Part shown: positions 1-64,000 of the stretch, one piece after another | How positions within the stretch are numbered: the stretch's first letter is position 1 | Layout of the letters: the number at the start of each line of letters is the position of its first letter | Assembly (NCBI GenBank): GCA_947649625.1 | Contig: CANSSJ010000001.1 | Span: 28,022 to 92,021, forward strand | Source of the DNA: an uncultured Bacillota bacterium | GTDB taxonomy: Bacteria; Bacillota; Clostridia; Oscillospirales; Oscillospiraceae | Direction of reading: 5' to 3' | DNA length: 64,000 bases | Made by a program: the position numbers and the translations under genes | Notes under the pieces: generated by a model | What the model was told of the DNA's origin: nothing | Databases searched by the model: none | What the model saw: only the letters and a program-made list of their open reading frames with translations

Positions 1-74
1 GTGATGGTCCGCTCCATCTCGTCCCGGGTTTGGTTTTCCCTGCGGCTTCTTTCCAGTATCTCTTTTTTATCCAT
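1..74 (-). CDS. N-terminal fragment of small membrane protein, tandem paralogue of the next gene (runs off window)
   Basis: Reverse strand from ATG at 74 reads MDKKEILERSRRENQTRDEMERTI..., near-identical to the start of the 76-411 protein (MDKNEILEKSRRENQPEDERDRQ). Confidence 0.6.
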   Translation of the reverse strand, partial: MDKKEILERSRRENQTRDEMERTI

Positions 75-75
75 G

Positions 76-411
76 TTACAGTCCTTTCTGTACAATCACA
101 AAAATTGTAAGAACAGGCGGAATCAGGCAAATCAGGCCCGTAATGAGATTGTACTTTCTGCGGTGATAGCGGTAGAGCGTCAAATCGTGGGCAGATTTAG
201 AGATAAACATAGCCAAGGCGAAGGGCCACCAGGTGATGAACGCCTCCCCGGTGATCGTCTCTTGCAGCATCAGCAGCAGGCATAGAAAGCAGTTGACACC
301 AACTACCGCATGGTAGCCGGCTGTACAGGCTTTCTGCTCCAGCTGCCGGTCCCGCTCGTCCTCCGGCTGATTTTCCCTGCGGCTCTTTTCCAAAATCTCG
401 TTTTTGTCCAT
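76..411 (-). CDS. Small multi-pass membrane protein (DUF6442-like)
   Basis: 111-aa ORF with three hydrophobic segments and charged N-terminus. Confidence 0.7.
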   Translation of the reverse strand: MDKNEILEKSRRENQPEDERDRQLEQKACTAGYHAVVGVNCFLCLLLMLQETITGEAFITWWPFALAMFISKSAHDLTLYRYHRRKYNLITGLICLIPPVLTIFVIVQKGL

Positions 412-603
412 AGGAAAACTCCTTTCCCGGCTTCGGTCCGGCCGTGACCTTCCCCGTTGAGGTTATCATAGCACGGTGGCCCCGGATTGTCAAGTATACT
501 TGTCAAAAAAATAATGAAACTTGGCAGAACAGAATAGACTTGCCTTTTTCTTTAAAACAGGGTACAATCAGGAGCAATATTGCATGACCGGGAGGAAGCA
601 GGA

Positions 604-1413
604 ATGAAGGAATTTCGCGGAAGTCAAAACTACGTGGCCTCGGAGGAGCTGCTCCGGGCGGCCAACATCGCCATGGTGCTGGAAAAGCCCCTGCTCATCA
701 AGGGGGAGCCGGGCACGGGCAAGACCATGCTGGCCGAGGCCATCTCTCAGGCGCTGGGCAAAAAGCTCATCATCTGGAACATCAAATCCACCACCAAGGC
801 CCAGGACGGCCTGTATGTCTACGACGTGGTCCAGCGGCTCTACGACAGCCAGTTTGGGGGCCAGGGGGTGGACGACATCGAGAAGTACGTCAAGCTGGGC
901 AAGCTGGGGGAGGCGTTTACCGATGATGAGCAGGTGATTTTGCTCATCGACGAGATCGACAAGGCCGACCTGGAGTTCCCCAACGACCTGCTGTGGGAGC
1001 TGGACCGGATGGAGTTCCACATCCCGGAGACGGGCCGGACGGTGAAGGCCAACCACCGTCCGGTGGTGATTATCACCTCCAACGCGGAGAAGGAGCTGCC
1101 CGACGCCTTCCTCCGCCGGTGTGTCTTCCACTATATCGAGTTCCCCGACCGGGAACTGATGGCCGACATTGTCCGGGTCCACTACCCCGATATCAACGAC
1201 CGTCTGCTGGACCAGGTGCTGGAGGCCTTCTACAAAATCAGAAATCTCCCTCAAATCAAGAAAAAGCCCTCCACCAGCGAGATCATCGACTGGATCCAGG
1301 CCCTCCAGCACGGGGACGTGGACGTGCGCCGCATCGTGAAGGAGGTCCCCTACCTGGGAGTGCTGCTGAAAAAGAACGAGGACATCGACGCCCTGCGCCG
1401 GCAGTGGCGGTGA
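604..1413 (+). CDS. MoxR-family AAA+ ATPase
   Basis: Walker A GEPGTGKT, Walker B VILLIDEIDKAD, MoxR architecture; ATG at 604 preceded by GGAAGCAGGA. Confidence 0.9.
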   Translation: MKEFRGSQNYVASEELLRAANIAMVLEKPLLIKGEPGTGKTMLAEAISQALGKKLIIWNIKSTTKAQDGLYVYDVVQRLYDSQFGGQGVDDIEKYVKLGKLGEAFTDDEQVILLIDEIDKADLEFPNDLLWELDRMEFHIPETGRTVKANHRPVVIITSNAEKELPDAFLRRCVFHYIEFPDRELMADIVRVHYPDINDRLLDQVLEAFYKIRNLPQIKKKPSTSEIIDWIQALQHGDVDVRRIVKEVPYLGVLLKKNEDIDALRRQWR

Positions 1414-1417
1414 GGCC

Positions 1418-2617
1418 ATGTTTACCGATTTTCTGTACCTGCTCCGGCGAAACGGCCTGAAAGTGTCCCTCACCGAGTGGATGGCCCTGATGGAGGGGCT
1501 GCACAAGAACCTCCACAGCGCCAGCTTTACCGGCTTTTACCACCTGTGCCGCTGTCTGCTGGTGAAGAGCGAGGCCGACTTCGACGCTTTTGACCGCACC
1601 TTTCTGGAGTATTTCAGGGACGTGCCCTTCCAGCAGGAGGTGTCCCAGGAGTTATTGGACTGGCTGGATAAACCAGAAGTATTATCCGACTACGCCAACT
1701 GGGACGAGATCCAGGCCCTGAAAAACATGGGCTTCACCGAGGAGGAGATCGAGCGGATGCTCCAGGAGCGGATGCTGGAGCAGACCGAGGAGCACAACGG
1801 GGGCAATTACTGGGTGGGCACCCACGGCATGTCCATGTTCGGCAACTCCGGCCTGTCCCCCAAGGGCATCCGGGTGGGGGGACAGTCCATGTACCGCCGG
1901 GCCTTCCGGGTGGCGGGGGAGCGGAAATTCCGGGACTTCCGCCGGGACAACACCCTGGACACCCGCCAGTTCCAGGTGGCCCTGCGCCACCTGCGCCAGT
2001 ACTCCGGACTGGTGGACCTCCCCCCCACCGAGTTCGACGTGGACAACACCATAAAAGACACGGCGGACAACGGAGGCGTGCTCAAGGTGCGCTACAAGCG
2101 GCCCCGGGAGAACACGGTGAAGGTCCTCCTGCTTATGGACTCCGGGGGCTCCATGGACTACTACGCCCAGCTGTGCTCCGCCCTGTTCCAGGCGGTGTCC
2201 AAGTCGGGCCACTTCAAGGACCTGAAGGTCTACTACTTCCACAACTGCCCCTACGCCCGGCTGTACAATTCCCCCACCCTCATGGGCCGGGACAGCGTGC
2301 CCACCGACTGGGTGCTGTCCAACATCCCCGGGGACTACAAGCTGATCCTGGTGGGGGACGCCCAGATGGCCCCCTACGAGCTGATGGGGGGATACTATGG
2401 CCGGAGCGACCGGCCCGGCGGTCCCCAGTGCGGCATGGACTGGCTGCGGCTGCTGCGGGGCCGTTTCCGGAATACCATCTGGCTCAACCCCAGTCGCCGC
2501 CCCGACTGGGGGGCCTACTGGTCCCAGACCTACGATGTCATCGCCCAGGAGTTCCCCATGTACCTGCTCACGGTGGACGGCCTGGAGGAGGGCATGAAAA
2601 AACTGCTGACAAGGTAA
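1418..2617 (+). CDS. VWA-domain (CoxE-like) protein, partner of MoxR
   Basis: Adjacent to MoxR; VWA-like segment VLLLMDSGGSMDYYAQL. Confidence 0.85.
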   Translation: MFTDFLYLLRRNGLKVSLTEWMALMEGLHKNLHSASFTGFYHLCRCLLVKSEADFDAFDRTFLEYFRDVPFQQEVSQELLDWLDKPEVLSDYANWDEIQALKNMGFTEEEIERMLQERMLEQTEEHNGGNYWVGTHGMSMFGNSGLSPKGIRVGGQSMYRRAFRVAGERKFRDFRRDNTLDTRQFQVALRHLRQYSGLVDLPPTEFDVDNTIKDTADNGGVLKVRYKRPRENTVKVLLLMDSGGSMDYYAQLCSALFQAVSKSGHFKDLKVYYFHNCPYARLYNSPTLMGRDSVPTDWVLSNIPGDYKLILVGDAQMAPYELMGGYYGRSDRPGGPQCGMDWLRLLRGRFRNTIWLNPSRRPDWGAYWSQTYDVIAQEFPMYLLTVDGLEEGMKKLLTR

Positions 2618-2629
2618 GGAGGCGCGGCG

Positions 2630-3163
2630 ATGGAAGAAATCCGGAAAGCGGTCCGGGAGGATGTCCCCCGGGTGGCCGCCATCTACGACCATATTTTGAC
2701 CGAGGAGGAACAGGGCCGGGCGGTCATCGGCTGGATCAGAGGGGTCTACCCCACCCAGCAGACCGCCCTGGACGCCCTGGAGGCGGGCACCCTGTTTGTC
2801 CTGGAGCGGGACGGGGCCATTGCCGCCGCCGCCAAGATCGACCAGAACCAGGTGCCCGAGTACGCCAACGCCCCCTGGCGGTATCCGGACGTGCCGGATT
2901 CCCAGGTGATGGTCCTCCATACCCTGGTGGTGGCCCCCGCCTTTGCCGGAAGGGGCTGCGGGAGCGAGTTCGTCCGCTTCTACGAGGACTACGCCCTGAA
3001 CCACGGCTGTCCTTACCTCCGCATGGACACCAACGCCCGGAACACCGCCGCCCGGCGGCTGTACGCCCGGCTGGGCTACTGGGAGGCGGGCATCGTACCC
3101 TGCGTGTTCAACGGTATCCCTGATGTACAGCTGGTCTGTCTGGAAAAAAAGCTGGAATTATAA
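2630..3163 (+). CDS. GNAT family N-acetyltransferase
   Basis: VMVLHTLVVAPAFAGRGCGSEFVRF..LRMDTNARNTAARRLYARLGY GNAT motifs. Confidence 0.9.
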   Translation: MEEIRKAVREDVPRVAAIYDHILTEEEQGRAVIGWIRGVYPTQQTALDALEAGTLFVLERDGAIAAAAKIDQNQVPEYANAPWRYPDVPDSQVMVLHTLVVAPAFAGRGCGSEFVRFYEDYALNHGCPYLRMDTNARNTAARRLYARLGYWEAGIVPCVFNGIPDVQLVCLEKKLEL

Positions 3164-3165
3164 AA

Positions 3166-3200
3166 AATCCCCGGAGAGTACAGGCTCTCCGGGGATCGTC
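3166..3200. terminator. Bidirectional intrinsic terminator
   Basis: ATCCCCGGAGAG-TACAGG-CTCTCCGGGGAT flanked by A and T tracts between convergent genes. Confidence 0.8.
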
Positions 3201-3202
3201 TT

Positions 3203-4654
3203 TTACACCTTTGCCTCATGGCTGTTGAGCAGGGCCTGCTTGATGTCCCACAGCTTCTGGGACAGGTCCACATAGTAGTTGTGGGGGTTCTCGAACCGCT
3301 TCACCTCGTCCCAGAGGGCGTCCACCTGCCGCTGGCAGTAGGCCCGGCTGGTCTGGAGGTCGGGCACCTGATACACCAGCTCGCCCCCCCGGAAGATGGG
3401 CACCATCAGCTCCCGGGCCTCGATATCGGTGTACACCTTCCGCTTCCAGGTGGCGTCCGGGTCGAACATCTCCAGAGGCTGGGTGAAGTCGAACTCCTCG
3501 TCGTGGAGGCAGATCAGATCGGCCTCCGCCTTGCCGGTGTCCTTGGAGAAAATGCGGTAGATCTTTTTAAAGTGGGGGGTGGTGATCTTGGCGGCGTTCT
3601 CGCTGATCTTGATTTTGGGGATGATGGTCCCGTCGTCCCCCTCGATGGCGGCCAGCTTGTACACTCCGCCGAACACCGGCTCAGATCGGGAGGTGATAAG
3701 CCGCTCGCCCACTCCGAAGGAGTCGATTCGCGCCCCCTGGCGCACCAGGTCCCGGATGATGTACTCATCCAGGGCGTTGGAGGCCACGATCTTGCAGTCG
3801 GTGAACCCTGCCTTGTCCAGCATCTCCCGGGCCTTCTGGGACAGGTAAGTCAGGTCGCCGGAATCCAGCCGGATGCCGCACTTGGTGATGCCCATGGGGA
3901 CCAGGACCTCTTGAAAGGCCCGGATGGCGTTGGGCACGCCGGAGTGGAGCACGTTGTAGGTGTCCACCAGCAGGGTGGCGTTGTTGGGGTAGAGCTGGCA
4001 GTAGGTCTTGAAGGCGGTGTACTCGTCGGGGAACATCTGCACCCAGGAGTGGGCCATGGTGCCGGTGGCGGGGGAGCCGTAGCGCTGGTCGGCCATGGTG
4101 CAGGCGGTGGCGGAGCAGCCGGCGATGTAGCTGGCCCGGGCCCCCAGCAGGGCGCCGTCCGCCCCCTGGGCCCGGCGGGAGCCGAACTCGGCCACCGGCC
4201 GTCCCTCGGCGGCCCGGACGATGCGGTTGGACTTGGTGGCGATGAGAGACTGGTGGTTCAGGGTGAGCAGGATGAAGGTCTCCACAAACTGGGCCTGGAT
4301 GGCCGGGGCCCGGACGGTGAGAATGGGCTCGTTGGGGAAGACCGGGGTGCCCTCGGGGACGGCCCAGATATCGCCGGTAAACTTAAAGTCCCGCAGGAAG
4401 GACAAAAACTCCTCGCTGAAGCAGCCTTTGGTCCGGAGATAGGCCACGTCCTCCTCGTCGAACCGCAGTTCCTGGATGTACTCCACCACCTGGGCCAGGC
4501 CGGCGGCGATGGCAAAGCCCCCCTTGTCGGGGACGGAGCGGTAGAAGACGTCAAAATAGCAGATGCGGTCCTGCAAGCCGGTCTGGAAGTAGCCGTTGGC
4601 CATGGTCAGCTCGTAGAAGTCGCAGAGCATGGTCAGGTTGGTTTTCGCTTTCAT
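3203..4654 (-). CDS. pncB: Nicotinate phosphoribosyltransferase
   Basis: MLCDFYELTMANGYF...YFDVFYRSVPDKGGFAI...GVGERLITSRSEPVFGGVYKLA; start set to MKAKTNLT. Confidence 0.93.
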   Translation of the reverse strand: MKAKTNLTMLCDFYELTMANGYFQTGLQDRICYFDVFYRSVPDKGGFAIAAGLAQVVEYIQELRFDEEDVAYLRTKGCFSEEFLSFLRDFKFTGDIWAVPEGTPVFPNEPILTVRAPAIQAQFVETFILLTLNHQSLIATKSNRIVRAAEGRPVAEFGSRRAQGADGALLGARASYIAGCSATACTMADQRYGSPATGTMAHSWVQMFPDEYTAFKTYCQLYPNNATLLVDTYNVLHSGVPNAIRAFQEVLVPMGITKCGIRLDSGDLTYLSQKAREMLDKAGFTDCKIVASNALDEYIIRDLVRQGARIDSFGVGERLITSRSEPVFGGVYKLAAIEGDDGTIIPKIKISENAAKITTPHFKKIYRIFSKDTGKAEADLICLHDEEFDFTQPLEMFDPDATWKRKVYTDIEARELMVPIFRGGELVYQVPDLQTSRAYCQRQVDALWDEVKRFENPHNYYVDLSQKLWDIKQALLNSHEAKV

Positions 4655-4812
4655 AGGGAAAGCCTCCTTGTGTCGGGGTGACAAGACACCCCCTCATTTG
4701 ACCCTATTATACACGCTGAGGAAAAAAATGCAAGGGTTTGTGAAACCAAAAAGCGCCTGCCCGTGATATGATAGGTGAAAGCGGCTTTCAAACCAGTTCA
4801 GGAGTTTTTCTT

Positions 4813-5364
4813 ATGCGGGAAGAGATCATCTTGGAAAAAATATACGCCGGCGACCCTGCCGGGCTGGAGGCCCTGATGGACCAGTATCTCCCCTATGTCA
4901 CATCGGTGGTGTGGAATATCCTGCGAAACGCCATGCCCGTGGAGGACGGAGAGGAGATCGCCTCCGACGTGTTCCTGGCCGCCTGGCGCAGGCCCGAGGC
5001 CCTGCGGCCGGGCTCGGTGAAGGCCTGGCTGGGGGCGGTGGCCCGGAACAAGGCCAAAAACCGGCTGCGGCAGATGAGCCGGACCCTCCCCCTGGAGGAG
5101 GACGCCCTGGACGTCCCCGGCCCTGACGACCCGCCCGGCGACCTGGAGCGGGCGGAGGAGGGGCGGCTGGTCCGCCGGGCGGTGGATTCCCTGCCCTGCC
5201 CGGACCGTGAAATTTTTCTGCGGCACTACTACTACGCCCAGACGGTGGGGGAGATTGCCCGCCAGATGGGCCTGAACGAATCCACCGTCAAAACCAAGCT
5301 CCGGCGGGGCCGGATGAAGCTGAAAGACATTTTGACAAGGGAGGGGTTTCTCCGTGAAGCGTAA
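4813..5364 (+). CDS. RNA polymerase sigma factor, sigma-70/ECF family
   Basis: Region 2 (SDVFLAAWRRPEAL) and region 4 (QMGLNESTVKTKLRRGRMKLK). Confidence 0.92.
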   Translation: MREEIILEKIYAGDPAGLEALMDQYLPYVTSVVWNILRNAMPVEDGEEIASDVFLAAWRRPEALRPGSVKAWLGAVARNKAKNRLRQMSRTLPLEEDALDVPGPDDPPGDLERAEEGRLVRRAVDSLPCPDREIFLRHYYYAQTVGEIARQMGLNESTVKTKLRRGRMKLKDILTREGFLREA

Positions 5365-6508
5365 CATTTCGGACCTGCTGGACCGCTATCCGGCGGAGGA
5401 CGTGGAATTGGGCGGAAATACCCCCTATTCCCTCACAAGAATTAAGGAGATTACCATGAAAAATATCAATACCGAGACCAAAACTAACCAGGCCGAAGTT
5501 GGCAAGCGGCACTTCCAGCCCGCCCGCCTGCTCATCGCCGCCGCCGTGGCCGCCGCCCTGTCCGTCTCCGCTTTGGCGGCGGGGCACATGTTTGGGGCCG
5601 GAGAGCTGTTCCGGGACTTCTTTGCGCAGGAGGGGGGCAACCTCTCCCAGGGCCAGATGGACACCATCGACCAGCTGGGACATGCCGCCGGTGAGGCGGC
5701 CGCCAACCTCCCCGCCGCCGTCACCGAGAATGGCGCCACCATCACCCCCCTGGCCGTCATCGCGGACGAGAACATCTACTATGTCCGCCTGCGGGTGGAG
5801 GCCCCGGAGGGAACTGTCCTGCCCGACCTGAATCCTGACGCGGAGGGCTATTACCAGCTCAAGTTTGCCCTGAAGGTCTCGGAAGGCGCCTATACGGACT
5901 TCAGCTACAATGTGTTAGAGACTGTCCTGGCCGACGACGACCCTGCCGACAACCGCAAGGAGTTTGTCCTCTCCTTCTACGCCCTGGAGGGGGAGACAGA
6001 CGTCAAATTCAACGACAAAGTCTCCAAGACCCTCTCCATCTCCGGCCTGTGGGTCCAGTCGCCCGACAAGGAGTACACTCCCATCTTCACCGGAGACTTC
6101 GTCTTTGACTTCGGCCTCAGCTTCCAGTCCCAGACCATCGACCTAGATGCCCAGGGGCTCACTTGGCACGACGAACTGCTGGATTACACCAACACCATTC
6201 AGTCCCTGTCTCTGTCCCCCCTGAGCCTGACCTACCGCGTGGACTGCTCCCTGCCCGATAATGACAGCGTGGGCCCCGCCTTCGGGGACGTCAAAATCGT
6301 GATGAAGGACGGTACGGTGTTCTTCTCTGAGAGCCAGGACTATGAGGCGATGGAGCATTACGTCCAGACCCGGCCCGTCACCCTCCCCATCACCGGTGAG
6401 CCCCGGGGCGTCTTCCGCAACTACATCGCCTTCGACCAGCCCCTGGACCTGAGCCAGGTGGACTACGTGCAGTACGGGGACAACCGGATTCCTGTCAGCG
6501 TGGGATAA
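5354..6508 (+). CDS. Membrane-anchored anti-sigma/DUF4179-like protein
   Basis: GTG start overlapping the sigma gene by 11 bp; N-terminal cytoplasmic region, one TM (LLIAAAVAAALSVSALAAG), large ectodomain. Confidence 0.65.
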   Translation: MKRNISDLLDRYPAEDVELGGNTPYSLTRIKEITMKNINTETKTNQAEVGKRHFQPARLLIAAAVAAALSVSALAAGHMFGAGELFRDFFAQEGGNLSQGQMDTIDQLGHAAGEAAANLPAAVTENGATITPLAVIADENIYYVRLRVEAPEGTVLPDLNPDAEGYYQLKFALKVSEGAYTDFSYNVLETVLADDDPADNRKEFVLSFYALEGETDVKFNDKVSKTLSISGLWVQSPDKEYTPIFTGDFVFDFGLSFQSQTIDLDAQGLTWHDELLDYTNTIQSLSLSPLSLTYRVDCSLPDNDSVGPAFGDVKIVMKDGTVFFSESQDYEAMEHYVQTRPVTLPITGEPRGVFRNYIAFDQPLDLSQVDYVQYGDNRIPVSVG

Positions 6509-6559
6509 TTTCCGGCGTTTGAGGCATACTGAATCTACTGATTTTAAGGAGGGTTCACT

Positions 6560-7162
6560 ATGTCCGACAAAACCGACGCCTTTCTCCACAGCCAGACCCG
6601 GGAAAATCTCATGCGGGCCTTCGCCGGGGAGAGCCAGGCCCGCAACCGCTACACCATCGCCGCCGGGGTGGCCAACAAGGCGGGGCTGGCCGTCATTCAA
6701 GGGGTGTTCCTCTTCACCGCCGACCAGGAGCGGGTCCACGCCAAGCAGTTCTACTCCGCCCTGGAGGACTGCGCCGGCCAAACCGTCAAGGTGGACGGCA
6801 CCTATCCGGTGGACATCTACTCCGGGGTGCTGGACTACCTGCGCGCCGCCCAGCACAACGAGTACCAGGAGTGGGAGCACGACTACGACCACTTCGCCAA
6901 GACGGCCATGTCCGAGGGGTTCCCTCTGGTGGGCAAGATGTTTGAGAACATCGCCCGGGTGGAAAAGACCCACGGGGACCGGTTCGGGAAGTTCGCCGAC
7001 CTGATGGAGAAAAATCAGCTGTTCTTCTCTGAGGTGGAGGTCACATGGATGTGTCTGCACTGCGGCTGGACCGTGGAGGCCACCGCCGCCCCCGCCCACT
7101 GCCCCGTCTGCCGCCACCCCCAGGGGTACTTTGTGCGGTTTGAGCTGGCGCCCTGGAGCTAA
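6560..7162 (+). CDS. Rubrerythrin
   Basis: LMRAFAGESQARNRYTIAA, C-terminal rubredoxin-like CLHCGWTVE...CPVCRHPQGYF. Confidence 0.95.
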   Translation: MSDKTDAFLHSQTRENLMRAFAGESQARNRYTIAAGVANKAGLAVIQGVFLFTADQERVHAKQFYSALEDCAGQTVKVDGTYPVDIYSGVLDYLRAAQHNEYQEWEHDYDHFAKTAMSEGFPLVGKMFENIARVEKTHGDRFGKFADLMEKNQLFFSEVEVTWMCLHCGWTVEATAAPAHCPVCRHPQGYFVRFELAPWS

Positions 7163-7167
7163 GGAAC

Positions 7168-7310
7168 CAAAGCCCCCCCTTGCTAAAGGGGGGAGGGCCG
7201 CGAAGCGGCGGGGGGATTCCGTTGAACAGAAGTTCTGCAATCGTCGGAATCCCTCCACCACCGGGCTGACGCCCGGCGGTCCCCCTCCCTTTCACAAGGG
7301 AGGCTTTTTC
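7168..7310. repeat. MITE-like intergenic inverted repeat
   Basis: AAAGCCCCCCTTGCTAAAGGGGGGAGGGCCGCGAAGCGGCGGGGGGATTCCG ... CGGAATCCCTCC...GGTCCCCCTCCCTTTCACAAGGGAGGCTTTTT; nested hairpins with inverted ends. Confidence 0.75.
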
Positions 7311-7331
7311 CTGCTGGAAATCTGTTTTTAC

Positions 7332-7793
7332 TTACTCAAAGTCTCCGGAGATACTCCCGCTCTGGAGGATATGCCCCTCTGCCGCCCGCAGGAAGGCCTT
7401 TTTTCGCGCACCGCTGTTCAGGTCCAGGGTACAATCCAGGGCGTAGACGGTAAAGCGGTAGGTGTGGGTTTTCCCCCTGGGCGGCTTGGGCCCGGCGTAG
7501 CGGTGGAGGCCGTAGGCCAACCCCTGGACGGCTCCCAGCCCGGGCGCCGCCTTCCCCGCCGGGATGGCCCCCGGGATTATATCCGAGACGGGCAGATTCC
7601 AGATTACCCAGTGGGCGAAGCCCTTGATGGGGTGGCTCATGTCCTCCAGAGTGACAGCTAGGGTCCTGGCCTCTGGGGACAGCCGCTCCAGAATCAGCTC
7701 CGGGGACAGGTCCTTTCCCCGGCCGGTGTGGTCCGGGAGAAATTTGCCGTCTTGGATACCCGGGCAGCGTATATGCAAGGTTTGATCTTCCAT
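7332..7793 (-). CDS. YbhB/YbcL family Raf kinase inhibitor-like protein
   Basis: TLAVTLEDMSHPIKGFAHWVIWNLP...YAGPKPPRGKTHTYRFTVYALD. Confidence 0.92.
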   Translation of the reverse strand: MEDQTLHIRCPGIQDGKFLPDHTGRGKDLSPELILERLSPEARTLAVTLEDMSHPIKGFAHWVIWNLPVSDIIPGAIPAGKAAPGLGAVQGLAYGLHRYAGPKPPRGKTHTYRFTVYALDCTLDLNSGARKKAFLRAAEGHILQSGSISGDFE

Positions 7794-7916
7794 CTGAGTC
7801 CTCCTGGCTGATCTGCTTATGCTTCAAACTGTAAAATCATCGCCAGGCACAGCCTGTACAACAGCGGGCATAAAAACCATATTTTCTCCATTCCATTCAT
7901 TATGCTTATGATAGAT

Positions 7917-8495
7917 TTAATCCGCGGAGAAATAGCGTATAATCTTGCACGGATTCCCTACGGCAATACAATTTGCCGGGATCGTTCGATTAACCACGCT
8001 CCCCGCTCCAATCACGCTGTTTTCCCCTATGGTCACTCCCGGCAGCAGGATGCTTCCGGCGCCGATCCACGCGTTGTCTTTTATTTCCACCGGACGCGCA
8101 TATGTCCTGAACCATGTCGTCTTGCGTTCTTTCCAATCCGGCACAAGGCGTTCTTGCGGCAAAACCGGGTGAGACGATGTATAAATCTGTACATTTGAAG
8201 CAATCAATACCCTGTTTCCAATTTTAATTGGCATATTATCCACAAACGTACAGTTCATGTTGATGATTACGTCACTGCCTATAAAAATGTTTTTTCCGTG
8301 GTCACAATGAAACGGCGTGTCAATTGCCACATTTTCGCCTATCCCGCCTAATAGCTCTCTAAGAATGGCGCTTCTTTTTTCGGTATCAATATAGTCCGTA
8401 AAGAGGTATTCTCGCGTAAGCTCTCTTGCGCGGGCTATTTGTTTTAAGACATCCTGACCTGATGTTTCTAAAAAATCCTTTTCATCATATTGCAT
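7917..8495 (-). CDS. Sugar O-acetyltransferase (LacA/Maa-like hexapeptide repeat)
   Basis: CDHGKNIFIGSDVIINMNCTFVDN..IGAGSILLPGVTIGENSVIGAGSVV hexapeptide repeats. Confidence 0.92.
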   Translation of the reverse strand: MQYDEKDFLETSGQDVLKQIARARELTREYLFTDYIDTEKRSAILRELLGGIGENVAIDTPFHCDHGKNIFIGSDVIINMNCTFVDNMPIKIGNRVLIASNVQIYTSSHPVLPQERLVPDWKERKTTWFRTYARPVEIKDNAWIGAGSILLPGVTIGENSVIGAGSVVNRTIPANCIAVGNPCKIIRYFSAD

Positions 8496-8613
8496 GGTAT
8501 TCCTCCTTTAATTTCATTCATCTGGTGAAGTCGCTGGCGGTCAGAATCGTCACCCTAAAAGAGAAAGGGGACAAAAGCGGGCCCTCCGAACGCTCGAAGG
8601 GCCGCAATGGTAC

Positions 8614-10443
8614 TTATCCCTTTTTCTTAGAGGCCTCCCGCATCCGGGCGCTGTGGTCCAGGAGGCGCTTGCGCAGGCGGAGGTTCTCGGGGGTGCACTC
8701 CAGCAACTCGTCGTCAGCCAGGAACTCCAGACATTGCTCCAGGGAGAGGGTGCGGGGGGTGACCAGCCGCAAGGCCTCGTCGGAGCCGGAGGCCCGCATG
8801 TTGGTCAGCTGCTTCTTCTTGCACACGTTGACCGAGATATCCTCCTGCTTGGGGCACTCGCCCACGATCATGCCGCCGTAGACGGGGGTGCCCGCCCCGA
8901 TGAACAGGGAGCCCCGCTCCTGGGCGTTGAACAGGCCGTAGGTGACCGCCTCGCCCGTCTCGAAGGCCACCAGGGAACCGGTGGAGCGGCGGCTGATCTC
9001 CCCCTTCACGGGGGCGTAGCTGTCGAAGACGGAGGCCATGATGCCCTCGCCCTTGGTGTCGGTCAAAAACTCGCTGCGGTAGCCGAACAGACCACGGGCG
9101 GGGACCAGGAACTCCAATTTCGTCCGATTGCCCACGGGGTTCATGGTGACGAACTCGCCCTTCCGGGCGCCCAGCTTCTCCATGACGGCCCCCACGTAGT
9201 CTGTGGGCACATCAATCACCACCCGCTCGATGGGCTCGCACTTCTGGCCGTCCACCTCCTGGTAGAGGACGCGGGGGGGCGACACCTGGAGCTCGTACCC
9301 CTCCCGGCGCATGGTCTCGATGAGGATGGACAGGGACATCTCCCCCCGGCCGGCCACGTTGAAGGAGTCGGTGGAGTTCTCCACTTCGGACACCTTCAGG
9401 GACACGTCCTTCAGGGTCTCCCGGAACAGCCGGTCCCGGAGCTGGCGGCTGGTGACGAACTTGCCCTCCCGCCCGGCGAAGGGGGAGTCGTTCACCGAGA
9501 AGGTCATCTCAATGGTGGGGGCGGAGATCTGAACGAACTCAATGGGCTCCACCGCCTCCGGGGCGCAGACGGTGTCCCCGATGGTCACGTCGCCGATGCC
9601 GCTGAGGGCGATAATGTTGCCGGCGGCGGCCTCCTGAACGGGCACCCGGGCCAGGCCGTCGAACTCATAGAGGGCGGTGGCCTTGGCCTTTTTGGCGGGG
9701 GCGTCGGGGTCGTGGTAGTTGCACACCGCGATCTCCTGGTTCTGCTTCACGCTGCCCCGCTCGATGCGGCCGATGGCGATGCGGCCTACAAACTCGTTGT
9801 AGTCGATGGAGGACACCAGCATCTGGAAGGGGGCCTCTAAATCCACCTCGGGGGCGGGGATATAGTCGATGATGGTCTCGAAGAGGGGCTTCAGGTCGCT
9901 GCCCGCCACGTCGGGCTGGACGGAGGCGGTGCCCTGCCGGCCGGAGCAGAACAGCATGGGGGAGTCCAGCTGCTCGTCGGTGGCGTCCAGGTCCAGCAGC
10001 AGCTCCAGGCACTCGTCCACCACCTCATAAACCCGCTGGTCGGGGCGGTCGATCTTGTTCACAACCACGATGACCTTATGGCCCAGCTCCAACGCCTTGG
10101 ACAGCACGAACCGAGTCTGGGGCATGGGGCCCTCGGCGGCGTCCACCAGCAGGATGACACCGTTGACCATCTTCAGAATGCGCTCCACCTCGCCGCCGAA
10201 GTCGGCGTGGCCCGGGGTGTCCACAATATTTATTTTCACGTCGCCGTACTGAACGGCGGTGTTCTTGGCGGTGATGGTGATGCCTCGCTCCCGCTCCAGG
10301 TCGCCCGAGTCCATTACCCGGTCGGTCACCGCCTGGTTCTCCCGGTAGACGCCGGACTGCTTGAGCATCTCGTCCACCAGGGTGGTCTTGCCGTGGTCCA
10401 CGTGGGCGATGATGGCAATATTTCTTAACTTCTCATTTTTCAT
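8614..10443 (-). CDS. typA: Translational GTPase TypA/BipA
   Basis: [40 protein letters not shown]; BipA C-terminal domains. Confidence 0.97.
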
Positions 10444-10643
10444 GGGAATTGCACCTCAAATCTGTGGATTTCTCAAATAAGCCAAAGCATTATACCCCCA
10501 TTTTCCAGAAAAAGCAACACGGGCCGCAAAAAAACACATACAAAGGGAACCTTTTTTCTCTTTCTCCGTCTGTATTATATGTAGGGACCGCTTCTCTGAC
10601 TGGACCTACCCCTCTGAAATTCAAACAAATTTTCGATTCTCTC

Positions 10644-10693
10644 TTGACATTCTAGAACGAATGTTGTATATTTGACTTAGAACAAACGTTTCT
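10644..10693 (+). promoter_or_regulatory. SOS-type promoter with two LexA/DinR-like boxes
   Basis: TTGACA(10644)-17 bp-TATATT(10667); AGAACGAATGTT inside the spacer and AGAACAAACGTTTC at 10679. Confidence 0.75.
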
Positions 10694-10781
10694 TTTCCGG
10701 CCAGGCCTCATAATAGTCCGGTTTTTTGGACATATTCTGGTCTATCCTTACCCTATCATCAGAATCACGGAGGGGACACAT

Positions 10782-11084
10782 ATGCAGACCATGTACTATA
10801 AAACATCCAACTTTATCCAACATACCGGGAACGTCATCGACCTGACCGAGCTGCGCCGCCGGCAGGCGGCGGCCGTCCAGCGGGACAGTCTGGCCCGCCG
10901 GCCCGAGGCCGTCTATGTGCCGGAGGAAGCGGAGGAGCCGGGATTCCGCCCTGTGGTGCTGACCATGTCCCGCGCCCGGCGGCGCCGGGCACGGCGGGAG
11001 CGGCGGGCCTGGACGCTGGATGCCTATGCCAGTGTGGCTGTTATTTTGATGACGGCCGCCTTCCTGCTGCAAATGGTACTGTGA
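10782..11084 (+). CDS. Small single-TM (C-terminal) protein of unknown function, predicted SOS-controlled
   Basis: 100 aa; RARRRRARRERRAW followed by LDAYASVAVILMTAAFLLQMVL; SD-like GGAGGGG upstream. Confidence 0.75.
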   Translation: MQTMYYKTSNFIQHTGNVIDLTELRRRQAAAVQRDSLARRPEAVYVPEEAEEPGFRPVVLTMSRARRRRARRERRAWTLDAYASVAVILMTAAFLLQMVL

Positions 11085-11131
11085 CCACAACATCTTGGGG
11101 GACATGCCGAAAAACCTACAATTTAGACGAA

Positions 11132-11168
11132 GAACGCCGTAAATTGCAATACGGCGCTCTTTTTTTGT
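11132..11168 (+). terminator. Intrinsic terminator
   Basis: GAACGCCGTA-AATTGCAA-TACGGCGCTC followed by TTTTTTT. Confidence 0.8.
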
Positions 11169-11211
11169 GCACTTTTTTCGCAAAAATTTTCGGACGCAGC
11201 GAAAAAAGGGG

Positions 11212-11265
11212 TTGACGGGAAAAGGAAAAACGTGTATATTGTTGTTACCGTTTTGTAACTGTTAT
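11212..11265 (+). promoter_or_regulatory. Promoter with WalR-like direct repeat
   Basis: TTGACG-17-TATATT, then TGTTAC-CGTTT-TGTAAC (TGTWAH-N5-TGTWAH) at 11243-11259. Confidence 0.55.
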
Positions 11266-11302
11266 TTCACGATTGTCATTTTTCCAACGCGAGGTGACTT
11301 CC

Positions 11303-12859
11303 ATGGATCAAGAACAGAAACAGGATCTGAGCCTGACGGCCCGTATGCCTGTTGTGGGGAGGGAACAGCCCAAAGTAAGCGTGCCGGCCGAGGAGCCGGC
11401 CCAGCCCGCCCCCAGGCGGGACTGGCAGCGGGAGCTGGGCTCTTACGCCCGGGCGGTACGGGAGTGGAGCCGTATCCATTTCCGCCGCTGGGTCCATCTG
11501 TTTCACGGAGCCTCCGCCGGTACGCTGGCGGTGGGACCCGTCTCTTTTCTGCTGGTGGCGGGGGCCTTGGGGGCCGCACTCACCCTGACCACCCTGTATT
11601 CCACCAGCTACGCCGTCATCGTCGACGGCCAGGAGGTGGGTGTCGTGGCCGACCAGAGCGTGGTGGACCACGCCATCCAGACGGTGGAGGACCGGGGCAG
11701 CCGGTTGCTGGGCTACGACTACCAGGTGGAGGGCGATATCGACTACAGCTTCGGCCTCGTTCTGAAGAGCGACCTGAGCCGGGAGCAGGATATCAGCAGC
11801 TACTTTTACAGCCAGCTGGATGAGCTCAGCGACCAGCTGCGGGCCTACCAGGTGACGCTGGATGGCCGGGTGATCGGCACGGTAAAGGACGAGGCCGCCC
11901 TGAACTCCATGCTGAATGGGATCAAAGACGAGTTTGTCAACGAGAACACCACCGACGCCCGGTTTGTGGAGGACCTCTCTGTGTCCCCCGTGTACGCCCT
12001 GGACGATTTGACCACGGTGGACCAGGTGGAGGAGGCCCTGAAAGCCAACACCACCGGCGAGACCACCTATACCGTGGTCAAGGGGGACACCTATAACGGC
12101 ATCGCCTATGCCAACGACATGTCTCTCAGCGATCTGATGGCCCTCAACCCGGAGGCCAGCCTGAACCGGCTGATGGTGGGGGATGTGCTCAACGTGAAGG
12201 AGATCGTCCCCGCCCTGTCCGTCCAGACCACCGAGCATGTGACCTACACCGAGGCCATCCCCTGCCCGGTGGAGGAGGTCAAGGACGACAAGATGTATAA
12301 GGGCGACTCCAAGATCGTCACCAAGGGCGAGGAGGGCGAGGCCCGGGTGGAGGCGGACGTCGTCTATGTCAACGGCTATGAGAGGGAGCGCACCGTAACT
12401 GATACCACCACCCTCCGGGAGCCCACCACCACCGTAAAGGCCGTGGGCACCAAAGAGAAGCCCAAGACCGCCTCCAAGGGCAACTACATCTGGCCCGTCA
12501 GCAGCCACCGGATCAACTCCTACTTCGGCGGGCGAAAGATATTTGGCAGCTACAGCTACCACTCCGGCCTGGACATCCACGCCACCTACGGCGAGGCGGT
12601 CAAGGCAGCCGACGGCGGCACCGTCACCAAAGCCGGCTACAGCGGCAGTTACGGCAATCTGGTGGTCATTACCCACGACAACGGCACCCAGACTTATTAC
12701 GCCCACAACTCCAGCATTGTGGTCTCGGTGGGCCAGAAAGTCTACCAGGGACAGACCATCGCCAAGGCCGGCTCCACCGGCCGCTCCACCGGCGTCCACT
12801 GTCATTTCGAGGTCCGCGTCCGCGGCACTGCGGTGAACCCGCTGAATTACCTGAGATAA
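11303..12859 (+). CDS. Membrane-anchored LysM-G5-M23 metallopeptidase
   Basis: TM, LysM (TYTVVKGDTYNGIAYANDMSLSDLMALNP), G5-like domain, M23 motifs HSGLDIHA...HCHFEVRV. Confidence 0.92.
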   Translation: MDQEQKQDLSLTARMPVVGREQPKVSVPAEEPAQPAPRRDWQRELGSYARAVREWSRIHFRRWVHLFHGASAGTLAVGPVSFLLVAGALGAALTLTTLYSTSYAVIVDGQEVGVVADQSVVDHAIQTVEDRGSRLLGYDYQVEGDIDYSFGLVLKSDLSREQDISSYFYSQLDELSDQLRAYQVTLDGRVIGTVKDEAALNSMLNGIKDEFVNENTTDARFVEDLSVSPVYALDDLTTVDQVEEALKANTTGETTYTVVKGDTYNGIAYANDMSLSDLMALNPEASLNRLMVGDVLNVKEIVPALSVQTTEHVTYTEAIPCPVEEVKDDKMYKGDSKIVTKGEEGEARVEADVVYVNGYERERTVTDTTTLREPTTTVKAVGTKEKPKTASKGNYIWPVSSHRINSYFGGRKIFGSYSYHSGLDIHATYGEAVKAADGGTVTKAGYSGSYGNLVVITHDNGTQTYYAHNSSIVVSVGQKVYQGQTIAKAGSTGRSTGVHCHFEVRVRGTAVNPLNYLR

Positions 12860-12863
12860 GGAT

Positions 12864-12897
12864 AAAAGCCCGCCGGCGGGTGCCGGCGGGCTTTTTC
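12864..12897. terminator. Bidirectional intrinsic terminator
   Basis: AAAGCCCGCCGGC-GGGT-GCCGGCGGGCTTTTT. Confidence 0.8.
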
Positions 12898-12907
12898 ATG
12901 TGTTGGC

Positions 12908-14332
12908 TCAATAGGCCAGCTTCTTCTCCAGCCAGGCCTTCAGCTCGCTGATGGGGACGCGCACCTGGTCCATGGTGTCCCGGTCGCGGATGGTGACGGC
13001 GTGGTCGGCCTCCTCAGTGTCGGAGCCCACGGTCTGGAAGTCCACGGTGATACAGTAGGGGGTGCCCACTTCGTCCTGACGGCGGTAGCGCTTGCCGATG
13101 GAGCCGGCGTCGTCGTAGTCCACCATGAAGTATTTGGACAGCTCCATCTGAATCTCCCGGGCCTTGTCACCCAGCTTCTTGGACAGGGGCAGCACGGCGC
13201 ACTTGAAGGGGGCCAGGGCGGGGTGCAGGCGCAGGACTGTGCGCACGTCGTTCTTCTCCGCGTCCACCACCTCCTCGTCGTAGGCGTTGCACAGGAAGGC
13301 CAGCAGCATCCGCTCCACGCCCAGGGAGGGCTCGATGACGTAGGGGATATAGTGCTCGTTCTTCTCCTGGTCGAAGTAGGTCAGGTCCTTGCCGGAGGTG
13401 TTCTGGTGGGCGGTGAGGTCGAAGTTGGTCCGGCTGGCCACTCCCCACAGCTCGCCCCAGTCAGTGAAGGGGAAGGCGAACTCGAAGTCGGTGGTGGCGT
13501 TGGAGTAGTGGCTCAGCTCCTCGGGGTCGTGGTCCCGGAGACGCAGGTTCTCCTCCTTGATTCCCAGGTCCAGCAGCCACTGGCGGCAGAAGTTCTTCCA
13601 GTACTTGAACCACTCCAGCTCGGTGCCCGGCTGGCAGAAGAACTCCAGCTCCATCTGCTCAAACTCCCGGGTGCGGAAGATGAAGTTGCCCGGGGTGATC
13701 TCGTTGCGGAAGGACTTGCCGATCTGGCACACGCCGAAGGGCAGCTTTCTTCTGGTGGTGCGCTGGACGTTCTGGAAGTTGACAAAGATGCCCTGGGCGG
13801 TCTCGGGGCGGAGGTAGACGGTGTTCTTGGCGTCCTCGGTGACCCCCTGGAAGGTCTTGAACATCAGGTTGAACTGGCGGATATCCGTCCAGTTGAACTT
13901 GCCGCAGGAGGGGCAGACGATCTGGTGCTCCTCCACAAACTCCTTCATCTGGGCCTGGGACATGGCGTCCACGCTGTGGCCCAGGTCGAAGCTGTTCTCC
14001 TGGCACCAGTCCTCGATCACCTTGTCGGCCCGGAAGCGTTCCTTGCACTCCTTGCAGTCCATCAGCGGGTCGGAGAAGCCCCCCACGTGGCCGGAGGCCA
14101 CCCACACCTGGGGGTTCATGAGAATGGCGGCGTCCAGCCCCACATTATAGGGGTTCTCCTGGACGAACTTCTTCCACCAGGCCCGCTTGATGTTGTTCTT
14201 CAGCTCCACGCCCAGGGGGCCGTAGTCCCAGGTGTTGGCAAGCCCGCCGTAAATTTCGCTCCCGGCGAAGATGAAGCCCCGGCCCTTGCACAAGGCCACG
14301 ATTTTTTCCATGGTCTTTTCGCTGTTTTTCAT
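12908..14332 (-). CDS. glyQS: Glycine--tRNA ligase
   Basis: [40 protein letters not shown]-box leader upstream. Confidence 0.97.
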
Positions 14333-14344
14333 GTTGATGCACTC

Positions 14345-14598
14345 CTTTTCATGTTGGCTCAAGGCGAAAAAACGCCCCGAGCCTTTTCGGCTCAGGGCGA
14401 ACAAAACTGTCCGTGGTTCCACCTGAATTCGTATCTGGCTGATACGCACTCTGACCCGGTAACGGCGGAAAAACCGGCGGACCATTTCCTGTCCGCGCTC
14501 CAGGGGGCCTTCCCGTCACAGCTTCGGAGGGCTTTCACCGGCCGTCCTCTCTCTGAATCCCCGCTGTGGGGTACTGTTCCCTGTCAATACTTTGTGAG
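14345..14598 (-). promoter_or_regulatory. T-box riboswitch leader of glyQS
   Basis: Minus strand contains AGGTGGAACCACGGA (T-box sequence) followed by terminator CGCCCTGAGCCGAAAAGGCTCGGGGCGTTTTTT. Confidence 0.9.
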
Positions 14599-14603
14599 CC
14601 ACT

Positions 14604-14633
14604 ATTGTATGCCAGATTTCACCCCATGTCAAG
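14604..14633 (-). promoter_or_regulatory. Sigma-A promoter of glyQS T-box leader
   Basis: TTGACA-17 bp-TACAAT on minus strand. Confidence 0.75.
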
Positions 14634-14642
14634 GGGGATTTT

Positions 14643-14918
14643 TTACTTTTTGCCCCGTTTTTGGTCTTTTAGCTTTTTATACTGAATTAAAGTCATCAAA
14701 ATATAGGCGTTGTCTTCCAATGCCCTTTCCGTCCATTCCTGCTCCATCTCCTCTGACATGATTTCCCCTGAATCAATCAGGTCTAAAATATCCATATGGT
14801 ACATAAGCCATAAAACTGCGGCTTGCTGTTCTTTTTTCAGTGGCTTGAGCTGACGAATCATCTCTTTTTCCCATCTTAAGTGTTCAATGCTGAACATGTT
14901 ATCTTCTTTATCGCACAT
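14643..14918 (-). CDS. Hypothetical protein divergent from XRE regulator
   Basis: Start at MCDKEDNMF; AT-richer than surroundings; operator-like palindromes upstream. Confidence 0.6.
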   Translation of the reverse strand: MCDKEDNMFSIEHLRWEKEMIRQLKPLKKEQQAAVLWLMYHMDILDLIDSGEIMSEEMEQEWTERALEDNAYILMTLIQYKKLKDQKRGKK

Positions 14919-14934
14919 AATATTTTCCTCCTGC

Positions 14935-15003
14935 TTGGAATGTATACGTTCCAATACTACCACACATTATCTTTTAGAATCAAGATGGAATGTATAACTT
15001 CCA
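14935..15003. promoter_or_regulatory. Pair of operator-like palindromes between divergent genes
   Basis: TTGGAATGTATACGTTCCAA (14935-14954) and TGGAATGTATAACTTCCA (14986-15003), about 50 bp apart. Confidence 0.7.
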
Positions 15004-15027
15004 AAAATTTTTAGAGGAGGTATTCTT

Positions 15028-15273
15028 CTGTCGCAAAAGATAAAGCAGGTGAAGGATTTACCGATTGGCAGCAACCTTCGGTACTTGCGTAACAATATGG
15101 GCCTTTCTCAGGACGCTGTCGCCACTAAATTGCAGTTAATGGGGCTGAATATAAGCCGTGAAACAGTTTCACAGATGGAATTGGGAAGTTGTAATGTCAG
15201 GGTAAGCGTATTGCGGGCCTTAAAAGAACTTTATAATGTCGATTCCTACGATGAATTTTTTAGAGATATATAA
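15028..15273 (+). CDS. XRE-family HTH transcriptional regulator
   Basis: LRYLRNNMGLSQDAVATKLQLMGLNISRETVSQMELGS HTH; AGAGGAGG 7 nt upstream of in-frame CTG at 15028 (tool start is GTG 15049). Confidence 0.75.
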   Translation: MSQKIKQVKDLPIGSNLRYLRNNMGLSQDAVATKLQLMGLNISRETVSQMELGSCNVRVSVLRALKELYNVDSYDEFFRDI

Positions 15274-15280
15274 AAAGCGC

Positions 15281-15310
15281 TTGCATATACTGAATCAGCT
15301 GTGGTATAAT
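15281..15310 (+). promoter_or_regulatory. Promoter of putative antitoxin RNA
   Basis: TTGCAT-18 bp-TATAAT. Confidence 0.65.
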
Positions 15311-15316
15311 GTCCTC

Positions 15317-15400
15317 GACCAACAAGTCTGCCAGCATTTGTTGTTCTCACCAAAAACTGAACCCCACAGAGAGGTAGTGTCTCTCTGTGGGGTTCGGTTT
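15317..15400 (+). ncRNA. Putative type I antitoxin RNA (RNAII-like)
   Basis: Starts 3' of TATAAT; contains TCTGCCAGCATttgttGTTCTCACC, matching (+ strand) the toxin start region TCTGCCAGCATattcatGTTCTCACC; ends in the shared hairpin. Confidence 0.65.
15359..15395. terminator. Shared bidirectional terminator of the toxin/antitoxin pair
   Basis: Perfect 15-bp stem GAACCCCACAGAGAG-GTAGTGT-CTCTCTGTGGGGTTC with AAAAAC on the 5' side and GGTTT on the 3' side. Confidence 0.85.
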
Positions 15401-15408
15401 ACGCTTGG

Positions 15409-15501
15409 TTACCTTTTGTCGTGACGGTCAAACCACTTGCAGATGTAATGACCAACGACGCTTGCTATGACAGCCACAATGTAATCTGCCAGCATATTCA
15501 T
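15409..15501 (-). CDS. 30-aa Fst/TxpA-like type I toxin peptide (below ORF-track cutoff)
   Basis: MNMLADYIVAVIASVVGHYICKWFDRHDKR*; single TM plus charged tail; SD GGGAGGAGGTGAGAAC-ATG; own promoter. Confidence 0.75.
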   Translation of the reverse strand: MNMLADYIVAVIASVVGHYICKWFDRHDKR

Positions 15502-15548
15502 GTTCTCACCTCCTCCCTGTTGCCAGGGCGGAAAAGGCAACCGACTGC

Positions 15549-15577
15549 ATTATACCAAAATCCGACAGTGCCCGCAA
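15549..15577 (-). promoter_or_regulatory. Promoter of putative toxin mRNA
   Basis: Minus strand TTGCGG-17 bp-TATAAT. Confidence 0.65.
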
Positions 15578-15587
15578 GGAAAACGGT

Positions 15588-15625
15588 CCCTCAGAGAGAA
15601 GTCACCTCTCCGAGGGGCTGTTTTT
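15588..15625 (+). terminator. Intrinsic terminator, diverged copy of the TA terminator
   Basis: CCCTCAGAGAG-AAGTCAC-CTCTCCGAGGGGCTGTTTTT. Confidence 0.6.
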
Positions 15626-15765
15626 GACCCAATTTTACCGCTTCAGGGGCATAAACAACATTTTATCTTGAAACTGACCATATTCCTGTGCTATAATAGA
15701 TAAGTTAATGTGAGATATTGCGCCGTAAGGGTTGTGCGGTGTCCGCGGACGGGAGGTGGCCGCCA

Positions 15766-17835
15766 ATGAAATACAAGCAGTGGCAGGTGGCCGCTCCCTG
15801 TCCGGAGGGCCAGCAGGCGCTGGAAGGGCTGGGGCTGCCACCCCTGCTGGCCGGACTGCTGGCCGCCCGGGGGATGGTGGAGCCGGAGGAGGTCCGGCGG
15901 CTGCTCACGCCGGGGGCGGAGCCCATCCCCGACCCCATGCTACTCAAGGATATGGACCGGGCGGCGGCCCGGGTGCGGCGAGCTCTGGAGAAGGGGGAAC
16001 TGATTGCCGTCTATGGCGACTACGACGTGGATGGCATCACCTCCACCTGCCTGCTGACCCAGTTTCTCACCGCCCGGGGCGGGCGGGTGATCCCCTATAT
16101 CCCCAGCCGTCTGGGGGAGGGCTACGGCCTGAACCCGGAGGCGGTGGCCGCCCTGGCTGAGCAGGGGGTGGCCCTGATTATCACGGTAGACTGCGGCATC
16201 ACCGCCGTGGAGGAGACCGCTCTGGCGGCCGGACTGGGCATCGACGTGGCCATCACCGACCACCACGCCTGCAAGGCGGAGCTGCCTCCTGCCGCCGCGG
16301 TGGTGGACCCCCACCGGCCCGACTGCCCCTACCCCTTCAAGGGGCTGGCCGGGGTGGGGGTGGCCCTGATGCTGGCCCTGGCGGTGGCCGGGCCGGCGGA
16401 GGCCCCGGCGGTGTTTGACGAGTTCTGTGATCTGGCCGCTGTGGGCACGGTGGCCGACGTGATGCCCATGACGGGGGCCAACCGGGCCATTGTCAGCCTG
16501 GGGCTGAAGCGGCTGGACCCGCCCCGGCGGGTGGGGCTGGCCGCCCTGCTCCGGTGTGCCGGGCTGGCGGACAAGCCGGCCACCTCGGTCTCGGTGGGCT
16601 ACACCCTGGCTCCCCGGATCAACGCCTCGGGCCGGATGGGCCGGGCGGAAGTGGCGGTGGAACTCTTCCTTACCAAGGACCCCGCCCGGGCGGAGGAGCT
16701 GGCCGTGCTGCTGTGCGAGCTGAACCGGGAGCGCCAGGGCATTGAGAGCGAGATCTTCCAGCAGTGTGTCCAGCGCCTGGAGGAGGCTCCCCAGCAGGAC
16801 GCCATCGTCCTGGCCGGGGACCGGTGGCACCAGGGGGTGGTGGGCATCGTGGCCTCCCGCCTGGCGGAGAAATACGCCTGCCCCTGTTTTATGATCTGCC
16901 TGGACGGCCAGCTTGGCAAGGGCTCCTGCCGTTCCTGGGGGGACATAAACCTCTTTGAGCTGCTATCCTCCTGCTCGGAGCTGCTGGAGAACTTCGGCGG
17001 CCACGCCCTGGCCGCCGGCTTCACCGTGAGGGAGGAGAACATTCCCGCCCTGGCCCGGGCCCTGCGCCGCCGGGTGGCGGAGGGCCGCCAGGGACGGGAC
17101 CTGCCCTCCGTCCTGGAGGTGGACATGGCGGTGGCCCCCCAGCATCTGACGGTGGAGGCGGTGGAAGCCCTGGACCTGCTGGAGCCCTGCGGCACGGGCA
17201 ATCCCCGGCCGGTGTTCCTGCTCCAGGGGGCCCAGGTCCACGCCATGTCCCAGGTGGGCCGGGGCCGGCACCTGAAGCTGCGGCTGGAGAGCCGGGGAGT
17301 TCCCCTGGACGCCATCTACTTCTCCAGCCAGGGGGCTGAGCTGGGTCTGACCCCCGGCTGCCGGGTGGATGTGGTCTTCTACCCCCAGATCAACGATTTC
17401 CGGGGGGTGCGCACTGTTCAGCTCCAGATCGTGGACCTGCGCCTGGCTCCCTCCCGGGCCCAGCTGGAGCGGGCTATCTATGAGAAGTACAGCCGGGGGG
17501 AGGACCTTACCACCGAGGAGGCCCGGTTTCTTCTGCCCGAACGCCGTGACTTTGTAGGGCTGTACCGCTGGCTGGAGCGGCAGTCCACCGGCTGCACCGT
17601 GGTGGAGGATACCCCCGCCCGCATCGCCCGGGCGGTCTCCCGGGCCACCCGCCAGAAGGAGGTGCCCGCCCGCACCATGCTCTGCCTGGAGGTCCTGGAG
17701 GAGCGGGGCCTCATCGACCTTACCCGCCGCACCGACCGCATTCAGATCACCCTGCGCCATGTGGAGCATAAGGTGGATCTGGAGGCGTCGGATATCATCC
17801 GGCGGCTGCGCCGGATTTTGGAGGGTGGATTGTAG
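15766..17835 (+). CDS. recJ: Single-stranded-DNA-specific exonuclease RecJ
   Basis: AVYGDYDVDGITSTCLL, ITDHHACKAELPPA; stop codon lies in a repeat element. Confidence 0.95.
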   Translation: MKYKQWQVAAPCPEGQQALEGLGLPPLLAGLLAARGMVEPEEVRRLLTPGAEPIPDPMLLKDMDRAAARVRRALEKGELIAVYGDYDVDGITSTCLLTQFLTARGGRVIPYIPSRLGEGYGLNPEAVAALAEQGVALIITVDCGITAVEETALAAGLGIDVAITDHHACKAELPPAAAVVDPHRPDCPYPFKGLAGVGVALMLALAVAGPAEAPAVFDEFCDLAAVGTVADVMPMTGANRAIVSLGLKRLDPPRRVGLAALLRCAGLADKPATSVSVGYTLAPRINASGRMGRAEVAVELFLTKDPARAEELAVLLCELNRERQGIESEIFQQCVQRLEEAPQQDAIVLAGDRWHQGVVGIVASRLAEKYACPCFMICLDGQLGKGSCRSWGDINLFELLSSCSELLENFGGHALAAGFTVREENIPALARALRRRVAEGRQGRDLPSVLEVDMAVAPQHLTVEAVEALDLLEPCGTGNPRPVFLLQGAQVHAMSQVGRGRHLKLRLESRGVPLDAIYFSSQGAELGLTPGCRVDVVFYPQINDFRGVRTVQLQIVDLRLAPSRAQLERAIYEKYSRGEDLTTEEARFLLPERRDFVGLYRWLERQSTGCTVVEDTPARIARAVSRATRQKEVPARTMLCLEVLEERGLIDLTRRTDRIQITLRHVEHKVDLEASDIIRRLRRILEGGL

Positions 17836-17913
17836 GGGCCGGCGCCCTCGCCGGCCCGCCCTCTACAACCTGTCCGGCATTGAAATCAGGCCGCCGAGGG
17901 CGGCCGCCCCTAC
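17831..17913. repeat. REP/BIME-like palindromic element (E1)
   Basis: TGTAGGGGCCGGCGCCCTCGCCGGCCCGCC...GGCCGCCGAGGGCGGCCGCCCCTAC. Confidence 0.75.
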
Positions 17914-17941
17914 GGAACATACCCGAAACCGAGGTGATAAC

Positions 17942-20179
17942 ATGGACCCCATTTTAGAGAGCTACCACGCCCTGGAAAAAAAGGTGCTGGCATACACCCC
18001 CAATCTGGACACGAAGGTGCTCTTTGACGCCTTTACCTACGCCGACACCGCCCACCACGGCCAGCTGCGCAAGAGCGGCGAGCCCTATATCATCCACCCC
18101 ATCGCCGTGGCGGAGATTGTGGCCGACCTGGAGCTGGACATCGACAGCGTGGTGGCCGCCCTGCTCCACGACTGCATCGAGGACACCGCCTCCACCCACG
18201 AGGAGATCGCCAAGAAGTTCAACCCCACGGTGGCCGAGCTGGTGGAGGGGGTCACCAAGCTGACCAAGATGCAGTTTGTCACCAAGGAAGAGGAGCAGAT
18301 GGAGAATCTGCGCAAGATGCTCATGGCCATGAGCCGGGACATCCGGGTGATCCTCATCAAGGTGTGCGACCGGCTGCACAACATGCGCACCATGGAGTAC
18401 CAGTCCCCCCGGAAGCAGCGGGAGAAAAGTTTGGAGACCATGGAGATCTACGCCCCCATCGCCCACCGGTTAGGCATGCAGAAGATCAAGTGGGAGCTGG
18501 AGGACCTGGCCCTGCGCTATCTGGACCCGGTGGGCTATAAGGAGATCGAGGAGGAGCTGATCGAGCGCTCCTCCACCCACGAGGAGTTTCTGGCAGGCAT
18601 CCAGCAGCGCATCGAGCGGCGGCTGGATCAGGAGGGCCTTCACTGTACCATCCAGGGCCGGGTGAAGCACATCTACTCCATCTACCGGAAGATGTTCGCC
18701 CAGAACAAGACCCTGGACGAGATCTTCGATCTGTACGCCTTCCGGGTGATCGTCAGCGACATCCCCGAGTGCTACAACGTGCTGGGCTGCATCCACGACA
18801 TGTTCAAGCCGGTGCTGGGCCGGTTCAAGGACTATATCGGCACCCCCAAGCCCAACATGTACCAGTCCCTCCACACCACCGTCATCGGCCGGGAGGGCAT
18901 CCCCTTCGAGGTGCAGATCCGCACCTGGGAGATGCACCAGACCGCCGAGTACGGCATCGCCGCCCACTGGAAGTATAAGCAGGGGATGGCCAATAAGAAG
19001 CTGGGCACCGAGCAGGAGTTCGAGTGGGTGCGCAAGCTGCTGGAGGGCCAGCAGGACACCGACGCCGAGGAGTTCGTCTCCACCCTGAAGGTGGACCTCT
19101 TCGCTGACGAGGTCTTTGTCTTCACCCCCAACGGGGACGTGAAGAGCCTGCCCCAGGGGGCCACCCCCATCGACTTCGCCTACAACATCCACTCCGCCGT
19201 GGGCAATACCATGGTGGGGGCCCGGGTGAACGGCCGGATGGTGCCCTACGACTACACTCTGTCCAACGGCGACATTGTGGAGGTGCTCACCTCCAAATCC
19301 GCCAAGGGACCCAGCCGGGACTGGCTGGCCCTGTGCAAGTCCAACGAGGCCCGGAACAAGATCCGCCAGTGGTTCAAGAAGGAGCGGCGGGAAGAGAACA
19401 TCGTCACCGGCCGGGCGGCCTTCGAGTCGGAGCTGAAGCACGCCAAGATGACCCTGGCCTCCATCACCTCCGAGGAGGTGCTCCCCCACATTCTCCACAA
19501 GCTGCGCTGCGGCACCCTGGATGAGCTGTACGCCGCCATCGGCTACGGGGGCACCACCGCCGCCAAGTCGGTGGCCCGCATCCGGGACGAGATGCAGCGG
19601 CTGGGCCGGCTCCAGGCGGAGAAGGCCGCCGCCGCCGCCCGCACCACCGCCGAGAGCGTCATCATGCCGGGCAACGCCGCCGCCTCTGACACCCATGGGC
19701 CCGCCAGACCCCGCCACTCCGACACCGGCATCATCGTGGAGGGGCTGGGCAACTGTCTGGTGAAGTTCGCCAAGTGCTGCACCCCCGTCCCCGGCGACCC
19801 GGTGGTGGGCTTCATCACCCGGGGCTACGGAGTGTCCGTCCACCGGGCCGACTGCCCTAACGTCCAGCCCGACAAGCGCAAGCCCGAGGAGGAGGCCCGG
19901 TGGGTCAAGGTGTCCTGGGTGGAGAGCAAGCTGCCCAACTACAAGACCTCCCTGGAGCTGTCCGCCAAGGACCGGGACAACCTCACTTTGGACGTGGCTA
20001 TGGCCCTGTCCACCGCCAAGGTGAAGGTGTCCGCCCTGTCCGCCCGCTCCATGCCAGACGGCCACGCCACCATCTCTATCGTGGTGGAGGTGAAGGACAA
20101 GAGCGAGCTGGAGGGGGTCATCAACAAGCTGAACAACATCCAGGGCGTGTACCACGTGGCGCGGGCCGCGGGGAAATAG
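17942..20179 (+). CDS. relA: Bifunctional (p)ppGpp synthetase/hydrolase
   Basis: HD domain LLHDCIEDTASTHEEI, RelA_SpoT, TGS and ACT domains. Confidence 0.96.
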   Translation: MDPILESYHALEKKVLAYTPNLDTKVLFDAFTYADTAHHGQLRKSGEPYIIHPIAVAEIVADLELDIDSVVAALLHDCIEDTASTHEEIAKKFNPTVAELVEGVTKLTKMQFVTKEEEQMENLRKMLMAMSRDIRVILIKVCDRLHNMRTMEYQSPRKQREKSLETMEIYAPIAHRLGMQKIKWELEDLALRYLDPVGYKEIEEELIERSSTHEEFLAGIQQRIERRLDQEGLHCTIQGRVKHIYSIYRKMFAQNKTLDEIFDLYAFRVIVSDIPECYNVLGCIHDMFKPVLGRFKDYIGTPKPNMYQSLHTTVIGREGIPFEVQIRTWEMHQTAEYGIAAHWKYKQGMANKKLGTEQEFEWVRKLLEGQQDTDAEEFVSTLKVDLFADEVFVFTPNGDVKSLPQGATPIDFAYNIHSAVGNTMVGARVNGRMVPYDYTLSNGDIVEVLTSKSAKGPSRDWLALCKSNEARNKIRQWFKKERREENIVTGRAAFESELKHAKMTLASITSEEVLPHILHKLRCGTLDELYAAIGYGGTTAAKSVARIRDEMQRLGRLQAEKAAAAARTTAESVIMPGNAAASDTHGPARPRHSDTGIIVEGLGNCLVKFAKCCTPVPGDPVVGFITRGYGVSVHRADCPNVQPDKRKPEEEARWVKVSWVESKLPNYKTSLELSAKDRDNLTLDVAMALSTAKVKVSALSARSMPDGHATISIVVEVKDKSELEGVINKLNNIQGVYHVARAAGK

Positions 20180-20197
20180 AGAAAAGGACGTGATTCC

Positions 20198-20641
20198 ATG
20201 CGCGCAGTCGTCACACGGGTCAACTCCGCCTCTGTCACCATCGGCGGCAAGGTGGAAGGGGCCATTGAAAAGGGCTTTCTGGTCCTGCTGGGGGTGGGCC
20301 CGGAGGACACGGAGGCCGTTTGCGACAAGCTGGCGGAAAAAATCTGCAACCTGCGGATATTTGAGGACGAAAATGAAAAAATGAACCTGAACCTGGAGCA
20401 GGTGGGGGGTGCGCTGCTGGTGGTGTCCCAGTTCACCCTGTACGCCGACACCTCCTCCCGCCGCCCCGGCTTTTCCCACGCCGCCAAGCCTGACCTGGCC
20501 ATCCCCCTGTACGAGCGCTTTATGGACCAGTGCCGGGCCCGGGGCTTTACTGTGGAGCACGGCCGGTTCGGGGCGGATATGCAGGTGGCCTCGGTGAACG
20601 ACGGGCCGGTGACCATTTTGTTTGATACGGATAAACCGTAG
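20198..20641 (+). CDS. dtd: D-aminoacyl-tRNA deacylase
   Basis: [15 protein letters not shown]...[12 protein letters not shown]; stop codon lies in a repeat element. Confidence 0.95.
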
Positions 20642-20702
20642 GGCGTGACCACCGGGCACGCCGTCCCAATGGAAAACGGCGCGCCGAGTCGTCGCGCCCT
20701 AC
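20638..20702. repeat. REP/BIME-like palindromic element (E2)
   Basis: GTAGGGCGTGACCACCGGGCACGCCGT...ACGGCGCGCCGAGTCGTCGCGCCCTAC. Confidence 0.8.
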
Positions 20703-20719
20703 ATACAAGGAGGCCTCAT

Positions 20720-21133
20720 ATGCTGTTTTTCAAGAAAAAGAAAGACCCCGGCCAGCCCCGTCCGGACTGGCCCTGGGCGCTGACCATCGGTCCCAGCCGG
20801 CCCAGGACCACGCTGTCCTGGGGGGACATCCAAAAAGCCCTGGAGGGACTCATCCCCGATGGAGACAGCTTTGTCATCCTGGAGCAGAAGGACCCCAGGG
20901 ACCCGAAAAAATACTGGTATGTCCAGAGCGCCATCGCCACCGCGGGCCCCCACCAGGGGGAGTACACCGTGGGCTATGGCTGGTCCGGGGAGAAGCGGGC
21001 CGAGATGTGGGAGAGGATGGTCTCCACTGTGGGGGCGGTCATCCCCTACTTTGAAAAGGCCTGGAACTGCAAGCCGGTGGACCTGGCCGGCTTTGAGGAC
21101 CGGTCCGACTGGCTGCCGGTGAATAACAAGTGA
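20720..21133 (+). CDS. Hypothetical protein
   Basis: AAGGAGG upstream of ATG at 20720; MLFFKKKKDPGQPRPDWPW... Confidence 0.7.
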   Translation: MLFFKKKKDPGQPRPDWPWALTIGPSRPRTTLSWGDIQKALEGLIPDGDSFVILEQKDPRDPKKYWYVQSAIATAGPHQGEYTVGYGWSGEKRAEMWERMVSTVGAVIPYFEKAWNCKPVDLAGFEDRSDWLPVNNK

Positions 21134-21146
21134 GGAGGACACGCCA

Positions 21147-21758
21147 TTGAAAATCAAATCCATGCAGGTAGGCGAGCTGGCCACCAACTGCTATATTCTC
21201 GTTGACGAGACCGAGAAGAAAGCCGCCGTCATCGACCCCGGCGACGAGGCGGACCGCATCCTGGCCGAGCTGAACAAGCTGGACGCCCAGGTGGAGTATA
21301 TCCTGCTGACCCACGGCCATTTCGACCATATCGGCGCGGTGGTCCAGCTCCACCAGGCCCTGCCCCAGACGAAGGTTTACCTCCACAGGGCGGACTCCAG
21401 GGGCACCGGCTTCCACGTGGTCCCCCTGGCCGACCAGGTGGCCGACCTGCTGTACTACGACGACGGGGACACCCTGATCCTGGGCTCCCTGACCATCCAC
21501 GTGATCCACACCCCCGGCCACACCCCCGGCGGCGTGACCCTCCAGGTGGAGGACGTGCTCTTCACCGGCGACACCCTGTTTTACGGCTCCATGGGCCGCT
21601 CCGATTTTCCCGGGGGAAACACCGCGCAGCTCTTCGCCTCCCTGAAAAAGCTGGCCCAGCTGGAGGGGGACTACCAGGTGCTCCCCGGCCACGACATGAC
21701 CACCACCCTGGACCGGGAGCGCCGGAGCAACGTGTTCATGCTGGAAGCCCTGAAATAG
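21147..21758 (+). CDS. MBL-fold metallohydrolase (glyoxalase II-like)
   Basis: LLTHGHFDHIG, HTPGHTPGGV, FTGDTLF; TTG start after GAGGAG. Confidence 0.95.
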   Translation: MKIKSMQVGELATNCYILVDETEKKAAVIDPGDEADRILAELNKLDAQVEYILLTHGHFDHIGAVVQLHQALPQTKVYLHRADSRGTGFHVVPLADQVADLLYYDDGDTLILGSLTIHVIHTPGHTPGGVTLQVEDVLFTGDTLFYGSMGRSDFPGGNTAQLFASLKKLAQLEGDYQVLPGHDMTTTLDRERRSNVFMLEALK

Positions 21759-21762
21759 CGCC

Positions 21763-23253
21763 ATGAAGCTGGAGTTTCACGGCCGGGAGGAGCGGTATGC
21801 GGCGGAGCAAAGCCTTCTGAACCTTTTTCCCGGGGAGCTTCCGGTATACGCGCCCATCCAGCCAGAAGATGATACCTGGGCGAAGGTCACCTGTGAGGAG
21901 GAAAACGACTACCTCATCGTGATAGCGGACCTCTCCTGGCACGGGCAGACGGGAGTTTACTGCTATGGCGCGCCCCTCTCCGGCACCGAGTTCGAGCGGG
22001 AGCGGGAGCGGCGGCACGCCGTGATCTGCGCGCTCTATCTGGCCTATCGAGAGATGGGCGGCGGGCCGCTCCCCTGGGGTGCGCTGACGGGGGTGCGGCC
22101 GGTGAAGCTGCCCACCCGGGCCATTCTGGCGGGCGCCACCCCAAAACAGGCTCAAAGAGAGCTGGAGAAGGAATACTTTGTCTCCCCTGAGCGGGCCAGG
22201 CTGGCGGTGGACTGCGCCCAGGCCAGCGTAGAGGCCCAAAAATCCCTGGAAGAGGGGCAGGTCTCCCTCTATATCGGCATCCCCTTCTGCCCCACCCGCT
22301 GCGCCTACTGCTCCTTCGTCTCCGCTGACGTGGGCCGGACCCTCAAGCTGGTGGAGCCCTATGTGGAGGGCCTGCTCCGGGAGGTGGAGGAGACGGGCCG
22401 GGCGCTGAGGGAGCTGGGCCTGACCGTCCGCACCTTTTACATGGGGGGCGGCACCCCCACCACCCTGAGCGCGGAGCAGATGGACCGGCTGCTGTCCCGG
22501 TGCGAGGAGACCCTCCCCCTGGAGCGGTGTACCGAGTACACCGTGGAGGCCGGCCGGCCCGACACCATTACCCGGGAAAAGCTGGAGGTGCTGAAAGCCC
22601 ACCGCGTCGGCCGCATTTCCATCAACCCCCAGACGCTGGAACCCCATGTGCTGGAGGCCATCGGCCGCAGGCACACCCCCGGCGAGATCGGGGCGGCCTA
22701 TGAGCTGGCCCGGGCCGTCGGCTTTGCCTGCGTCAACATGGACCTGATCGCCGGCCTGCCCCAGGACACTTTCGAGGGCTTCCACCGCTCCCTGGAGGGG
22801 GTGCTGGACATGGGCCCGGAGAACGTCACTGTCCACACCCTGGCCCTGAAAAAGGGCTCCGCCCTTATGGAGCAGGAGGGCGCCCTCCCCTCTGGGGACG
22901 AGGTGGCCAAAATGCTGGATTTTTCCCGGGAACGCTTGACAGCACAGGGGTATATCCCCTATTATCTGTACCGGCAGAAATATATGTCCGGCTCACTGGA
23001 GAATGTGGGCTGGGCCCGGCCGGGCGCCGAAAACCTGTACAACATCGTCATGATGGAGGAGCTGCACACCGTGGTCTCCCTGGGAGCCGGGGGTGTGACC
23101 AAGCTCATCGGCGGCGGAAAGATCCTCCGCCTCACCAACCCAAAGTTCCCCCAGGACTACCTGTCCGGCCTGGACAGGGTGCTGGCCCAGAAGGCGGAGA
23201 TCGAAGCGTTTTTCGCATGTAGGGGCGGACATTGTCCGCCCGCGGGCGCATGA
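21763..23253 (+). CDS. hemZ: Coproporphyrinogen dehydrogenase HemZ (radical SAM)
   Basis: GIPFCPTRCAYCSF, FYMGGGTPTTL; C-terminus runs into a repeat element. Confidence 0.93.
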   Translation: MKLEFHGREERYAAEQSLLNLFPGELPVYAPIQPEDDTWAKVTCEEENDYLIVIADLSWHGQTGVYCYGAPLSGTEFERERERRHAVICALYLAYREMGGGPLPWGALTGVRPVKLPTRAILAGATPKQAQRELEKEYFVSPERARLAVDCAQASVEAQKSLEEGQVSLYIGIPFCPTRCAYCSFVSADVGRTLKLVEPYVEGLLREVEETGRALRELGLTVRTFYMGGGTPTTLSAEQMDRLLSRCEETLPLERCTEYTVEAGRPDTITREKLEVLKAHRVGRISINPQTLEPHVLEAIGRRHTPGEIGAAYELARAVGFACVNMDLIAGLPQDTFEGFHRSLEGVLDMGPENVTVHTLALKKGSALMEQEGALPSGDEVAKMLDFSRERLTAQGYIPYYLYRQKYMSGSLENVGWARPGAENLYNIVMMEELHTVVSLGAGGVTKLIGGGKILRLTNPKFPQDYLSGLDRVLAQKAEIEAFFACRGGHCPPAGA

Positions 23254-23266
23254 TATGCGTCCCTGC
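23218..23266. repeat. REP-like palindromic element (E3) overlapping the hemZ 3' end
   Basis: TGTAGGGGCGGACATTGTCCGCCCGCGGGCGCATGATATGCGTCCCTGCA. Confidence 0.7.
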
Positions 23267-23297
23267 AGAACCTCAACCAAGAGAGGAGCATAACCCT

Positions 23298-24236
23298 ATG
23301 GCCTACCAATTACAGGAGATCAACAGGCGCATCCGGACCGACGTGGCGGAATTCCTGGCCGAGTGCGATGAGGCCTATGCCCAGCGGGTGTCCCTGGCGG
23401 CGGACAAGATCCTGTCCAACCTGGAGCGCAGTCCCATCGTGCTGCTCTCCGGGCCCTCTGGTTCAGGCAAGACCACCACGGCCATGAAGATCGCCGAGGA
23501 GCTGCTCCGCCGGGGAGTGAACTCCCACGCGGTAGCCATGGACAACTACTTCCTCACCCAGGACCCGGAGACCGTCCCCCGCACTCCGGACGGGAGCGTC
23601 GATTACGAGTCCCCGCTGTGCCTGGACATGGATCTGCTCAGCGAGCATTTCACCGCCCTGAGCCGGGGGGAGTGGGTGCTGGTCCCCAAGTTTGAGTTTG
23701 CCCGGCAGATGCGCAACGACAGCCTGGGCACTCCCTTGAAGCTGGAGAAGAACGAGATCGCCATTTTCGAGGGCATCCACGCCCTGAACGACGACATCGC
23801 CGGCCGGCACCCTGAGGCCGCCAAGCTGTACATCTCCGCCCGGTCCAACATCAACGAGGGGGCGGTCCTGCGGTTCAAGGGCACCTGGATGCGGCTGACC
23901 CGCCGGGCGGTCCGGGACTACAGCTTCCGGGGCACCGGAGTGGCCCGGACCCTGGCCATGTGGGCCAACGTGCGCCGGGGGGAGAAGCTGTACATATCCC
24001 CCTTTAAAAACAGGGCGGATATTGTGTTCGACTCCTCCCTGCCCTACGAGGTGCCGGTGATGAAGAACTACGCCCTTCCCATTCTGAGGAGCGTCCCCGA
24101 GGACAACGAGCGCCACGACGAGATGCTCCAGCTGGTGGAGGCCTTCCAGCACTTTGAGGCCATCGACCCGGCGCTGGTGGCCAGAGACTCCCTCCTGCGG
24201 GAGTTTATCGGCGGCGGGAGCTATAAATACCACTGA
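23298..24236 (+). CDS. Uridine kinase-like nucleoside kinase
   Basis: VLLSGPSGSGKTTTAMKIAEEL P-loop; URK-like architecture. Confidence 0.9.
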   Translation: MAYQLQEINRRIRTDVAEFLAECDEAYAQRVSLAADKILSNLERSPIVLLSGPSGSGKTTTAMKIAEELLRRGVNSHAVAMDNYFLTQDPETVPRTPDGSVDYESPLCLDMDLLSEHFTALSRGEWVLVPKFEFARQMRNDSLGTPLKLEKNEIAIFEGIHALNDDIAGRHPEAAKLYISARSNINEGAVLRFKGTWMRLTRRAVRDYSFRGTGVARTLAMWANVRRGEKLYISPFKNRADIVFDSSLPYEVPVMKNYALPILRSVPEDNERHDEMLQLVEAFQHFEAIDPALVARDSLLREFIGGGSYKYH

Positions 24237-24259
24237 TCCTGAACACGGAGTGATGCCAA

Positions 24260-26107
24260 TTGCACTATCGACCCACATACGACTCCCGGGACACCCAATA
24301 TAAAACGCCCTACGGGGCGGCGGCCTCCGGGACGCAGGTACAGTTTACCCTCCGGCCGCCCCGGGCCGAAGGGTTCTCCCATGCCAGCATGACCGCCCGC
24401 TTTGAGAGCCGGCATGACGAGACGATCATTGTCAAAATGCCCTGGCAGGGCCATGACCTTGGCCAGGACCTGTTCTCTGTGGAGCTGGATACCACAGGCT
24501 ATGTGGGCCTGGTATGGTACTCCTTCCGGCTGGAGAAGCTGAACGGCGCGAAGCAGGACCTGGGGCCCTATCAGCTCACCGTCTACGACGGGACGGAGGA
24601 GGTCCCGGACTGGTTCGGCCAGGGGGCGACCTATCAGATCTTCCCCGACCGCTTCTGCCGCAGCCGCCTTCCCGAGCCGGAGGGCATGGTGGGAGGCCGG
24701 TGGGTCCATCAGAGCTGGGAGGAATTCCCCGATTACCGCCCCGACGGCCGGGGCGAGGTGCGCAACCGGGACTTTTTCGGCGGGGATTTCCAGGGCGTCA
24801 TTGACAAGCTGGACTATCTGAAAGGGCTGGGGGTGGAGACCCTCTACTTCAATCCTATCTTCGAGGCGGCGGAGAACCACCGTTACGGCACCGCCGACTA
24901 CGGCCGGGTGGACCCCATGCTGGGCACCAACGAGGATTTCTCCCGCCTGTGCGATGAAGCCCACCGCCGGGGCATGCGGGTGATGCTGGACGGGGTGTTC
25001 AACCACACCGGTTATGTCAGCCGCTACTTCAACGGCGACGGCTTTTACCCGGAGACGGGGGCCAGCCAGAGCCAGGACTCCCCCTACCGCCCCTGGTTCA
25101 ACTTTACCCAGTGGCCACAGAAGTATGAGAGCTGGTGGGGGATCTACTCCCTGCCCGCCGTCAACGAGAACGACCCCGGCTACCGGGAGTTCATCTTCGG
25201 CGGCGAGGACAGCGTGGTCCGCCGCTGGCTGCGGGCCGGGGCGGACGGCTGGCGGCTGGACGTGGCCGACGAGCTGCCCGACGACTTTGTGGCCGGTATC
25301 CACGCCGCCGCCCGGGCGGAGAAGCCGGCCGCCGTGATTATCGGCGAGGTGTGGGAGGACGGCTCCACCAAGGTGGCCTACGGCGTGCGCCGCAGGCATA
25401 TCCTGGGGGGCCACTGCGACGGATTGATGAACTACCCCCTGCGCTCCGCTATTCTGTCCTACTTTCAGGGGAGCGGGGCGGAGGCTTTTGTAGAGGGCAT
25501 GGAGACCATCCGGGAGAACTATCCCCCCTTTGCCTTCTACTCCGCCATGAACTCGCTGGACACCCACGACACCCCCCGTATTCTCACCCTGTTGGGGGCG
25601 GGGGGCGAGTACCGGGACCAGAGCAAGGAGTGGCGGGCTCAGTTCCGGCTCTCGTCCAGGCAGCGCGGCCGGGGCCGGGAGCTGCTGAAGGCCGCCGCCC
25701 TGCTGCTGTTCTGTTTCCCCGGCTCCCCCACGGTGTACTACGGGGACGAGGCGGGCATGGAGGGCTTTGAGGACCCCTTCAACCGCCAGACCTACCCCTG
25801 GGGCCATGAGGACGGAGAGCTGCTGGAGTGGTACCGTGCCCTGGGGCGGCTGCGCCGGCGCAGCCAGGCCCTGCGCCGGGGCTCCATCCGCTACGTTCTG
25901 GGCAGGGGGCACCTGCTGGCCTTTCTCCGAGAGACGGATGAAGAGAGGCTTCTGTGCGCCTTCAACGCCGGGGACGAGGAGCGGGCCTTCTCCTTTGACG
26001 GGGGGCAGCTCCGCCCCGTTTTAGGCCAGCCCCAGTTCTCTCAGCGGGACGGGCTGTATACCATTGTGCTGCCGCCCCGCTCCGGCGCGGTATTTGCCGT
26101 GAAATAA
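24260..26107 (+). CDS. Glycoside hydrolase family 13 (neopullulanase/alpha-amylase-like)
   Basis: [13 protein letters not shown]-type, [30 protein letters not shown] motifs; TTG start. Confidence 0.93.
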
Positions 26108-26202
26108 ATATTGCGCGGGGGCGGCCCAGGCCGCCCCCGCACTTGCATCAAGGACCGGACCGTGATACAATACACGGCGAATTGATCCAAGGGAGCGCTC
26201 TT

Positions 26203-28080
26203 ATGAAAACCTACCAGGCCGGACAATTTGATATCGCCGTCATCGGGGCGGGCCACGCGGGGGTAGAAGCCGCCCTGGCCGCCGCCCGCATGGGGATGAA
26301 GACCCTGTGCTTCACCGTCAACCTGGACGCGGTGGGCAACATGCCCTGCAACCCGGCCATCGGGGGCACGGGCAAGGGCCACCTTGTCCGGGAGCTGGAC
26401 GCCCTGGGGGGGGAGATGGCCCGTGCCGCCGACCGGGCCTGCATCCAGTACCGGCTGCTGAACCGGAGCAAGGGCCCCGCCGTGTGGTCCCTCCGGGCCC
26501 AGGCTGACCGGCGGGAGTATCAGAAAATCATGAAGCACACCCTGGAAATGCAGGAAAACCTGTGGGTCAAGCAGGCGGAAATTGTGGAAATTTTGACCGA
26601 AAACGGCGCGGTGTCCGGCGTCGTCACCCACACCGGGGCGGTGTACGGGGTGAAGGCCGCCGTGGTGGCCACCGGAACCCATCTGGGGGGCCGGATCGTG
26701 GTGGGGGAGGTAGTCCGGGACTCGGGCCCCGACGGCCTGTCCGCCGCCCTGCCCCTCACCGACAGCCTGAAAAAGCTGGGCCTGTCCATCCGCCGGTTTA
26801 AGACGGGCACGCCCCCTCGGGTCAACCGCCGGTCGGTGGATTTTTCCAAAATGGAGCTTCAGGAGGGGGACAGCGACGGCCTGGCCTTCTCCTTCCAGAC
26901 CGAGACCCCGCCGGAAAACCGGGCGGTCTGCTACCTCACCTATACCAACGAGGCCACCCACAAAGTCATCCGGGCCAATCTGGACCGCTCCCCCCTCTAC
27001 GACGGCACCATCGAGGGGATCGGCCCCCGCTACTGCCCCTCCATTGAGACCAAGGTGGAGCGCTTCCCCGACAAGGAGCGGCACCAGCTCTTCATCGAGC
27101 CTATGGGGCTGGAGACCGAGGAGCTGTATATCCAGGGCTTCTCCTCCTCCCTGCCCGAGGAGGTGCAGATCGAGATGCTCCACACCATCCCCGGCCTGGA
27201 GCGGGCCGAGATGACCCGGTGCGCCTACGCCATCGAGTACGACTGCGTGGACCCCACCGGGCTGGAGGCCACCCTGGAGACCAAGGCCGTCCCCGGCCTG
27301 TACGGGGCGGGGCAGTTCAACGGCTCCTCCGGCTATGAGGAGGCCGCTGTCCAGGGCTTTGTGGCGGGGGTGAACGCCGCTTTGAAAATTCAGGGGAAGC
27401 CGCCTCTGATTCTGCGCCGGGACCAGGGGTATATTGGGGTGCTCATTGACGACCTGGTGACCAAGGGGACCAACGAGCCCTATCGGATGATGACCTCCCG
27501 GACCGAGTACCGGCTGCTCCACCGGCAGGACAACGCCGACCGGCGGCTCACCCCCATCGGGTACGAATTGGGGCTTATTTCCCGGGAACAATATGAAAAG
27601 GTACAGGAAAAGTACGCCGCCGTGGACCGGGAGGTCAAACGCCTGGAGCACACCGGCACCCCGCCCACTCCGGCGCTGGCCGCCCTGCTGGAGGAGCGAG
27701 GGGAGCCCCCGGTCAAGGACGGGGCCCGGCTGGCCGACCTGCTCCGCCGGCCCCGGCTGTCTTACGCCGACTTGGCCCCCTTCGACCCCGGCCGGCCCGC
27801 TCTGCCCCCCGCCGTGACCAGCGAGACGGAGATCACCATCAAGTATGCCGGGTACATCGACCGCCAGCTGCGCCAGGTGGAGGAGGTCCGCCGGCTGGAG
27901 GAGCGGGCTATGCCCGAGGATATCGACTATCTGTCCATTGCCGGTCTGCGGCTGGAGGCCCGACAGAAGCTGAACGCCATCCGCCCCCGGAGCTTGGGCC
28001 AGGCCGGGCGAGTGTCCGGGGTGTCCCCCGCCGACGTGGCGGTGCTGATGGTGTATTTGAAGCAGAGGGAGATGGACTGA
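26203..28080 (+). CDS. mnmG: tRNA uridine-5-carboxymethylaminomethyl(34) synthesis enzyme MnmG
   Basis: [47 protein letters not shown]-type. Confidence 0.97.
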
Positions 28081-28081
28081 A

Positions 28082-28597
28082 ATGGAACGGACATACTTCT
28101 TGACTACCGCCCGGACGGGCTTTTCCACCTGGCGGCCCGATGACCGGCCGCTGGCCCATCTGCTGTGGGGCGACCCCCGGGTGGGCCGGTATATCTGCAA
28201 AGCTGGACAGTTCACCCCGGAGGAGGTGGATGCCCGGTTCCGGCAGGAGCTGGACAATCTGGAACAGTATCAGGTCCAGTACTGGCCCGTCTTTTCCCTG
28301 GAAACGGGGGAGCTGATCGGCTGCTGCGGCATGAGGCCCCACGACGGGGCCTATAACCTGGGCTTTCAGCTCCGGCCGGAGTACTGGGGCCGGGGCTATG
28401 CCACCGAGTGCGGCCGGGCGGCAATCGACTATGCCTTCCGCTCCCTGCGCATCCAGAAGCTGGTGGCGGGCCACCACCCGGACAACGCCAATTCCCGAAA
28501 GGTATTGGCCAAGCTGGGCTTCACATACACCGGGGACGAGCTCTATCCCCCTACCGGGCTGATGCACCCGGGCTACATCCTGCTGCCGGAGGACTAA
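28082..28597 (+). CDS. GNAT family N-acetyltransferase (RimJ/RimL-like)
   Basis: GFQLRPEYWGRGYATECGRAAIDYAF..NANSRKVLAKLGF-type motifs. Confidence 0.92.
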   Translation: MERTYFLTTARTGFSTWRPDDRPLAHLLWGDPRVGRYICKAGQFTPEEVDARFRQELDNLEQYQVQYWPVFSLETGELIGCCGMRPHDGAYNLGFQLRPEYWGRGYATECGRAAIDYAFRSLRIQKLVAGHHPDNANSRKVLAKLGFTYTGDELYPPTGLMHPGYILLPED

Positions 28598-28601
28598 CTG
28601 T

Positions 28602-29501
28602 ATGAATCTGACGCAAGTAAAAGGAAATACCTGGGTCATTGAGGCCAACCAGCTCATTCCGCTGTACAAGCTGGGGGACGGGCGGTGCGTCCTGCTGGAC
28701 ACCGGGCTCTTCGAGGAGCGGGAGGAACTGGAGAGCACCCTGCGGGAGGCGGGGCTCACCCCGGCGGGGGTTCTGTGCTCCCACGCCCACGTGGACCACT
28801 GTGCCAGCAACGGGTATTTGCAGGAGAAGTACGGGACCAAAATCGCCCTCACCTTCCCCGAGGCGGGGATGTGCTCCTCCCTGCTGACCCTGAAATGCTA
28901 CTTCCTTCTGCTCTCCCCGGGGACGGTGGAGCGGGAGTCCTCCTGCATGATCCACGAGCCTGACTACTTTATCCCGCCCAACGACTGCCCCTTCACCCTC
29001 TGCGGGACGACGTTCCGCATCATCCACACCCCGGGCCACTCCTCGGGCCACATCTGTACCGTCACCCCGGACAACGTGTGCTACACCGCCGACGCCCTGC
29101 TCAGTCAGGAACTGCTGGGGGCCAAGCTGCCCTACAACCTGAGCCAGAAGATGGCCATGGAGAGCCGGGAGAAGCTGCGGGGGCTGGGCTGTGACTTCTA
29201 CGTCATGGCCCACCGGGGAGTGTGCCCCGGCGGGGAGATCGGCGGGCTTATCGATGCCAACCAGGCCCTGGTTCGCCGCCGGGCGGAGGAAATTCTCGCC
29301 CTGGTGGACCGGCCCATGACGGCCAGCCAGATCGACGAGGCGGCCTGTGTGCTGTACCGGCTCTTCACCCGCAAGCCCCGCCGCTCTCTGCGCTTCGAGC
29401 GGAACGTCCGGTTTTTCATTGAGTATCTGGTGGATACCGGCCGGCTGTCCGAGGTGTGCCAAAACGGGACCACCTACTACGTCCGGACGGAAAATTCCTG
29501 A
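28602..29501 (+). CDS. MBL-fold metallohydrolase
   Basis: CSHAHVDHCASN, HTPGHSSGHIC. Confidence 0.92.
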   Translation: MNLTQVKGNTWVIEANQLIPLYKLGDGRCVLLDTGLFEEREELESTLREAGLTPAGVLCSHAHVDHCASNGYLQEKYGTKIALTFPEAGMCSSLLTLKCYFLLLSPGTVERESSCMIHEPDYFIPPNDCPFTLCGTTFRIIHTPGHSSGHICTVTPDNVCYTADALLSQELLGAKLPYNLSQKMAMESREKLRGLGCDFYVMAHRGVCPGGEIGGLIDANQALVRRRAEEILALVDRPMTASQIDEAACVLYRLFTRKPRRSLRFERNVRFFIEYLVDTGRLSEVCQNGTTYYVRTENS

Positions 29502-29612
29502 AAATTGGGGAAAACACTTGCAATCCGTGCTGAACTGTGGTATGCTTTTCTGTACTTCCGGGTTTTCCCACAGTAAATTTTCGGCCCCAGGGCCTTGAAA
29601 GGAACGAAAAAC

Positions 29613-29849
29613 ATGAATACGCTGAGTCTGATCCTTACCATTATCCAGGTCCTGTGCGGTCTGGCCGTCATCGCCGTGGTCATGCTCCAGTCGGGCAAGA
29701 GCGCCGGCCTGTCCGGGGCCATCGCCGGCGGCGCCGACACCTTCCTGTCCAAGAACAAGGCCAAGAGCCTGGACGCCAAGCTGGCCAAGATGACCAAGTG
29801 GGTGGCCATCCTGTGGATCGTCATTACCCTGGTGCTGAGCCTGATCTGA
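29613..29849 (+). CDS. secG: Preprotein translocase subunit SecG
   Basis: Two TM, VVMLQSGKSAGLSGAIAGGADTFLSKNKAKSLDAKL. Confidence 0.95.
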   Translation: MNTLSLILTIIQVLCGLAVIAVVMLQSGKSAGLSGAIAGGADTFLSKNKAKSLDAKLAKMTKWVAILWIVITLVLSLI

Positions 29850-29865
29850 TCTTCCATCATAAGAC

Positions 29866-29904
29866 CAAGCCCCTCCGGCTTCCGCCGTGAGGGGCTTTTT
29901 TAGA
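29866..29904 (+). terminator. Intrinsic terminator of secG
   Basis: AGCCCCTC-CGGCTTCCGCCGT-GAGGGGCTTTTTT. Confidence 0.75.
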
Positions 29905-29918
29905 AAAGGGGCGGCGGA

Positions 29919-30362
29919 ATGGACCACGAATATTTTATGCGGCAGGCTCTGGCTCTGGCCCGGGAGGCCGCCGCGGTTGGGGATGTGCCGGTGGGCTGTG
30001 TGATCGTCCGGGACGGGGAGATCATCGGCCGGGGCCGCAACCGCCGGGAGGCGGGCGGCGACGCCACCGCCCACGCCGAGGTGGAGGCCATCCGGGACGC
30101 CTGCGCCCGGCAGGGGAGCTGGCGGCTGCACGGCTGTACCCTGTACGTCACCCTGGAGCCCTGTCCCATGTGCGCCGGAGCCATTGTCAACGCCCGAATC
30201 GAGGCGGTCCGCTACGGGGCACGGGACGAGAAGGCCGGGTGCTGCGGGTCGGTGCTCAACCTGTTTGAGGAGCGGTTCAACCACCATCCCCGGATCTATC
30301 AGGGGCCGCTGGAGGGGGAGTGCGAAAGGCTCCTCCAGGAATTTTTTTTCAATCTGCGGTAG
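29919..30362 (+). CDS. tadA: tRNA adenosine(34) deaminase TadA
   Basis: TAHAEVEAIRDAC, LYVTLEPCPMCAGAIVNARI. Confidence 0.95.
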   Translation: MDHEYFMRQALALAREAAAVGDVPVGCVIVRDGEIIGRGRNRREAGGDATAHAEVEAIRDACARQGSWRLHGCTLYVTLEPCPMCAGAIVNARIEAVRYGARDEKAGCCGSVLNLFEERFNHHPRIYQGPLEGECERLLQEFFFNLR

Positions 30363-30364
30363 AT

Positions 30365-30506
30365 TTAAATCTTTTGTAACAACTGCCGTGAACTTTTGTA
30401 AAATCTTTTGTCTATACTCATACTCGCAAGGCAAGAACATCTTTTCATTCTATCCTCCATTTTTTGAAAGGCTGACGGGTCGCTCCGTTGGCCTTTCCCC
30501 CTTTTT
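30365..30506 (+). ncRNA. Putative sRNA unit 1 (promoter region plus ~82-nt transcript)
   Basis: Upstream box TTAAATCTTTTGTAACAACTG, -10 TATACT (30413), transcript to terminator 30466-30506 with 13-bp stem and T-run. Confidence 0.55.
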
Positions 30507-30574
30507 AGGCGGGAGGGACGATTCTGGCGAAAAACGCCAAAAAAGTCCGGCGGCTGCCCGAATTTTTGGATGAT

Positions 30575-30716
30575 TTAATTCTTTTGTAACATCTGGCGTT
30601 GGATTTGTTAATATCTTTTCGGTATGATAATACCTGCAAGAGACAGTTCGTTTCATTTTAATCCTCTTTTTCAACGGGAAACCCCGGATACCTTGGAGCA
30701 GGTATCCGGGGCTTTT
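30575..30716 (+). ncRNA. Putative sRNA unit 2 (direct repeat of unit 1)
   Basis: Upstream box TTTAATTCTTTTGTAACATCTG, -10 TATGAT (30623), terminator CCCCGGATACC..GGTATCCGGGGCTTTT (30682-30716); 210 bp from unit 1. Confidence 0.55.
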
Positions 30717-30724
30717 CGTATCTG

Positions 30725-31243
30725 TTATTTCCTGATCCGGTCCAGCCGTCGGATCAGCGTCTGGGCGGCCACGCCGGTGAACAGCCCGGCCAGGACGGCG
30801 GCGATGACCAGGTAGGGCAGGTAAGCCATCACGGCCCAGGAGCGCAGGACGGCGGCTGCGGCCAGCAGCTGGCCAAAATTGTGGAAAACAGCGACCGCGG
30901 GGCTGGCCAGCCAGATATGCTCCCGGGTGAGGGCCTTGCGCAGCAGGCACAGAGCGCACCAGCTGAGCAGGCCTCCGGCGGCGCTGTAGATAAGAGTCAT
31001 CGGCTGCCCGGAGAACACCGCCCCCAGAAACACCCGGCCGGAGAGCACCAGCAGGGCGTCCCACGGCCCCATGACGAACATGACATACACCGTGACGATG
31101 TTGGCCAGCCCCAGCTTGACCCCAGGGACGGGAATCACCGGGAGCTGAGCCTCCGCCATAAAAATGGTCAGCGCAATGGCGGTGAACAGGGCCAGCCGGG
31201 CGATCCGTCCCGCCCCCTTAACCGGCCGCGCCATCCACATCAC
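30725..31243 (-). CDS. Gx transporter family / heptaprenyl diphosphate synthase component I-like membrane protein
   Basis: VPGVKLGLANIVTVYVMFVMGPWDALLVLSGRVFLGAVFSG. Confidence 0.85.
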   Translation of the reverse strand: MMWMARPVKGAGRIARLALFTAIALTIFMAEAQLPVIPVPGVKLGLANIVTVYVMFVMGPWDALLVLSGRVFLGAVFSGQPMTLIYSAAGGLLSWCALCLLRKALTREHIWLASPAVAVFHNFGQLLAAAAVLRSWAVMAYLPYLVIAAVLAGLFTGVAAQTLIRRLDRIRK

Positions 31244-31586
31244 CCCCGGCTCCCACGATCTCGATCATCAGTCTGTGGGGCAGGCAGATGATGGGCACCG
31301 TGCCGTCTGAGATCCAGCCCTGGTTGACGCAGACCCGGTCGGGGCAGTCGGCCTCGGATACCCGGATGCGGTCCCGCTCCACCGTAACGACATTGCGCCC
31401 ACTCTCATCCTCAAAAGTGAGGGAGTAGGGGGCGTCTACCTTGTCCAGCGCGATCTCCTCCAGCACCGCGCCGTCCCGGGTGATCCGGGCCACGGGGGCG
31501 GAGGCATTTCCGTGCCTCAGCAGGAGGAAGGCCGCCGAGGCGGCCACCGCCCCAAGGAGCAGAAGCAAGATCACTTTCGCCTTCAT
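31218..31586 (-). CDS. NusG domain II-containing protein
   Basis: N-terminal TM; DCPDRVCVNQGWISDGTVPIICLPHRLMIEI. Confidence 0.88.
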   Translation of the reverse strand: MKAKVILLLLLGAVAASAAFLLLRHGNASAPVARITRDGAVLEEIALDKVDAPYSLTFEDESGRNVVTVERDRIRVSEADCPDRVCVNQGWISDGTVPIICLPHRLMIEIVGAGGDVDGAAG

Positions 31587-32620
31587 TTCAGCACCACTAC
31601 CTCCCGGTCCGTGTATCCCTCCGCCAAGGAAAACCGGCCCTCCAGCCCGGCGGTGCGGTAAATTTTTCCCTCTTCTGTGACGAAAATGGCCTCAAAATTC
31701 GGGTCGTTCCGCCAGAACTGTACCCCCTCCTCCAGGCCCATAACAAACAGGGCGGTGGACAGCCCGTCGCAGAAAAAGGCGGAGGGGGCGATCACCGTCA
31801 CCGAGCTGAGTCCCGACCGGGCGGGGGCGGCGGTGTCCGGGTCCAGGATGTGCCAATAGATTTCTCCGTCCTGTTCAAAATACCGCTGGTAACCTCCGGA
31901 GGTGCCCATGGCCATGTCGGCCAGCTCCACCACGGCGAAATAGTTCCCCGGCTGGGCCGGGTCCACCACCCCGATGCGCCAGGGATTCCCCTCCGGCTTG
32001 GTCCCCACGGCTACAATGGTGCTCTGGCCCAGGTCCAGCAGGGCGGAGGAGACGCCATTCTCCTTCACCGCTTTCCACATCTGATCTCCGGCCCAGCCCT
32101 TGGCCACCGCCCCCAGGTCGATCTCCATACCCTGAGGCAGGGCGACGGTGTTCCCGTCCAGCTTTACGGCGGTGTAGTCGATCTTCTCCGCCAGCTCCTC
32201 CAGCTCCTCGTCGGAGGGCACCCGGTGCTCCCCGCTCGTAAACCCCCAGGCCTTCACCGCCGGATAGGCGGTAAAATCCAGCGCCCCCCCGGTGACCAAA
32301 CCCAGGCCTTGAACGCTGTACAGCAGGGCAAGAATGTCGTCGTCCGGTATCTCGACCCACTCTCCGTTGGCATGGTTTACGGCATAGACAAAGCTGTCCT
32401 CTTTTGTAACGGAAAGCATGTCCTCATAGCCGGCAAGGCGGTCTGTCAGAACGCTTTGGACCGTGGAACAGTCTTTCCTGGAGCCGTAGAGGGTGAAATT
32501 CATCACCGTGTCCATGGCGAAGGTGGTGAACTCCATCCGCTCCGGCCGTTTCTCACAGCCTGCCAGGGCAGATATACACAGCGCCGCCGTCAGCAGAACG
32601 GCGAGGGTCCGCTTGCTCAT
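31583..32620 (-). CDS. apbE: FAD:protein FMN transferase (lipoprotein)
   Basis: Lipobox LAGC, FAMDTVMNFTLYG, IDLGAVAKGWAGD. Confidence 0.93.
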   Translation of the reverse strand: MSKRTLAVLLTAALCISALAGCEKRPERMEFTTFAMDTVMNFTLYGSRKDCSTVQSVLTDRLAGYEDMLSVTKEDSFVYAVNHANGEWVEIPDDDILALLYSVQGLGLVTGGALDFTAYPAVKAWGFTSGEHRVPSDEELEELAEKIDYTAVKLDGNTVALPQGMEIDLGAVAKGWAGDQMWKAVKENGVSSALLDLGQSTIVAVGTKPEGNPWRIGVVDPAQPGNYFAVVELADMAMGTSGGYQRYFEQDGEIYWHILDPDTAAPARSGLSSVTVIAPSAFFCDGLSTALFVMGLEEGVQFWRNDPNFEAIFVTEEGKIYRTAGLEGRFSLAEGYTDREVVVLK

Positions 32621-32859
32621 AAAATTTCCCGATACATGGCGGCGGCGTCCGCCTTGCCCACGTTGTCGGCCACCACCAGCACCTCCACCTTCACGGTGTT
32701 CTGCCCGAATTTCAGCTCCAGCTTGTCCCCCACCTTCACGTCGTAGCTGGCCCGGACCGGCCGGCCGTTGACCGATACCCGCTCGTTGTCGCAGGCCTCG
32801 TTGGCCACGGTGCGCCGCTTGATGAGCCGGGACACCTTCAGCCATTTATCCAGTCGCAT
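32617..32859 (-). CDS. rqcP: S4-domain RNA-binding protein RqcP (Hsp15-like)
   Basis: MRLDKWLKVSRLIKRRTVANEACDNERVSVNGRPV. Confidence 0.93.
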   Translation of the reverse strand: MRLDKWLKVSRLIKRRTVANEACDNERVSVNGRPVRASYDVKVGDKLELKFGQNTVKVEVLVVADNVGKADAAAMYREIL

Positions 32860-32924
32860 GATGTTCCTCCTGTAACGGGGAGGAGCGCTGCTGCGCAGCG
32901 CCCCTTCCAGATCAGTCAATTCAG

Positions 32925-33200
32925 TTAACGGGCCACCGCGTCCTTCAGGGCCTTGCCGGCCTTGAACACCGGAGCCTTGGAGGCAGGGATGGGAATGGGC
33001 TGCTTGGTCTGGGGGTTGCGGCCCATGCGCTCGGCGCGGGTCTTCACCTCAAAGGAGCCAAAGCCCACCAGCTGGACCTTCTCGCCGCTGCGCAGAGCGT
33101 CGGTGATCACGTCGATGGCGGCGGAGATGGCAATCTCGGCATCCTTCTTGGACAGTTCAGCCTTCTCGGCAACGGCCGCGATGAGTTCAGTCTTGTTCAT
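32925..33200 (-). CDS. hup: HU family DNA-binding protein
   Basis: [22 protein letters not shown]...[21 protein letters not shown]. Confidence 0.97.
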
Positions 33201-33274
33201 AGTTTCTCCTCCTGTGCATAAATTTGACAGCCCATAGGTTCCGGCTGCCGAAAATATATACTTAAAACCCTCGC

Positions 33275-33353
33275 GGTCTATATTCACAGCCGTGAACCAC
33301 CGGCCCGGACGAGGTCTCTCCGGCGCGTAATTTCCTGGCTGTGAATACAGACC
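33275..33353. repeat. Long inverted repeat between mazG and hup
   Basis: GGTCTATATTCACAGCC (33275-33291) and GGCTGTGAATACAGACC (33337-33353), one mismatch. Confidence 0.7.
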
Positions 33354-33363
33354 CTTCCGGGTA

Positions 33364-34149
33364 TTAAGTCTCTTCCTCCTTGGCCCCGCGCCACAGCGCC
33401 TCCAGCGCCGGGACGTCCAGCCTGTCCAGCGGGACAGGGGCCAGCTCCTCCACCCGCCGGAAGCGGCGGATGAACTTTTCGCAGGCCTTCTGCAGGGCGG
33501 TCTCTCCGTCCACGCCGGCAAAGCGGCCCGCCTTGACGGCGGCGAAGAGCAGGTCGCCCAGCTCCTCCTCCACGTTGGAGCTCTCCCGGACGGCGCTCCG
33601 GAATTCCTCCAGCTCCTCCGACAGCTTGTCCATGGCGGGGGCGGAGTCCCTCCAGTCGAAGCCCGCCTTGGCGGCCTTGTTCTGGAGCTTGGCGGCCCTG
33701 GTGAGGGCGGGCAGGGCCCGGGCCACGCTGTCCAGCGTGGCGGCCGCGGTCTGCTGGCCCTTCTCCTCCCGCTTCTGAGCGTCCCAGGCAGACAGGGCCC
33801 CGTCGGGGTCTCGGGCCTCCGCCGCTCCAAAGACATGAGGGTGGCGGTAGACCAGCTTTTTGCACACCCCGTCCACCACATCGTCAAAGGTGAACGCGCC
33901 GGCCTGACGGGCCATGGACGCGTGGAACACCACCTGGAGCAGCACGTCGCCCAGCTCCTCCTTCAGGTTTTCCATGTCCATATGGTCGATGGCGTCGGCG
34001 GCCTCGTAGGCCTCCTCCAGCATATTGGCGCGGATGGACTGATGGGTCTGGGCCATGTCCCAGGGGCAGCCCCCGGGGGCGCGGAGCAGCTCCATGATGT
34101 TCAGCAGGTCGTCCATGCCGTAGTTTTCCGCCATTTGAAAATTTACCAC
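33364..34149 (-). CDS. mazG: Nucleoside triphosphate pyrophosphohydrolase
   Basis: [34 protein letters not shown], two MazG repeats. Confidence 0.94.
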
Positions 34150-34249
34150 AACTTCGCTTCCTTATCAAGTCTTTTTTCTCTGTTTTTTCCCCTGCGTGAA
34201 AAATTTTTCACCGACTTCGCCAGAATTTCCCATAAGATGGAATATCCTG

Positions 34250-36118
34250 TCACAGATGGAGCAGGCGGGCCAGCTTGTCGCCCTTGGGCATCAGGGCCAG
34301 GTCGTCCCGGGAGATGGCCCGCAGGGCGATGACCAGGGCCAGGTAGATGACCACCGCGACCCCAATGGCCGCCAGAACGCAGATGGCGCTGCCGGTGGTG
34401 CTGAGAACGGCCTGCTCCGATCCCTCCGGGACGGAACTGAGCAGCTTGGCCATCAGCCCGTACACCGCCCAGGCGGCCCCGCCCATGATGACGGAGGCGG
34501 CCAGGGGCTTCAGGAAGACGGGCAGGTACCGGGGCCGCCGGGGGACGACCCGGCTGATGAGGAACAGGTCCAGCAGCAGGCACAGTCCAAAGCAGAGGAT
34601 ATTGCCCACCGGCGCGCCGTAGATGCCCACCTGGGGCATGACCACCACGTTGTAGTTGGCGAAGATTTTTACTCCGCCCCCCAGCACCATTACCAGGATA
34701 GGCAGGTTGACAAAGCCGTAGGCCTGGAGGACAGAGTTGCACACCAGCATCATGCACACGAATACCGTGGCCAGACCCAGGGTGGACAGCAGGGGACCGG
34801 CCAGGGCGCTCTCCATTTTGGGGAAAAGGAGCTGGATGATGGGGGTGCCCAGCACGAACAGCCCTACCCCCATGGGGAAGGCCAGCAGGGCGGTGATCCG
34901 CAGGGCGGAGCCCGCCACCCGGGAGGCCCCCCGGCGGTCCCGCCGGGCCAGCGCCCCGGAGACGGTGGGAATCACCGAGATGGTGATGGCCGTCATCAGG
35001 GCGGTAGGCAGGTTGTAGATGGTCAGGGCGCTGCCGTAGTTGCCGTAGAGGGTGCGGCTGATGCCCTCCAGGGTGGTGTGCAGGACCAGCGCGGCCTCCT
35101 CCGGGGCGGTGAGGGCGGCGCCGATGGCCAGAGCTTTCTGGGCCGCCTCCACCTGGGCGCCCAGGGCGGCCATGGTGACCGCCCCTCCCTCCGCCAGCAG
35201 TTCTTTCCAGGCGGAAATGGCGCCCTCCAGGGGGGCGAAGTCCACAAAGCTCCGATACAGCTCCCAGCAGGCGGGGTTCTCCAGCAGGGCCTTCTGCACC
35301 TGTCCCTGGACCAGAGAGGAGTCGATCACCGTGACGATGCCCACCATGGAGGAGCTGAGGGTGATGGGGATGGCGATGCGCAGGATGTCCCGGATGATGT
35401 CCCCCGCCTCGTCGGGCACGTCCCGGCTGCGGCCGGGCTCCCGGAGGCGGGCCAGGAAAAAGCTGATGACCATGTAGACCAGGGCCACCACGGTGCCCAC
35501 CGTCACGCCGGTGATGGCGCCGGCGGCGGCCATCTCCGGGGGCTGGCCCATTTTGATCAGGGCATAGGCCAGGGACAGGCCGATGAACAGCTTGCACAGG
35601 GCCTCGATGATCTGGGAGACGGAGGTGGGGGTCATGTTGAGGTGGCCCTGGCTGTAACCCCGCAGGGCGGCCAGGCAGCCCACGCACACCACCGCCGGGG
35701 CCAGGGCCCGGATGCCGGGGGCGGCCTTGGTGTCGTTCATCAGGCCGGCCAGGGCGTCCGCCTTAAAGTACATAATCAGGAAGGACAGGGTGCCCAGAAT
35801 CAAGAACATCCCCAGGGCCAGCTGGAAGGTGCGCCGCACCTGATTGCGCCGGCCCTGGGCGTTGGCCTCGCTCACCAGCTTGGACACCGCCACCGGCAGG
35901 CCGGCGGTGGAGATGGTGAGCAGGACGGCGTAAATGTTGTAGGCGTTGTTGAAGTCGGCGTTGCCCTGGGCCCCGATGATATTGTTCAGCGGGATCTTGT
36001 AGAACATGCCGATCAGTTTGACCACCATAGCGCCCACCGCCAGAATGGCGGCCCCGCCGAAGAAGGTATTCTGTTTTTGGCCGCCAAGCCGGCGGGAGGG
36101 CGCGTCATATCGGGCCAT
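34250..36118 (-). CDS. Polysaccharide biosynthesis/flippase-family membrane protein (SpoVB/YabM-like)
   Basis: MOP-superfamily TM pattern; synteny with mazG-hup-rqcP. Confidence 0.9.
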   Translation of the reverse strand: MARYDAPSRRLGGQKQNTFFGGAAILAVGAMVVKLIGMFYKIPLNNIIGAQGNADFNNAYNIYAVLLTISTAGLPVAVSKLVSEANAQGRRNQVRRTFQLALGMFLILGTLSFLIMYFKADALAGLMNDTKAAPGIRALAPAVVCVGCLAALRGYSQGHLNMTPTSVSQIIEALCKLFIGLSLAYALIKMGQPPEMAAAGAITGVTVGTVVALVYMVISFFLARLREPGRSRDVPDEAGDIIRDILRIAIPITLSSSMVGIVTVIDSSLVQGQVQKALLENPACWELYRSFVDFAPLEGAISAWKELLAEGGAVTMAALGAQVEAAQKALAIGAALTAPEEAALVLHTTLEGISRTLYGNYGSALTIYNLPTALMTAITISVIPTVSGALARRDRRGASRVAGSALRITALLAFPMGVGLFVLGTPIIQLLFPKMESALAGPLLSTLGLATVFVCMMLVCNSVLQAYGFVNLPILVMVLGGGVKIFANYNVVVMPQVGIYGAPVGNILCFGLCLLLDLFLISRVVPRRPRYLPVFLKPLAASVIMGGAAWAVYGLMAKLLSSVPEGSEQAVLSTTGSAICVLAAIGVAVVIYLALVIALRAISRDDLALMPKGDKLARLLHL

Positions 36119-36129
36119 AGGCGATCTCC

Positions 36130-37431
36130 TTAACCGAAGATATGGGGCAGGGCGTAGCCCTCCACCTCGGCCCTGATCTTCTCCAGGTCCAGGGTGAGGA
36201 AGGTCCCGTTCTCATATATGATTTTTCCCCGGGCCATATTCATGCACACGTTGGAGCCCCGGGCGGAGTAGACCAGATTCTCCATCACATCGTGGCAGGG
36301 GAAGAGATTGGGCTGGGTGAAGTCCAGCAGGATCAGGTCGGCAATCTTCCCGGGGGCGATGACCCCCGTGTCCCGCCGGAGGGCGTTCGCGCCGTTGACG
36401 GTGGCCATAGCCAGGGCGTCAAAGGCGGAGACCGCGGTGGGGTCGCCGGACACCCCTTTGTGGAGAATAGCGGCCAGCTTGATCTCCTCAAAGAGGTCGT
36501 GGTTGTTGTTAGAGGCCACCCCGTCGGTGCCCAGGGCCACGTTGACCCCGGCGCGGAGCAGCGCTGGCACCCTCGCCACCCCGGAGGCCAGCTTTAAATT
36601 GGACACCGGGTTGTGGACGGCGGTGATCTTCCGCTCCCGCATCAGCTCCATGTCCTCATCGCTGACCCAGACGCAGTGGGCGGCGATGCCGCCGTTGGCC
36701 CACACCCCGTACCGGTCCAGGAGGGCAATGGGGGTCATGCCGTACTTTTCCAGGCACTTCTCATGCTCCGAGGCGGTCTCAGACACATGGACGTGCATCC
36801 CCAGCCCGTGCTTTTGAGCAAAATCAGCCACCCACTCCCAGGCCGGGGGGCAGGAGGTGTACTCCGCGTGGATAGAGGCGTCCACCTTGATCTGCCCGTC
36901 CCCCGCGCCGTGCCAGTTCTCAAAGAGGCGGACGTGGTTGCCGCAGTCATTACAGGTCTCGGGGGAGAAGTCCTCGGGCGCGCCGAAGTACACCGCTCCG
37001 CAGGCCAGATTGGCGGAGATGCCCGCCTCCAATATGGTCTGGGCGATGGTCTCGGTGTTCATATACATGTCGGCGATGCAGGTGGTGCCCGACGCGATCA
37101 TCTCCGCCAGCCCCAGGGCCGCCCCGGCGGCCACGCACCGGTCGTCCAGTTTGTCCTCGGCCGGGAAAATGTAGTCGTTGAGCCAGGTGTGCAGGTCGCA
37201 CCCCCCGCCGTATCCCCGCATGAGGGCCATGGGCACGTGGGTGTGGGCGTTGACCAGCCCGGGCATCATCACTTTTCCGGCACAGTCAATGACCCGGTCA
37301 AACTCCCCCTGGGGGCGGACGGTCCCCACCGAGGCGATTGACCTCCCCTCCACCGCCACAAAGGCGTCCTTCAAAACCGGCCGGGCCGGGTCCATAGTGA
37401 CGGCGGTCACATTAGTAAATAGAATTGACAT
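36130..37431 (-). CDS. Amidohydrolase (MtaD/S-adenosylhomocysteine deaminase-like)
   Basis: VMMPGLVNAHTHVPMALMRGYGGGCDLHTWLNDYIFPAE. Confidence 0.92.
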   Translation of the reverse strand: MSILFTNVTAVTMDPARPVLKDAFVAVEGRSIASVGTVRPQGEFDRVIDCAGKVMMPGLVNAHTHVPMALMRGYGGGCDLHTWLNDYIFPAEDKLDDRCVAAGAALGLAEMIASGTTCIADMYMNTETIAQTILEAGISANLACGAVYFGAPEDFSPETCNDCGNHVRLFENWHGAGDGQIKVDASIHAEYTSCPPAWEWVADFAQKHGLGMHVHVSETASEHEKCLEKYGMTPIALLDRYGVWANGGIAAHCVWVSDEDMELMRERKITAVHNPVSNLKLASGVARVPALLRAGVNVALGTDGVASNNNHDLFEEIKLAAILHKGVSGDPTAVSAFDALAMATVNGANALRRDTGVIAPGKIADLILLDFTQPNLFPCHDVMENLVYSARGSNVCMNMARGKIIYENGTFLTLDLEKIRAEVEGYALPHIFG

Positions 37432-37451
37432 AGAGGCCTCCTAAATTCTGC

Positions 37452-37525
37452 GTAGGGCGCGACGACTCGGCGCGCCGCTGTGCGGAAACCTGTTCCTGCG
37501 GCGTGCCGAGGTCGTCACGCCCTAC
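37452..37525. repeat. REP/BIME-like palindromic element (E4)
   Basis: GTAGGGCGCGACGACTCGGCGCGCCG...GCGGCGTGCCGAGGTCGTCACGCCCTAC. Confidence 0.8.
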
Positions 37526-37535
37526 GATGTTTCCG

Positions 37536-38360
37536 TTACATCTTCCGCAAGCACGCCCGCACCAGCCCGGAGAACTTCTCCCGGGCGGCGGCTGCGGCGT
37601 CCAGCACCTCCTGCTCGGAGAGGGGCTGGTCCAGAATCCCGGCGGCCATGTTGGACAGCAGGGTGAGGCCCAGCACCTCCATGCCGCAGTGGCCGGCCAC
37701 GATGACCTCGGGGGCGGTGGACATGCCCACGGCGTCCCCGCCCAGCAGGCGGACGGCCCGAATTTCAGCGGGGGTCTCGTACTGGGGCCCGTAGCAGTAG
37801 AAGTAGACCCCCTCCCGCAGGGGGATGCCCTGTTCGGCGGCCGTCTCCCGGGCCAGTTCCTGGAGCCGGGGGGTATACAGGTGGGAGGCGTCGGGGAAGC
37901 GCACCCCGAAATCGGGCAGGTTCTCTCCCCGGAGGGGGGATTGGGAGAACATCTTGATCTGGTCGGTGATGAGCATCAGGTCGCCGGCCTTCCAGCCGGT
38001 GTTGACGCAGCCGGCGGCGTTGGTGACGATGAGGGTGTCGCAGCCCAGCAGCCGCAGCACCCGGACGGCGTAGGATACCTCCTCGTAGGAGTAGCCCTCG
38101 TAGTGGTGCATCCGGCCCTGCATCACGGCCACCCGCTGGCCCTCCAGCGTCCCGAAGACCAGCCGGCCCTTGTGGCCGGGGGCGGTGGAGGCCTTGAAGT
38201 GGGGGATGTCCCGGTAGTCGATGGCGATGGGGTTTTCCACCTCGTCCCCCAGGTAGCCCAGGCCGGAGCCCAGCACCATAGCCACCTTGGGCACAAAGTC
38301 CCCCAGCCGCTCCCGGATGGCCCGGGCGCTGGCCCGATATTGCTCCATTGTATAGTCCAT
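37536..38360 (-). CDS. Purine-nucleoside phosphorylase
   Basis: MVLGSGLGYLGDEVENP; VMQGRMHHYEGYS; TNAAGCVN. Confidence 0.94.
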   Translation of the reverse strand: MDYTMEQYRASARAIRERLGDFVPKVAMVLGSGLGYLGDEVENPIAIDYRDIPHFKASTAPGHKGRLVFGTLEGQRVAVMQGRMHHYEGYSYEEVSYAVRVLRLLGCDTLIVTNAAGCVNTGWKAGDLMLITDQIKMFSQSPLRGENLPDFGVRFPDASHLYTPRLQELARETAAEQGIPLREGVYFYCYGPQYETPAEIRAVRLLGGDAVGMSTAPEVIVAGHCGMEVLGLTLLSNMAAGILDQPLSEQEVLDAAAAAREKFSGLVRACLRKM

Positions 38361-38370
38361 GGGGACCTCC

Positions 38371-38769
38371 TTACAGCTTTCCGCCGCAGGAGCGGCAGAA
38401 TTTGTCTCCCTTGCCGCAGGGGGCTCCGCAGGCGGGGCAGGTCTGGGCCTGCTTCAGGTCGGAGATGCGGTTTTTCAGCTCGGCGATCTTCCCGCTCTTC
38501 TCGTCCGCCTGATTCAGCAGGGAGGTGACCAGCGCCCCCTCGGGGGCCTGGCCCCGGTGAGTGTCCACCATCACCTGGCCCAGCTGGCGCAGGATGTCGT
38601 TATACTCCCCATTCAAGTCGAAGAGCTGCACGTTCAGCTTGGCCACATCCACCATCTGGCCCGCCTTTTTCCCGGCGGCCCGGGCGGAATCGGCCGCGGC
38701 GTCGGCGGCGTAGCTGGCCGTCCCCTTTACCCGCTCCAGCAGGGCCTTTACCTTCTCATCCATAAACAT
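38371..38769 (-). CDS. Zinc-ribbon domain protein
   Basis: C-terminal CPACGAPCGKGDKFCRSCGGKL. Confidence 0.8.
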   Translation of the reverse strand: MFMDEKVKALLERVKGTASYAADAAADSARAAGKKAGQMVDVAKLNVQLFDLNGEYNDILRQLGQVMVDTHRGQAPEGALVTSLLNQADEKSGKIAELKNRISDLKQAQTCPACGAPCGKGDKFCRSCGGKL

Positions 38770-38870
38770 ACTCCTCCAATCTAAAATATCGTATCTTTAT
38801 TCTACACCAAATATTCCCGGATTGCAACATGGCGGAGAAATACAAATTGGGCTTTCGCCATAATATGCTC

Positions 38871-38898
38871 TTGACAACACCCCATTTCAGGCTACAAT
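38871..38898 (+). promoter_or_regulatory. Promoter of trkH-trkA
   Basis: TTGACA-16 bp-TACAAT. Confidence 0.7.
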
Positions 38899-38935
38899 TA
38901 CCTGTAACCGAAACAGCCGAAGGGAGGGACCCGCC

Positions 38936-40264
38936 ACGAAAGGCCCGCGCCGTCCGTTTTCCTCCGCCCAGATCATCGCTCTGGGCTTTGCCTCCGTCAT
39001 CCTGCTGGGCAGCTTTCTGCTCATGCTGCCCTTTGCCAGCCGGGACGGTCAAGGAGCCTCTTTTCCCGACGCTCTGTTCACCGCCACCTCCGCCATCTGC
39101 GTCACCGGCCTGGTGGTGCGGGACACCGCCGTCTATTGGACCGGCTTCGGCCAGGGGGTCATCCTGGCACTGATCCAGATCGGAGGGATGGGGGTGGTCA
39201 CCTGCGCCGTCACCATCTTCGCCCTGACGGGGCAGAAGCTCACCCTGCGCCAGCGGGGGACCATGCAGGAGGCCATTGCCGCCCCCAGGCTGGGGGGCAT
39301 CGTCCGGCTCACCGGGTTTATCCTCCTGACCACGGCAGTCATAGAGCTGCTTGGGGCTGTCCTTTTGTCCATCCCTTTCTGTCAGACGTTCGGCGCGCCC
39401 CGGGGCTTGTGGTACGGCCTGTTTCACTCGGTCTCCGCCTTCTGCAACGCCGGCTTCGACCTGATGGGGGAGCGGGCTCAGTTCTCCTCCCTCACCGCCT
39501 TTCCCGCCAGCCCCCTTATCAATACTGTCGTCATGCTTCTGATCATGACCGGCGGTATTGGCTTTACCACCTGGGAGGACGTAAAGACCCACGGGCTGAA
39601 CCTGCGCCGCTACCGGATGCAGAGCAAGATCATCCTCACCGCCACCCCGCTGCTCATCCTGCTCCCGGCGGTGTATTTCTGGTTTTTTGAGTTTTCCGCC
39701 CTGCCCCCGGGGGAGCGGTTCTGGGGCTCCCTGTTCCAGTCGGTGACGGCCCGGACGGCGGGCTTCAACACCCTGGACCTGAGCCGGATGAGCGAGACGG
39801 GGCAGGGAATCATGATCCTGCTTATGCTGGTGGGAGGGGCCCCCGGCTCCACGGCGGGGGGTATGAAGGTGACCACCCTGGCCGTGCTGCTGTCCACCGC
39901 CGTGTCCGTCTTCCGCCGCCGGGAGGACACCAGCTTCTTCGGCCGGCGCATCGAGGAGGGCACGGTGCGCAGCGCCGCCGCCATCCTGACGCTGTACCTC
40001 ACCCTCTTTCTGGGGGGCGGCTTCCTCATCAGCCGGCTGGAGGACCTGCCCCTGCCGGCCTGCCTGTTTGAGACCGCCTCGGCGGTGGGCACCGTGGGCC
40101 TCACCCTGGGCCTTACCCCCGGACTGGGGACGGCGTCCCGGGCCATTCTGATCGTTCTGATGTACTGCGGCCGGGTGGGGGCGCTGACCTTAGTTTTTGC
40201 CGCCCTCTCCGGGCAGCGGGGCGGTCCCGCCCGGCTGCCCGCCGAAAAGCTGATCGTAGGCTGA
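38936..40264 (+). CDS. TrkH/KtrB family potassium uptake protein
   Basis: FTATSAICVTGLVVRDTAVYW, FHSVSAFCNAGFDLM; open frame extends to ACG at 38936 behind GGGAGG; no ATG/GTG/TTG until 39023, mid first TM. Confidence 0.85.
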   Translation, partial: TKGPRRPFSSAQIIALGFASVILLGSFLLMLPFASRDGQGASFPDALFTATSAICVTGLVVRDTAVYWTGFGQGVILALIQIGGMGVVTCAVTIFALTGQKLTLRQRGTMQEAIAAPRLGGIVRLTGFILLTTAVIELLGAVLLSIPFCQTFGAPRGLWYGLFHSVSAFCNAGFDLMGERAQFSSLTAFPASPLINTVVMLLIMTGGIGFTTWEDVKTHGLNLRRYRMQSKIILTATPLLILLPAVYFWFFEFSALPPGERFWGSLFQSVTARTAGFNTLDLSRMSETGQGIMILLMLVGGAPGSTAGGMKVTTLAVLLSTAVSVFRRREDTSFFGRRIEEGTVRSAAAILTLYLTLFLGGGFLISRLEDLPLPACLFETASAVGTVGLTLGLTPGLGTASRAILIVLMYCGRVGALTLVFAALSGQRGGPARLPAEKLIVG

Positions 40265-40278
40265 AAGGAGTAAACGAT

Positions 40279-40926
40279 ATGAAATCCGTACTTTTAATCG
40301 GGCTGGGCCGGTTTGGCCGGCACATCGCCCAAAAGCTGAGCGACCTGGGCCATCAGGTGCTGGCGGTGGACAGCGACGAGGCCCGGGTCAACGCCGTCCT
40401 GCCCTGGGTGACCAACGCCCAGATCGGGGACAGCACCAACCGGGAGTTCCTCTCCGCCCTGGGTGTCCGGAACTTCGACGCCTGCATCGTGGCCATCGGA
40501 GACAGCTTTCAAAACTCCCTGGAGACCACCGACCTGCTCAAGGAGCTAGGGGCGAAAAAGGTGATCGCCCGGGCCAGCCGGGGGGTGCAGGAGAAATTTC
40601 TCCTGCGCTGCGGGGCCGACGAGGTGGTCTATCCGGAGAAGCAGCTGGCCGCCTGGACGGCCATCCGCTGCACCTCGGAGTACATCCTGGACTATATCGA
40701 GCTGGACGGGGAATACTCCATCTTCGAGCTGTCCGTCCCGGCGGAGTGGGCGGGAAAGACGGTGCTCCAGCTGGACCTGCGGAAAAAATACGGCATTAAC
40801 ATCCTGGGCATTCGGAAAGACGGGGCGCTGGATATGTGCGTCCTGCCCGAAACCGTCCTTACCTCTGTGAACTCCGTCCTGGTGCTGGGCCGGGCCAGAG
40901 CGATCCAGAAATGTCTGCGGATCTGA
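40279..40926 (+). CDS. TrkA/KtrA family potassium uptake regulator
   Basis: SVLLIGLGRFGRHIAQKLSDLGHQVLAVDSDE, TrkA-C domain. Confidence 0.94.
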   Translation: MKSVLLIGLGRFGRHIAQKLSDLGHQVLAVDSDEARVNAVLPWVTNAQIGDSTNREFLSALGVRNFDACIVAIGDSFQNSLETTDLLKELGAKKVIARASRGVQEKFLLRCGADEVVYPEKQLAAWTAIRCTSEYILDYIELDGEYSIFELSVPAEWAGKTVLQLDLRKKYGINILGIRKDGALDMCVLPETVLTSVNSVLVLGRARAIQKCLRI

Positions 40927-40965
40927 AGCGGAGCGGCCGAAGGCCGCTCCGCTTATTGCTATTTT
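40924..40965 (+). terminator. Intrinsic terminator
   Basis: AAGCGGAGCGGCC-GAA-GGCCGCTCCGCTT followed by TTGCTATTTTT. Confidence 0.75.
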
Positions 40966-41039
40966 TCCCGAATAGTGGTAAAATAGATACATTCCATATC
41001 TGAGGCATATTCCCATACAGAGAAAAGGGGGCTGTCCTG

Positions 41040-42107
41040 ATGCGCAAGCTGATCATCGAAAAGGCCGCGGTCAAACACAATCTGTCCGTCATCAAGGAGA
41101 AAGCGGCGGGGGCGGTCATTTACGGTGTGCTCACCGGCGACGGCGGCGGCGCGGGCGTGGTGCCCATGGCGAAGCTGCTCCGGGCGGAGGGCATCGGCCA
41201 CTTTGCCGTGTGCGAGGTGAAGGACGCGGAGAAACTGCGTCAGGCCGGATTTGAGGATGAGGAGATCCTGATGCTGCGGGCAACCACCGACCGGGAGGAG
41301 CTGGAGCGGCTGGTGGACCTGAACGTGGTATGCACCATCTCCTCGGTGGACACGGGGCTGGCCCTGAACGCGCTGGCGGAAAACCGCTCCACCGTGGCCT
41401 GCGCCCACATCCAGGTGGACACAGGCATGGGCTTCGGCGGCTTTCTGGTCAGCGAGCCGGAGAAGATCCTTCTTGCCTACCGCTCCCTGCCCAACGTGGC
41501 CCTGGAGGGCATCTACACCCAGCTCCACGGCATGAAGCCCAACGACCCGGAGGCGGCTCACCAGCTGGATCAGTTCCACCAGGTGCTGGAGACCATTCAC
41601 GCCGCCGGCTATGAGACGGGGGTGGTCCATGCCGCCGGCTCCTTTGCCCTGCTCCATGACGACAGCGCCCGGCTGGACGGCGTGCGTGCCGGCTCGGCCA
41701 TTCTGGGCCGGTGCCGCCGCACCCGGGACGACCGGCTTAAAACGGTGGGCTACGGGGAGGCCCCCCTGGCGGAGGCCCGCTGGCTGCCCAAGGGCCACTC
41801 TCTGGGTACGGACCGGCCTATCGTGCTGAAAAAGGCCACCCGGATCGCGGTGCTCCCCGTGGGCTACCAGAACGGCTTTGGGGTCTCCCGGCCCCGGGAG
41901 GCCGGCTTCTGGGCCCTGTGGCGGCGGTGGAGGCGGACGCGGAAGCGCACGGTCCGCATCGGTGACCAGAAGGCCAGGGTGGTGGGCCCCATCGGCGCCA
42001 CAGAGACCCTGCTGGATGTCACCAATATGAGGTGCTCCGCCGGCGATCTGGCCACCTTCGACATCGACCCCATCTTCGCCAAGGGGTTTGTGCGGGAGTT
42101 CCGGTGA
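41040..42107 (+). CDS. Alanine racemase-fold protein, apparently lacking PLP lysine
   Basis: Overall Alr pattern (VKHNL, AHIQVDTGMGFGGF, VLPVGYQNGF) but AVVKANAYGHG equivalent reads AVIYGVLTGDGGGAG. Confidence 0.8.
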   Translation: MRKLIIEKAAVKHNLSVIKEKAAGAVIYGVLTGDGGGAGVVPMAKLLRAEGIGHFAVCEVKDAEKLRQAGFEDEEILMLRATTDREELERLVDLNVVCTISSVDTGLALNALAENRSTVACAHIQVDTGMGFGGFLVSEPEKILLAYRSLPNVALEGIYTQLHGMKPNDPEAAHQLDQFHQVLETIHAAGYETGVVHAAGSFALLHDDSARLDGVRAGSAILGRCRRTRDDRLKTVGYGEAPLAEARWLPKGHSLGTDRPIVLKKATRIAVLPVGYQNGFGVSRPREAGFWALWRRWRRTRKRTVRIGDQKARVVGPIGATETLLDVTNMRCSAGDLATFDIDPIFAKGFVREFR

Positions 42108-42114
42108 TTTTGCG

Positions 42115-42184
42115 GCAGGGGCGGCCTGTGGCCGCTCGCAGGTTCTTTGCCTGGCCCTCACGGGCGGCCGCAGACCGCCCCTAC
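42115..42184. repeat. REP-like palindromic element (E5)
   Basis: GCAGGGGCGGCCTGTGGCCGC...GCGGCCGCAGACCGCCCCTAC. Confidence 0.7.
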
Positions 42185-42207
42185 AAAACATCAAGCGAGG
42201 TTTTATC

Positions 42208-43425
42208 ATGCCCGACCTGAAATTCCAGCCCCTCCTCTTCGGCGGCGATATCAACGTATACAGTGTGGCCCGGGCCTTTCACGAGGCCTACGGGGTGCGC
42301 GCTGTCGCCTTTGGCAAATACCCCTCCTTCCCCTGCCACAACAGCGCCATTATCGACTACCGGGTGTGCCCGGACAACGAGGATGAGGCGGCCTTCCGCC
42401 GCAATGTCCAGGCGGTGGCGGAGGAATTTTCCGATAAAAAAATTATCCTTCTGGGCTGCGGGGACAGCTACGTCCAGCTGGCCGCCCGCTGTCGGGACAC
42501 CCTGCCGGAAAACGTGATCGCCCCCTACATCGACGGCGGGCTGCTGGACACCCTTACCAACAAGGAAGAATTTTACGCCCTGTGCGACCAGCACGGGATC
42601 GACCACCCGGCCACCTTCATCTACGACAGGTCTATGGACCACGATTTCTCCCTGCCCTGGGGCCCGCCCTACATCGCCAAGCCCGCCGACAGCGTGGCCT
42701 ACTGGGCCTGCGGCGACCACTCCCTGGCCAAGGTGTACATCTGCCAGAGCTGGGAGGAACTGCTCCAGAGCCTGGACCACGTCTATGCCGCCGGCTACCC
42801 CGGCCACATGGTCCTCCAGGAGTTTATCCCCGGGGACGACAGCTACATGCGGGTGCTCACCTGCTACTCCGACCGCAATGCCCGGGTGACCACTATGTGC
42901 CTGGGCCACGTCCTGCTGGAGGAGCACTCCCCCCACGGCATCGGCAACCACGCCGTTATCCTCACCGAGCATGACGAGGGGCTGGAGGAGAAAATCAAGG
43001 GCCTCCTGGAGGCGCTGCACTTCGTGGGTTTCTCCAACTTCGACATCAAGTACGATCGGCGGGACGGGAAATACAAGGCTTTTGAGATCAACTGCCGCCA
43101 GGGCCGGAGCAACTACTACGTCACCGGCGCGGGCCACAACATCGCCCGCATGGTGGTGGAGGACCGGGTGGAGGGGAAGGACCTGCCCTTCCAAATGACC
43201 AAAAACCGCTCCCTGTGGCGGATGGTGCCCAAGCGTGTGGCCTTCAAATTCACCCCAAAGAAGTACCACGAGGAGATGTGCTCCCTCATCAAGGCCGGGG
43301 CGGACAGCCACTCCCTGGTCTATTCCGGCGACGCCTCGCTGAAACGCCGCCTGCGGATCGTTAAGAACCACATCGGCAACATCAAGCGCTTCGACCAGTA
43401 CAACAAGGTCCCGGAGGAGGGCTAA
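42208..43425 (+). CDS. ATP-grasp ligase resembling D-aspartate ligase (Asl(fm)-like)
   Basis: PLLFGGDINVYSVARAFHEAYG, VLQEFIPGDDSYMRVLTCY, FEINCRQGRSNYYVT. Confidence 0.8.
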   Translation: MPDLKFQPLLFGGDINVYSVARAFHEAYGVRAVAFGKYPSFPCHNSAIIDYRVCPDNEDEAAFRRNVQAVAEEFSDKKIILLGCGDSYVQLAARCRDTLPENVIAPYIDGGLLDTLTNKEEFYALCDQHGIDHPATFIYDRSMDHDFSLPWGPPYIAKPADSVAYWACGDHSLAKVYICQSWEELLQSLDHVYAAGYPGHMVLQEFIPGDDSYMRVLTCYSDRNARVTTMCLGHVLLEEHSPHGIGNHAVILTEHDEGLEEKIKGLLEALHFVGFSNFDIKYDRRDGKYKAFEINCRQGRSNYYVTGAGHNIARMVVEDRVEGKDLPFQMTKNRSLWRMVPKRVAFKFTPKKYHEEMCSLIKAGADSHSLVYSGDASLKRRLRIVKNHIGNIKRFDQYNKVPEEG

Positions 43426-43473
43426 GCCCTCCCTGCGGCATATTTTTATCCAATAAACGAGGAGTGACTTTCT

Positions 43474-43917
43474 ATGGATCCTGCCGCCCTTGCCATTCGC
43501 TATCTGGACTTCGGCGGCAAGTACTATGCAAACGACGCCATTACCCTAGAGGTATTGGATCAGCTCCTGAAAAAGGTTCAGGCGGGCGCAGTTTCCTCCT
43601 TTATGCTGTCCCTGGATGAGTACGGTGAGGACGGCGGGGACTTTCTCTCCGGCGACATGGAGAAGGGTTGGGCTGCTCTCGCTTTCAACACCTGGGACAA
43701 GGAGGGTGAGGCACACATATACCTCCCTGTCAACGGCAAATACAACGTCACGGAGCCTGCCCCGGTGGAAATCGGCGGACAGTCCCCTGTCCTCAAACGG
43801 CACGCTCTGGACGATCTCAGTCTGGCTGTGGAGTGTGTTCTGCATTTTGCCAGGACCGGGGAACCGTATCCCGAACTTCAGTGGGAAGAACCTGACCCAG
43901 AGTCAATGTACTTTTGA
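43474..43917 (+). CDS. Imm1-like immunity-type protein
   Basis: C-terminal HALDDLSLAVECVLHFARTGEPYPELQWEE resembles the Imm1 family signature. Confidence 0.5.
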   Translation: MDPAALAIRYLDFGGKYYANDAITLEVLDQLLKKVQAGAVSSFMLSLDEYGEDGGDFLSGDMEKGWAALAFNTWDKEGEAHIYLPVNGKYNVTEPAPVEIGGQSPVLKRHALDDLSLAVECVLHFARTGEPYPELQWEEPDPESMYF

Positions 43918-43927
43918 GGTGCTTATT

Positions 43928-45889
43928 ATGAAACACACCCTCAGCGACTATATCGCCCTGCTGGAGGGGCGCTCCCTGCTGGCCGCCCCCGTTCCGGAGG
44001 GGCTGGACCGGTCCGTCCCAGTGGAGTTGGTGTCCTACGACTCCCGGGAGGTGGTCCCCGGCACCCTGTTCATCTGCAAGGGGGCCCACTTCAAGGCGGA
44101 ATTTCTGAAAATGGCCCAGGACAGGGGGGCCATCGCCTATGTGAGCGAGCGAGTCTACCAGGAGTCCCCCCTGCCCTGCCTCCTGGTGTCCGACATGCGC
44201 CGCGCCATCGCTCCCCTGGCCGACCTGTTTTTCGGCCACCCCTCCGGCAGGCTGAAGGTGATCGGCCTGACGGGGACCAAGGGCAAGTCCTCCACCGCCT
44301 ACTACCTGAAGTCCATCCTGGACGGCTATATGGCGGAGCAGGGCAAGCCCGAGAGCGGGGTCATCTCCTCCATCGACACCTACGACGGGGTGGAGCGCTT
44401 CGAGTCCCACATCACCACCCCCGACGCCCTGGATCTCCAGCGCCACTTCCATCACGCCGTGGAGGCTGGGCTGGAGTACCTGACCATGGAGGTGTCCAGC
44501 CAGGCCCTGAAATACCACCGCTCCCTGTGCACCGACTTTGCCGCGGCCTGCTTCCTCAACATCGGCTATGACCACATCTCCCCCATCGAGCACACCGACT
44601 TTGAGGACTACTTCACCTCAAAGCTGCGGATCTTCGCCCAGGGGGCCGTCAACTGCGTCAATCTGGATTGCGACCACGCGGACCGGGTCCTGGCCGCCGC
44701 CCGGGCGGCGGGGAAGCCGCTGATCACCTTCTCCCAGAAAGACGCGGGGGCGGACGTCTACGCCTCCCAGGTGCGCAAGCGGGGGGAGGATATCCTCTTT
44801 CGGGTGCGCACCCGCCGGTACCAGCGGGAGTTCCGGCTCACCATGCCTGGGCTGTTCAACGTGGAGAACGCCCTGGCGGCCATCGCGGTGTGCGAGGGAC
44901 TGGACGTCCCCCAGAAATTCATCTACGACGGGCTGGAGCGGGCCCGGGTCCCCGGCCGGATGGAGGTCTTTTCCAGCGCCGGGGGGACGGTCACCGCCAT
45001 TGTGGACTACGCCCACAACCGCATGTCCTTCGAGGCCCTGTTCCGCTCCACCCAGGCGGAGTACCCCGGCCGGCGGATCGTGACGGTCTTCGGCTGTCCC
45101 GGCCTGAAAGCCCTGGACCGCCGCCGGGATTTAGGAGAAATTTCGGGGAAATACTCCGATTTGGTGGTCCTCACCGAGGAGGACAGCGGCGAGGAGGACA
45201 CCCTGTCCATCTGTGAACAGATCGCCGGCCATGTGACGGAGCAGGGGTGTAAATACCTCATCGAGCCCAACCGGGGGGAGGCCATCCGCCAGGCCATCCT
45301 GAGCTGCCAGGAGCCCTCCGTCCTGCTGATCACCGGCAAGGGGGAGGAGACCCGGCAGAAGCGGGGCCGGGCGTATATCGACACCCCAACCGATGTGGAC
45401 TACGTCCACGCCTTCCTGGGGGAGTACGACATGGTCCGGAGGCTGGACGGCATGGAGGAGGTCCGGGGCCTGCTGGCCGCCCTCCCCGCCCTGGCGCGGT
45501 ACGCGGGCAAAAAGATGGTGGTCCAGTGTCAGGCCGTGGCCGGCGCGGACCTGCTCCAGGACGTGTCCGCCCTGCGGGCGCTGGGCGTCCGGGTGCGGGT
45601 CCGGGAGTGCGGCGGCGGGCTGGAGGCGGCCCTGGAGGACGGGGCGGACATTCTGGCCCTCCTCTCCCCCGCCGGGCTGAACACCCTGGAGCGCATGGAC
45701 CTGCGCCGGGCGGAGGAGCTGCTGGAGACGGGCGGCGTCCCGGAAAAGCTGACAGACCACGTTCAGGACTGCGTCCGTGCCCTGCGCGCGGGGGTGACGG
45801 AGACCGCCGTCCTGGACAGCGCCGGGGAGCACGCCCTGCTGCTGTACCTGCTGGACCGGCAGACGCCGGGGATGATGATTTCCAGATAA
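43928..45889 (+). CDS. MurE-like Mur ligase with C-terminal acetylglutamate-kinase-like domain
   Basis: YDSREVVPGTLFICKG, VIGLTGTKGKSSTAYYL, LLITGKGEETRQKRG; C-terminus LPALARYAGKKMVVQ...GVPEKLTDHVQDCVRALRAGVTETAVLDSAGEHALLLYLLDRQTPGMMI. Confidence 0.8.
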   Translation: MKHTLSDYIALLEGRSLLAAPVPEGLDRSVPVELVSYDSREVVPGTLFICKGAHFKAEFLKMAQDRGAIAYVSERVYQESPLPCLLVSDMRRAIAPLADLFFGHPSGRLKVIGLTGTKGKSSTAYYLKSILDGYMAEQGKPESGVISSIDTYDGVERFESHITTPDALDLQRHFHHAVEAGLEYLTMEVSSQALKYHRSLCTDFAAACFLNIGYDHISPIEHTDFEDYFTSKLRIFAQGAVNCVNLDCDHADRVLAAARAAGKPLITFSQKDAGADVYASQVRKRGEDILFRVRTRRYQREFRLTMPGLFNVENALAAIAVCEGLDVPQKFIYDGLERARVPGRMEVFSSAGGTVTAIVDYAHNRMSFEALFRSTQAEYPGRRIVTVFGCPGLKALDRRRDLGEISGKYSDLVVLTEEDSGEEDTLSICEQIAGHVTEQGCKYLIEPNRGEAIRQAILSCQEPSVLLITGKGEETRQKRGRAYIDTPTDVDYVHAFLGEYDMVRRLDGMEEVRGLLAALPALARYAGKKMVVQCQAVAGADLLQDVSALRALGVRVRVRECGGGLEAALEDGADILALLSPAGLNTLERMDLRRAEELLETGGVPEKLTDHVQDCVRALRAGVTETAVLDSAGEHALLLYLLDRQTPGMMISR

Positions 45890-45892
45890 CGA

Positions 45893-45926
45893 AAAAGGAT
45901 GGCTCACTCGGCCATCCTTTTCTCAT
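45893..45926. terminator. Bidirectional intrinsic terminator
   Basis: AAAAAGGATGGC-TCACTCG-GCCATCCTTTT. Confidence 0.7.
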
Positions 45927-46074
45927 ACTTTTTCAGCAGGTCCTCCACCGCCTCATCCAGCAGACGCGTTTTGGGAACCCTTGTTTTTCTTGAAAGCTCA
46001 TTAAACGGTTCTACCAACTCATTTGCCAGAGAGGAAATCAGCTTTGTCCGGTTCACAAGGTTTGTTCCGGCCAT
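45904..46074 (-). CDS. Ribbon-helix-helix DNA-binding protein
   Basis: MAGTNLVNRTKLISSLANELVEPFNELSRKTRVPKTRLLDEAVEDLLKKYEKRMAE. Confidence 0.8.
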   Translation of the reverse strand: MAGTNLVNRTKLISSLANELVEPFNELSRKTRVPKTRLLDEAVEDLLKKYEKRMAE

Positions 46075-46092
46075 TATACCCCACCTCCTACG

Positions 46093-46192
46093 CACTATAT
46101 AGTGACTATATGATGCAATTAGGTTACCATTAAAATATTTTTTCGTCAATTACTCACTATATATTGACTTTATGGTGACCACATGGTATACT
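46093..46192. promoter_or_regulatory. Divergent promoter with two RHH operator-like repeats
   Basis: CACTATATAGTGACTATATGATG (46093) and CACTATATATTGACTTTATGGTG (46155), 20/23 identical, 62 bp apart; second overlaps -35 TTGACT (46164) of a TTGACT-17-TATACT promoter. Confidence 0.7.
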
Positions 46193-46210
46193 CCTGGTGA
46201 GGTGTTCAAT

Positions 46211-46414
46211 ATGGAAAGTAAGCAAACCTGCCAAACCTGTAAGCACTTTTACCAGCACTACGTGAAAGTCTCCGAGGATTATTACTTCCAATGCGGTTCC
46301 GGACACTGTGTCTATCCCCGGAGCAAGCTAAGGTACAACGACACAAAAGCCTGCCAGAATTACGTGCCAACGGAAACGGCGGGGAACGCCCCGCCGTCTG
46401 ATTTTACCCGTTAA
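46211..46414 (+). CDS. Small cysteine-rich (zinc-finger-like) protein
   Basis: MESKQTCQTCKHFYQHYVKVSEDYYFQCGSGHCVYPRSK... spaced Cys pairs. Confidence 0.75.
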   Translation: MESKQTCQTCKHFYQHYVKVSEDYYFQCGSGHCVYPRSKLRYNDTKACQNYVPTETAGNAPPSDFTR

Positions 46415-46997
46415 ATTTTCCCATCCCCCGGTCGATCCCCTCGGCCAGAATACATTCGATGGCGTCGGCGGCCCGTTTGACAGCCCCGTCGATGGCCTTT
46501 TTGTCCTCCCCCACGAACTTGCCCAGCACCCAGTCGGCCAGATCGTAATCGGGGTGGGGCTTCTCCCCCACCCCCACCCGCAGCCGGGGGAACTGGTCGG
46601 TGCCCAGGTGCTGGATGATATTTTTCAGCCCGTTGTGCCCTCCTGCGGAGCCCTTTGTCCGGATACGCAGCCGGCCCAGGGCCAGGGCGGTGTCGTCGGA
46701 CACCACCAGCACATGGTCCGGGGGAATTTTATAAAAGTCCGCCGCCGGGCGCACCGCCTCCCCGGACAGGTTCATATAGGTGATGGGCTTCATCACCAGC
46801 ACCTTTTCCCCGGAAATGGAGAGGATATTGGTCAGTGCCTTGAATTTCAGCCGCTGGATGGGCTTGTTCTGCCGCCCGGCCACCTCGTCGGCCACCATGT
46901 AGCCCACGTTGTGCCGGGTGTTCTCGTACCTGTCCCCTGGATTGCCCAGGCAGACCAGCAGCCAGCTCACGCCGCCCGCGTCCTTTTTGAAAAACAT
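46404..46997 (-). CDS. pth: Aminoacyl-tRNA hydrolase
   Basis: LLVCLGNPGDRYENTRHNVGYMVAD, GSAGGHNGLKNIIQHLGT. Confidence 0.95.
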   Translation of the reverse strand: MFFKKDAGGVSWLLVCLGNPGDRYENTRHNVGYMVADEVAGRQNKPIQRLKFKALTNILSISGEKVLVMKPITYMNLSGEAVRPAADFYKIPPDHVLVVSDDTALALGRLRIRTKGSAGGHNGLKNIIQHLGTDQFPRLRVGVGEKPHPDYDLADWVLGKFVGEDKKAIDGAVKRAADAIECILAEGIDRGMGKFNG

Positions 46998-47042
46998 GGT
47001 ATTTTCCTCGCTTCGATCGTCTGAAGTAATTCGGCCGTCCCC

Positions 47043-47627
47043 TTATACAGGCCGTCCGTCTATGATAAATACATACCAGCCATCTGCAACCGGCTCAGAG
47101 TGTTTAATTGGCCAGTGTGCCCGCAGCCATTTCTCATCGTTAACCACCCAGAAATTTTGCGTCCAATCCTGGTACGATTCCTCATCTGGGAAATATATCA
47201 TTTCCATGTAATATTTGCCCAGCGATTTTAACCAAACCTCTCCTTTGGAATTGAAATACTGAATGGCAATATCATTGTAAGCTATGGCAAAAGCGGCTTC
47301 TATCGTCCGTCGTTCTTTCTCATTGAACAAGGATACCTTGTCCCATTTTGATTGTGGCAGGCCAAGAGTGCGCAGATTCCCTTCCAAATTTCGGCCAACA
47401 TCCCAGTACCCATCCTCTCCCGCAGTTTCATACTTTTTCTGGATATCCCGCAGTGATTGGAACAATTCTGCGTTTTCCTCATAAAACCGCACGGCGTCCG
47501 GAAGGGATTTTTTTAGAAGGTCAACCTCGCTCGGCCGGGTAGAATAGTAGACAACCACCCCGATCAAAGCGGTGAAGATCACAAAAAGCTCTGCAAAAAG
47601 GATAGACCTTTGGGATGGTTTTTTCAC
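47043..47627 (-). CDS. Hypothetical membrane-anchored protein
   Basis: 194 aa with N-terminal TM; low GC relative to neighbours. Confidence 0.65.
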   Translation of the reverse strand: MKKPSQRSILFAELFVIFTALIGVVVYYSTRPSEVDLLKKSLPDAVRFYEENAELFQSLRDIQKKYETAGEDGYWDVGRNLEGNLRTLGLPQSKWDKVSLFNEKERRTIEAAFAIAYNDIAIQYFNSKGEVWLKSLGKYYMEMIYFPDEESYQDWTQNFWVVNDEKWLRAHWPIKHSEPVADGWYVFIIDGRPV

Positions 47628-47695
47628 AAGTCTGCGCCCCCTTCCCGGTCAATGCTGCGAAAGGGGCGGGCATCTGCCCGCCCCCGGAAAAATAT

Positions 47696-48679
47696 TTACA
47701 CGAACAGGGGAGACACGGAGGTCTCCATGTAGATGTGGCTGATGGCCTCGGCGAAGAGGTGGGCCACCGAGATATAGCGGATCTTGTCGCAGTGGACCTC
47801 GGGCTTGGCGGGGATGGTGTTGAGGAAGACCACCTCGTCCAGCACGCTGTCCTGGATGCGCTGGATGGCGGGGCCGGAGAGGATGCCGTGGGTGGCGCAG
47901 GCGGTGACGTCCTTGGCGCCGCCGATGTCCACCAGGGCTTTGGCGGCGTGGCACAGGGAGCCGCCGGTGTCCACCATGTCGTCCAGCAGGATGACCCGCT
48001 TGTCCCTCACGTCGCCGATGATGTTCATGACCTCGGAGGAGTTGGCCTTCTGGCGGCGCTTGTCCACAATGGCCAGGGGCATGTTCAGCTTCTGGGCGAA
48101 GGCCCGGGCCCGGGCCACAGAGCCCACGTCGGGGGAGACCACCATGGTGTCCTCGTGGTCGTCCTTGAACTTGCGGTTGAAGTAGTCCACAAAGATGGGG
48201 GAGCCCAGCATGTTGTCCACCGGGATATCAAAGAAGCCCTGGATCTGGTTGGCGTGGAGGTCCATAGTCAGCACCCGGTCTGCGCCGGCGGTGGTGATGA
48301 GGTTGGCCACCAGCTTGGCGGAGATGGGGTCACGGGGCTTGGTCTTCCGGTCCTGGCGGGCGTAGCCGAAATAGGGGATCACGGCGGTGATCCGGCCGGC
48401 GGAGGCCCGCTTCAGGGCGTCGATGATGATGAGCAGCTCCATCAGCGAGTCGTTGACGGTGCTCAGCTTGCCGTCCTTGACAAAGGAGCAGGTGGACTGG
48501 ACGACGAATACGTCGGAGCCCCGGACGGTCTCATAGATGGAGACGAAATTCTCCCCGTCCGAGAAGCAGCCCACCTCCGAGTTTGCCAGAGGGATCCCCA
48601 GCTCCTTGCAGATATCCCTGGCCAGAGCGGGGTTGGAGTTGCCCGTGATGACTTTGATATCCTTCCCATGTGCGATCAT
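47696..48679 (-). CDS. prs: Ribose-phosphate pyrophosphokinase
   Basis: KVITGNSNPALARDICKELG..YFGYARQDRKTKPRDPISAKLVANL. Confidence 0.96.
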   Translation of the reverse strand: MIAHGKDIKVITGNSNPALARDICKELGIPLANSEVGCFSDGENFVSIYETVRGSDVFVVQSTCSFVKDGKLSTVNDSLMELLIIIDALKRASAGRITAVIPYFGYARQDRKTKPRDPISAKLVANLITTAGADRVLTMDLHANQIQGFFDIPVDNMLGSPIFVDYFNRKFKDDHEDTMVVSPDVGSVARARAFAQKLNMPLAIVDKRRQKANSSEVMNIIGDVRDKRVILLDDMVDTGGSLCHAAKALVDIGGAKDVTACATHGILSGPAIQRIQDSVLDEVVFLNTIPAKPEVHCDKIRYISVAHLFAEAISHIYMETSVSPLFV

Positions 48680-48753
48680 TTCCTACATCCTCCCATTTTT
48701 TTCGGCTGTAACGCCGTCTTTTCTCTCGTGTCCCTTCCAGATGAGGCCGTGCC

Positions 48754-49437
48754 TCACTTTTTCCGTTTTTTCTGCCGGTTGGCCTCTGCCCAGCCCTCTC
48801 TGACCTCCTGGCGGACCCGGCCGATGACCAGGGCGTCCTCGGGCACGTCCTCCGCCACCGTGGTGCCCGCGGCGATGAAAGCCCCGTCCTCCACCGCCAC
48901 CGGGGCGATGAAATTGGTGTTGCAGCCCACGAACACGTGGCTGCCGATGGTGGTGCGGTGCTTTTTAAAGCCGTCGTAGTTGCAGGTGATGGTGCCGCAG
49001 CCGAAGTTGCAGTCCTCCCCCACGTCGCTGTCCCCCACATAGGTGAGGTGGGCCATCTTGGTCCCCCGGCCCAGATTGCAGTTTTTCAGCTGGACAAAGG
49101 CCCCGATCTTGGACCCCTCCCCCACTGTGCAGTGGGGCCGGATGTGGGTGTAGGGGCCGATCTGACAGTCCTTCCGGATGACGCTCTCCTCACACTGGGA
49201 GGCGTTGACGGTGCAGCCGTCCTCCACGGTGGAGTCGGTGATCATGGTCTGGGGGCCGATGCAGCAGTTCTCCCCGATGACGGTCTTTCCCCGGAGGATG
49301 GTGCCGGGCAGGAGCAGGGTTCCCGCCCCCACTTCCACCTGATCCTCCACATAGACGGCTGCGGGATCCATCATGATGACGCCCGCCGCCAGCAGCTGTT
49401 CCCGCTTGGCCTGGAGCGGGGCGGTGTAATCGTTCAT
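48754..49437 (-). CDS. Left-handed beta-helix acetyltransferase resembling the C-terminal half of GlmU
   Basis: YTHIRPHCTVGEGSKIGAFVQLKNCNLGRGTKMAHLTYVGDSDVGEDCNFGCGTITCNYDGFKKHRTTIG; no N-terminal pyrophosphorylase domain. Confidence 0.9.
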   Translation of the reverse strand: MNDYTAPLQAKREQLLAAGVIMMDPAAVYVEDQVEVGAGTLLLPGTILRGKTVIGENCCIGPQTMITDSTVEDGCTVNASQCEESVIRKDCQIGPYTHIRPHCTVGEGSKIGAFVQLKNCNLGRGTKMAHLTYVGDSDVGEDCNFGCGTITCNYDGFKKHRTTIGSHVFVGCNTNFIAPVAVEDGAFIAAGTTVAEDVPEDALVIGRVRQEVREGWAEANRQKKRKK

Positions 49438-49620
49438 AGCGGTCCTCCTGTTTCAGGCGGTTTGGTCTGTCTGTGTCCATTATAACATAGAATTTATGGT
49501 TTTGCCACTATCAGGGAATTTTTTTCAAAAAGTTTGAAATGCCGCTTTTTCATCAGAATCATTCCAAACCCGACAAAAACCGCCCTCCATGCTCCATGGA
49601 AGGCGGTTGTCTGTCTTTTA

Positions 49621-50130
49621 TCAGCAAACGGGGATCAGCGGGCGCACCCCAAGCCGCTCCCGCAGACGGGAGGGGCGGCAGATGCGGGATACCTCCAGCC
49701 CGGCGCAGACCGTGTCCACCAGGTCCACCATCCAGGCCTCCAGCGACCGGGGCAGGGCGCCCCCCAGGGGCCACATGTGGGAGAGGATGATGTTCCGCTC
49801 CTTGTCGGACAGGGGGGTGAGGGCGGCGGCGTTCCGGGCGGCAAACCGGGGGTGGTCGAAGCACTGGTTGCCCGGGTGGGCGGACCTGTCCTTGGAATCG
49901 TAGAGGTACAGGTCGTGGAGCAGGGCCCCCCGGACGGCGGCCCGCACATCCATGCGGAGCGCCCGGGCCACCCGGTAGGTGGAGAAGGCCACAAACAGGG
50001 AGTGGTCCAGGGTGGTCACCGGCCCGTGGTGCTTCCACCGGCCCATCATCCGCACCTGTTCGGAGTCCAGCAGCTCCCGGGTCAGGGCAACAAACTCTCT
50101 CTCGCGCAGCTTCCGCTTCAAACGGCCCAT
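49621..50130 (-). CDS. HD-domain protein
   Basis: TTLDHSLFVAFSTYRVA...GALLHDLYLYD. Confidence 0.85.
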   Translation of the reverse strand: MGRLKRKLREREFVALTRELLDSEQVRMMGRWKHHGPVTTLDHSLFVAFSTYRVARALRMDVRAAVRGALLHDLYLYDSKDRSAHPGNQCFDHPRFAARNAAALTPLSDKERNIILSHMWPLGGALPRSLEAWMVDLVDTVCAGLEVSRICRPSRLRERLGVRPLIPVC

Positions 50131-50237
50131 TGGAATCAGTCCTTTCTTCGTCGCCGCAAAATGTCTCTGCGGCGCCTCATTCTGTCCACATCATACACTA
50201 TCTCTGCCCAAATGTCATCTGAGAAATTTTTACAATT

Positions 50238-51485
50238 TTACCGGGTCTGTCCGGCGCCTTTTACAATAAATTTGAAGGAACACAGCTCCGCCAGTCCCAA
50301 AGGACCCCGTGCGTGCAATTTTTGGGTGGAAATTCCCATCTCACAGCCCAGGCCAAACTCCCCCCCGTCGGTGAAGCGGGTAGAGGCGTTCCAGTACACC
50401 GCGGCGCTGTCCACCCGGGCCAGGAAAGCCCGGGCCGCGCCCTCGTCGGCGGTGACGATGGCCTCGGAGTGGCCGGTGGAGTGGGCCCCGATGTGGCTGA
50501 CGGCCTCCTCCAGGGAGTCCACCACCTTCACGGCCATAATATAGTCCAGAAACTCGGTGTCGAAGTCAGCCTCTCCGGCGGGGGTGCCGTCGATGATTTT
50601 CGCCGCCTCGGGGTCCAGCCGCAGCTCCACCGGGTGGCCGAACCGGTTGTGTTCCAGCCGGTCCTTCAATCTGGGCAGGAACGCCCCGGCGATGTCCCGG
50701 TGGACCAAGCACACCTCTGCGGCGTTGCACACGCTGGGCCGGGAGCATTTGGCGTTCTCGATGATATCCAGTGCCATCTCCTGGTCCGCGTCCTTGTCCA
50801 CATAGATGTGACAGATGCCGGTGCCCGTCTCCAGCACGGGGACGGCGGCGCTGTCCACGCAGGCCCGGATGAGGCCCGCGCCCCCCCGGGGGATGAGCAG
50901 GTCCACCAGCCCCCGGGCGGCCATCAGCTCGTTGGCGGAGGCCCGGGAGGTGTCCTCCACCAGCTGGAGGGCGTCCGCCGGCAGGCCGGCCCCAGACATC
51001 CCTTCTTTCAGCGCCGCCACAATGGCGGCGGCGGACCGGTGGGCCTCCCTGCCGCAGCGCAGCACGCAGGCGGAGCCCGCTTTCAGGGCCAGGGCGGCGG
51101 CGTCGGAGGTGACGTTGGGCCGGGACTCGTAGATGATGGCGATGACCCCCATGGGGACGGCGGTCTTCTCGATGACCAGCCCGTTAGGCCGCTCCACCCG
51201 GCTGAGGACAGCCCCCGCCGGGTCGGGCAGCTGGGCCACCTCCCGAATGCCCTGGGCCATCCCGGCCACCCGGTCCCGGCTCAGGGCCAGTCGGTCCAGC
51301 ATCACATCGCTGATGGTCCCCCGGGCCGCCTCCAGGTCCAGGGCGTTGGCCGCCAGGATATCCTCACAGCGGGCCTCCAGGGCGTCCGCCATAGCCAGCA
51401 GGGCCCGGTTTTTCCGCTCGGTATCCGCCAGGGCCATGGCCCCCTTGGCCCCATTGGCCTTTTGCAGCAGTTCCTGTGTTGTCAT
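50238..51485 (-). CDS. proA: Glutamate-5-semialdehyde dehydrogenase
   Basis: [35 protein letters not shown]-type; HSEAIVTAD. Confidence 0.96.
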
Positions 51486-52021
51486 TGATATTCACCATCC
51501 ATATGATTGTCTCCGGCCCGTGTTACAAGCCAGGCATAGACCATTTTCCCGTCCTCCGGGCGCCCGGCGAAGAAATCCAGCTTACAGCTTTTTCCCCCGG
51601 CCAGGCTGAGGTACAGCACCGGCACGGACCGGACCCCCACCAGCCGGTGATCCTCCCGGACCAACAGGAGCTCATCAAAAGGGATCAGCAGGAGCTGCCG
51701 CTTGTGGCGGCAGACCAGGCAGGTCTCCAGCAGGTGGGCCTCACCGTAGGCCACCCGGCGGACCTGGTGGGGCGCCCCATACTCCCGCGCCACCCGGGCC
51801 TTCCACTCCTCCGGCCGGGCCCTGACTTTTTCCAGCCCCGCCGCAGCCCTGCGAAACATCCGAATCAAAAACCAGGCCGCAAACAGGGGAATGAGCAGCC
51901 AGAAGAGGGGGGAGATATGGGCTGTCGGGACAGCCGCGCCGACGGCCACAGCCAGCATCGCGGTCAGCAGGACCATATCCCGCAGCTCTTTGACAATATA
52001 GTCCCGGCGGATTTCCCTCAC
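51482..52021 (-). CDS. Hypothetical two-TM membrane protein (YcxB-like layout)
   Basis: Overlaps both proA and proB by 4 bp; two adjacent TM segments. Confidence 0.65.
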
Positions 52022-52803
52022 CGGACCCTTGCCCCCAAAAACCGGGTGCCTGCCGCTTTGCCCTCAACAATGTCATACAGCCGCTCCGGGTGCTCCCCGT
52101 TGGTGATGACCATGTCGCAGCCGGCGGCGTTGACCAGCTTGGCGGCCTTCAGCTTGGTGGCCATGCCGCCGGTGCCCAGGCCGGAGCCCGCGCCTCCCGC
52201 CAGGGCCTCGATCTCGGGGGTGACCTCCTCCACCGTGGGGATGAGCCTGGCGGCGGGGTCCTTCCGGGGGTCGGCGGTGTACAGCCCCTCGATGTCGCTG
52301 AGCAGCACCAGCAGCTCCGCCTCCACCAGCTGGGCCACGATGGCGGACAGGGTGTCGTTCTCCCCGATGGTGGACACCACGCCGATCTCGTCGGTGGACA
52401 CGGCGTCGTTCTCGTTGATGATGGGCAGGGCCCCCAGCTCCAGCAGCCGGGTCAGGGTGTTCTGCACGTTGGTCCGCCGGTGGGGGTCGCTCACGTCCCC
52501 GCCCGCCAGCAGGATCTGGGCCACCGTGTGGTTATACTGGGAGAACAGCTTGTCGTAGGTATACATCAGCTCACACTGTCCCACGGCGGCGGCGGCCTGT
52601 TTGGTGGGCATGTCGGCGGGCCGGCCGGGCAGGTTGAGCTTGCCCACCCCCATGCCGATGGCCCCGGAGGACACCAGGATCATCTCGTGCCCGGCGTTTT
52701 TCAGGTCGGAGAGCACCTTCACCAGCTCCTCCACGTGGCGGATGTTCAGCCGCCCGGTGGCGTGTGCCAGGGTGGACGTGCCTACTTTGACTACGATACG
52801 CAT
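52018..52803 (-). CDS. proB: Glutamate 5-kinase
   Basis: RIVVKVGTSTLAHATGRLN..VSSGAIGMGVGKL. Confidence 0.96.
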   Translation of the reverse strand: MRIVVKVGTSTLAHATGRLNIRHVEELVKVLSDLKNAGHEMILVSSGAIGMGVGKLNLPGRPADMPTKQAAAAVGQCELMYTYDKLFSQYNHTVAQILLAGGDVSDPHRRTNVQNTLTRLLELGALPIINENDAVSTDEIGVVSTIGENDTLSAIVAQLVEAELLVLLSDIEGLYTADPRKDPAARLIPTVEEVTPEIEALAGGAGSGLGTGGMATKLKAAKLVNAAGCDMVITNGEHPERLYDIVEGKAAGTRFLGARVR

Positions 52804-52840
52804 GGTTATATTCTCCTTTAATATTGTGGTCTGTATATTT

Positions 52841-52908
52841 TGTAGGGGTCGCCGCTCTCGGCGGCCCGTTTATCAGGAGGCGGGGCGGCGAGGGCGCCGC
52901 CCCCTACA
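52841..52908. repeat. REP-like palindromic element (E6)
   Basis: TGTAGGGGTCGCCGCTCTCGGCGGCCCG...CGGGGCGGCGAGGGCGCCGCCCCCTACA. Confidence 0.75.
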
Positions 52909-52909
52909 T

Positions 52910-53719
52910 TCATTTTTTCGCCAGCTTCACCGTTTTCTCATAGGCCGCAATCACCGCGTCCATGGCGGCCCCCCGGAAGCCCCGCTCCTCCAGCACCCGG
53001 ACCCCCTGGATGGTGGTGCCGCCGGGGGAGCAGACCGCGTCCTTCAAAGCGCCGGTATGCTGTCCGCTCTCCAGGGCCATACGTGCGGAGCCGGCCAGCA
53101 TCTGGGCGGCGTAGGCGATGGCCTTGTCCCGGGGCAGGCCGCAGGCGACGCCGCCGTCGGCCAAGGCCTCGATAAACAGGTAGGCGAAGGCGGGGCCACA
53201 GCCGGAGACGGCGCTGGCCGCGTCGATCAGGCTCTCGGACACCGGGTCCACCAGCCCGGCGGGAGCCAGGAGGGCGGCGAAGCTGTCCAGCTCCTCCACG
53301 GTCACCCCCAGCCCGCAGTACTGGATCACTCCCGCCCCGATGGCGGCGGGGGTGTTGGGCATCATGCGGATGACGGGGCAGTCCATGTCCAGAATGTCCT
53401 GGATGCGCTCGCAGGACAGCCCGGCGGCCATGGTGACCAGGATAAACCGGTCCTCCCGCCTGCTCAAAATGGGCTCCAGGGGGTCCAGTGCCAACTGCAT
53501 CATCTGGGGCTTCACCCCCAGGAAGATAAGCTGGGCGGTGCGGGCGATCTCCTCGTTGGTGGAGGGGGTCGCGCCGGGGAGCTGGGCGGCCAGGGCCTCC
53601 GCCTTGGCGGGGGTGCGGTTGGCCAGCAGCACCCGCTGGGCCTGTTTGCTCCAGGCCGCCGCCCAGGCGATGGCGGAGCCCATATTTCCCGTGCCGATAA
53701 AGCCGATGGTCTGATACAT
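52910..53719 (-). CDS. proC: Pyrroline-5-carboxylate reductase
   Basis: IGFIGTGNMGSAIAWA; CGPAFAYLFIEALADGGV. Confidence 0.95.
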   Translation of the reverse strand: MYQTIGFIGTGNMGSAIAWAAAWSKQAQRVLLANRTPAKAEALAAQLPGATPSTNEEIARTAQLIFLGVKPQMMQLALDPLEPILSRREDRFILVTMAAGLSCERIQDILDMDCPVIRMMPNTPAAIGAGVIQYCGLGVTVEELDSFAALLAPAGLVDPVSESLIDAASAVSGCGPAFAYLFIEALADGGVACGLPRDKAIAYAAQMLAGSARMALESGQHTGALKDAVCSPGGTTIQGVRVLEERGFRGAAMDAVIAAYEKTVKLAKK

Positions 53720-53813
53720 AATATGCCCTCCTGGATAGCGTTTGCCTGATTATAACATGGAAACCTGAGATAGTACAGATTTTCCCCCTTAAAAAATCTT
53801 AATCAATTCTTAA

Positions 53814-53870
53814 TTGTATTTCCCCTGCCTCTCTGATATACTGACCGTACTAATACAGTTAATACAGTAT
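53814..53870 (+). promoter_or_regulatory. Promoter and operator-like repeat of the GntR-ABC operon
   Basis: TTGTAT-17-TATACT followed by GTACTAATACAGTTAATACAGTAT. Confidence 0.65.
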
Positions 53871-53886
53871 CCGGAAAGGAGGAGCT

Positions 53887-54264
53887 GTGATGTTGAATTT
53901 AGACTACCGGGACGCCCGCCCCATCTACGAACAGGTGAAGGACGGCCTGCGCCGGCTGATGGTGACGGGGGTGATCCAGGAGGGAGAGAAGCTGCCCTCG
54001 GTCCGCACCATGGCGGGGACGCTGGCCATCAACCCCAACACCATCCAGCGGGCCTACGAGGCCCTGGAGGCGGAGGGCTATGTCTACTCCGTCCCCGGCA
54101 AGGGCTCCTTTGCCGCCCCCAACACGGGGGTGGACGAGGGGCGGAAGGATGAGCTGCTGCGCACCTTCGACCAGACGGCGGGGGAGCTGCTGTTCCTGGG
54201 GGTCAGCGGCGAGGAGCTCTGGGCCCGCATCCGGGCTCTGGAAGGAGGGAACGAGAATGATTAA
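53887..54264 (+). CDS. GntR-family (YtrA-type) transcriptional regulator
   Basis: PIYEQVKDGLRRLMVTGVIQEGEKLPSVRTMAGTLAINPNTIQRAYEALE. Confidence 0.94.
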   Translation: MMLNLDYRDARPIYEQVKDGLRRLMVTGVIQEGEKLPSVRTMAGTLAINPNTIQRAYEALEAEGYVYSVPGKGSFAAPNTGVDEGRKDELLRTFDQTAGELLFLGVSGEELWARIRALEGGNEND

Positions 54265-55159
54265 GGTAATCAACGTAGTCAAGACCTTCGACGGCTTCCG
54301 GGCCCTGGACGGCCTGACCATGACGGCGGAGAAAGGCTCCATCTACGGGCTGGTGGGCCCCAACGGGGCGGGCAAGTCCACCATCCTGCGGCACATCATG
54401 GGCATCTACCGCCCGGACTCCGGTTCCGTCCTGGTGGACGGGGACCAGGTCTACGAAAATCCGGCGGTCAAGGCCAGAATTGCCGCCATCCCCGACGAGC
54501 TGTACTACTTCAACTCGGCCTCCACCAAAGACATGATGCGCTTTTACCGGGGGATGTACCCCAATTTCGACGTGAAGCGGTACGAGGCCCTGGCCGAGGC
54601 CTTCCCCGAGGTGGACGAAAAGCTCCCCATCCGCCGCCTCTCCAAGGGGATGCAGAAGCAGTCCGCCTTCCGGCTGGCCCTGTGCTGCAACCCGGAGGTG
54701 CTGGTGCTGGACGAGCCGGTGGACGGCCTGGACCCGGTGATGCGCCGCCAGGTGTGGACCCTCCTCATGGGGGACGTGGCCCAGCGGGGGACCACCGTCC
54801 TGGTGAGCTCCCACAACCTGCGGGAGCTGGAGGACGTCTGCGACCATGTGGGCATCCTGTCCCACGGCAAGGTCCTGCTGGAGCGGTCCCTCACCGACCT
54901 CCAGGACAACGTAGTGAAACTCCAGATCGCCTTTGCCGACGGCGGCCTGCCTGAGCTGCCCCGTGATATGAACGTGCTCCACACCTCTCAGATCGGGCGG
55001 GTGTACACCCTCATCGTCCGGGGGAACCCGGCGGAGATCAAGACCCGCATGTCGGTATACGCCCCTATTTTGATGGAGGCCCTGCCCCTGACCCTGGAGG
55101 AAATCTTTATCTATGAACTGGGAGGTGAGGACTATGCGGTCCGCGACATCGTACTTTAA
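54257..55159 (+). CDS. ABC transporter ATP-binding protein
   Basis: GLVGPNGAGKSTILRHIMG; RLSKGMQKQ; VLVLDEPVDGLDP. Confidence 0.95.
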   Translation: MIKVINVVKTFDGFRALDGLTMTAEKGSIYGLVGPNGAGKSTILRHIMGIYRPDSGSVLVDGDQVYENPAVKARIAAIPDELYYFNSASTKDMMRFYRGMYPNFDVKRYEALAEAFPEVDEKLPIRRLSKGMQKQSAFRLALCCNPEVLVLDEPVDGLDPVMRRQVWTLLMGDVAQRGTTVLVSSHNLRELEDVCDHVGILSHGKVLLERSLTDLQDNVVKLQIAFADGGLPELPRDMNVLHTSQIGRVYTLIVRGNPAEIKTRMSVYAPILMEALPLTLEEIFIYELGGEDYAVRDIVL

Positions 55160-57074
55160 CGGTACTCTGTACCGCAAGACCCTGGCCCGCTTCTGGCCCC
55201 TGTGGGGGTTGTGGGCCCTGGGCTGGCTCTTTCTGCTCCCCCTGCACCTGCTCAACTGGTATTTTCGGGTGTCCGTCTGGAACCCTGACGACCTCCGGCA
55301 GACGCTGCTCCAGGAGGCGCTGAACATCCCCAGCTTCCTGGCCTCCGGCGTGTTCCTGGCTGCTTTCTTCGCCGTCCTGTGCGCCATGGCGGTGTTCGGA
55401 TACCTCTATAGCCACCGCTCCGCCTGCTGGACCCACGCCCTGCCCCTGCGGCGGGAGGCCCTGTTCACCACCCAGTATCTGGCCGGCCTGTCCATGATGC
55501 TCCTACCCCTGCTGGCCACGGCGGTCCTCACCGCCATTGTGGAGGTCTCCTTCCTGCCCGCGGAGCATTGGGGGGAGGTCCTGCGCGCCCTGATCATCTG
55601 GCTGCTGGTCCAGTGTGGGGTGTCCCTGTTCTTCTTCTCCTTCGCCTCCTTCTGCGCCATGTTCACCGGCCATATCCTGGCCCTCCCCGCCTTTTACTGC
55701 ATCCTCAACTGTCTGGCCTGGGGCCTGTGGATCCTGATCAACTCCCTGATGACCGAGTTCTACTACGGCTACGCGGGCACCCCGGGAGCGATGACGGTGG
55801 TGAAGTACCTCACCCCTGCCGTGGCCCTGCGGGACGCGGCGGGCTGGTGGACGTGGTGGGGGGCGGTCGAAACCACCCGCCTCGATTCCCCCGGTACGGT
55901 GGCCGTCTACGCCCTGGTGGGTGTGGGGCTGGCTTATATTTCCCTGTGCGTCTACCGCCGCCGCCATGTGGAGACCGCCGGCGACGTGGTGGCCGTGGCC
56001 CTGGTCCGCCCCCTGTTCAAATACGGGGTGTCCTTCTGCGCCGGCCTGGCCTTCGGCATTTTCACCGCCGCCTTCTTCGGCTGGAACAAGCTGTCCGCCC
56101 TCATCCCCTGCATCGTGATCTGGTCGGTCATCGGCTATTTCGCCGCCGAGATGCTCCTGAAAAAGTCCTTCCGGGTGTTCAAGGCCTGGAAGGGCGGGGC
56201 AGTGATGGCCGCCGTTATGCTGGCCCTCTGCCTGGTCTGTCTGGCCGACGTCTTCGGTGTGGTGAACCGGGTGCCGGCGGCGGACCGGGTGGAGTCCGTC
56301 CGGGTCAATATCGACATGGGCGCCCCCTATGACGACGGCCAAAGCCTGAACGCCACCATCACCGACCCGGCCCAGATCGAGAAGATCACCGCCCTCCACA
56401 AAGCCATCGTGGACAACCGGGAGAGCGATGACGGCACCTACGACAGCCGCAATGATTACACCTATGTCACCCTCTCCTACCGCCTGTCCGGCGGCGGCAG
56501 GCTGGAGCGGGAGTATCACAGCGTCCCCATCTTCGAGGACGACCTGAACACCCCGGGCACCGTGGCCTATGCCCTGGAACAGATCGTTGACGACCGGGCG
56601 CTGGTGTCCCTGGCCTACGGCTTCGACAGTATTCTGGAGCAGGGCCGCCTCACCTCCGCTTGGCTGGAGAGGCTGGAGATGACCGATTACAAGGACCGTT
56701 ATAAGGATGCCTACGTGGACGACTGCCGCCAGGAGCTGTGGGAGGCGGTGCGGGCCGACTTTGCCGAGGGGACCATCGGTGTGCGGTATCTCTTTGACAA
56801 CAGCAGGGAACGCTATGAGAATACCTATATGACCGACCTGGTTTTCGGCTTTTCCGACTATTCTATAGCCAGCCGCCCCGGTATAGAAGTGTCTCCCTCC
56901 GCCAATTACACCCTGGAAATTACCCTCACCCCCCAGGCCAAACACACCCTGGCTGTGCTGGAGAGCTCCGGCATCTTCGACGAGGGCTATGCCCTGGCCC
57001 CCTGGCATGTGGCGGAGATCTACCGCGATATTCCCAATACCACCGACCTGCCCCAGGCGGAGAGATTGGGGTAA
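55134..57074 (+). CDS. ABC transporter permease
   Basis: Multiple TM segments; 26-bp overlap with ATPase gene. Confidence 0.85.
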   Translation: MRSATSYFNGTLYRKTLARFWPLWGLWALGWLFLLPLHLLNWYFRVSVWNPDDLRQTLLQEALNIPSFLASGVFLAAFFAVLCAMAVFGYLYSHRSACWTHALPLRREALFTTQYLAGLSMMLLPLLATAVLTAIVEVSFLPAEHWGEVLRALIIWLLVQCGVSLFFFSFASFCAMFTGHILALPAFYCILNCLAWGLWILINSLMTEFYYGYAGTPGAMTVVKYLTPAVALRDAAGWWTWWGAVETTRLDSPGTVAVYALVGVGLAYISLCVYRRRHVETAGDVVAVALVRPLFKYGVSFCAGLAFGIFTAAFFGWNKLSALIPCIVIWSVIGYFAAEMLLKKSFRVFKAWKGGAVMAAVMLALCLVCLADVFGVVNRVPAADRVESVRVNIDMGAPYDDGQSLNATITDPAQIEKITALHKAIVDNRESDDGTYDSRNDYTYVTLSYRLSGGGRLEREYHSVPIFEDDLNTPGTVAYALEQIVDDRALVSLAYGFDSILEQGRLTSAWLERLEMTDYKDRYKDAYVDDCRQELWEAVRADFAEGTIGVRYLFDNSRERYENTYMTDLVFGFSDYSIASRPGIEVSPSANYTLEITLTPQAKHTLAVLESSGIFDEGYALAPWHVAEIYRDIPNTTDLPQAERLG

Positions 57075-57079
57075 GGGCC

Positions 57080-57114
57080 CGTAGGGGGCGGCCTCCGCGC
57101 CGCCCCGCTTTTTT
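57080..57114 (+). terminator. REP-like hairpin (E7) functioning as terminator
   Basis: GTAGGGGGCGGCCTCCGCGCCGCCCCGCTTTTTT. Confidence 0.65.
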
Positions 57115-57143
57115 ATTCCGCATATACCAGCAAGGCGGCATGG

Positions 57144-57243
57144 TGTAGGGGTCGCCCCCCTGGGCGACCCGCTCTATCCCCCCACCCTGGGCGACCCGCT
57201 AAGGCTCTGTCCTCGACGGGCCGCCGAAGGCGGCGGCCCCTAC
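57144..57243. repeat. Composite REP-like element (E8)
   Basis: TGTAGGGGTCGC...; CCTGGGCGACCCGCT twice 27 bp apart; ends GGGCCGCCGAAGGCGGCGGCCCCTAC. Confidence 0.75.
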
Positions 57244-57264
57244 TCTTTCTCCCGAAAAATCTTA

Positions 57265-57293
57265 TTGCTTTTTGGCCGGCTCTCCGGTATAAT
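57265..57293 (+). promoter_or_regulatory. Sigma-A promoter of thiolase
   Basis: TTGCTT-17 bp-TATAAT. Confidence 0.7.
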
Positions 57294-57364
57294 GAAGGAC
57301 AAGAGCGGTACTCCCGGGTGTTTCGACGAAACGCCCCATTAAAATTCAGGAGGTCACACACATC

Positions 57365-58621
57365 ATGAGAGAAGTTTATGTCGTCAACTGCTGCCGCACC
57401 GCCATCGGCTCCTTCGGCGGTTCCCTGAAGGACACCCCCGCCGCCGACCTGGGCGCCGCCGTCATCAAGGAGGCCCTGAACCGGGCCGGCGTTAAGCCCG
57501 AGAACGTGGACGAGGTCATGTTCGGCTGCATCCTCACCGCCGGCCTGGGCCAGAACCCCGCCCGTCAGGCCAGCCTGAAGGCGGGCATCCCCACCTCCGT
57601 CCCCGCTTACACTGTGGGCATGGTGTGCGGCTCCGGCATGAAGTCGGTCATCGAGGGCGCCCGCACCATCGGCTGCGGCGACGCTGAGATCATTGTGGCC
57701 GGCGGCATGGAGAATATGTCCGCCGCCCCCTACGCCATCCCCGCCGCCCGCTGGGGCGCCCGGATGGGTGACAACAAGATGAAGGACACCATGATCTCCG
57801 ACGGCCTGTGGGACGTTTATAACAACTACCACATGGGCACCACCGCCGAGAACATCTGCGACGTGTGGGGCATCACCCGGGAGGAGCTGGACGAGTTCGG
57901 CTACAACTCCCAGAAGAAGACCGCCGACGCCCAGGCCGCCGGCAAGTTCGACGACGAGATCGTCCCCGTGATGATTAAGGTCAAGAAGGAAATGGTGGAG
58001 TTCAAGGTGGATGAGTTCCCCCGCCTGACTCCGCTGGATAAGCTGGGCAAGCTGCGCGGCGCCTTCCCCGTAGGCCCCGAGGGGGTTGAGGACGAGATCG
58101 TCCACACCTTCGAGCCCACCCAGATCCACGAGGCCGACGCGAAGAAGCACGTCCAGCGGGTGACCGCCGGCCAGGCCTCCGGCATCAACGACGGCGCCGC
58201 CGCCATCGTGCTGGCCTCCAAGGAGGCCGTTGAGAAGTACGGCCTGAAGCCCATGGCCAAGCTGGTCAGCTGGGGCCAGGGCGGCGTGGATCCCAAGATC
58301 ATGGGCGTGGGCCCCGTGCCCGCCTCCCGTCAGGCCATGGCCAAGGCCGGCCTGAAGATCGAGGACATGGACCTGATCGAGGCCAACGAGGCCTTTGCCG
58401 CCCAGTCCATCGCCGTGGCCCGTGAGCTGGGCTTCGACATGAGCAAGGTCAACGTCAACGGCGGCGCCATCGCCCTGGGCCACCCCGTGGGCGCCTCCGG
58501 CGCGCGGATCATCGTCACCCTGCTCCACGAGATGGCCAAGCGGGACGAGGCCAAGAAGGGCCTTGCTACCCTGTGCATCGGCGGCGGCATGGGCGTCGCC
58601 ACCATCTTCGAGAAGTGCTGA
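57365..58621 (+). CDS. thlA: Acetyl-CoA C-acetyltransferase (thiolase)
   Basis: [54 protein letters not shown]. Confidence 0.96.
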
Positions 58622-58655
58622 GCCTTTAAAAATATGAGCAAAGGAGGATAATAAA

Positions 58656-58787
58656 ATGAACATGTCTGAAAGTTCCAGAATTATCCTCGGCCTCCGGGCC
58701 GCCGGATGGGATGAAAAGGCGATCAATGATTTCATCCTGTGGGTAGAGACCGGAGAGGAGCAGTACAAACCCAAGGAGAAAAGCTGA
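58656..58787 (+). CDS. 43-aa small protein (not in ORF track)
   Basis: AAAGGAGG then [43 protein letters not shown]. Confidence 0.7.
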
Positions 58788-58798
58788 GAAACCGAGAG

Positions 58799-58833
58799 AA
58801 GCCCGGCCCGGAGCGTCCGCTCCGGGCCGGGCT
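58799..58833. terminator. Intrinsic terminator hairpin
   Basis: AGCCCGGCCCGGAGCG-TC-CGCTCCGGGCCGGGCTT. Confidence 0.7.
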
Positions 58834-58839
58834 TATGTT

Positions 58840-59709
58840 TCAGGACTCAAATCTGGGGTCGGGAAGGGCGAGGGCGATGGATTTGGGGATGGCCGCCTGG
58901 GGGGCGGTGTTTTTCTCCACATGAATGCCGGTCACATTGAAATTGCCCTGGAATTTCGTCTCCGGCGTGACGGTAAAGACGGCGCTCGCCGTTTGGATTT
59001 TTCTGCCCGTCCCCTTTTCCCGAAGGGTGGCGGTGACCCAAACAGTTTCCCCGCCGTATTTGGGGAGGGTCAGGCTGGCCGTCCCTTGGGAGGCCGGGAT
59101 GTTTTCGGTGCGGTACCACTCCCGCTCCTCCCAAGAGACGGGGGTGCCGTCGGGGTGCCGGGTCCAGGGGTCGCGGCCCTGGATGCTGGCGGTAAAGCCG
59201 ATGACCTCCCAGCCCTTGAGCTGCTGGACGGGTTTCAGGGTCAGGTCCAGGGTCAGGTCCTGCTCCCCCCGGGCCTGGAGAAAACCCAGCTCAATGTCGC
59301 TGAGGGTGCACTCCGCCGTCTGGAAGAGCTCGTGGCCCTCGCAATAGGCATACTCCTCATCAATAGTGGCCTGACGGTTCAGGACCATGACCTGAGACCA
59401 CAGCGCCCCCACCAGAATCGCCAGGAGCAGAACGGCTGCCCCCATGCCGGACAGCAGGAGCCTCATCCTCCTGGATATCTTGGCCGGGACGGCAGGGGCG
59501 GCGGGGACGGGCTGCTCCACCCCCAGCAGCTGGCCTACGGTAAGGCCGAAGAGCTTGGACAGGGCGATGAGGTTGTCCAGCTCCGGGATGGTCTGGTCCC
59601 CCTCCCACTTGCTGATGGCCTGACGGGACACTCCCATTCTCTCCCCCAGTTCCTCCTGGGAGAGATTCAGCCCCCTGCGGAGCTCCTGGATACGCTGGCC
59701 CAATGTCAT
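58840..59709 (-). CDS. XRE-family HTH regulator with TM and ectodomain
   Basis: MTLGQRIQELRRGLNLSQEELGERMGVSRQAISKWEGDQTIPEL; TM MRLLLSGMGAAVLLLAILVGALW. Confidence 0.92.
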   Translation of the reverse strand: MTLGQRIQELRRGLNLSQEELGERMGVSRQAISKWEGDQTIPELDNLIALSKLFGLTVGQLLGVEQPVPAAPAVPAKISRRMRLLLSGMGAAVLLLAILVGALWSQVMVLNRQATIDEEYAYCEGHELFQTAECTLSDIELGFLQARGEQDLTLDLTLKPVQQLKGWEVIGFTASIQGRDPWTRHPDGTPVSWEEREWYRTENIPASQGTASLTLPKYGGETVWVTATLREKGTGRKIQTASAVFTVTPETKFQGNFNVTGIHVEKNTAPQAAIPKSIALALPDPRFES

Positions 59710-59844
59710 AGCGGGCACCTCCTTGTTTTTTCTGACCCCAGCATACCCGGTTGACAGGATTTTGACAACCAGCCGTCGGGTTCTTTTTGTCAACGACCGG
59801 TTGCAGGCCTTGAGGCACAGGGGTTTGAAGAAGTATTAAGCTGT

Positions 59845-59895
59845 GAATAAAACCCCCTCCGGCCCGGCACACTAAGCTGAAAGGAGGGGGTTTTT
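59845..59895 (+). promoter_or_regulatory. gerXA leader: SD-sequestering hairpin and sigma-G-like promoter
   Basis: AAAACCCCCTCC (59849-59860) pairs with GGAGGGGGTTTT (59883-59894); GAATA-N18-CACACTA at 59845-59874. Confidence 0.6.
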
Positions 59896-61404
59896 ATGCC
59901 CGGACAGAGCGAGGCAAACGCGCCTCACCCCAGAAAAGAGCCCCGGCTCCCCGGCCCGCTGTCCCTGGAGCGGCTGGAGGAGGTCTTCTCTGACTGCGTG
60001 GACTTTGCCAAACGGGAGGTCTACCTCCACGGAGACAGCGGGCGGAAGGCCACCGTGTGCTATATCGACGGACAGGCCCGGTCGGAGCGGCTCAACGACT
60101 ATGTTCTGCGCCCCCTGGCCCAGGACCCCATGCTCTCCTCCGCCCCTGAAAGCCAGCTCTTCGACCTGATGGAGCGGGGGGCCCTCTACGCCCACGGGGC
60201 AAAACGGATCACTGAGTTGGACCCGGTGGTCTTTTCCCTTATCGACGGCTCCTGCGCCCTCTTTCTGGAGGGCCGGGACGACTGTCTGGTGTTCCCCGTG
60301 GCGACCGAGGAGAAGCGGTCCGTGGGCGAACCGGAGAACGAACCCGCCCTGAAGGGGGCCCGGGACTCCTTTGTGGAGAGCCTGCGTACCAACACCTCCC
60401 TGGTCCGGCGGCGGATGCGGGCCCCGGAGCTGAAAATCCGGGAGCACATCGTAGGCCGGCAGTCCCTCACCCCGGTTGACGTCCTCTGGATCGACGGCAT
60501 CGCGGACCCGGACACAGTGGCCCTGCTGGAAACGCGGCTGGATGAAATCGACATCGACGGCGTGGAGGCGGCGGGCAATCTGGAGGAGTATCTGGTGGAC
60601 GCCGCCAAATCCCCCTTCCCCATGATGCCCTACACCCAGCGGCCCGACCGGTTTTGTCAGGGCCTCCTGGAGGGCCGGGTGGGCCTGCTGGCCGATGGGA
60701 TTCCCCTGGGGTGGGTCCTGCCGGGGACCATCGACCAGTTTTTCAAGACCGGGCAGGACCGGGCCTACCACTGGCTGGTGGCCTCCGCCCTCAGCCTTAT
60801 CCGCTGGCTGTGCGCCCTCATCACCCTGCTGGTGCCCGGGCTGTATATCGCCCTGGTCACCTTCCACCCCGAGGCCATCCCCCCCAAGCTGGCCCTGTCC
60901 ATCGTGGCCGCCAAGCAGGAGGTCCCCTTCTCCACTATCTTTGAAGTGCTCATTATGCTCCTGGCCTTCGAGGTCATCCAGGAGGCGGGACTGCGCCTCC
61001 CCGGACCCATCGGGGCCACCGTGTCCATTTTAGGCGGGCTGGTGGTGGGCAACGCGGCGGTGGAGGCCCACATCGTCTCCCCCGCCGTCCTCATCGCCGT
61101 GGCCATTGCCGGGGTGGCGGGGTATACCATGCCGTCTCAGGATTTCGGCAACGCTCTGCGGCTGTGGCGGTTTCTGCTGGCGATTCTGGCCAGCCTGGGG
61201 GGCCTCACCGGCCTGGCTCTGGGCTGCGCCGGGCTCATCTACCACCTTTCGGAGCTGGAGTCCTTCGGCGTGCCCTACCTGGCCCCCTTCACCACCGGAA
61301 CAAGGGTCCCCCGGGGACACCCCAGCCTGTTCCGCCTGCCCCTGCCCATGATGAGGTGGCGGGACGGGCCCATCCAGACACAAAACAGGAGGAATCAGCG
61401 ATGA
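59896..61404 (+). CDS. Spore germination protein, GerA (GerXA) family
   Basis: DSFVESLRTNTSLVRRRMRAPELKI; QRPDRFCQGLLEGRVGLLADG; C-terminal TM bundle. Confidence 0.95.
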   Translation: MPGQSEANAPHPRKEPRLPGPLSLERLEEVFSDCVDFAKREVYLHGDSGRKATVCYIDGQARSERLNDYVLRPLAQDPMLSSAPESQLFDLMERGALYAHGAKRITELDPVVFSLIDGSCALFLEGRDDCLVFPVATEEKRSVGEPENEPALKGARDSFVESLRTNTSLVRRRMRAPELKIREHIVGRQSLTPVDVLWIDGIADPDTVALLETRLDEIDIDGVEAAGNLEEYLVDAAKSPFPMMPYTQRPDRFCQGLLEGRVGLLADGIPLGWVLPGTIDQFFKTGQDRAYHWLVASALSLIRWLCALITLLVPGLYIALVTFHPEAIPPKLALSIVAAKQEVPFSTIFEVLIMLLAFEVIQEAGLRLPGPIGATVSILGGLVVGNAAVEAHIVSPAVLIAVAIAGVAGYTMPSQDFGNALRLWRFLLAILASLGGLTGLALGCAGLIYHLSELESFGVPYLAPFTTGTRVPRGHPSLFRLPLPMMRWRDGPIQTQNRRNQR

Positions 61405-62477
61405 AAAAACTGCTTTTTCCCCTGCTGGCCGCCTGTCTGCTCCTTGCGGGCTGTTCCGGACTGCCCGCCGCCCGGGAGATGGGGGACATGGCCCTCCTGC
61501 GCACTCTGGGGGTGGACCCCTCCCCCGCCGGGGTGGCGGTCACCGGCTCCACCGGCCCCCGGGCCGAAGGGTTGCAGGGGGAGGGGGAGCCCGCCCTCAC
61601 CCTGTCCGCCGACCGGGAATCCCTCAGCGGGGCCTGTCTCGCCATGCAGGGTCAGAGTGACAGCTACGTCTTCTTTGGCTACGTGGACCAGCTCCTCGTG
61701 GGGGAGGAACTGGCGAAACAGGGCGTCCGGCCGGTGCTGGACTACTTTGCCCGGGACGCTGAGCTGGGCCTGGGGGCCCAGCTGTGGCTGGTCCGGGAGA
61801 GCACCGCCCGGGAGGCTCTGTCCGCCGGGGGGGAAAAGGGGCTGGACAGCCGCCTGGAGACCCTCCAGAACGACAGCGAAATGGGCATCGCCAACCTCAC
61901 CCGCACCGCCGGGGAGGTGTATACCGACCTGCTGGAGCTGGGCTCCGCCTATGTGCCCGCCCTCTCCCCCGCCGGGGAGGGCGGCGCCCTCCTGGCGGAA
62001 CGGGGCTACGGCATTTTAAAGGGAGACACGCTGGCGGGCTTTTTGGAGGGTGATGCCGCCAAGGGGCTGGAGCTGCTGGCCGGAGGACCCTCGGCGGATA
62101 TTCTGGATGTGGAACTGTCCAACGGGCCGGTATCCGTAAAAATCACCTCCGCCCGCACGCAAAGCGGGCTGGAGTTCCGGGGGGATGTCCCCCACAAGCT
62201 AAAGCTGACCTGCAACGTGGAGGTCCGGCTGTCCGAGTACCGGGAGCGCCCCGAGGGCGGAGAGCTGGAGAAACTCAGGGCAGAGCTGGAGAGCCGGGAA
62301 CGGAAGCGGATCGAGGCGGCGCTGAATCGTTTACAGGTGTGGGGGACCGACTGTACCGGCCTGGGAGCCGAGGCGGGGATATTCCATCCCGCCCGGTGGC
62401 AGGCGGTCCGGGCGGACTGGCCCGAGTGGTTTTCCCGGGTGCCGGTGGAGATTCAGGTCGAGGTGAAAATCCTGTAG
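61401..62477 (+). CDS. Ger(x)C family spore germination lipoprotein
   Basis: Lipobox LLLAGCSG; position after gerXA; stop codon within repeat E9. Confidence 0.85.
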   Translation: MKKLLFPLLAACLLLAGCSGLPAAREMGDMALLRTLGVDPSPAGVAVTGSTGPRAEGLQGEGEPALTLSADRESLSGACLAMQGQSDSYVFFGYVDQLLVGEELAKQGVRPVLDYFARDAELGLGAQLWLVRESTAREALSAGGEKGLDSRLETLQNDSEMGIANLTRTAGEVYTDLLELGSAYVPALSPAGEGGALLAERGYGILKGDTLAGFLEGDAAKGLELLAGGPSADILDVELSNGPVSVKITSARTQSGLEFRGDVPHKLKLTCNVEVRLSEYRERPEGGELEKLRAELESRERKRIEAALNRLQVWGTDCTGLGAEAGIFHPARWQAVRADWPEWFSRVPVEIQVEVKIL

Positions 62478-62592
62478 GGGCGGGTATTACCCGCCTGTAT
62501 GTAGGGCGCGACGACCCCGGCGCGCCGTTGTAGCATTGCAAAGAAAATAATCGAAAAAAGAAAGACGGCGTGCCCAGTGGTCACGCCCTACA
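62473..62592. repeat. Composite REP/BIME-like element (E9)
   Basis: TGTAGGGGCGGGTATTACCCGCC + GTAGGGCGCGACGACCCCGGCGCGCCGT ... ACGGCGTGCCCAGTGGTCACGCCCTACA. Confidence 0.8.
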
Positions 62593-62620
62593 ATGTGCAT
62601 GACAGCAAAAGGAGACCAAA

Positions 62621-63733
62621 ATGCGCGACGACAAGATTTCCCGTACCCAACTCATGGCCCTGCTGTGGGCGGGGGTAATGGCCCCGGCGGCGGAGCTGCT
62701 GCCGGCGGTCCTCCTCCCCGGCGCGGGCCGGGGGGCCTGGCTGGCGGTCATTCTGGCCGCTCCCCTGGTGCTGGCGGCAGGGTGGCTGCTGGGCTCCCTG
62801 GCGGGCCGGGACGGCCTGGCCAAAACCGTCACCGGTCTGCTGGGCAGGTGGCTGGGCGGGGCGGTACTCCTATTATATATAGTGTGGGGGCTCCTCCTCC
62901 TATCCCTCCGCCTGCGCCTGTGCGCCCAGCGGCTGCTGGCCTCCGGGGAGCGGGACGGGGCTCTGTGGTTCTTTCTGCTGGCTGTGGCCGCCGTCCTGCT
63001 GTGGATGGGCCGGGGCAGGCTGTCTGCCTTCGCCCGGGCAGGGCAGATCTTCCTCACCGCCCTGCTGATTACCGCCGGGGTGGTGCTGGGCCTCTCCCTG
63101 TTCCAGGCCAGGCCGGAGCGGCTGTTCCCCCTGTGGTGGGACAGGGCCGGGCCGGCGATTCAGGCCGCCCTGTCCGCCGCCGGCGTGATGGGCTGGGGAC
63201 TGTTCCTCCCCTTCCTGATGGGAGATGTCCGGGACCAGGGGGTGAACAAAAACTGGCACTGGCTCTTCTGGGGGCTGGGGGGCGCCCTGCTGCTGGCGGC
63301 GGCCCAGGCGGTCATTTTGGGCAACCTGGGGGCGGCTCTGGCCGCCCGGCTGGACAACCCCTTCTTCGCCCTGGCCAAGAGCGTAGGGGTGGAGGGGGCC
63401 TTTCAGCGGGTGGAGGGAGTAGTGACCGCTCTGTGGACCTTCGCCGATCTGAGCATGGGCGGAGTGCTGGTCTTTGCCATCCGGGCCGTGTCGGCGGAGC
63501 TCCTTCCGAAAAAAGCTCTGTCCTGGGTTCCCTGGGGGGCGGTACTGGCGGGGACGGCAGGGGCGCTGGCCCTCTTCCCCGCTTTGGGTACGGCGGAGCT
63601 GTGGAACCGTCAGATAGTCCCGGCGGTCAATCTTATCCTGGGATTTCTGCTGCCCGCCCTGCTCCTGGCGGGAGAAAGGCTCTTTCGGAGAAAAGAGAAA
63701 AATAGCATATCTTGTAGAGAAGAGCCGGCCTGA
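62621..63733 (+). CDS. GerAB/endospore germination permease (GerXB)
   Basis: About 10 TM segments, APC-like; third gene of the gerA-type operon. Confidence 0.85.
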   Translation: MRDDKISRTQLMALLWAGVMAPAAELLPAVLLPGAGRGAWLAVILAAPLVLAAGWLLGSLAGRDGLAKTVTGLLGRWLGGAVLLLYIVWGLLLLSLRLRLCAQRLLASGERDGALWFFLLAVAAVLLWMGRGRLSAFARAGQIFLTALLITAGVVLGLSLFQARPERLFPLWWDRAGPAIQAALSAAGVMGWGLFLPFLMGDVRDQGVNKNWHWLFWGLGGALLLAAAQAVILGNLGAALAARLDNPFFALAKSVGVEGAFQRVEGVVTALWTFADLSMGGVLVFAIRAVSAELLPKKALSWVPWGAVLAGTAGALALFPALGTAELWNRQIVPAVNLILGFLLPALLLAGERLFRRKEKNSISCREEPA

Positions 63734-63795
63734 ATCAAAGATATTGCGCCTTAAAAAAACCCCGAAAAAAACCCCGAAAAAATCGAAAAAAACGC

Positions 63796-63824
63796 TTGAC
63801 AAAAGGACAACGGAGTGGTAACCT
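63796..63824 (+). promoter_or_regulatory. rrn-like promoter P1
   Basis: TTGACA-17 bp-TAACCT preceded by A-rich UP-like tract. Confidence 0.7.
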
Positions 63825-63912
63825 ATGCAAGTCGCCCGGCGAGGGCGGCAGGCCACCGGAAAGCAAGCGAATGCGGGGACAAAAAAGATTTAAAAAATCT
63901 TGAAAAAAGTTC

Positions 63913-63941
63913 TTGACAAAGGCCGGACGATGTGGTAAGAT
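63913..63941 (+). promoter_or_regulatory. rrn-like promoter P2
   Basis: TTGACA-17 bp-TAAGAT; downstream leader ACCTTGTAAATTAAACAACGTGACAAACA runs off the window. Confidence 0.7.
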
Positions 63942-64000
63942 AATGCCCGCCGCTGAAAGCGAGCGGCGTGTACCTTGTAAATTAAACAACGTGACAAACA

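Follow-up and report, generated by a model that had tools for sequence, protein, structure and literature searches.

A tail-anchored membrane protein family of Oscillospiraceae as a possible meeting point of LexA and a DriD-like WYL activator

A small membrane protein gene behind two promoter elements

The window analyzed here is a stretch of 64,000 nucleotides from an uncultured gut member of the Oscillospiraceae (GenBank assembly GCA_947649625.1). It carries the following features around a gene for a protein of 100 amino acids.

8614 to 10443, minus strand: typA/bipA, the divergent neighbor, conserved in this position in Pseudoflavonifractor and Lawsonibacter; outside the system
10644 to 10672, plus strand: promoter P1, TTGACA-17-TATATT, matching 11 of 12 consensus positions, with a layout kept in orthologs
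10655 to 10666, plus strand: LexA box 1, GAACGAATGTTG, within the -35/-10 spacer; family consensus cGAACataTGTTGTATnnT
10680 to 10691, plus strand: LexA box 2, GAACAAACGTTT, directly past the -10, at the start site; family consensus cGAACAaanGTTc
10716 to 10748, plus strand: P2, a putative WYL-activator-dependent promoter made of a GTCC-N8-GGAC dyad (10716 to 10731), 11 nt, and TATCCT (10743 to 10748)
10782 to 11084, plus strand: small tail-anchored membrane protein, 100 amino acids, starting with ATG, with the N-terminal motif GNVIDLTELRRR, an Arg-rich stretch at residues 64 to 75, and a transmembrane (TM) helix at about residues 79 to 99
11135 to 11156, plus strand: terminator-like hairpin and T run
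11303 to 12859, plus strand: LysM-G5-M23 peptidase, the downstream neighbor, with its own promoter-like site; outside the system

The terminator-like hairpin suggests that the 100-amino-acid gene forms a monocistronic unit. An antisense open reading frame (10677 to 11183) was set aside, since relatives conserve the plus-strand protein.

Homologs of the protein were found in 28 of the 301 family genomes, the weaker ones being doubtful. A collection scan with a tighter profile, the one built from all 14 first relatives being too diverse, gave 21 named records from Intestinimonas, Pseudoflavonifractor, Lawsonibacter, and other Oscillospiraceae. The ratio pN/pS ranged from 0.40 to 0.57, indicating purifying selection and supporting that the gene is coding. 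The family shares the N-terminal motif YYxTxxFIRxxGNVVDLxEYRRKL, and its invariant residues (M1, Y5, T8, F11, G16, N17, D20, and R25) cluster near the N terminus. AlphaFold2 predicted a short helix (residues 21 to 34) and a long C-terminal helix (residues 63 to 99), with block means of 98 and 97 for residues 81 to 100; the remainder was disordered or of low confidence, and the overall pLDDT was 66. The initial annotation had described the same order of parts, in which the N-terminal motif is followed by Arg-rich residues and the TM segment comes last. Because Arg residues directly precede the TM helix, the N terminus would, by the positive-inside rule, lie in the cytoplasm. Two relatives are apparently truncated and lack the TM helix. 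The protein matched no family in Pfam, NCBIfam, or PHROGs and had no convincing sequence relative in the PDB.

A conserved pair of LexA-type boxes overlaps P1

P1 consists of a -35 hexamer TTGACA (10644 to 10649), a 17-nt spacer, and a -10 hexamer TATATT (10667 to 10672). As the initial annotation had claimed, this near-consensus promoter holds one box in its spacer and a second just past the -10. Both boxes are of the GAAC-N4-GTT type, each matching 7 of the 8 positions of a perfect GAACN4GTTC, and they overlap the promoter in the manner of Gram-positive LexA operators. One-mismatch boxes were not in excess over chance in the window (4 seen versus 7.4 expected), and a lone box is therefore no evidence. 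The tandem pattern occurred once in the 2.24-Mb assembly and in none of 60 simulated windows. Since single boxes are uninformative, the weight of the evidence lies on the pair and its conservation.

Conservation was assessed on 42 oriented promoters of relatives, comprising orthologs and divergent Oscillospiraceae from the two sets of homologs, of which a few loci may represent the same genome. The box pair was retained in 38 of the 42, with a spacing of 24 bp in 25 promoters and 25 bp in 8 (33 of the 38 with a pair). In the consensus of box 1, cGAACataTGTTGTATnnT, the -10 is fused to the box. Loss of the boxes in orthologs had been named beforehand as an observation that would speak against SOS control, and the pair came through this check.

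A scan of 101 family genomes for tandem boxes returned 21 places versus 15 for a reversed-pattern control, a count that by itself is not clearly enriched. Sixteen of the 21 places carried a GTTGTAT signature; they occurred once per genome and all preceded members of the 100-amino-acid protein family, two of which are apparently truncated. Real tandem pairs are told apart only by this signature and the downstream gene. At a separate locus, a tandem LexA-type pair was seen upstream of an unrelated protein of 88 amino acids (MSEEKVYVPVIAFFDAEG).

The same kind of operator is found at lexA itself: GAACN4GTT(T/G) was present in 19 of the 25 family lexA promoters read, mostly as GAACAAATGTTT; surface plasmon resonance work on Clostridioides difficile used lexA and recA operators with this core (PMC4234289). 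Box 2, too, closely resembles LexA operators examined in that species (PMC4234289). The lexA promoter of the genome under study has a degenerate box only, AAACATCTGTTT. Because the pair is kept in relatives and the same box stands in the lexA promoters of the family, LexA very probably controls the promoter of the 100-amino-acid gene, in strong support of the SOS assignment made from the sequence at the outset.

P2 is shared with recA and a gene for a WYL regulator

The initial account of this promoter region did not include P2, which sits between the LexA boxes and the start codon and has the general form GTCC-N8-GGAC-N11-TAnnnT. With at most one mismatch in 11 allowed, P2 was kept in 30 of the 42 relatives versus 0.15% of shuffled upstream regions; it was missing in about 12. 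Box pair and P2 occurred together in 27 of the 42, and one relative kept P2 without a LexA box.

Exact copies of P2 are present at four sites in the genome under study, namely, upstream of the 100-amino-acid gene, recA, a gene for a 40-amino-acid protein, and a gene for a regulator of the HTH-WYL-WCX type. Among the 101 family genomes, 44 carried the motif, in more than 80 places versus roughly six when the pattern was reversed. It preceded recA in six genomes and the WYL gene in six, counting in both cases this genome and five more. Other genes downstream of P2 encode members of the 100- and 40-amino-acid protein families, the helicases UvrD and AddB, short proteins that have a hydrophobic stretch, probably a TM segment (eight loci), TruA, and small XRE proteins.

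Several further observations were made on genes behind P2. The recA gene of the genome under study (contig C18) has an exact P2 and no GAACN4GTTC box, and its control here may lie with the WYL regulator instead of LexA. In some relatives P2 lies upstream of the BREX gene brxA (two loci) or of cas3 (two loci), which suggests that phage defense could be under DNA-damage or WYL control. The family of about 40 amino acids (VRGHVEVYD..GRFCFSADNEREAREEL) recurs behind P2 at nine loci, including one in the genome under study (contig C8, position 22644), and had no match in Pfam or PHROGs; at two other loci, its gene lies directly upstream of the gene for the tail-anchored membrane protein. A family of 270-amino-acid proteins with a C-terminal CxC...CxH, SWIM-like by eye, recurs behind P2 at four loci and had no match in Pfam.

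The WYL regulator resembles DriD

The regulator encoded in the genome under study has an HTH-WYL-WCX architecture (WYL, 3.7e-14; WCX, 4.4e-9), the HTH having been assigned from the sequence, as the N terminus gave no Pfam HTH match above the cutoff. When the WYL family profile was compared with solved proteins, DriD ranked first (E value, 1.4e-13), followed by PafBC (3.4e-6). P2, with at most one mismatch, lies upstream of 15 of the 26 WYL genes. Furthermore, the regulator is present in 41 of the 44 genomes with the motif versus 19 of the 57 others (Fisher's exact test, P = 2.6e-10, a value that is too small because the genomes are related to one another). The putative targets, including recA and the regulator gene itself, share an operator at a fixed distance from the -10. 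This is the geometry of DriD promoters, where a dyad lies over the -35 at a fixed distance from the -10 (PMC12340889). In the WYL domain an Arg in an RVDKM stretch is invariant, and this is suggestive, though no more than that, with respect to operator or single-stranded DNA (ssDNA) binding. Relatives of the regulator gene adjoin lexA-like genes in three genomes.

The prediction that the WYL protein binds P2 draws on two lines of evidence only, co-occurrence and the autoregulatory position. It is likely that a WYL activator controls the 100-amino-acid gene via P2. Because P2 is shared with recA and the WYL regulator, and because its presence tracks that of the regulator, DNA damage probably reaches the gene by two routes, through release from LexA and through activation by the WYL protein, and the two switches are apparently separate.

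Comparison with known systems

Searches of Pfam, NCBIfam, PHROGs, and PDB sequences detected no homology to known division inhibitors; SidA and DidA were compared through their published descriptions, and DidA is not known to be related in sequence. The closest parallel in wiring is the DidA/DriD pair of Caulobacter crescentus, in which a small membrane protein is likewise made after DNA damage via a WYL-domain activator (PMC4211646, PMC12340889) whose dyad lies over the -35 at a fixed distance from the -10 (PMC12340889). However, didA is SOS independent, whereas the gene described here also bears LexA boxes, and the dyad is CGAC-N7-GTCG in the DriD system instead of GTCC-N8-GGAC. SidA of C. 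crescentus is also a small, single-TM, SOS-regulated protein, but it has 29 residues (PMC4211646), while the present protein has some 75 residues ahead of its TM helix, among them a conserved motif.

Bacillus subtilis YneA and Mycobacterium tuberculosis ChiZ are DNA-damage-induced small single-TM proteins as well, and yneA has the same kind of GAACN4GTTC box. In both, the TM segment is followed by an extracellular LysM domain, whereas the present protein has no LysM and a C-terminal TM helix. The reversed layout agrees with the initial view that it is unlike YneA. YneA was also looked for elsewhere in this genome; among the LysM proteins listed, the two shortest open reading frames (195 and 226 amino acids) do not resemble it. 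Staphylococcus aureus SosA is another small SOS-induced membrane protein without LysM, but its activity needs a region beyond the TM segment (PMC13396833), and here almost nothing follows the helix.

On the side of the regulator, mycobacterial PafBC and SiwR likewise belong to class A of the HTH-WYL-WCX activators and turn on genes for DNA damage or genotoxic stress (PMC11804915, PMC10693628). PafBC acts as a heterodimer on a nonpalindromic -26 motif; in contrast, the dyad symmetry of the site here suggests a homodimer, and the regulator profile is nearer to DriD.

A model for the function of the protein

Judged by its sequence, the protein resembles the SidA/DidA type in being a predicted small integral membrane protein under probable DNA-damage control, although it is no member of those families. 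SOS responses commonly employ small membrane proteins to inhibit division (PMC13396833), and DriD drives didA, which encodes such an inhibitor (PMC4211646). Because circuits of this kind often end in such an inhibitor, we take a division block as the most likely outcome and lean, with some reserve, toward a tail-anchored protein of the inner membrane that is induced by DNA damage and delays division under two stacked controls.

In the model, LexA would sit on both boxes in the undamaged cell, one within the spacer of P1 and the other where transcription would start, and block P1. Upon damage, RecA-ssDNA would trigger LexA cleavage, and P1 would fire. Independently, ssDNA would activate the DriD-like HTH-WYL-WCX regulator, which would bind the dyad over the -35 of P2, recruit RNA polymerase, and turn on recA and its own gene as well. 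Both signals would thus report ssDNA via different sensors. The protein would insert via its C-terminal helix with the N terminus in the cytoplasm. We conjecture that the conserved GNVVDLxEYRRKL motif and a face of the TM helix contact part of the divisome, which might be FtsW/FtsI or a partner in the cytoplasm, and that this contact holds division until repair. Against a division inhibitor speaks the C-tail anchor with almost nothing beyond the membrane, unlike in YneA, ChiZ, and SosA.

Two other functions were weighed. The protein could be a membrane toxin of the TisB/Hok kind, which would depolarize the membrane and yield dormant, tolerant cells instead of acting on the divisome. Small size, a single TM helix, double-operator control, and a DNA-damage promoter would all fit. 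Conservation, however, is best in the motif at the cytoplasmic N terminus rather than in the TM helix alone, which suggests partner binding, and there is no known antisense RNA partner, Rfam matches in the region being subthreshold only; we consider a toxin unlikely. The conserved motif could also tether the nucleoid, a protease, or a nuclease at the membrane after damage, without blocking division. A short linear motif joined by a variable linker to a tail anchor, and the coregulation with recA via P2, would suit such a repair or proteolysis adaptor. The protein nevertheless lacks any domain for repair or proteolysis, no partner gene is linked to it, and its neighbors, typA and the M23 peptidase gene, look like housekeeping genes, which makes an adaptor improbable.

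As for the control of the gene, P2 could be the target of another regulator or of an alternative sigma factor, shared by chance with recA and the WYL gene. Its presence upstream of nonrepair genes (truA, brxA, cas3, and those for small XRE proteins) would be accounted for in this way, but the autoregulatory position at the WYL genes, the co-occurrence of motif and regulator, and the DriD-like distance from dyad to -10 make this very unlikely. Finally, lone boxes occur frequently across the window, yet chance boxes ahead of a spurious open reading frame are refuted by the conserved pair and spacing, the coding constraint, and the conserved protein motif.

Implications

The division-delay model combines parts that are individually of known kinds. 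Neither the protein family nor the two-input wiring nor WYL control of recA in Clostridia was found described in the literature searched, which consisted mostly of papers accessible without subscription. We tentatively propose, as a possibility that falls a little short of our preferred function for the protein itself, that Oscillospiraceae have a DNA-damage circuit not described before: a DriD-like WYL activator would act on recA and on its own gene via GTCC-N8-GGAC-N11-TAnnnT, and the circuit would meet LexA at the genes for the tail-anchored proteins, which would be division inhibitors of a new family.

The papers found place DNA-damage WYL activators in actinobacteria and Caulobacter. In the latter, LexA and DriD drive separate division inhibitors, whereas here one gene is apparently wired to both. 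A WYL-type operator at recA in Clostridia would carry a second damage pathway into a major group of gut bacteria, and the system offers a ready test of a division pause after DNA damage in gut anaerobes.
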